A DNA stretch of 26,140 bases from a virus, in the IMG/VR virus record IMGVR_UViG_3300032241_001383, positions 1 to 26,140 of that record; one strand, written 5' to 3'. Shown piece after piece: positions 1-26,140 of the stretch. Position numbers and translations under genes: made by a program. The first letter of the stretch is position 1, and the number at the start of each line of letters is the position of its first letter. The notes beneath the pieces are model-generated. The model ran no database searches. It saw only the letters and a program-made list of their open reading frames with translations, and was not told where the DNA came from.

Positions 1-1
1 G

Positions 2-160
2 ATGATCGGCTGGAAAACGCTTCAGGAGGCTGAAGCGAACTTGAAAATGCGCGAGCATCCTGAGAAGTACGAGATCGTAAGTATCGTGCCGTCTCTGATG
101 CCCACCAACGCTCATCCGGCATTCGCGTTCATCATTTTGGAAAAAGGCAAGTTCTTTTGA
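2..160 (+). CDS. Small unknown protein, possibly 5'-truncated by the window edge
   Basis: An open frame runs from the left edge to a TGA at 158-160. An ATG at position 2 would give a 52-residue protein, but the frame may begin further left because no upstream sequence is visible. The product has a charged first half rich in Glu and Lys and a hydrophobic patch (AFAFIIL) just before the end FF. I do not recognise it. It lies on the same strand as the ssDNA-binding candidate, 62 bases upstream of it, so the two are probably in one early operon. Certainty that it is coding is moderate and rests on frame and context only. Confidence 0.45.
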   Translation: MIGWKTLQEAEANLKMREHPEKYEIVSIVPSLMPTNAHPAFAFIILEKGKFF

Positions 161-222
161 GTTTCGCGCATACGCGCAAAGGCAAGCGGTCAGCCAAATG
201 ATTGCACAACGGAGAAAGGCAA

Positions 223-882
223 ATGGCACTAGGTTTAAATTTCAGCAGCGGTAACGGCGGTGGAGACATTATCCCGATTGTCAAGTACGACGCGCGGGCG
301 GGTCGCCTGAGCAAGCGCGATTATGTCGGCGGTCAGTATGTCAATACGGACATCACCTCGAATTTCATGGCGGTCGCGGACTTCGAGAATATTGAGACCG
401 GATGGCTTTCGTTCGCGACAGGCGGTGCGCCGGATATGGCGGTTGCTCGTTTCGGCGATCCGATCCCGGCACAGCCGTCTGCGGATCATAAGCAGGGCAT
501 CCGCATGTTGATCCAGTTGAGCAGCAAGCTCGACGGGTCAGTGCGCGAGATGGCCTCGAACGCGAAGGCGTTCTTGCGCGGGGTCGATGCGCTGCACACG
601 GCGTATCTTGAGGGCGTGAAGCAGAACCCGGGCAAGCTGCCGGTGATCACGCTCAAAGACACCGTGGCCTCGACGACGGGTGAAGGCGCTCGCAAGAGCA
701 CCAATTACATCCCGAACTTCGAGATCGTGAAGTGGGTTGATCGGCCTGAGAAGCTGGTCTACACGCCGAAGGCGCGTGCGGCTGCACCTGCAGTTTCATC
801 GCCGCCGGCAACGGGCTCAGAGAAATTCGCAGCTCCGGCGCCAGCAGCGACGACGGTCGATGATGAAGACGATTTTGGTTGA
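223..882 (+). CDS. Probable phage ssDNA-binding protein with acidic C-terminal tail
   Basis: 219 residues starting MALGLNF. I chose the ATG at 223 because GGAGAAAGG at 211-219 is a good ribosome site; a TTG at 202 in frame has none. The first two thirds read as a compact beta-rich domain (VKYDARAGRLSKRDYVGG near the start). A Pro/Ala-rich linker follows (about 185-210), then an acidic end, DDEDDFG. A globular domain, flexible linker and acidic tail ending close to Phe is the plan of SSB proteins, including T7 gp2.5, whose tail contacts replication partners. The function is inferred from this plan, not from a recognised OB-fold motif. It is followed at once by a strong terminator. It could instead be another DNA-metabolism protein of unknown type. 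Confidence 0.6.
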   Translation: MALGLNFSSGNGGGDIIPIVKYDARAGRLSKRDYVGGQYVNTDITSNFMAVADFENIETGWLSFATGGAPDMAVARFGDPIPAQPSADHKQGIRMLIQLSSKLDGSVREMASNAKAFLRGVDALHTAYLEGVKQNPGKLPVITLKDTVASTTGEGARKSTNYIPNFEIVKWVDRPEKLVYTPKARAAAPAVSSPPATGSEKFAAPAPAATTVDDEDDFG

Positions 883-898
883 AGTAAGGTAGCGGAGG

Positions 899-931
899 GG
901 CGGGCGGGCTAACGCTCGTCCGCCTTTTTTT
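899..931 (+). terminator. Intrinsic terminator after the SSB-like gene
   Basis: An 11-bp GC-rich stem (899-909 with 914-924, two G-T wobbles) closes a TAAC loop and is followed by seven Ts at 925-931. It lies 17 bases after the stop of the SSB-like gene. On the other strand no T run follows the stem, so it works in one direction. Only 13 bases separate it from the next start codon. Confidence 0.88.
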
Positions 932-944
932 ATGGGGAACAAAA

Positions 945-1190
945 ATGGCGCGATTTCAATTCACTTTGCACATGCCCAGCCGGGCAGGTTCGCTGGTGCA
1001 TCAGGTCATTGGCGATCATGAATCCAAAAACATTTCTGAATTGCTGAACGCGCTTAACGATAACGCTTTTATTCTCGTGGACGAGATTTACAAGGACAAC
1101 GACGCCGGCCGAATCGGGAATCTGTATACCACCGGCAAGATGATCATCAACACCGCCATGATTGGAAAAATCAAGGAATACAACCCGTGA
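945..1190 (+). CDS. Small unknown phage protein (81 aa)
   Basis: Starts at ATG 945 after a GGGGAA ribosome site at 934-939. The 81-residue product is soluble and mixed in charge, with an amphipathic middle (ISELLNALNDNAFILVDEIY) that looks helix-strand. I recognise no family. It overlaps the next gene by the four bases GTGA (1187-1190), so the two are probably translated together. It sits immediately behind a strong terminator with no room for a promoter, so it depends on read-through, or its promoter lies inside the SSB gene. Probably an accessory early protein; no function can be assigned. Confidence 0.7.
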   Translation: MARFQFTLHMPSRAGSLVHQVIGDHESKNISELLNALNDNAFILVDEIYKDNDAGRIGNLYTTGKMIINTAMIGKIKEYNP

Positions 1191-1504
1191 ATTATACCGA
1201 CCTGATGAAGACTGCATTGAAGACAATTGAAGAGCGCGGCGATCAATATGGAACGGTAGAAAACAACTTTAATCGCATCAGCGCGATTGCATCGGCAATT
1301 CTCGACAAGAGAGTGACGCCTTACGAGATTGCCATCATTCTGCACGCCCTAAAACTTGCCCGCATCGGCGCAGCGCCCAATCACGCCGACAGCTATATTG
1401 ACGGCATCAACTATCTGGCGTTTGCCGGTGGGTTCATGTTGAGTCAAAAGCCTTTGGTCACAAACGAAGTGACAACAGACAAAGATCTGCAGGAAGATTT
1501 TTAG
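1187..1504 (+). CDS. DUF6378-type phage protein
   Basis: 105 residues from a GTG start that overlaps the stop of the previous gene (GTGA); AAGGAA at 1173-1178 is the likely ribosome site. An in-frame ATG at 1205 is the alternative. The sequence has the features I associate with the DUF6378 family of small phage proteins: an opening ERGDQYG, an NF.RI.A.ASAIL segment, then HALKLARIG and an [18 protein letters not shown] segment near residues 65-85. The family's function is not known to me; its all-helical look recalls MazG-like nucleotide hydrolases, but I see no clear metal-binding set. Its last four bases overlap the 3' end of the convergent tail-fibre gene. Confidence 0.75.
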
Positions 1505-2511
1505 TAACCGATTGCAAGCCAATGGAATCCATTCAGGTTTGTCAGGTTCTGCATGATCCAAGTAAGTCCAGTGGTAGATACTGATCCACTGGCTGCATAG
1601 ATGGATACAGGGTTAACGGTGGCGCTTGCTTGTCCGCTAGCATCTCCAAAACCCCAGCCAGTTGCAGTCACATTCAAACATGCATTTGGAAATGCTATCG
1701 GGAAAGAAGTAGTCGCTGTGCTTGATCCTGTCGTATACCCATTCTCAGTACCCCATTGAATAATCAAACCTCCGGGAAGCTTTTGATATCCATTGGTCGT
1801 CAACGACTGGTTGCTTCCCGTAAATGAGCTATCGGCAAGAGCCCCGATGGTGTTGTAGCTAATTGTCTCTGGAGCACTGCCGTTAAACATCGTTCCAGAA
1901 GCAGCACCTGATCCGCTGTTATCAAAGGTCGCTGCATAAGTGGTCGTGCCGCCACCGCCACTGCCGCTAGAGTTAATCGTCACAGCGCCAGTCGATCCGC
2001 TCAGAGTGATATTTGTGCCGGCAATAAGGCTTGTGACTCCGGTGTTCGTCAGGGTAACGGCCCCTGTAGGACTGCTAGCAGAGATTCCTGTTCCGCCGGA
2101 AATTGATGCGACGCCTGCGGACCCGCCAGAGCCGGAAGTAAATACGTTTGCGCCATCGCAATAAACGGTAAAAATTGACATTACAGGAATCGTAACTGCA
2201 GGCATCGGGCCACCGCCCAAAGAAGCGACAACCAACGGATGCCCCGTTTCGTTGATGATGACCCACTGACCGCCGACAGCATTTGGAATGTTGATCGTGC
2301 CGCCCGGAGAGCCTGCATTGGAAACAGCAAGCCCCATGTTGATGTATTGCGGCTGTGTCAAAGTGACAGAAGTAGCACCGCCCATGTTCAGCAAATAAAC
2401 ATTACCAAACGCGGCATCAATGATCAGGTTGTTGTCATTTAGGATCGTTCCCCATGTTCCTTCGCTGCCTCCAACGATTGGATTTACGATTCCTTTATTT
2501 TCCGTTGCCAT
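1501..2511 (-). CDS. Tail fibre, gp53-like C-terminal domain
   Basis: 336 residues. The N-terminal part (about 5-40, [17 protein letters not shown]) matches an attachment-type domain common at the start of phage fibres. Residues 133-182 are one copy of a Gly/Ser/Thr beta module (SGGTGIS...[17 protein letters not shown]) that also occurs twice in the fibre at 19399-20193. A poly-Gly hinge follows. Residues 240-336 form the tip: [15 protein letters not shown], then [15 protein letters not shown], ending [12 protein letters not shown]. This is the signature of the putative tail fibre gp53-like C-terminal domain, a trimeric receptor-binding tip. It is the last gene of the late operon and overlaps the convergent DUF6378 gene by four bases. 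Confidence is high for a fibre; the receptor is unknown. Confidence 0.88.
1966..2115 (-). repeat. Fibre shaft module shared with the fibre at 19399-20193
   Basis: Fifty codons encode the motif [37 protein letters not shown], nearly the same as the two tandem modules at 19726-20043. It is a protein-level repeat lying between a poly-Gly hinge and an N-terminal domain, and is probably a beta-structured shaft segment. Confidence 0.75.
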
Positions 2512-2519
2512 GTCTGCTC

Positions 2520-5426
2520 CTAAATTGATTCTTGGGCTACCGACAGCGCCTTGACGATCGCTTCATCGGGTGCATTCAGTAAAGGCTCAGTCGTCTTGTC
2601 AGTAGCCTTCTTGGCGTTATCGGCAAGCTTCATCAATTTGCCAACCAGCATCTCGACTTTGTCAGCCCGTCCGCCAGAAGCGCGTTCGATGCGGCCGCCA
2701 TTTGCTTGCTGGGAAATTCTATGCGGTGCGTTATAGGGTAGGCTGAAGAATGTATGGTTACCAATATTCTTGCCTTCGCCCTGAGCCCAGTTTGGAAGTT
2801 GCTCTCCGCGACGCTTCATTTCAAATTTGTTGATGAAATGAGTTGCACCATTAGTGGGATCAGGCAAATCTCCACGCATCGCCGGAAGCACAATGTCGTT
2901 TTTGACATGCTGATACTCTTTGCTATTTGGGTCTATAGCATTTACGGACCCATTGCCAACGGACTCAAATGCGCTAGGGCGTTTAATCACGTTTGGAATT
3001 GACTCTCCAGAAGACTTTGCCCTGTTTAGTATCACATGAGCAACGGCCGCTTTTCCGGTATCAGCCTCTTTTCCTGCTTCTGCAAGGATTGTTCTTGTCA
3101 TCAAATCATTTGGATCTGATGCATTTGCAGATGGCGATGTAATCTTTGGCCTTGAAGATTCATCGGAAGGCAACATGTACTGAGATGGAAGCAAAGATTG
3201 ACCGCGAATAGATGCGTCTTTAATTGCTCTTGCTGTTTTATCAATAAATGATCTGGCATTAGGATTTGTTGCCGCAAGCTTGCCAAGTTCTGCGGTTTTG
3301 GAGGGATCGGACATTAAATCAACGACTTTAGAAGCGATTCTGCTTTCTGCAAAATTATATACGCCCTTAGCAGCAAGCGCAGAAACCAATCCTCCAGAAC
3401 CAATGGCCGCAGCGCCAATAGATGGAAGATGCCCATGAAGTATGTTCATTAGGGTATCGTATCCAGCAACACCTAAAAGCGCCCCTCCTCCAACACCTCC
3501 ACCAACAAGCGTTCCCATACTGATTCTAGGAGCGCCAGTCACAGGATCTGGCGGTTTCACTTTTGAAAGCATGTTTTCAGTAACTGCTTTTCCCATGATC
3601 GAATTAAAATTGTCTTCCCCCAAAGCCATTTTCATTCTTTGAGAAACTGCAGGAGTGTCCAAGTTACGCAACATCCAAGACAAAGCATTTGGATCATTTT
3701 GTAATTTAGTTCTTAAAGCACCAGCCGCACCTTGAGCAAATAAGTTGCGTTGTTCTAGACTTAATTTTTTATAGTTGTTTACAAATTCAGTAGCATCAAA
3801 ATCGTTCATCCGCTTAAGAGCGCTTTGACCAGCCTCAATTGCGTTGCTTTCGCCAAACGCTTCGGAAGCGGCATCACGAGCGGTTTCGTATGCTGGAACT
3901 TGTTCGTCTATTGCACTGACAAGACGGTTTTGAAGATCCGTAAGATCTTTTCTTCTTTGACCAGTTGCATTTCTAAGCTCGTCACCAATATAAGTTTTTA
4001 CACGATGCCAATAGTTTAAATTCGGGTACTGCGGAGGAGCACCAGGCACTTTTGTATAACTCGCAGGATTCCCGCTTTCATCAAGAATAGAACTTGGGAC
4101 AACTTGATCTGCAGTACCCGGACGGTAAGAAACTATGTTTAGTTTTGGATCTGTACCAGATCGCTCTGCGTCTCTTCCAGCAGCTTTAATATCGTCAATG
4201 CCAGAAAGCTCTTCAAGCTCCGGGCTCCATACGCTAGAAGCTTTAGGATCAGTTCTAGCTAATTTGTATAGTCTATCGACGTTGGCTTTATTCAAAGCCC
4301 CAATTTTTTTATCAAGCTCTCCCGGACCTTCAGATCCGAAAAGGCTATCAATATGATTTGAGACATTTGCGGCGGCGGCTTCTTTTCTAGCTTCCATAGC
4401 TTTTTTCAAAGCGCCAACTTTTGCTTCTACGTTGTTATTTAAATATCCGTATCGCTTTAGCAAGGCTCGGGTCGTATCACCGGCCATGTCAAAAATGGTG
4501 GGCTCCTGCCCATTCCGAATAGCGTTGTTATATTCGTCAATCGTCATGTTTGCTGAACCGTTTCTAAACTCTGACGATAGAGAATCTAGAATTTTTCCTT
4601 CAGCAACAGCATTTGGCATAGACAGATAACCAACCGCATCTGCTATTTTGCTGGCCCCCATGCCAGAACCAACGGCACCTGCCAAACGAGCTATGACTTC
4701 TGCAGATGGCGTTTCTGGCAATAGTTGATGAGCAACAGTGCCGGCCACTTCTGACCCGACTCCTGCTGCACTCCCAGTAAGCGCTCCTCGAGCAACTCCA
4801 CGAAGAGATCCAAGAGTTTTACCAAGGGCGGATGTTTCAGAAATTAATGGACCAGCGCCTTCAGTAAGCATGGCGGGAGCCGCGACACGCGCTGCGGTTC
4901 CAGCTATCTTTCCCGCGCTGGTTTGAGGTTCATATTGCGTAAAAGGCAGTTTTTCTTGAATAAGTTTTTGCATTCCGGGTTGCGTAAAATCTACGCCGGA
5001 ATATTCCCCAATTCTTTTCAATAAATCTGCTGTTCCAGTTACAGGATTAATTTGAGATATCAAATCCAAAGCTTGCTTAGTTCTTTTTGCAACGTCTGGA
5101 TCGGCCTTCTGTAAGGCATAGTCAACAAACTTACCTGTCAATCCTCTAGATACATCCCCCATCGTTTGAAGAGTGGTGGGAAGATCTGCCGTTACCCCGA
5201 GAGTTCCCTGAGATGCAATACTTCTAGCTATATCTTCGCCAACACCAACTTTAGGTCTTGGCGTTTCTTCGATAATGCTTCCTTCTGCCGGAGCGGCCAC
5301 GGTAGGACCCCTAGAAGGATATCTAGGTAGTCTAGAAGGTCCGGTTGAAGTTTCTGTCTGGGGGGCAGATTCCCCTTCAATGACATCGCCTTCTTTCGGA
5401 AATGTGTTGTCATTCTGCATGGGCAT
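2520..5426 (-). CDS. Giant ejection-type virion protein with C-terminal SleB-like cell-wall hydrolase
   Basis: 968 residues; ATG 5426 has AAGGTG just upstream. The N-terminal 90 residues are Pro/Thr-rich and disordered, followed by long Ala/Gly/Lys-rich helical regions. A hydrophobic Gly/Ala-rich stretch at about 633-685 could cross a membrane. Residues about 770-895 match the cell wall hydrolase SleB family: [20 protein letters not shown] followed by LNRAKSSG, with likely catalytic Glu783, then THFI and [10 protein letters not shown]. The extreme C-terminus carries two GGR motifs ([14 protein letters not shown]) and a Lys-rich helical tail. A large helical protein with a wall hydrolase is expected for proteins ejected into the envelope to let DNA through. 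It follows the other giant protein 12 bases downstream. I am confident of the hydrolase fold; the ejection role is inference from size and position. Confidence 0.8.
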
Positions 5427-5438
5427 AAATCACCTTAC

Positions 5439-8400
5439 TCAAAGGTATTTGATGATTTTGTACTGAGGATTGCCGGTATCAGGACTCAATCCCATGTACA
5501 TGACGCGAGCAGGTCTCGGCAGTTTTAAGCCGCTTATTTGATTAGGCTCCAGAATGTATTCGTGATTGGGCTTCATGTCTTGGTAGCTGCTGACATCCCC
5601 TTTCACGGCAACATGTTTTCTTTCTTCATCAGCAAAATCTTCTTGCTTGTAATAATTGTTAAATTCTTTCTCAAAAGTCTGTTTGTCAAACAATTGATTA
5701 TGTGCATTCCTGTGGTTGTAAGCTTCATCGGAATGCTTTTGGTCAAAGTCCAAAGCGCCAAGAGCTTGCGAAATAATCTCTCGGTTTGCCTTTGGATCCA
5801 GTTCTGGATTAGCCGTTGCTCTTTGGAATCCCTGTATCTCTGCAACCTTGGCCGGCCCAGACAAAGTAGAAACGTCATTAAACACTTGGCGCATCATCCC
5901 TTTGACAAATTCATCGGCCGCAGCCGTGTCTCCGGGGCCGATTTTAGGAACATCAAAGCCTGCAGTTCTTAGCCACCCTGCTGCATTAGCAAGCCATTCT
6001 GTTCCGCGTCCAGACTGGTAATTCTCAAGAACCGTCCGCAGCATATTGAGGTTGGCTCTGGCTTTTTGCCTTGCTGCGTCCTGAGTTCCAAGTTCGTCGA
6101 AGAACTTAGCATTCTCAGGCGCATTTGCATTGAGATGAGCAACTGCAGCAGCTTGCGGATTAAAAATCTTGTTCCCGTTTTTGTCTATTCCATAAAAAGT
6201 TTGATCTATTGCTGCCTGTTCCTGATTTGCACGGCTCATCAATTGCTGATAAGTGGCCGTGTCATTTGGATTTGCCAAAAGAGCTTGCTTTGCTCTTTGT
6301 CGCAGGACAAGAGGATTTTTGTCATCCGCTAGTTTCGAATAAAAATTAGGATCAGGCGTTGTGGCTTGAGTGTAAACGTCATTAGGCTTCTTAATTTTTA
6401 CAGTTTCAGGCGTTGACGATGTTGGCCCGGTTTCCGTAGTTACCGCAGAAACGGCTTGGGGTATGTCGGCAGTAATTACCGGCTTGTTTGTCGGAACATT
6501 TTGTCCTTGAGCAGTTGCCCCTGAAACAGGAGTTTGTTGCTGAACGCCAGACGTTTCCGATGGGTACTTCCCAATCGCGCTTATATCTCCGCCTCCAAGC
6601 TCTGTGATTCGCTTATCAATAGCAGCAATCTGAGCTTTCAGAGACGGATCAATTGCGGCTCCGGTAACGGAAGAAGCCGCCATTTGTGCTTGCATCCACC
6701 TACGCGCCTCAAGCAACCGAGCGAGTGTCGCGTTATTAGCTTGCTGCTGGGCAATCGCAACACGCTGTTTCTCATAATCCATTTGACGAGTCTGCAAGCC
6801 AATTTGCTGTTGGGCTTGCAAACCGGAAGCAAGGCCCTGAGCGCCAGACGCCAAGGCAACGCCAAAATGTTTGGTCGGCGCAGTGCCCATCGCTGCAAAA
6901 AATTGCAATGCGGGAATGAGATTTTCTTTTTTAAAAATATCGTTTGCCAAAAGTTTTTGCATGAAACCTTCGGTAGGTTTTTGGACCTGTGTGTCTGCAA
7001 TTTGCTTTGAGGGAGTAGCCGTATCGGCTTGGGCAGGCATAGCAGCGCCAAGACCTTGTTGTGCGCCGCCTTCAAAACCAGTTCCTGCAATTGGCTTCTT
7101 GCCGACGATATCAGGCAAGTTACTAACATCTGTTCCGGTTCTTGCGCCAAGACCGACATTTTGGGGGATCGCCGTGGCGTCAGATCCTTTGGTGAAATAG
7201 TTCGGATCAGTTAAAGACGCTAATGTATTTTGATCATCCGTACTCTGATCGGAATCGCCACCTACCCCTCCTTCAGCATATCCATGACGGCCACCAGCAA
7301 CGCCGCCGCGTGAAGCAAACATTGCTGCTAAATTAGCAATGCTTTCTGCCGTAGACGCCATCTGGCTCAATTGACCAAGCCCAGACTGCCCTTGCCCCGG
7401 CAAAGCTGCTGGGGTCAATTTGTTTTCGTTCTTGGATGCTTCGATGTCCAAGCCTTTCGGCTTTTCGGTATACGGGTCTGGATTTTCATTAGCATAGGGA
7501 TCTATATCCCCTCCGCTTTCATATCCGTAACGACCAGCAAGTCCGCCGCTCGCGTAATGATGAGCGCCTACTACACCGCCCCTATAATCAGCTTCTGGCT
7601 CTGGCTCTTCATTGGCAGCAGAATTCGCATCTGTTTTCTGTTGTGCAAAAGCTTGTTGAATCATCGCGTCAGATTCATCACGCCCCATTGTCCCCGCTGA
7701 CAATCCTAAAGATTTAACATCCTGCCCTTCCTGAGACGCGGCTGCTCTGGAAGCAATGTCAGATTGCATTGCTTCGTCTTTTAAGTCTTTAATCATGGAG
7801 GATGCTTTGCCGGCAATTTTGCTTCCGGTTCCGCTTAAAGACCCAATAGACTTCGCCGCCTCATCAATGTTTTTGACTTGTTCTGCAGGAGTCGGCCCCG
7901 GCTTTGGAAGAGAAGCAGTTTGCAAATGCGCCGCAGGCATCGAAGTCGTCGGTACATATCCCTGCGCGCCGCCATGCGGAGGGCCGCCAGCCAGACCGCC
8001 GTAGGCGGTAGGGCCACCAGCTCCGACGTACATTTGCTGCTGCGCCTGAAGAATTGAAGCTAGATCCCCCGGACTGATCAAGCTGTAATCAGATAGGCCG
8101 CCCGGACCAGTCGTAACGGAAGTCGAATACCCGCCGCCCGCGTACCCGCCGCGAGCGTAGGCTTCGCCGGCATGGCCGAGGCCGACATGGCCGCCCATGC
8201 TGCTACGCTCAGAGTCTTCGAGCGCCTTACCGTAATCGACGGTCTTGTACCCACCAGCAAGCCCGACGGCTTCCGGGTGATGCTTTTCGACATCCTGAGC
8301 GATAAGACCCATCTGAGTACGATCGTCACCGTCCATCTTGTACGAATAGATCGGCTGGCCGTCATGCGTGTGGCCGACTTCCTTGATGTCGCGCTTGAGG

Positions 8401-9308
8401 CGCTCATCTGAAAAGAAGCCACCGGGCTGCGTGCCTGTGGTGGTAGATCCAGACAGTGCGCCGGTTCCTTCCGCGATACCGGCAACGAAATTCGCCACCT
8501 GAAACGGGTAGCTCTGCTGCTGCAGGAATTGGTTGTACAGAGCGGTCTTGCCGGCCTGTTCTGTCTGCTGCTGCAACTGACCTGCACCGATCTGAGCCTG
8601 AGCGCCCTGAAGCGCGGCACCCTGAGCACCAGCGCCCAATGCCGCCAACTCTTGTGACGTTCCAGCGCCCTGCTGGTATCCGAGGTTGCCGATATTGGCA
8701 AGCTGGTTTGCGCCAGCGAGGCCGATCTGCTGCTCGCCCATCGCCGTTTGCAGGGCTTGGTTATAGCCCTGATTCAGGATGTTGCTGTAGATATTGGCAT
8801 TCGCAAGATTCTGCTGTTGATTCAAATTCGCAGCCGCAATACCAGCACGGTCGCCACCAAAAGCACCAGATGAAATCGCATTGCCTAATTGCCCCGCCAT
8901 TGCCTGTTGATTTTGTTGGTTCAGGAGTTGTTCCTGACTTCCAAGTACCGTACCCAAGTATGGGCTGAGATACTGGTTGATTTGCTGCCCAGTAAGCGGA
9001 GCAGAACTGGCTGCAGTTCCAGACTCGGCCATCGCATTAAGTGGCTGAGTGTTACCGTATGCCCCCATCAGCGTATTGGTGGCGGCACCGAAGTACGGTT
9101 GGGCTTGATTGGCGGCGGCGTTAACGCCGCTGATGCCTGTACTTTCTTGTGCGTTGACGGGCGCGACAAATGCGTTTGGATCAGTCGAGTACTGTTGAAA
9201 TGGTTTCTCGGCAGCAGTCTGAGCCTGCGCGTTGACGCTGTTGTACCGAGCCAGTACCTCCGGCGGGATGGTAACTTGACTGGTGCTTTGACTGCTTTTG
9301 CCGCCCAT
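5439..9308 (-). CDS. Giant ejection-type protein with an internal peptidase_S74 (endosialidase chaperone) domain
   Basis: 1289 residues, ATG at 9308, three bases after the GNAT gene stop. Residues 1-290 are rich in Gln, Asn, Ala and Gly with long helical repeats (QQNQQ, GAQAQIGAGQLQQQ). Residues about 297-365 read FFSDERLKRDIKEVG, IYSYKM, TQMGLIAQDVEKHHPEAV and YKTVDYGKAL. This is the intramolecular chaperone (peptidase_S74) domain; Ser300 and Lys305 keep the spacing of the K1F Ser-Lys dyad that self-cleaves before the Ser. Three Gly-rich segments follow, at about 383-393, 573-600 and 664-683. The last 400 residues are mixed helical with a charged end. S74 domains usually end fibre proteins, so more than 900 residues after the domain is odd. 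GC is higher in the 5' part than in the 3' part. Role as an internal/ejected virion protein is inferred from size, Gln/Ala-rich helices and neighbours. Confidence 0.78.
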   Translation of the reverse strand: MGGKSSQSTSQVTIPPEVLARYNSVNAQAQTAAEKPFQQYSTDPNAFVAPVNAQESTGISGVNAAANQAQPYFGAATNTLMGAYGNTQPLNAMAESGTAASSAPLTGQQINQYLSPYLGTVLGSQEQLLNQQNQQAMAGQLGNAISSGAFGGDRAGIAAANLNQQQNLANANIYSNILNQGYNQALQTAMGEQQIGLAGANQLANIGNLGYQQGAGTSQELAALGAGAQGAALQGAQAQIGAGQLQQQTEQAGKTALYNQFLQQQSYPFQVANFVAGIAEGTGALSGSTTTGTQPGGFFSDERLKRDIKEVGHTHDGQPIYSYKMDGDDRTQMGLIAQDVEKHHPEAVGLAGGYKTVDYGKALEDSERSSMGGHVGLGHAGEAYARGGYAGGGYSTSVTTGPGGLSDYSLISPGDLASILQAQQQMYVGAGGPTAYGGLAGGPPHGGAQGYVPTTSMPAAHLQTASLPKPGPTPAEQVKNIDEAAKSIGSLSGTGSKIAGKASSMIKDLKDEAMQSDIASRAAASQEGQDVKSLGLSAGTMGRDESDAMIQQAFAQQKTDANSAANEEPEPEADYRGGVVGAHHYASGGLAGRYGYESGGDIDPYANENPDPYTEKPKGLDIEASKNENKLTPAALPGQGQSGLGQLSQMASTAESIANLAAMFASRGGVAGGRHGYAEGGVGGDSDQSTDDQNTLASLTDPNYFTKGSDATAIPQNVGLGARTGTDVSNLPDIVGKKPIAGTGFEGGAQQGLGAAMPAQADTATPSKQIADTQVQKPTEGFMQKLLANDIFKKENLIPALQFFAAMGTAPTKHFGVALASGAQGLASGLQAQQQIGLQTRQMDYEKQRVAIAQQQANNATLARLLEARRWMQAQMAASSVTGAAIDPSLKAQIAAIDKRITELGGGDISAIGKYPSETSGVQQQTPVSGATAQGQNVPTNKPVITADIPQAVSAVTTETGPTSSTPETVKIKKPNDVYTQATTPDPNFYSKLADDKNPLVLRQRAKQALLANPNDTATYQQLMSRANQEQAAIDQTFYGIDKNGNKIFNPQAAAVAHLNANAPENAKFFDELGTQDAARQKARANLNMLRTVLENYQSGRGTEWLANAAGWLRTAGFDVPKIGPGDTAAADEFVKGMMRQVFNDVSTLSGPAKVAEIQGFQRATANPELDPKANREIISQALGALDFDQKHSDEAYNHRNAHNQLFDKQTFEKEFNNYYKQEDFADEERKHVAVKGDVSSYQDMKPNHEYILEPNQISGLKLPRPARVMYMGLSPDTGNPQYKIIKYL

Positions 9309-9311
9309 AAC

Positions 9312-9833
9312 TTAATGCTCCGTTCCGTTCTCGTGCCACTTCCCGGTCTGTGCCCCATACAGGAAGAAAGCGCCGCTCGGGGGTCCGAATTGTCTTTCGT
9401 ACATACGGACCTTCGCTGCGGTTCGGCTGTTGGACAAAACCCCGATAATCAGTGGAATTCCAAGGGTGTCGGCCACCTTTTTGCTGAATTCGCACAATTG
9501 TTTTGCCCGACCGCCTTTTGCGCTGCGAAACTCAGGGTAAATGAAAATGGCCTTTTCTTCGACTACTAGGCTGTCCGAATACCACATATTTCCGATTCGG
9601 AGCAGCACCAGACCTTCTATTTTCCCACCCGGCTTGCCAATAACGGCACAAATGCCGTGATCCTGATGCAAAGCAGGCCAGATTTCTGCCGCTAATTTCT
9701 GCGGATTCGGGTTCAAAAACCCGTTTTCTTCACACGCAGACATGGCAAGCGCCATGATCTCGTCCATGTCTTCCGGCGTGGCGACACGGATTTTCAAGTC
9801 GGTAGCAGCAGCAAGGTTCAATTCTTTAGTCAC
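9312..9833 (-). CDS. GNAT-family N-acetyltransferase
   Basis: 173 residues from a GTG start at 9833, overlapping the end of the preceding gene by eight bases. After a short leader, [16 protein letters not shown] (about 15-30) is the usual GNAT opening. Residues 88-113 ([20 protein letters not shown] and on) carry the beta4 strand and a Q/R-x-x-G-x-G/A-type acetyl-CoA pyrophosphate loop (RSAKGGRA). [20 protein letters not shown] (128-147) matches the C-terminal half of the fold, ending with FFLYG. GNAT proteins beside glycine-motif and giant ejection proteins are common in podovirus-like late operons. The substrate is unknown; it may modify a virion or host protein. Certain of the family, not of the target. 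Confidence 0.88.
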
Positions 9834-10440
9834 GCTTTGGCCCCGGGAGGTTTTTAAGGGTTTTAATGGTTTTCGCTCGATACCGCTTCACAAACTCATC
9901 CAGCACTTTATGGCCCAATTCGAGATCTCCTTCCCCGATCGTCTGGACCTGTTCCGGGGAAAGCACATATTCGCCACCCGCCGCGACGATCGGAACCGCA
10001 TCCACCCGACCGCCTTCAGCATGGCCCTGTACGCTTTCCCCGTAGGGCCCGGCGCCCCCGCCGTAGGGGGTTGCGCCGCCGCCGTAGGGAGTCCCCCCAA
10101 ACATCCGGCGCATATGCTTGAAACCGGCCATCGTATTCCCTTCCCCCATAGCCGAAATAATGTCCGCAGGGACCACATAGCTCCCGGACGGTACATGCAT
10201 AGGCAGATGGTCCGTGCGGCCCGCCACGGGGCTGTGGATCGGCCCTACATGCAATTTCGCGCCTACCTTGGGCATATGGACATGGGGCATTTTGGGCGGA
10301 TGGAAGCCGCCTCCTGCCTGTGTCTGCCGGGCAGTATTCAGGGCAGCCGCGACGGCCTGATCCTTGGGATGCCCCGCATGGATCATTTCAGCAATATTGG
10401 TGCTGATCGTTTTTTGAGATTTTCCGGGTTTCAGGGGCAT
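9826..10440 (-). CDS. Conserved phage protein with glycine motifs, partner of the GNAT
   Basis: 204 residues, ATG 10440 with GAGG upstream that overlaps the previous gene's stop. Residues 1-38 ([20 protein letters not shown], then [16 protein letters not shown]) form a small basic helical motif seen at the start of many phage and phage-like proteins. A His/Pro-rich linker follows, then [20 protein letters not shown] and a tandem PYGGGA segment (about 115-132). The C-terminal part has [20 protein letters not shown] and a basic end, [17 protein letters not shown] know this protein type from podovirus-like genomes next to a GNAT gene but not its function. GC content is clearly above that of the two genes upstream in the operon. 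Confidence 0.8.
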
Positions 10441-10447
10441 ACCAACC

Positions 10448-10789
10448 TCACGAGTAACTGATGGTCACGGCCTGACCCGTTCCCGGCGCAACGAAGATGC
10501 CGTTATTGACAGGCATATTCAGAACAACGACGCCGATTGTAGTTGGAATGGCAAATATTGGGTTTGTCGTTGAGCCTGCCGAATTAGCGTCATAAATATA
10601 TCCCGCTGCGGATCCGCCGTTAATGATGCTGATCACTCCAACTCTTCCAGAACCAGACTTAATCAGTGTCGCGGCAATGATGTTCGCCTGATTCTGGGCG
10701 CCCATCACATTTAAATAAGTATTGGCAAGGCCGTTAATAGCCGTAACTATATTTTTGGCTGTTGTCAGGATATCGGTTAAAGAAGCCAT
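10448..10789 (-). CDS. Small putative virion protein (113 aa)
   Basis: Starts [20 protein letters not shown] at ATG 10789 with AAGG eight bases upstream. The first 40 residues form an amphipathic helix; the rest is beta-rich and Gly/Ile/Val-rich ([37 protein letters not shown]) and ends [13 protein letters not shown] helix joined to a small beta domain fits a decoration or fibre-base protein, and I have seen this type in other podovirus-like late operons, but no function is established to my knowledge. It lies between the glycine-rich fibre and the glycine-motif protein. Confidence 0.72.
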
Positions 10790-10803
10790 TAAATTAGCCT
10801 TGC

Positions 10804-11601
10804 TTAAAAACTATAGTAAGTAAACGCAATCGCACCGGCAGTCCCTGATTGACCATAAACATTAATTCCGTCTGGCGTTGGTCCACCGCCAACACCATAT
10901 CCACCACTGAAATAATCAGGAAGCGTCAACCCGGGAATCCCGCCAGAAGCAGCATTTCCGTTTGTTCCTTGAACAGTAAAATCTTTTGGACCAACAGATG
11001 TAAGAAAACTTGCGGTTCCGCCTTTGCTGCACTGATCAGGTCCGTAACCGCCGTAATTAATCCAAGCCCAAGGACCAAACCCTTCTGTTGCTTCGCCGTC
11101 AAGAGAAGTCGGGGTGTTTGGATTAGGGTTATCGTTAATTTGTAAAATAGGTGTTTGTGTATAAGGGATTGGATAATCGTTGTAATATAAAATTGCTACT
11201 GGGACTGGAGATCCACTTCCTCCGCCATATCCTAAGTAAGGATTGTAAAACCCTCCTGTGCCAGATCCGCGCAAACCATAACTAAAAATTTTTCCCGTAT
11301 TTACCGGAAATTTGTATTTATAAATATAAGATCCTCCTCCGCCACCAAAAGCAACAAAAGTTCCTTCAGGAAATCTAGGGTAAGGCAAATGACCTCCAGA
11401 ATCTGGTAAGTTTTGAACTGTTCCAGCACCGCCTCCGGCTCCTGCCGCTAAAATTTCAATTGTGCAGTATTTTGCATTTGGCAATGGAAGGTCGCTAACA
11501 CCTTTATCATTTCCATTGCCTACAAGACCGTAATAGACATTTCTGTATAGAAACCCAGAGTCATTATTCGGTTCCAAAGATCTTGACATAAAAAGGTTCA
11601 T
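10804..11601 (-). CDS. Glycine-rich fibre-like virion protein
   Basis: 265 residues from ATG 11601, which overlaps the stop of the upstream gene as ATGA; a longer frame up to 11631 would intrude into that gene. After a 40-residue leader, KYCTIEILAAGAGGGAG opens a glycine-rich beta domain of the type seen in phage fibres and adhesins. Gly clusters are spaced by aromatic residues throughout (GGGGGSYIYKYKF, YNPYLGYGGGSG, GGYGVGGGP). It closes with GTAGAIAFTYYSF, which parallels the ends of the fibre at 24209 and the remnant at 23304. The role is probably surface display or receptor contact. Low GC compared with the genes after it. Confidence 0.75.
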   Translation of the reverse strand: MNLFMSRSLEPNNDSGFLYRNVYYGLVGNGNDKGVSDLPLPNAKYCTIEILAAGAGGGAGTVQNLPDSGGHLPYPRFPEGTFVAFGGGGGSYIYKYKFPVNTGKIFSYGLRGSGTGGFYNPYLGYGGGSGSPVPVAILYYNDYPIPYTQTPILQINDNPNPNTPTSLDGEATEGFGPWAWINYGGYGPDQCSKGGTASFLTSVGPKDFTVQGTNGNAASGGIPGLTLPDYFSGGYGVGGGPTPDGINVYGQSGTAGAIAFTYYSF

Positions 11602-12143
11602 GCAAACCCCGTCAAGAGCGTGGCATACCAAAAATTAGTACTTGATCGATATGTTGCTACTAACAAATCAACAGCATTTGCTCCCGTAGATAGCACGCCA
11701 GCAGAACCATTGGCCCATTTAAAACTTGACGGCCAAGTAATAGTTCTATTACCCGTTGCATCTTGCGTAATAAACCAGTTAATGCATTGACCATCTGATG
11801 GATTAGAAAGTGTTGGAGCAACAGTTACATTTGCCGTGAATGTGGTTGAAAAAACATTAGACGCGGCGCAATTAACTGTCATCGATGTTGGGCTAAAAAC
11901 AACATTAGAAATAGGGGTTGCAGCGCCTCCGGGCTGGGTAACTACTCCTGTGGAATTGTTGAAAGTCATTGTGGATCCGGCAATTGCAGATCCGTTTGTA
12001 TAGAGAAACTGAGTATTAGAACCGCCAACGCTAGGAGAAGGTCCTGTAGGACCAGTAGGACCAGTAGGCCCTGTTCCTCCGCCGCCGCCAGCAGCAAAAT
12101 CGGCATCTATGTACGGATTTCCTATTATGTAAGGAACGGACAT
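11598..12143 (-). CDS. Fibre-like protein with short collagen repeat
   Basis: 181 residues. ATG 12143 overlaps the upstream TGA by one base (TGATG). Residues 18-36 hold a Gly run followed by [11 protein letters not shown], a short collagen-like Gly-X-Y stretch. The remaining 140 residues are Thr/Asn/Ser-rich and beta-structured: GGSNTQFLYTNGSAIAGS, then SNVFSTTFTANVTVAPTLSN, DGQCINWFITQDATGNRTIT and WPSSFKWANGSAG, ending FWYATLLTGFA. The DGQ...W.I.QDATGNRTITWP pattern is one I know from C-terminal heads of phage fibres. A trimeric minor fibre is the likely form. It is translationally coupled on both sides. Confidence 0.78.
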   Translation of the reverse strand: MSVPYIIGNPYIDADFAAGGGGGTGPTGPTGPTGPSPSVGGSNTQFLYTNGSAIAGSTMTFNNSTGVVTQPGGAATPISNVVFSPTSMTVNCAASNVFSTTFTANVTVAPTLSNPSDGQCINWFITQDATGNRTITWPSSFKWANGSAGVLSTGANAVDLLVATYRSSTNFWYATLLTGFA

Positions 12144-12319
12144 CAGTTAACAAACCTTATCCATTGATTAATGGTCGATGGGGAAGCTTCTAATCCTAAT
12201 AAAATTATTCCAGAACATGTCCCGTTTGCAGCCGCCGGGCTGCTTAAGCCGGCAGGGCCGGTAGGCCCAACAGGCCCTTGCGGTCCCGGAGAAACGACTT
12301 CAATAATTTTGCATGCCAT
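12143..12319 (-). CDS. 58-residue collagen-motif mini protein
   Basis: A short gene that fills the space between the tail hub and the collagen-motif fibre exactly. Its ATG (12319-12317) overlaps the hub stop TGA by one base, and its own TGA (12145-12143) overlaps the next ATG by one base, so three genes are joined by TGATG couplings. The product starts MACKIIEVVSPGPQGPVGPT, giving four Gly-X-Y triplets at residues 11-24, and ends with a small Trp-containing tail (STINQWIRFVN). The tail resembles the end of small beta heads of fibres. Function unknown; it could be a minor fibre or assembly partner of the next gene's product. Confidence 0.72.
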   Translation of the reverse strand: MACKIIEVVSPGPQGPVGPTGPAGLSSPAAANGTCSGIILLGLEASPSTINQWIRFVN

Positions 12320-14472
12320 CAGAATTTACCGTCTTGCTGGAAACGATATCGGATGTTTCCGATACGCCAGAAGCTGTTCAGATCTTCGCTTTCCAGCTTT
12401 ATAGACACCAGACGACCTCGAATTCTAGGCGTCAAAAAAGTGGTGTTTACGGTCATTGGATACGGGCCATATGCAATCGGAGTCTGGCCCGCATAATCGG
12501 TTGCATAAAAAGTAAGATTGACGGTTGCATTTTGATCGCCGCCATACAATCCCCATTTCATGTCAGGCCAGACTTGATCGATAAATGTCTTGAGGTCCGC
12601 TTCGTTAAGCGCGAAATACCCGGTCTGAAAGCTTGACACCATCGGCGATGTATCTGCATTGAACAGATAATTACCGTTATTTGATTCATGCTGATAGAGC
12701 TGAAGAGTGTTTGGATCAGACCCAATAGGGGCGCCTAAAACAGACTGATCAACCCATGCGGAACGAGCAAGGTTTCCAAAATCCCACTGCTGCAGAACTA
12801 CGTTGAACTTGACGTAAGCATTGATCTCTCCGCTATTGCTGAGAGTCGGGTAGTACCAAGTGATTTCTCCAAAACGAGAATTGACAGCAACGCGAATTTT
12901 GTCGAGATTGCTGGTATCGAGATCTTGGAAGATGACATCCCAGACGGGACAAAATACCGGCTGTATTCCTGAGCCGGTCAAGCTGAAGAATTGGCTTGGA
13001 CCCATCCAGTAGACGACACCGTTGACGCTGGCCGCCGCTTTTCTGGCGATCAGGCCGCATCCCGTACCAATTTCGTTGAACGAATACACATACGGAGGCC
13101 CGATGTATTGCATGGACCAGCAATCAATGTCTGTCCAGATAATGCCTTGCTGCGGACCCTGAATTGCTCCAACGATTTTGGACCCTTTTGGAATGCGATA
13201 AGAGCCCGCTTGATTGGTGACAAGGGGTATCCAACTATAAAAGTTGTTTACGTCGCACCATCTGACAAGCAAAGGATCTTGAACGCCTGTTTCGGTAGAT
13301 CCCCAAGCGATAATTTGCCTTTGAGGCATTGCGACAAATACGCCATCGTTAACTGGTGGCGCAAAAGGAATGATGGTTGCCTCAGAGGCATTAGATGTCG
13401 GATCCCATTGGTAAATGGGTTGGAATTGAGGTGTTCCTGTAGGAGGAGGATTGATGGGGCAACTGATTAAAATTTGACCCCAGTTATCCATCGTCCAGTC
13501 ATTTGCAGAAATAGGGTCGCCAGAAGCAGGGTTTAAAGTTTCTCCGTAACCGTATTTCCCAAAACCGTAATGCCCTAAACCATATCCTGAATAGAACGCC
13601 TCAGCTCCTTTTCCGAAGCTGTAAATCAAATAAGCTTTGTCGGTGTTACCGATATAAACATTTGCACTGGCAGGAGATTGCACAATGCTATTGATAACAA
13701 AATTGTTTTGATTGACAACCGATTGAACAATGTAGTTACCGTACAAATAAATCGGGCTTCCGATGCCATCACTAATGTCAGTTTGGACTAGTATTGGATA
13801 AGTGCTTCCTTGCGAATAACCATGATTTGGAAGCAAAACATTAACGGCAACAGCGCCTGCCGTCGTAGTGAACTGGGCGATGGAAGCAGAAGAAGAAGTA
13901 GAAGTTGCGTAGTTGGGATTACCGAGGATTGTCAAAGCTTCAACGTAATACTGCGTTGAATTGAAAATTACTACATTAGGATTGCAAGGGTAAAGACCAA
14001 ACAGCACAATTCCACCAACGCTGATGTGCGTTGCAATGTATACGGAATCGTATTGGGTAATCGGCCCGACAGTAGTGTCGGTAATGACGACAAGAGAACT
14101 TCCTGAAGTGGTAGAAGCTTGAGGAGGGATTTGGTTGGTCAAAGATTTAGGAGTGATATCGGTGTAGTTTAAGCTTGGGTTACTACCGTCTATAACGCCA
14201 AGAATCGACCTACCACTTTCATTCTCTGTACCAAAAGCCAAACGGCGCACGGCATTTGTGTCTTCCCACGCCCACAGGTTTCTAATGATGGCGGGGATCC
14301 CTGTAGACCCCAAATAATACTTTATCCACCCGCCAAGTTTCTGAATCAATCCAATGCCATTACGATCTGGAATAAACCTGATCAAATTGCAAGTAGAAAT
14401 ACCCGTTGTATTAAGAGCGGGTGTTTCGTTCTGATCTACTCCGGGAATCAATTTTACTGATGCGTGAGGCAT
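12319..14472 (-). CDS. Tail hub / DNA stabilisation protein (P22 gp10-like)
   Basis: 717 residues, ATG 14472 with GAGG upstream. It starts MPHASVKLIPGVDQNETPAL and goes on with LIRFIPDRNGIGLIQKLGGW, the usual opening of phage tail-hub/stabilisation proteins. The middle is beta-rich and looks like a propeller (GLGHYGFGKYGYGE; SANDWTMDNWGQILISCP). Then comes PQRQIIAWGSTE, WCDVNNFYSWIPL, the segment GSYRIPKGSKIVGAIQGPQQ, and YWMGPSQFFSLTGSGIQPV, the most conserved part of these proteins. It forms the tail tube or nozzle under the portal and adaptor. The adaptor gene lies just upstream, six bases away, as expected. I am sure of the broad role, less sure whether it is closest to P22 gp10 or T7 gp12. 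Confidence 0.8.
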   Translation of the reverse strand: MPHASVKLIPGVDQNETPALNTTGISTCNLIRFIPDRNGIGLIQKLGGWIKYYLGSTGIPAIIRNLWAWEDTNAVRRLAFGTENESGRSILGVIDGSNPSLNYTDITPKSLTNQIPPQASTTSGSSLVVITDTTVGPITQYDSVYIATHISVGGIVLFGLYPCNPNVVIFNSTQYYVEALTILGNPNYATSTSSSASIAQFTTTAGAVAVNVLLPNHGYSQGSTYPILVQTDISDGIGSPIYLYGNYIVQSVVNQNNFVINSIVQSPASANVYIGNTDKAYLIYSFGKGAEAFYSGYGLGHYGFGKYGYGETLNPASGDPISANDWTMDNWGQILISCPINPPPTGTPQFQPIYQWDPTSNASEATIIPFAPPVNDGVFVAMPQRQIIAWGSTETGVQDPLLVRWCDVNNFYSWIPLVTNQAGSYRIPKGSKIVGAIQGPQQGIIWTDIDCWSMQYIGPPYVYSFNEIGTGCGLIARKAAASVNGVVYWMGPSQFFSLTGSGIQPVFCPVWDVIFQDLDTSNLDKIRVAVNSRFGEITWYYPTLSNSGEINAYVKFNVVLQQWDFGNLARSAWVDQSVLGAPIGSDPNTLQLYQHESNNGNYLFNADTSPMVSSFQTGYFALNEADLKTFIDQVWPDMKWGLYGGDQNATVNLTFYATDYAGQTPIAYGPYPMTVNTTFLTPRIRGRLVSIKLESEDLNSFWRIGNIRYRFQQDGKF

Positions 14473-14478
14473 CTCAGA

Positions 14479-15261
14479 CTACCTCGAAGGAGTCGCAACA
14501 GGAGAACTTGAAAGAGAAGACCACGCAGAAGCTTGGAATTTCTTACGACCTTCTTCACCGGCCGCTCCGCGCACCAAAGCCTGATACTGGCTTTCATAGC
14601 TCTGAGCCATTGAGGGATCGTCGCTCATGCGCCCAAAGTTACGCTGATAGGCGCTGATATAGATCATGCTCGCCATGATCAAAAGATCAGGAAGGTATGC
14701 GCTAATGAACGTAGTCTGCGTCGATGCGTCAGTGCCGTTATCAGAAAACTTGTACAAAGTAGGCAGTCTTTGAACGCCACGAATAGTCAGCGGATAGTCT
14801 TGGTCTGGATATGGCCCTACATAAATGTTGTTGTAGGTGTTGCCACCAGTCGATGCATCTCCTCCGGCCATAGCAAAATACTTTGGGGGGGCCCATACAG
14901 AACTGTCATTAAAGACATTTTGCAAGAACTCTTTGGTTACCGGGTAAAGAGGAACTTTAGTCGTCCCATCAAGGTAGGTAATCGTCTGAACGGTTACAAA
15001 ATCGTTGACGGAAATGCTCAATTCATTGTTGCCGGCCGTTAGTGAATAGCTGGTGTTCAGCGTCAACGCCGGCAACAAATCAAGATCACGCTGAATACGC
15101 AACTCTGCGTAATTCAGCATCTGAGGGATAATTGCATCAAAAGCAGGGTCGTTATTACCAACAACAATACCACCTACGGTCGTTGTATTGACGACCGCCA
15201 TTGTGCCGATCTGCGTGACATACCCGTTATAGGTAAGCGGAGTCGTGTTGGGGGTACTCAT
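14479..15261 (-). CDS. Head-tail adaptor (SU10-type)
   Basis: 260 residues from ATG 15261. The N-terminal region has a helix (DAIIPQMLNYAELRIQRDLD, about 43-62). A beta part follows (NELSISVNDFVTVQTITYLD). Then YPLTIRGVQRLPTLY and YLPDLLIMASMIYISAYQRN lead into a helical, polar tail ending in Ser/Pro. This order (helix with YAELRIQRDLD, strand block, R..RLPTLY, LP.LL..A..Y...Y..) is typical of the SU10-type adaptor placed between portal and tail tube. The tail-hub gene follows directly. A second, gp4-like connector is found at 21064-21789, so two ring components may be stacked in this tail. Confidence 0.78.
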   Translation of the reverse strand: MSTPNTTPLTYNGYVTQIGTMAVVNTTTVGGIVVGNNDPAFDAIIPQMLNYAELRIQRDLDLLPALTLNTSYSLTAGNNELSISVNDFVTVQTITYLDGTTKVPLYPVTKEFLQNVFNDSSVWAPPKYFAMAGGDASTGGNTYNNIYVGPYPDQDYPLTIRGVQRLPTLYKFSDNGTDASTQTTFISAYLPDLLIMASMIYISAYQRNFGRMSDDPSMAQSYESQYQALVRGAAGEEGRKKFQASAWSSLSSSPVATPSR

Positions 15262-15266
15262 GGCAT

Positions 15267-15710
15267 TTATACCTTAGTGAACAATGCCGCTTCCGCAGCC
15301 CTACGGCGAGTCAACCCCGGCACCTCAACGGCACCGGCCTTGTTCCATTTTCCGAATTCAAGTGCAGCTTTATCAAAATCCCCGTTATTTATTAGCAACA
15401 ATAAGGTAGATGATTTGAAACTTCCGACCCCAAGATTGTAAACAAAGTCAGTCAAAGCATCGAACTGGTTTTGATTGATCTGAACCTTGACGTAAATATT
15501 TACGAAACGGCCCGCTTCCTTCAGGTCCGCCATCAGGAAATCATCAGCTTGATGCTGGGTGATGGTCACGCCTTGGCGCACATCCGATCCCGTATGCCCA
15601 TAACCAACCGTCCAGACGCCGGCCGGATCTGAATAAGCCGTGAGCTGGCAACCCTCAAATTCTTTCGTGAGGGCCACGCAATTCTCGCTTGGCGTCATTT
15701 GATTAGTCAT
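15267..15710 (-). CDS. Endolysin: GH24 lysozyme (T4/P22 type)
   Basis: 147 residues; ATG 15710 overlaps the previous TGA as ATGA. KEFEGCQLTAYSDPAGVWTV followed by GYGHT carries the catalytic Glu19, Asp28 and Thr34 with the E-8-D-5-T spacing of T4 lysozyme. The C-terminal lobe includes QINQNQFDALTDFVYNLGVG and the end LTRRRAAEAALF. It cleaves the glycan between MurNAc and GlcNAc. There is no signal peptide or SAR segment at the N-terminus, so it needs a holin for release; the holin-like gene is immediately upstream. Length fits the family. Confidence 0.95.
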   Translation of the reverse strand: MTNQMTPSENCVALTKEFEGCQLTAYSDPAGVWTVGYGHTGSDVRQGVTITQHQADDFLMADLKEAGRFVNIYVKVQINQNQFDALTDFVYNLGVGSFKSSTLLLLINNGDFDKAALEFGKWNKAGAVEVPGLTRRRAAEAALFTKV

Positions 15711-15943
15711 TCACTACTCTCTATCGAACATTCAAAACCAACGACGATCGGGGGAACCTGACGCCTTGACCAGTAATCGATCAGACTGGTTTGCGGTTTC
15801 GGATTCCCCCATTCGTCAGTCTCAACTTCTAGACCGGCTGTCGGATGACATTCCGACTTTTTTGCTGGTGATAACGTGCATGATGCCGTTGCCAACGGCA
15901 ACAACGGCAACCACGCCAGCAGCCAGATTCTGGATCGTGTCAT
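15707..15943 (-). CDS. Putative small lipoprotein, partly out of frame inside the holin-like gene (spanin candidate)
   Basis: 78 residues from ATG 15943. The first 40 codons overlap the holin-like gene in another frame; the rest fills the space to the lysozyme and stops in an ATGA overlap with it. The start reads MTRSRIWLLAWLPLLPLATA followed by SC: a short basic segment, a hydrophobic core and a Cys22 in a weak lipobox (TASC). After the Cys the chain is polar with aromatic residues (DEWGNPKPQTSLIDYW) and a short Pro pair. A small lipoprotein overlapping a lysis gene is the pattern of Rz1-type outer-membrane spanins. I see no matching inner-membrane spanin, the lipobox has Thr at -3, and the overlap with a membrane-protein frame could mimic a signal. 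The frame also extends upstream to 16084. Real coding is likely; the spanin role is a guess. Confidence 0.5.
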   Translation of the reverse strand: MTRSRIWLLAWLPLLPLATASCTLSPAKKSECHPTAGLEVETDEWGNPKPQTSLIDYWSRRQVPPIVVGFECSIESSE

Positions 15944-16115
15944 TGTCCAATTCCAACGGAAAACCAAAACCCTTGGCAATGGCAAGCGACGTACCAAAAA
16001 CCGCCACCAAGGCATTGGTGGCGACAGTACGCTCTTTCCACGTTTTAGGGTCAGCGACCTGTTTTCCTTCTTTGAAAAGCTCAAAGAACTTGGGAAGATT
16101 GCTGAAAAGTCCCAT
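15822..16115 (-). CDS. Holin-like membrane protein, two TM segments
   Basis: 97 residues, ATG 16115, one base after the preceding gene's stop. An amphipathic start (LPKFFELFKEGKQVADPKTW) precedes two hydrophobic segments at about 31-52 (VATNALVAVFGTSLAIAKGF) and 61-82 (IQNLAAGVVAVVAVGNGIMH), joined by a short acidic loop (LELDND). The end is basic and Ser/Arg-rich. The arrangement W..R.V..NA..A..., D..T...A.G..A....... and SKKVG is one I associate with small phage holin-like proteins. Its place two genes before the lysozyme agrees. It would form membrane lesions that free the signal-less endolysin. Confidence 0.7.
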   Translation of the reverse strand: MGLFSNLPKFFELFKEGKQVADPKTWKERTVATNALVAVFGTSLAIAKGFGFPLELDNDTIQNLAAGVVAVVAVGNGIMHVITSKKVGMSSDSRSRS

Positions 16116-16116
16116 A

Positions 16117-16482
16117 TCAGGACGCCTTTGGAGCCGCTAGCGCCGCTGCCTGCGGAGCAAGCTGGTTTACGACCGTAGTAACAAGGGTCGTTACGGTCTT
16201 GTCTGCAATATCTGCACCAGCCGCCTTGAACGCAGGAATCGCAGCGGCAATACCGGCCTCGACCGCAGCGCCTACCGCAGCGGCGCTACCCGCACCACCG
16301 CCAGTCACAAGATTGGAAAGAATCGTGGTGCCAATCAAGGTAACAATATTTTCAAGATCTGCCGCGCTGATTTTTTCCAGCTCGGCCAACGCAGCCTTGG
16401 CATCGGCCTCGATCGTCTGCCCGATGGAGCTGGTCGCAAACCAACTTTCAACCTTTGAAACGATATTGCTAAAAACAGACAT
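16117..16482 (-). CDS. Ala-rich hydrophobic small protein in the lysis block
   Basis: 121 residues. The start at ATG 16482 is set by a strong AAGGAG at 16494-16489; a longer frame up to 16506 lacks such a site. The product is helical: MSVFSNIVSKVESWFATSSI is amphipathic, an Ala/Glu helix follows, then LENIVTLIGTTILSNLVTGG and AAAVGAAVEAGIAAAIPAF are hydrophobic and Gly/Ala-rich, and the end is Ala-rich. I recognise no family. Membrane association is plausible; its place between two lysis-type membrane proteins suggests a part in lysis timing, but an internal virion peptide cannot be excluded. Confidence 0.68.
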   Translation of the reverse strand: MSVFSNIVSKVESWFATSSIGQTIEADAKAALAELEKISAADLENIVTLIGTTILSNLVTGGGAGSAAAVGAAVEAGIAAAIPAFKAAGADIADKTVTTLVTTVVNQLAPQAAALAAPKAS

Positions 16483-16488
16483 GCTTAT

Positions 16489-16494
16489 CTCCTT
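16489..16494 (-). promoter_or_regulatory. Strong ribosome binding site fixing the start at 16482
   Basis: AAGGAG on the minus strand, six bases before ATG 16482. It shows that the gene starts here and not at the longer in-frame start at 16506. It lies just before the 3' end of the upstream small membrane protein gene (stop at 16503). Confidence 0.75.
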
Positions 16495-16502
16495 AAATGA
16501 TC

Positions 16503-16718
16503 TCAATGATGAATAAAAATGCTTTTTAAAAACTCAGCAGCAAACCCGGGGCCTAAAAAAACTGAGACTGCAAGAGCCCAAATTGCCCATTGAAGTTGCG
16601 TCATTTTTTTTGCCCCCTTAGTCAAGGCATCTGAAATAGTGCTGTATCGCAACGCACATTCGGCAAGATGTACATCTATTTTTGTAGATGTTTCTTGAAT
16701 TTTTTGTTCCAGCTCCAT
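16503..16718 (-). CDS. Small one-TM membrane protein, XhlA-like plan
   Basis: 71 residues from ATG 16718, chosen because AGAAGGG lies seven bases upstream; a TTG two codons earlier is less likely. An N-terminal helical region (MELEQKIQETSTKIDVHLAE) with heptad-like spacing is followed by a basic turn (KGAKK) and one membrane segment at about 41-60 (QLQWAIWALAVSVFLGPGFA), then a short end with HH. This coiled-coil plus C-terminal membrane anchor plan is like XhlA/haemolysin-type holin partners. The protein is first in the lysis block. Function is inferred from plan and place only. Confidence 0.68.
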   Translation of the reverse strand: MELEQKIQETSTKIDVHLAECALRYSTISDALTKGAKKMTQLQWAIWALAVSVFLGPGFAAEFLKSIFIHH

Positions 16719-16743
16719 GCCCAAACCCTTCTAAATTAAAAAA

Positions 16744-17079
16744 CTAAGACTTTCCTCGAAACTTTTGCCAAGGAGGCATCTTGATTACCGACGCGGAAGC
16801 GCCCTCCATCTGAGCAATCTGTGCTGCAATTGTTGCTTGCACTTTTGGCGTTGACGGATTGGGAATCCATCCCAAAACCTGAGTAGGAGTCAGGTCTGGA
16901 TAAGCCGTGAATTTAGTCGGATCGGGTCCGCCAACAGCCGTGGTTCCAACCTTACGGGCCGTGTATTTGCCATCAGTTCCAGTCACGACCCAAGTTACTG
17001 ATGTGACGACATCAGTCAAAGATCCTTGAAAAGGAGCAACCGTCATGGATGAAACTGTCGTTGTATAAGTAATTGCCAT
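16744..17079 (-). CDS. Small virion-associated protein of unknown function (DUF7936-like)
   Basis: 111 residues, ATG 17079 with GGAG upstream. It has a beta-rich first half (AITYTTTVSSMTVAP; TDVVTSVTWVVTGTDGKYTA) and then YPDLTPTQVLGWIPNP followed by a helix (VQATIAAQIAQMEG) and a short end with PPWQKF. The pattern TSVTW.VTGTDG.Y.A, DPT.F..Y.DLT...V.GW and a final small helix is one I link to DUF7936-type proteins beside phage fibres; this link is from memory and not checked. It follows the beta-repeat fibre and precedes the lysis block. Confidence 0.7.
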   Translation of the reverse strand: MAITYTTTVSSMTVAPFQGSLTDVVTSVTWVVTGTDGKYTARKVGTTAVGGPDPTKFTAYPDLTPTQVLGWIPNPSTPKVQATIAAQIAQMEGASASVIKMPPWQKFRGKS

Positions 17080-17091
17080 TTCTGCTCCGTA

Positions 17092-18687
17092 TCAAGTCAG
17101 GGACTGAGAAACTTCTGTCGTAATGATAGATATCGTCCAGTTCGTGTCATACGAAGCATCCCCCGTCAACACAATTTGAAATTCAGTACTTCCGCTATTT
17201 GCGTTGAACTGGGCAGACCATCCAGAAGGAGGAGATCCGGCATTGCTACCAATATCTGTATTCAACGTAATGTTTGAAATCCCAAGAACGGAATAATCAA
17301 TTACAGCAGCGCGTTTAAATACAGCAAATTCGGCACCGATAATACTTGATGAAGCAACAATAGTCGCTTCAGAATAGTTGACCGTTTGAGATTGAATCGG
17401 AACCAGAATCGCGACAGGCTCGCTTCCTGCACGGACTATTCTTGAAATGACAATACGGCCAGTTTGAGAACCGCCATTGATAGCGCTGTAAGATCCGTCC
17501 AAAAAGAGATTAGGTGCACCCAAGACTTCTTGAACGCTCGTTCCTGTTGGCAGCGCAACACCATCTGGAATATAGGCGATCGCATTCTGACCGTTTGCAA
17601 TGCCACCTTCCGAATTTACCGTGTTGGAATTTCCTCCCCCAATAAACCCATAAGTGTTGTTTATGGAATTGAAATAACCACCAAGAATTGAGGAAAAATT
17701 TATGTTTCCAGATTGACCTTGAATTTTGTTAGACAATCCTCCAGCAATGATGTTGAATAATCCAGATCCATTTCTGATATCAATAAGATTCGCAGCTCCG
17801 CCACCAATAAAATGACCGGCGCCATAACTTTCATACCCATTTATAAGATTGTTGGTTCCGCCAACAATCACGTTTATCCCGCCGCTTATGCCATCATCAA
17901 TTTTATTTTTAGATCCGGCTCCGATAAAGTCATAACCTATGATTTGGCTAGAGGATTCAGCGATGATTACGTTTTGGAATCCTCCTCCAATAAACGAAAA
18001 TTGATTTGAAATCAAATTTTGATTTCCGCTTAAAACTGCTGAAAAACTATTAAGTACAACAGTAGAAGATGAAATAGAGGTGACATTTAAAACAATTCCA
18101 GATCCGCCACCATACTGTGTCAAATCAATATTGATGACATCGCCAACTTTGTATCCGGCACCCCCGTTAAACCCCGCACCAGTATCTCCTAACGTCACTG
18201 AAGTCGCAGGGCCTGAGCTTAAATTTGAATTTATAACAGTAAAGGAAGCGCCCAGCCCACTACCGCCGGTCGCTAAAAAATTATCAAAAGCTGAATCGCC
18301 CGGCCATCCCGATCCATAACTCGTAACAGTGAATGTCAGAATGCTTCCAGTTGGTGAGATCAAATTGTCAGAACCACCAAGCGTGAAAGAAGAATCTGAA
18401 TTGATCCCTCCAATACCGGCAAATGAGCCAGAATTGTTCCACTGCCACTGACCATTGGTTCCACCGGGCGTTCCGCCACCGCCAGCGGCATTGATTGTTA
18501 CCTGCCCAAGGCCATTTGATGGAGAGATAGTGATGTTTTCTCCAGCAATAATTTGAGTAACGCTGCTGCCGATGCCTAGCAAAGAAGTAGAAATGCGAAC
18601 CGTTGTCCCATTTTGGACAGCAGGAATCTGCTCTTCTCCGTTAAGCGCAATGGCCGCTGGTAGATTTGGGATTTGCACATTTGCCAT
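17092..18687 (-). CDS. Tail fibre / adhesin with YadA-head-like beta repeats
   Basis: 531 residues. The start VQIPNLPAAIALNGEEQIPA is a common phage fibre N-terminal domain (IPNLPAA..L.G.E.IP..Q.G...R). One IAGENITISP shaft element and a Gly hinge follow. From about residue 215 to 375, short repeats of the type FIGGGFQNVI, FIGAGSKNKI, VIVGGTNNLI, FIGGGAANLI, IIAGGLSNKI, ILGGYFNSIN and FIGGGNSNTV recur at intervals of 15-25 residues. These resemble the left-handed beta-roll repeats of YadA/Hia-type trimeric adhesin heads. The last 150 residues form a separate beta domain ending in Ser/Gln/Leu/Thr. A trimeric receptor-binding or decoration fibre is likely. The ribosome site is weak. Confidence 0.85.
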   Translation of the reverse strand: MANVQIPNLPAAIALNGEEQIPAVQNGTTVRISTSLLGIGSSVTQIIAGENITISPSNGLGQVTINAAGGGGTPGGTNGQWQWNNSGSFAGIGGINSDSSFTLGGSDNLISPTGSILTFTVTSYGSGWPGDSAFDNFLATGGSGLGASFTVINSNLSSGPATSVTLGDTGAGFNGGAGYKVGDVINIDLTQYGGGSGIVLNVTSISSSTVVLNSFSAVLSGNQNLISNQFSFIGGGFQNVIIAESSSQIIGYDFIGAGSKNKIDDGISGGINVIVGGTNNLINGYESYGAGHFIGGGAANLIDIRNGSGLFNIIAGGLSNKIQGQSGNINFSSILGGYFNSINNTYGFIGGGNSNTVNSEGGIANGQNAIAYIPDGVALPTGTSVQEVLGAPNLFLDGSYSAINGGSQTGRIVISRIVRAGSEPVAILVPIQSQTVNYSEATIVASSSIIGAEFAVFKRAAVIDYSVLGISNITLNTDIGSNAGSPPSGWSAQFNANSGSTEFQIVLTGDASYDTNWTISIITTEVSQSLT

Positions 18688-18708
18688 GACGGTTACTCTA
18701 TTTTTTAA

Positions 18709-19398
18709 TCAAAACAGAAGAAAGAAATTTTGATTCCCGCCGGCTGGAGGCGTCGGAGGAATATAAGTTGGAACAAATGAAAGGGTAAGAGCAGCAGCGT
18801 TAGGTGTAAGCGGCCCAGCAGTAATGACTTCCAATTGAGAAGAAAAACCTGAAAGTGGCGGTACGGTATCAAATAAGATAAAACCCATTTGAATGCCATC
18901 TGGAGATGGATCTACCGTTAATTCTTTGGTGTAAGAATACGGGTAATAATCATTCCAGTTGTTTGGCTCAAAACTATTTTCAAGAATTACAAGAACAGCA
19001 ACCAATGATCCTGCATTAGTGCAATAAACAGGATTACAGTTAAATGTCGTATTAGTTGGCGAAGTCCAAGCACTAGTAGAATCTAGTGCCGTGACATATC
19101 GATAACAAATCAAAAATGATCTATCGTTTAAATAAAGATCCGGGACTATCGGAGCCGTTTCCCCATGCTCAGCAAATTTGTAAGCAACTGCTGCTTTATT
19201 TTGAGACCCATCTGGATTCAAATAAAATTGATTTTCAGTTATTAACGTGTAATCGGTCGGGATGTAATAATCAACACCGGGATGAGTGATGAGCTGCAAA
19301 TAGATAAATAAATCCCCCGGACTCCACCCGGTAGGTAGAGACGTTGGAGTGTTAGCCAATTGGCTATGGCTAATATATTGGGGAGGGTTGTCAGACAT
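18709..19398 (-). CDS. Unknown beta-rich virion-type protein
   Basis: 229 residues; ATG 19398 directly abuts the upstream stop (19399). It is rich in Tyr, Pro, Asn and Thr: PPQYISHSQLANTPTSLPTG, then GWSPGDLFIYLQLITHPGVD, FLICYRYVTALDS, TNTTFNCNPVYCTNAGSLVA, and a long beta part with SPDGIQMGFILFDTVPP. The C-terminus is Pro/Gly-rich and ends NQNFFLLF, a hydrophobic end like those of assembly-dependent fibre proteins. PGDLFIYLQ...PGVDYYIP.DYTLI resembles lectin-like heads in other phage fibres, but I cannot assign a family. It lies between two fibres, so a fibre or fibre-partner role is likely. Confidence 0.7.
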   Translation of the reverse strand: MSDNPPQYISHSQLANTPTSLPTGWSPGDLFIYLQLITHPGVDYYIPTDYTLITENQFYLNPDGSQNKAAVAYKFAEHGETAPIVPDLYLNDRSFLICYRYVTALDSTSAWTSPTNTTFNCNPVYCTNAGSLVAVLVILENSFEPNNWNDYYPYSYTKELTVDPSPDGIQMGFILFDTVPPLSGFSSQLEVITAGPLTPNAAALTLSFVPTYIPPTPPAGGNQNFFLLF

Positions 19399-20193
19399 TT
19401 ATTGAACCGCCAAGGCAACAGCATCCCAATAATTGTCGGCAGAGTTGTACATAAACCCAACATACACCATGCCAGTGTTTGTGGTTGACGCTGGCAACGT
19501 AATTCCAATTCCGCGATATCCACCAAACAGGCTTGACCAGAATAACGGGATACTAAGCGCGGAAGATTTAAATTTAACAATCAATTTTTGACCATCATGC
19601 CTCGTTCCTGAAGGCGGCAAAAATTGAGTCGATGAAGTGATTGTTCCGGCATTGACAATATCAGTCGTATCGACATTTGGCGTGATCGGGCTCGTTGGAT
19701 AAGAAACCACTCTGGGAATCAGGCCACTGGTTGAAGTCACAGTGACGTTTCCAGATGACCCACTTAAAGTCACTCCGCTGCCGGCGGTCAAAGAAGTCAC
19801 TCCGCTATTAGTGATAGTGACCGATCCGGTAGGACTGCTAACCGAAATTCCAGAGCCTGCGGTAATTGAACTTACCCCGCCTCCTCCGCCTCCACCTGTT
19901 GCGGAAATGGTTACGTTCCCGGTAGATCCGCTAAGAGTAATATTGGATCCCGCCGTAAGCCCCGTAACGCCACTGTTGGTAACAGTTACCGAGCCGGTAG
20001 ACGCATTGGTAGAAATTCCAGTTCCCGCCGTGATTGAACTGACTCCACCACCGCCGCCACCGCCGCCAATGTAGGTTTTCAAACCCGCAGGCGTGATTTG
20101 GTAATTGCTTCCACCACGAGCAATAGGAATGGAATCACTATCCTGTGGCGGATTGCCATTTGGCAATGAAGAAAATTTTACGTCAGAAGTCAT
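19399..20193 (-). CDS. Tail fibre with two tandem Gly/Thr shaft modules
   Basis: 264 residues; ATG 20193 has GGAG upstream and lies three bases after the previous stop. Residues 1-40 (FSSLPNGNPPQDSDSIPIAR...YQITPAGLKTYI) are an N-terminal anchor domain common in phage fibres. Residues 51-100 and 107-156 are two copies of the same 50-residue beta module, each preceded by a poly-Gly hinge. The C-terminal 100 residues form a small beta head (RHDGQKLIVKFKS, GYRGIGITLPAST, YVGFMYNSADNYWDAVALAVQ). The pattern DGQ.L.VKF...A....F.......G is shared with small heads of other fibres. The shared module ties it to the terminal fibre at 1501-2511. Confidence 0.85.
   Translation of the reverse strand: MTSDVKFSSLPNGNPPQDSDSIPIARGGSNYQITPAGLKTYIGGGGGGGGVSSITAGTGISTNASTGSVTVTNSGVTGLTAGSNITLSGSTGNVTISATGGGGGGGVSSITAGSGISVSSPTGSVTITNSGVTSLTAGSGVTLSGSSGNVTVTSTSGLIPRVVSYPTSPITPNVDTTDIVNAGTITSSTQFLPPSGTRHDGQKLIVKFKSSALSIPLFWSSLFGGYRGIGITLPASTTNTGMVYVGFMYNSADNYWDAVALAVQ
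19726..20043 (-). repeat. Two tandem 50-codon fibre shaft modules
   Basis: Modules at 19894-20043 and 19726-19875 encode VSSITAG.GIS, TGSVT.TNSGVT.LTAGS and LSGS.GNVT, separated by a poly-Gly linker. They differ in codons as well as a few residues, so the duplication is not very recent. A third copy is in the fibre at 1966-2115. Confidence 0.85.
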
Positions 20194-20196
20194 TTT

Positions 20197-21060
20197 CTAC
20201 TCCGTCACAAAATAATCATTTCCGTTTTCGGAAATGAAGTTGTTTCCATCTTCGGTAACAAAAATACCAGTTGCAAATACATAAGGAATTGCTTTTCCGG
20301 GTATGCCCGTTTGAGGAATCTCGGGGTAATCAATCGGCACTCCGACAAGTGCTGTAGTAACACGAGTCGAATCTGTCAACAAAGATGTGGAAGGCAATTG
20401 ATAATTTACTTCGTAAGTAAATTGAGTTGCCGTAGCCGTTCTAATTGTGAAAAATCCGCACGCTTCTACGATTGGAACGCCTTCAATAGCAACCTGAGAA
20501 ACGCCCGCAACCAGTTTATGAGGCGCTGAACATGTAACCGTTACAATGGTCGTGCCGTTTGTTGTAATAGACAAAACGGGAAGCAGCACATTGAAATGCA
20601 ATTTTCCGTTGAGAGGCATCACTGCATTTGGGTCAAGGCCAATCCTGCTGACCGTAGGATCTGAAGACGCAGAACCGACGGCTTGGGTAGTAATTTTTTC
20701 GCAGTTTTGGGCAACAATATTGATGTCTGGCGGGATGGGAATTCCCGTTACGGAATCGGTAACCTTTGGCAAAGTAACCGATAAATAATCGCTTTCCGCC
20801 AAAGCAAAATCTTGAACACGCGCATTGATGATAGGTGTCGGGTCTGCCGGCACCACGATTGCTCGTAACTGTTCTTGCGGCGTGTCGTAACAGTCATTGC
20901 AGACAAGGATGCGAATGTTCTGCATCGTTGCGCCACGCCAATCGAATTGCCAGCGCAGATCTACCCAGTTATAGCGAAATCCGCAACGGTCGCAAATAGC
21001 GTGCGCCTGCGGATTAGTTACGCTTGTTCTGGCGCGCCCTACACGCGAAGCGTAAGCCAC
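20197..21060 (-). CDS. Virion-type protein with N-terminal zinc ribbon
   Basis: 287 residues from a GTG at 21060, with only a weak AGG upstream. Residues 19-60 form a CxxC...CxxC zinc ribbon (Cys23/Cys26 and Cys54/Cys57) around a conserved block, RWQFDWRGATMQNIRILVC. This is followed by TPQEQLRAIVVPADPTPIIN. The type is frequent beside connector genes in podovirus-like phages, but I know no function. Residues about 165-225 (PHKLVAGVSQVAIEGVP...GFFTIRTATATQFTYEV) form a small beta domain like those seen in phage structural proteins. The end repeats a short motif: FVTEDGNNF, ISENGNDYF, VTE. A perfect 9-bp hairpin lies in its last codons. Probably a structural or assembly protein. Confidence 0.75.
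   Translation of the reverse strand: MAYASRVGRARTSVTNPQAHAICDRCGFRYNWVDLRWQFDWRGATMQNIRILVCNDCYDTPQEQLRAIVVPADPTPIINARVQDFALAESDYLSVTLPKVTDSVTGIPIPPDINIVAQNCEKITTQAVGSASSDPTVSRIGLDPNAVMPLNGKLHFNVLLPVLSITTNGTTIVTVTCSAPHKLVAGVSQVAIEGVPIVEACGFFTIRTATATQFTYEVNYQLPSTSLLTDSTRVTTALVGVPIDYPEIPQTGIPGKAIPYVFATGIFVTEDGNNFISENGNDYFVTE
20216..20237 (-). terminator. Perfect 9-bp hairpin at the end of the zinc-ribbon gene, possible weak terminator
   Basis: TCATTTCCG at 20216-20224 pairs perfectly with CGGAAATGA at 20229-20237 around a 4-base loop. On the minus strand it is followed by TTATTTTG, a broken T run. It lies inside the coding sequence in the codons for the repeated C-terminal motif, so it may be a by-product of that repeat or a transcription attenuator before the fibre gene. 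Confidence 0.35.
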
Positions 21061-21063
21061 GAC

Positions 21064-21789
21064 TTATGGCCTGAAATAACTTGCGATTGTTGGCGATATA
21101 TATTGTTGTGCCGTCTCGACATTTTGTCTCGCGGCTATGTCATAAGATTCATCAGCTAATGGTTTTAATATAGATACTTTTTCTGGTGCCCAAATCATTG
21201 CCAACCGTTGGGCCAATCCGTAAGCAAACGCCTCCAAGAAATAGTAGGGAATCTCGACCTGCTGGCCGTTGTCGAAATTGGAGTCCTGAATCTGCCTGAC
21301 GCGGTAGTACTTGAAGGCGCTTTGGGTGCCATCCGGCACAGGCCAAAGAGTCACGGTCGGTGACAGAAGGCGATCAAACCAGAAGGTCGTCGGAAATCCT
21401 TGCTGCTTCTTGTTGGGATATGAAGCGTATTCTGTACGGCTGATCGGCAAGATCAGGCGGTCAATCAGGGCTCCCCCGCCGTTCTGGACGATGTAGGCAT
21501 CGAGCATCACGATCGTGTTGGACGGGACGCTATAGGTTGAGCATCCCTGTACAAGGGGGATCGTCTGAAGGTCTACCGTCCAAAGATTGACGCCTTGAGA
21601 CGACCAGCGCCCCAGCATCATGTTGGAGGCCATCCGGGCGGCCTCCATGTGCTCTTGCAGGAGGGATGTTGGCCTAAAACCACAAAGGTTGTAGGCGTAC
21701 AGGACAATCTCGCCAAGGCCGGGGGCAAAAGCGTATGTGCCGCTTGTGTTGCTGACGGCGCTTACATTATTGCCATTCCCGTAAGCCAT
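21064..21789 (-). CDS. Head-tail connector / tail accessory factor, P22 gp4-like
   Basis: 241 residues, ATG 21789 with AAGG upstream, two-base gap from the glycosyltransferase stop. Starts MAYGNGNNVSAVSN, then LGEIVLYAYNLCGFRPTSLL followed by EHMEAARMASNMMLGRWSSQ, the helical part typical of P22 gp4-like accessory factors. QTIPLVQGCSTYSVPSNTIV, then RLILPISRTEYASYPNKKQQ, and FPTTFWFDRLLSPTVTLWPV make up the beta part. The C-terminus is helical and ends YISPTIASYFRP. It would form the ring under the portal that stabilises packaged DNA. The gene is GC-rich relative to the fibres that follow it. The match to the gp4 type is from remembered features. Confidence 0.78.
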   Translation of the reverse strand: MAYGNGNNVSAVSNTSGTYAFAPGLGEIVLYAYNLCGFRPTSLLQEHMEAARMASNMMLGRWSSQGVNLWTVDLQTIPLVQGCSTYSVPSNTIVMLDAYIVQNGGGALIDRLILPISRTEYASYPNKKQQGFPTTFWFDRLLSPTVTLWPVPDGTQSAFKYYRVRQIQDSNFDNGQQVEIPYYFLEAFAYGLAQRLAMIWAPEKVSILKPLADESYDIAARQNVETAQQYISPTIASYFRP

Positions 21790-21790
21790 T

Positions 21791-22855
21791 TTAGGCCGCC
21801 TTGAGGTCTTTAGTTATTGCCTCCAGATTAGCCCGTAAACGGGGGTCTTCTGGCTCCAGTTCGACCGCATCCATAGCATGTTTCTTAGCAGAATCATACA
21901 GCTTTAGATTCCATGCCGCTATAGCAGCCAGATCGTGGGGTTTTGCTCCCCAAACAGACGGATCGATCGTGTAAACCAGCTCCCGATCCTTGATGGAAAG
22001 GCAGGTCAGAGCCGCCCCGTAGCACTCCGCCCAGCGGCTGGTCAAATAACAGGCCATAGCCAGCTCGCACCACGGCTCGCGGGTATGGGGGGCCTCTGCG
22101 GTAGCCTTACGGAGCCAATGGAGGGCATGTTCCATATTCCCCAGCTCCTGATAGCACTGGCCGATGACCCGCATGGCGTAGCAGCGTTCGTTGATCCAAG
22201 TGGCCCTAGGAAGGGCCAGATACCGCTGGCCTTCGTCGATAGCCTTCTGCCATTGCCCGTTGAACCGAAGCTCTCTGGAATAGTAAAAGGCGTTCCGGGG
22301 GCAATTAGGGTCTTCCTCGACGCTGACCCGCAAAAGGTCTAAGTATTGGCCGCGAGACTTGGTCGGATCCGGCTGGTGGACGACCAAAAGCTTGTTCGTA
22401 TCGACGTACTTTTCCTCGATACGGTCAGGGACCGGGTACTCATGGCAAGGGTGATGCCAGCGGTAGCCCTTACGGGCATGGATCTTTTCGTAGGGGAAGG
22501 CAATCCCCATTCCCCAGTCAAAGTGATAACGCATCCGGGTCGTGCCCGGGACCCAAATACGCTCAATCTCTTCACGCCATCCGGGCTGCAAGACTTCATC
22601 GAGGTCCAGACTCACGCAGACATCGATATCCGAAGGCAGCATGTGCAAGGCTGCGTTTCGAGCATCATCAAAACGCCACGGACTGATATAGATGTGGCCG
22701 ACCGTTGCGCCGTTGGCTTCGAGGATCTCAACCGTCTTGTCATATGATCCGGTATCGGCGACGAAAATAAGGTCAGCATCCTTGGCTGCCTTACAAAAGC
22801 GTTCAGCAAATTTCTCTTCGTTTTTGCTAATTGCGTATACGGCGATTTTCAACAT
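21791..22855 (-). CDS. Family 2-like glycosyltransferase fused to TPR repeats
   Basis: 354 residues, ATG 22855 with AGGT upstream. The N-terminal GT-A-type half has AVYAISKNEEKFAERFCKAA, ADLIFVADTGSYDKTVEIL, PWRFDDARNAAL and SLDLDEVLQPGW, where Asp84-Leu-Asp86 is the DXD metal/nucleotide-sugar site. About 110-175 has HFDWGMGIAFPYEKIHARKG and WHHPCHEYP, a His-rich acceptor-side region. The C-terminal half (about 190-350) is made of TPR-like helices (YYSRELRFNGQWQKAIDEGQ; CYQELGNMEHALHWLRKATA). Such GT2-TPR proteins are known in phages with decorated virions. It probably adds a sugar to a virion or host surface component; the acceptor is not visible from sequence. It follows a strong terminator by only 36 bases. 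Confidence 0.88.
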   Translation of the reverse strand: MLKIAVYAISKNEEKFAERFCKAAKDADLIFVADTGSYDKTVEILEANGATVGHIYISPWRFDDARNAALHMLPSDIDVCVSLDLDEVLQPGWREEIERIWVPGTTRMRYHFDWGMGIAFPYEKIHARKGYRWHHPCHEYPVPDRIEEKYVDTNKLLVVHQPDPTKSRGQYLDLLRVSVEEDPNCPRNAFYYSRELRFNGQWQKAIDEGQRYLALPRATWINERCYAMRVIGQCYQELGNMEHALHWLRKATAEAPHTREPWCELAMACYLTSRWAECYGAALTCLSIKDRELVYTIDPSVWGAKPHDLAAIAAWNLKLYDSAKKHAMDAVELEPEDPRLRANLEAITKDLKAA

Positions 22856-22889
22856 GTAATGACCTATTGATTAGATATGACCGCGCAAT

Positions 22890-22927
22890 AAAAAATCCTA
22901 TCTTGCGGTTATGCAAGATAGGATTTT
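22890..22927 (-). terminator. Strong intrinsic terminator in the late operon
   Basis: A perfect 15-bp stem (22892-22906 with 22913-22927) closes a 6-base loop. On the minus strand it is followed by six Ts (22895-22890). On the plus strand only four Ts belong to the stem end, so minus-strand use is favoured. It lies between the 58-residue gene at 22945 and the glycosyltransferase, so it splits the late operon. Confidence 0.88.
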
Positions 22928-22944
22928 AATCTCAAACCGATGTG

Positions 22945-23121
22945 TCAGTTTGCTGACTGGTCAGGGACAACAGGATCGGCAGGCGGCGGATCAGGGAAAT
23001 CAGCTTTGATCTTCTTGATGAAATGAAGACCCGCCTCTGCAACCTGCAATCCACCGGCTTTCACGGCCATGTCGATCAGGGCAATCAAGGTGTTTGCTTC
23101 ATTCTGACTATCAAACTGCAT
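22945..23121 (-). CDS. 58-residue small protein with acidic/Pro tail
   Basis: A short gene starting at ATG 23121 after a perfect AGGAGG (23127-23132) with 5-base spacing, the best ribosome site in the region. The product begins MQFDSQNEANTLIALIDMAV, an amphipathic helix, followed by a Gly pair, a second helix (VAEAGLHFIKKIKADF) and a Pro-rich end (DPPPADPVVPDQ). I recognise no family. Ten bases separate it from the preceding small gene, and the terminator follows its stop. Coding is well supported by ribosome site and context. Confidence 0.72.
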   Translation of the reverse strand: MQFDSQNEANTLIALIDMAVKAGGLQVAEAGLHFIKKIKADFPDPPPADPVVPDQSAN

Positions 23122-23130
23122 TGCGTCCTC

Positions 23131-23304
23131 CTAGGACGTTGGTTGGGATATCAATTGTAACGTAGTGTTATCAGGAGGCGTCCACGGCGTGATTCCATCC
23201 CAAATAACTGTGTTGATAATAGATCCAAAAGGTATGACGGTTGTAGTGCCATCTGGATTAATTTGCTCAATATCCACCGTGGTAATGACGTTGTAGTTTG
23301 CCAT
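23131..23304 (-). CDS. 57-residue small protein
   Basis: A short gene from ATG 23304 to TAG 23131. Its start overlaps by one base the TAA that ends the glycine-rich remnant frame (TAATG). The product reads MANYNVITTVDIEQINPDGT, then VIPFGSIINTVIWDGITPWT, PPDNTTLQLISQ. It is beta-like with a small Trp-Asp-Gly element. No family is recognised. The coupling to the remnant suggests that it was once read together with an intact glycine-rich fibre gene. It stays intact and is followed by the well-expressed 58-residue gene. Confidence 0.65.
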   Translation of the reverse strand: MANYNVITTVDIEQINPDGTTTVIPFGSIINTVIWDGITPWTPPDNTTLQLISQPTS

Positions 23305-23565
23305 TAGAAATACTCAATGACGTAAACTATCCCGGCTCCACCTGCAGAACCATTGCCACCGACATAGCTACCAGAAGCCAAGACCTGCACCGCCGCCAAT
23401 GCAACCGAAATCACCGAAGAACCCTCCTCCGGCAGTGCAGGGGTACCCGCCCGTGGTATCACCCATGCAAGGTGGGGCATAACTACCACCCGTGCAAGGA
23501 GTGTTGATAGATGAGCTACCAACCGTACTAGTATCGTAAGGACTTACAGAATCGGCAAAAGCCCA
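23304..23565 (-). pseudogene. Frameshifted remnant of a glycine-rich fibre C-terminus
   Basis: Two open frames together form one glycine-rich fibre end. Frame 1 (23565-23371) encodes 65 codons with PCTGGSYAPPCMGDTTGGYP, CTAGGGFFGDFGCIGGGAG and ends at TAG 23370-23368. Frame 2 encodes ASGSYVGGNGSAGGAGIVYV-IEYF and ends at TAA 23306-23304. IVYVIEYF is nearly the end of the intact fibre at 24209 (FVYIIEYF). The switch between frames falls at about 23375-23400. No clear slippery site is visible there. I read this as decay of a second copy; a sequencing or assembly error is the main alternative. A frame starting at GTG 23522 exists but its first half is out of frame with the glycine-rich sense. 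Confidence 0.6.
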
Positions 23566-23792
23566 CTAAGGAACCCTGCTTCCGGGAGTCACGTGGCAGG
23601 GTTGACTGTCAGCGAACCGCCATGCGCTTTGGCAATAGCCTGAAGTCCGCCTACTTCTTCCGGGGACATATGCACAAGGGTGGAATCCCCGCTTCGGCCC
23701 AACGACGCAAGGCCGTGAACCATCAGGTGGGGGTGCCTAGCCAAAGGTCGCGGGAGACCCGGAGTCATCCCGCCAAAAGCATACTTCTGCAT
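23544..23792 (-). pseudogene. Virion-protein fragment with an in-frame TGA in a conserved motif
   Basis: ATG 23792 opens 67 codons ending at TGA 23591-23589. The sequence has MVHGLASLGRSGDSTLVHMS, PEEVGGLQAIAKAHGGSLTV and NPAT, then TGA, then LPEAGFLSGLLPIL and TAA at 23544. From memory, this phage motif runs NP.TGLPEAGFL..LLP, so the TGA stands where a Gly codon (GGA) is expected: a single-base nonsense change. The N-terminal Gly-Gly and SPEEV elements are like those in the protein at 9826. The longer relatives continue well past LLP, so this is also truncated at its 3' side. A functional 67-residue protein is the alternative. GGGGAT upstream is a fair ribosome site. Confidence 0.6.
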
Positions 23793-23809
23793 ATCTATCC
23801 CCAGATATA

Positions 23810-24181
23810 TTAGGCGACGCCGATCTCACCTTCCGCTTCAAACGTCAGGGTCGTACCCGCGCTTGCCTGACCTGTCAGATAGTCAGTTGTGTCGAGCCGA
23901 AGCTGGCCGTACCAGTCTACATAACTGTTTGCACCGACGGACAAACCATTCCCGATGACTTCCGTACCGGCAGCGGACGCGCCCGTGGCACCAAGCCAGA
24001 AACTGCATGTCGCGGCGCTAGAAGTCTTATTGACGATGCGGATGTGCCGCACGATTAAGTAGGTCGCGGAAGCCGCCGTGGCGACGCCCGTACCGCCCGT
24101 GACTGTCGGGGGGTTCAGCACGTTAGTGACCGAGGCTGAGAGCGCCACAGGACCAAATCGAACAATTTTATTGGAAGCCAT
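23810..24181 (-). CDS. Small conserved virion protein (123 aa), possible head decoration
   Basis: ATG 24181 with AGGAGA upstream. MASNKIVRFGPVALSASVTN is followed by ATYLIVRHIRIVNKTSSAA, SFWLGATGASAAGTEVIG, VDWYGQLRLDTTDYLTG and the end LTFEAEGEIGVA. The features RHIR.VNKT, LGATG, VDWYG.LRLD and EGEIGVA mark a small beta-sandwich protein that recurs in podovirus-like late regions. I do not know a proven role; a decoration or tail-surface protein is plausible. Downstream come the two gene remnants. Confidence 0.78.
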   Translation of the reverse strand: MASNKIVRFGPVALSASVTNVLNPPTVTGGTGVATAASATYLIVRHIRIVNKTSSAATCSFWLGATGASAAGTEVIGNGLSVGANSYVDWYGQLRLDTTDYLTGQASAGTTLTFEAEGEIGVA

Positions 24182-24208
24182 TACAGATCTCCTGTGAACA
24201 AGTTGAGG

Positions 24209-26140
<1,932 letters not shown>

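Follow-up and report, generated by a model that had tools for sequence, protein, structure and literature searches.

S74 self-cleaving domains serve as folding checks at fibre ends and, in MYRF, as an internal release switch, and a large viral gene raises the question of what such a domain does in the middle of an ejection-type protein. The window, by which we mean the whole analysed stretch of 26,140 nucleotides (IMG/VR record IMGVR_UViG_3300032241_001383), carries on its minus strand an open reading frame (ORF) that runs from 9308 to 5439 (5439..9308) and encodes 1289 amino acids in the order part A, S74, linker and part B. With moderate confidence, we regard it as a fused A + B ejection ORF of a short-tailed phage, the product of which is most likely cleaved by its own S74 core between Phe299 and Ser300.

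The S74 domain and its Ser-Lys dyad

All features described here lie on the minus strand. Part A (residues 1-299, 8412..9308) contains 51 Ala and 47 Gln in 299 residues, as expected from the Gln/Ala-rich N-terminal part described in an earlier note on this DNA, and is predicted to be an all-helical ejection protein. It is followed by a minimal S74 domain (residues 300-371, 8196..8411), a variable linker rich in Gly-Gly (residues 372-785, 6954..8195) and part B (residues 786-1289, 5439..6953), a second ejection protein that is a separate gene in split phages. The statement that more than 900 residues stand behind S74 is correct, with 924 after residue 365 and 917 after residue 372.

The domain call was upheld by the domain search, in which Pfam PF13884 (Peptidase_S74) matched its core at residues 300-348 with an E-value of 6.9e-8 and a score of 33.1 bits, the gathering threshold being 22 bits. 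The region reads FFSDERLKRDIKEVG..IYSYKM..MGLIAQDVEKHHPEAV and includes Ser300 and Lys305. Since 2000 shuffled versions of the protein scored at most 15.3 bits with the family S74 profile, while members with internal S74 have domain scores of about 99-128 bits, the match is not a chance one; each of the 104 aligned S74 copies also matched PF13884 individually. When a single S74 sequence was compared with PDB by phmmer, no true S74 match was obtained, and the family profile alone found one; the RecA and ThreeFoil rows in the profile search were discarded as repeat artefacts.

The predicted nucleophile Ser300 (codon 8409..8411) and the predicted general base Lys305 (codon 8394..8396) are five residues apart, which is the dyad spacing of K1F endosialidase, as noted earlier, and also of T5 and MYRF; the predicted scissile bond Phe299|Ser300 (8412/8411) lies just before the Ser300 codon. 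Among 107 distinct S74 copies, S300, D301 and K305 are 100% conserved while most other positions vary, and the search for homologues lacking Ser or Lys, proposed in the earlier note, gave 0 of 107. Because this pair is invariant and Ser-to-Ala replacement abolishes cleavage in T5 pb1 and MYRF (PMC4690869, PMC8326128), retained chemistry is indicated.

The same note had proposed a search for homologues with the same internal position, and S74 is kept there in 76 of the 83 complete fused ORFs, 16 of which carry two; judged from these sequences, the internal S74 is a family trait. The second copy, where present, is downstream of the first (within the linker in the L007/L015 alignment) and also keeps the dyad. 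Since second copies are scattered in the S74 tree and do not form one clade, a single old duplication is unsupported.

Ejection proteins and their split relatives

The designation as an ejection-type protein agrees with both profile matches and gene order. Part A falls into podoviral ejection-protein PHROGs, phrog_6121 (E 1.2e-19) and phrog_4287 (E 2.1e-13), the profiles of which both contain an S74 region, although the phrog_4287 alignment starts at residue 2. Directly upstream of the fused ORF is an acetyltransferase-like gene (9312..9833) in the P22 gene 14 position, and part A occupies the position of P22 gp7. The next gene (2520..5426, 968 aa) has a cell-wall hydrolase domain (PF07486) at residues 787-894 and the P22 gp16 position, and a P22 gp10 or tubular tail B-like protein (PHROG 3287) is encoded at 12319..14472, the gp10 assignment being taken from position in relatives. 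The order tube B/gp10, acetyltransferase, A, B and hydrolase gene is common to the window, MW202675, phiGT1 and P22. In the window, the gp10-like gene is separated from the acetyltransferase gene by fibre-like genes.

In gene order and module the window resembles P22 gp7-gp20-gp16 and T7 gp14-gp15-gp16, whereas the P22 and T7 ejection proteins are separate genes. P22 gp7 (phrog_598) was not among the profile matches of the window protein, and no S74 match was found in P22 gp7, which is itself processed by proteolysis, the host protease OpdA removing 20 residues at the N-terminus. The link from gp7 to S74 is provided by two split relatives only, PAE2_13 and H6/1 gp17, in which the N-terminus is of the gp7 type (phrog_598) and the C-terminus is an S74 domain.

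In all 13 split phage genes examined, a C-terminal S74 with S-D-x-x-x-K is present and the next virion gene follows directly or almost directly. In ppBeUSDA76-2, RHph_N2 and a Chlorobiaceae contig the A and B frames are in register, and in CV-1-33, where A has no S74, a single stop separates A from in-frame B; both findings speak for the fusion. Ejection proteins ending in S74 (PHROG 4287/6121) occur in cultured podoviruses, namely phiGT1_17, RHph_N2 EVC05_012, ppBeUSDA76-2 WAX24423, Salmonella phage 7-11 gp20 and Pseudomonas phage PAE2_13. They share with the window protein the position in the structural operon, the short S74 core and the invariant dyad, and ppBeUSDA76-2 also shares its N-terminal domain by profile; however, they end with S74 and B has a gene of its own, whereas in the window B is fused behind S74. 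The domain is therefore interior because two ejection genes are fused, the join lying behind it. The view that S74 normally sits at the C-termini of fibres was too narrow, since many cultured podoviruses have ejection proteins that end in it, and MYRF has an internal, self-cleaving copy (PMC3742443). We found no papers on S74 in ejection proteins among open-access texts.

Homology of part B was examined with a held-out profile built from fused tails only, which detected phiM5_29 (E 1.3e-5) and, in a Chlorobiaceae phage, the stand-alone B gene (E 8.7e-7); according to GenBank notes, phiM5_27 and phiM5_29 are in the virion proteome of their phage. The first part of B contains a conserved motif (residues 789-850, 6759..6944), which is present in 75 of 84 tails and weakly matches the N-terminus of the Chlorobiaceae B gene, and a conserved C-terminal domain covers residues 1057-1228 (5625..6140). 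Residues 781-1289 gave no PHROG match, and part B had no match to P22 gp20 (phrog_917). Matches of the lytic domains in the L050 and L064 tails to phiGT1_18 and others were left out as proof of B homology, because such domains move between genes. An internal start of B at Met371 was considered and rejected, the upstream DNA having no clear ribosome-binding site. The A and B proteins are probably packaged and ejected.

Trimer-forming parts and alternative explanations

The S74 core was modelled by AF2 with pLDDT above 90 in one model and about 80-87 in another. The best match of the S74-only model was the MyRF ICA domain (7dc3), with a Foldseek probability of 0.63 and a VIA Z of 4.6 (66 aligned, rmsd 3.9), which is above unrelated rows and below Z 5; in this Foldseek search MyRF was top by probability and nothing came under E 0.001. 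The A+S74 model gave unspecific helical matches only in Foldseek, leaving part A without a known-fold assignment.

The window domain shares the core sequence and the five-residue Ser-Lys spacing with the PF13884 domains of K1F endosialidase, T5 pb1 and the GA-1 neck appendage, but those stand at trimeric fibre ends and have a tentacle hairpin and/or a C-terminal coiled coil. Here S74 is reduced to a core of about 70 residues and has neither the tentacle hairpin nor the C-terminal coiled coil nor the upstream β-helix that in studied S74 proteins bring about trimerisation and, through it, cleavage; it also does not have the C-terminal chain position of the K1F/T5 fibre type. In family S74 domains Gly-Gly begins a median of 14 residues past VDY, the AF2 model has no ordered helix past residue 371, and the match of the family profile to GA-1 3gud ends at residue 79 of 129. 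Upstream, the model shows a helix at 203-285 and then a low-confidence Ser/Thr/Gly stretch, with no strands and no triple beta-helix or beta stalk directly before S74, whereas K1F and T5 use an upstream triple beta-helix, an Arg of which also takes part in their cleavage (PMC4690869, PMC8326128). The MYRF ICA domain (animals, Dictyostelium MrfA) is internal like that of the window and in MYRF cuts the chain into two functional parts, but MYRF has a coiled coil, a beta-helical stalk, a DNA-binding domain and a membrane anchor and cleaves as a trimer, and mutation of its leucine zipper prevents cleavage (PMC6972908). The lack of trimer-forming parts makes cleavage less certain than one would expect from the dyad by itself, and the trimerisation role offered earlier as the alternative to cleavage is weak for the same reason.

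One could suppose that the fusion stays uncleaved as a single long ejection protein, in which S74 serves for folding, packing or oligomerisation and Ser and Lys have structural rather than catalytic roles. In favour of this, the elements that set off cleavage in the S74 proteins studied are missing, and five lineages are fused without any S74 (L009, L011, L017, L129-131, L174), which implies that fusion can persist without S74 cleavage. However, Ser, Asp and Lys never change while most other positions vary, the T5 Ser tolerates replacement by Ala with the fold intact, as the crystal structure of the mutant shows (PMC4690869), and oligomerisation is no better supported, the helix that drives the MYRF trimer being absent; we consider this explanation rather unlikely, though a serious one. 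Loss of the domain from several fused lineages could also suggest that S74 is an inactive remnant of gene fusion, but its dN/dS of 0.067 is the lowest in the gene (A 0.095, linker 0.25, B 0.10) and the dyad does not change even between very divergent phages or in second copies, so this was rejected as highly improbable.

Identity as a trimeric tail fibre or tailspike is nearly as improbable. Split homologues are annotated 'tail fiber domain-containing protein' or 'putative tailspike protein', which appears to derive from the S74 domain alone, and the window protein has a weak match to PHROG 1980 (tail-fibre). The all-helical prediction for part A, its ejection PHROGs and the gene order of P22 14-7-20-16 led us to reject it. 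An assembly artefact or frame error joining two genes might be imagined, since A and B share a frame in some split relatives. This has a negligible chance and is refuted by dozens of independently assembled contigs with the same long ORF, MAG contigs and the circular record MW202675 among them.

We therefore prefer cleavage, and self-cleavage into products of about 30 and 105 kDa is likely from the sequence data. In the split state, A in the P22 gp7 position would already have ended in a small S74, and loss of the stop codon after A-S74 would have joined it to B (about residues 786-1289); the change was probably a fusion and not a fission. After translation, the Ser300-Lys305 dyad would cut Phe299|Ser300, yielding A of about 30 kDa and S74-linker-B of about 105 kDa. 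Such a cut would restore the A product of split phages, with S74 retained on B rather than lost. The two-protein reading of the earlier note is thus the most likely one, S74 being located at the seam of genes separate in relatives, and is weakened by the absent trimer parts and by relatives fused without S74.

Meaning for ejection proteins and S74 domains

In many environmental phages a compact S74 marks the junction of two fused DNA-ejection proteins, in some chains twice, and its presence appears to explain why these internal virion proteins bear the database label 'tail fibre'. With the MYRF precedent, an internal S74 is not unprecedented. We tentatively suggest that a minimal S74 without trimerisation elements might act as a self-cleaving junction inside an ejection polyprotein, a "protein-level stop codon" that would give equal amounts of two (with tandem S74, three) ejection proteins, possibly timed by assembly. 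If S74 does not cut, the strict conservation of the dyad needs a different reason. If it does, the gene product is an ejection polyprotein and S74 catalysis is independent of a coiled-coil trimer, which would make this the first S74 with demonstrated cleavage in the absence of coiled-coil trimer formation.

The S74 domain and its upstream ejection protein

The fused ORF of 1289 codons runs from 9308 down to 5439 on the minus strand of the window, which spans one complete IMG/VR record of 26,140 bases. Peptidase_S74 (PF13884) is matched at residues 300-348 with 33.1 bits against the Pfam cut-off of 22; none of 2000 shuffled versions of the protein scored above 15.3 bits with the family S74 profile, and members with an internal S74 score about 99-128 bits. 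The spacing of Ser300 and Lys305 is that of K1F Ser911/Lys916, MYRF Ser587/Lys592, and T5 Ser1264/Lys1269 (PMC8326128, PMC4690869), and the internal S74 with this dyad, which had been proposed from the sequence alone, is confirmed by these results. In the AlphaFold2 prediction (77 homologues), the S74 core folds with confidence into a small alpha/beta domain (pLDDT above 90), and part A, the Ala/Gln-rich residues 1-299, forms long helices (16-33, 53-85, 107-146, 152-191, and 203-285) at mostly moderate confidence.

Two PHROG families are matched: 4287, “DNA ejection protein”, by residues 2-362, and 6121, “virion structural protein”, by residues 129-364. Because both profiles, each 392 long, end with S74, the stand-alone counterpart of residues 1-365 is a type of virion protein already on record, and S74 in ejection proteins is already in databases; an internal S74 is likewise known in MYRF. 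In the open-access papers searched, we found no account of a family-wide fusion in which a minimal S74, in some cases doubled, lies internally where two ejection proteins meet. Two relatives that carry S74 have N-termini matching PHROG 598, the family of P22 gp7 (Pseudomonas phage PAE2_13 and Pseudoalteromonas phage H6/1 gp17); the window protein itself gave no match to it, and no S74 match was found in P22 gp7.

Fused and split relatives

Using the whole protein, A plus S74, and A alone as queries against contigs of IMG/VR and GTDB, we obtained 128 distinct family members, 87 of them with a complete 3' end. Among these 87, an internal S74 is present as one copy in 60 and as two in 16, and is terminal in three; the median number of residues after the last S74 in complete-ended members is 917. 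S74 is absent in eight (seven fused, from five lineages, and one short A only), a lower bound on its loss because two of the searches used S74 itself; the A-alone search also returned mostly S74-bearing members. In the fused proteins without S74 (L009, L011, L017, L129-L131, and L174), A passes directly into the Gly-rich linker. Ejection ORFs with two S74 domains (L007, L015, L027, L046, L057, L065, L070, L073, L074, L077, L080, L088, L097, and L111) keep the Ser-Lys pair in both copies, and the second copies are not grouped in a single clade.

A separate S74 gene was found in 13 phage records, mostly cultured (phiGT1, pCB2047-C, RHph_N2, EBPR podovirus 2, ppBeUSDA76-2, PAE2, Mx8, vB_OspP_OH, phiM5, Salmonella phage 7-11, H6/1, CRP-212, and MW202496), with S74 at or very near the C-terminus and S-D-x-x-x-K in all 13. 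An acetyltransferase-like gene precedes it in several, and the start of the next gene is no more than a few bases away from its stop in nearly all. The next gene is in frame in ppBeUSDA76-2 and RHph_N2, as it is in a Chlorobiaceae contig. In P22, the genes run 10-26-14-7-20-16. In Chlorobiaceae phage CV-1-33, A has 294 residues without S74, and one stop is followed by B in the same frame.

A profile of part B (residues 786-1289), grown only from the tails of fused proteins and with no split phages included, matches phiM5_29 (E 1.3e-5), listed by its record in the phage particle proteome, and, at E 8.7e-7, the B gene that stands alone in the Chlorobiaceae contig. The motif at the start of B (residues 789-850) is present in 75 of 84 fused tails and has a weak match (E 7e-3) close to where the product of the stand-alone Chlorobiaceae B gene begins. 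The last ~45 residues of another fused tail, that of L066, are shared with the genes that follow the S74 gene in ppBeUSDA76-2 and EBPR podovirus 2. From these matches, the fused gene consists of A-S74 and B with a linker between them, which is Gly-rich and fast-evolving (dN/dS 0.25).

Other genes in the window and relatives

All window genes listed here are on the minus strand. Short Gly-Gly motifs (for example, [30 protein letters not shown]) are common to the neighbouring virion genes at 2520-5426, 5439-9308, and 9826-10440. Small fibre-like genes at 10448-12143 separate the ejection module from the gp10-like gene, unlike in several split relatives (e.g., phiGT1), which have none there. Two different genes, at 14482-15261 and 21067-21789, match Pfam SU10_adaptor (E 2e-16 and 9e-8), so the phage encodes two adaptor-like tail proteins. 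A glycosyltransferase with TPR repeats at 21794-22855 (PHROG 13126, E 1.5e-101) lies among structural genes and may act on glycans of the virion or of the host surface. The gene at 24209-26140, in which [15 protein letters not shown] repeats of collagen type extend past the record end and are followed by a very Gly-rich domain, probably encodes a fibre. In two family contigs (L006:7574 and L008:12867, plus strand), a second S74 protein, of 369 residues and with a C-terminal S74 of a different type, is probably a fibre.

Activity of S74 and a proposed role

Homologues lacking the Ser or Lys, named in the earlier note as evidence against processing, were looked for, and both residues were found in 107 of 107 copies. 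Ser300, Asp301, Lys305, and Gly334 are invariant in these distinct copies, whether internal, terminal, first, or second; as the copies are related and the profile that found them favours the motif, their number is not one of independent events. The dN/dS of S74 against L001 is the lowest of the whole gene (0.067, a rough value because synonymous sites are near saturation). Since the T5 pb1 Ser-to-Ala crystal structure showed that folding does not need the Ser (PMC4690869), its strict conservation points to catalysis. Self-cleavage is the more likely reading.

An uncleaved structural element, which we consider less likely, is disfavoured by the same invariant Ser300, Asp301, and Lys305, but agrees with the absence of features of studied S74 proteins. 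In those, the cleaving form is a trimer that a coiled coil at the C-terminus keeps together (residues 1371-1394 in T5; a leucine zipper in MYRF), and in T5 and K1F an Arg from the beta-helix upstream is used as well (PMC4690869, PMC6972908, PMC8326128). In contrast, the family chain reaches Gly-Gly at a median of 14 residues after VDY, the S74 match stops at residue 79 of the 129-residue GA-1 domain, and AlphaFold2 predicts no beta-stalk upstream of the window S74. It is thus a minimal S74 that does not fully belong to the trimeric chaperones, and trimerisation, suggested earlier as a possible role, is not supported as its main function.

With self-cleavage as the preferred reading, protein A of split phages would end in a removable S74, and loss of one stop codon would have placed B behind A-S74. 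With a cut before Ser300, an unchanged A of 299 residues (about 30.4 kDa) would still be freed, and S74 would remain on a linker-B product (990 residues, about 104.5 kDa); three pieces would result from tandem S74. That an ejection protein should be processed is not unusual in itself, because host OpdA removes 20 N-terminal residues from P22 gp7 and host-enzyme cleavage was suggested for gp20 (PMC8954989). Since fused lineages without S74 exist, such phages can also manage with an uncut chain or another protease. Where it occurs, cleavage by S74 would make the fusion tolerable and supply two ejection proteins in equal amounts.
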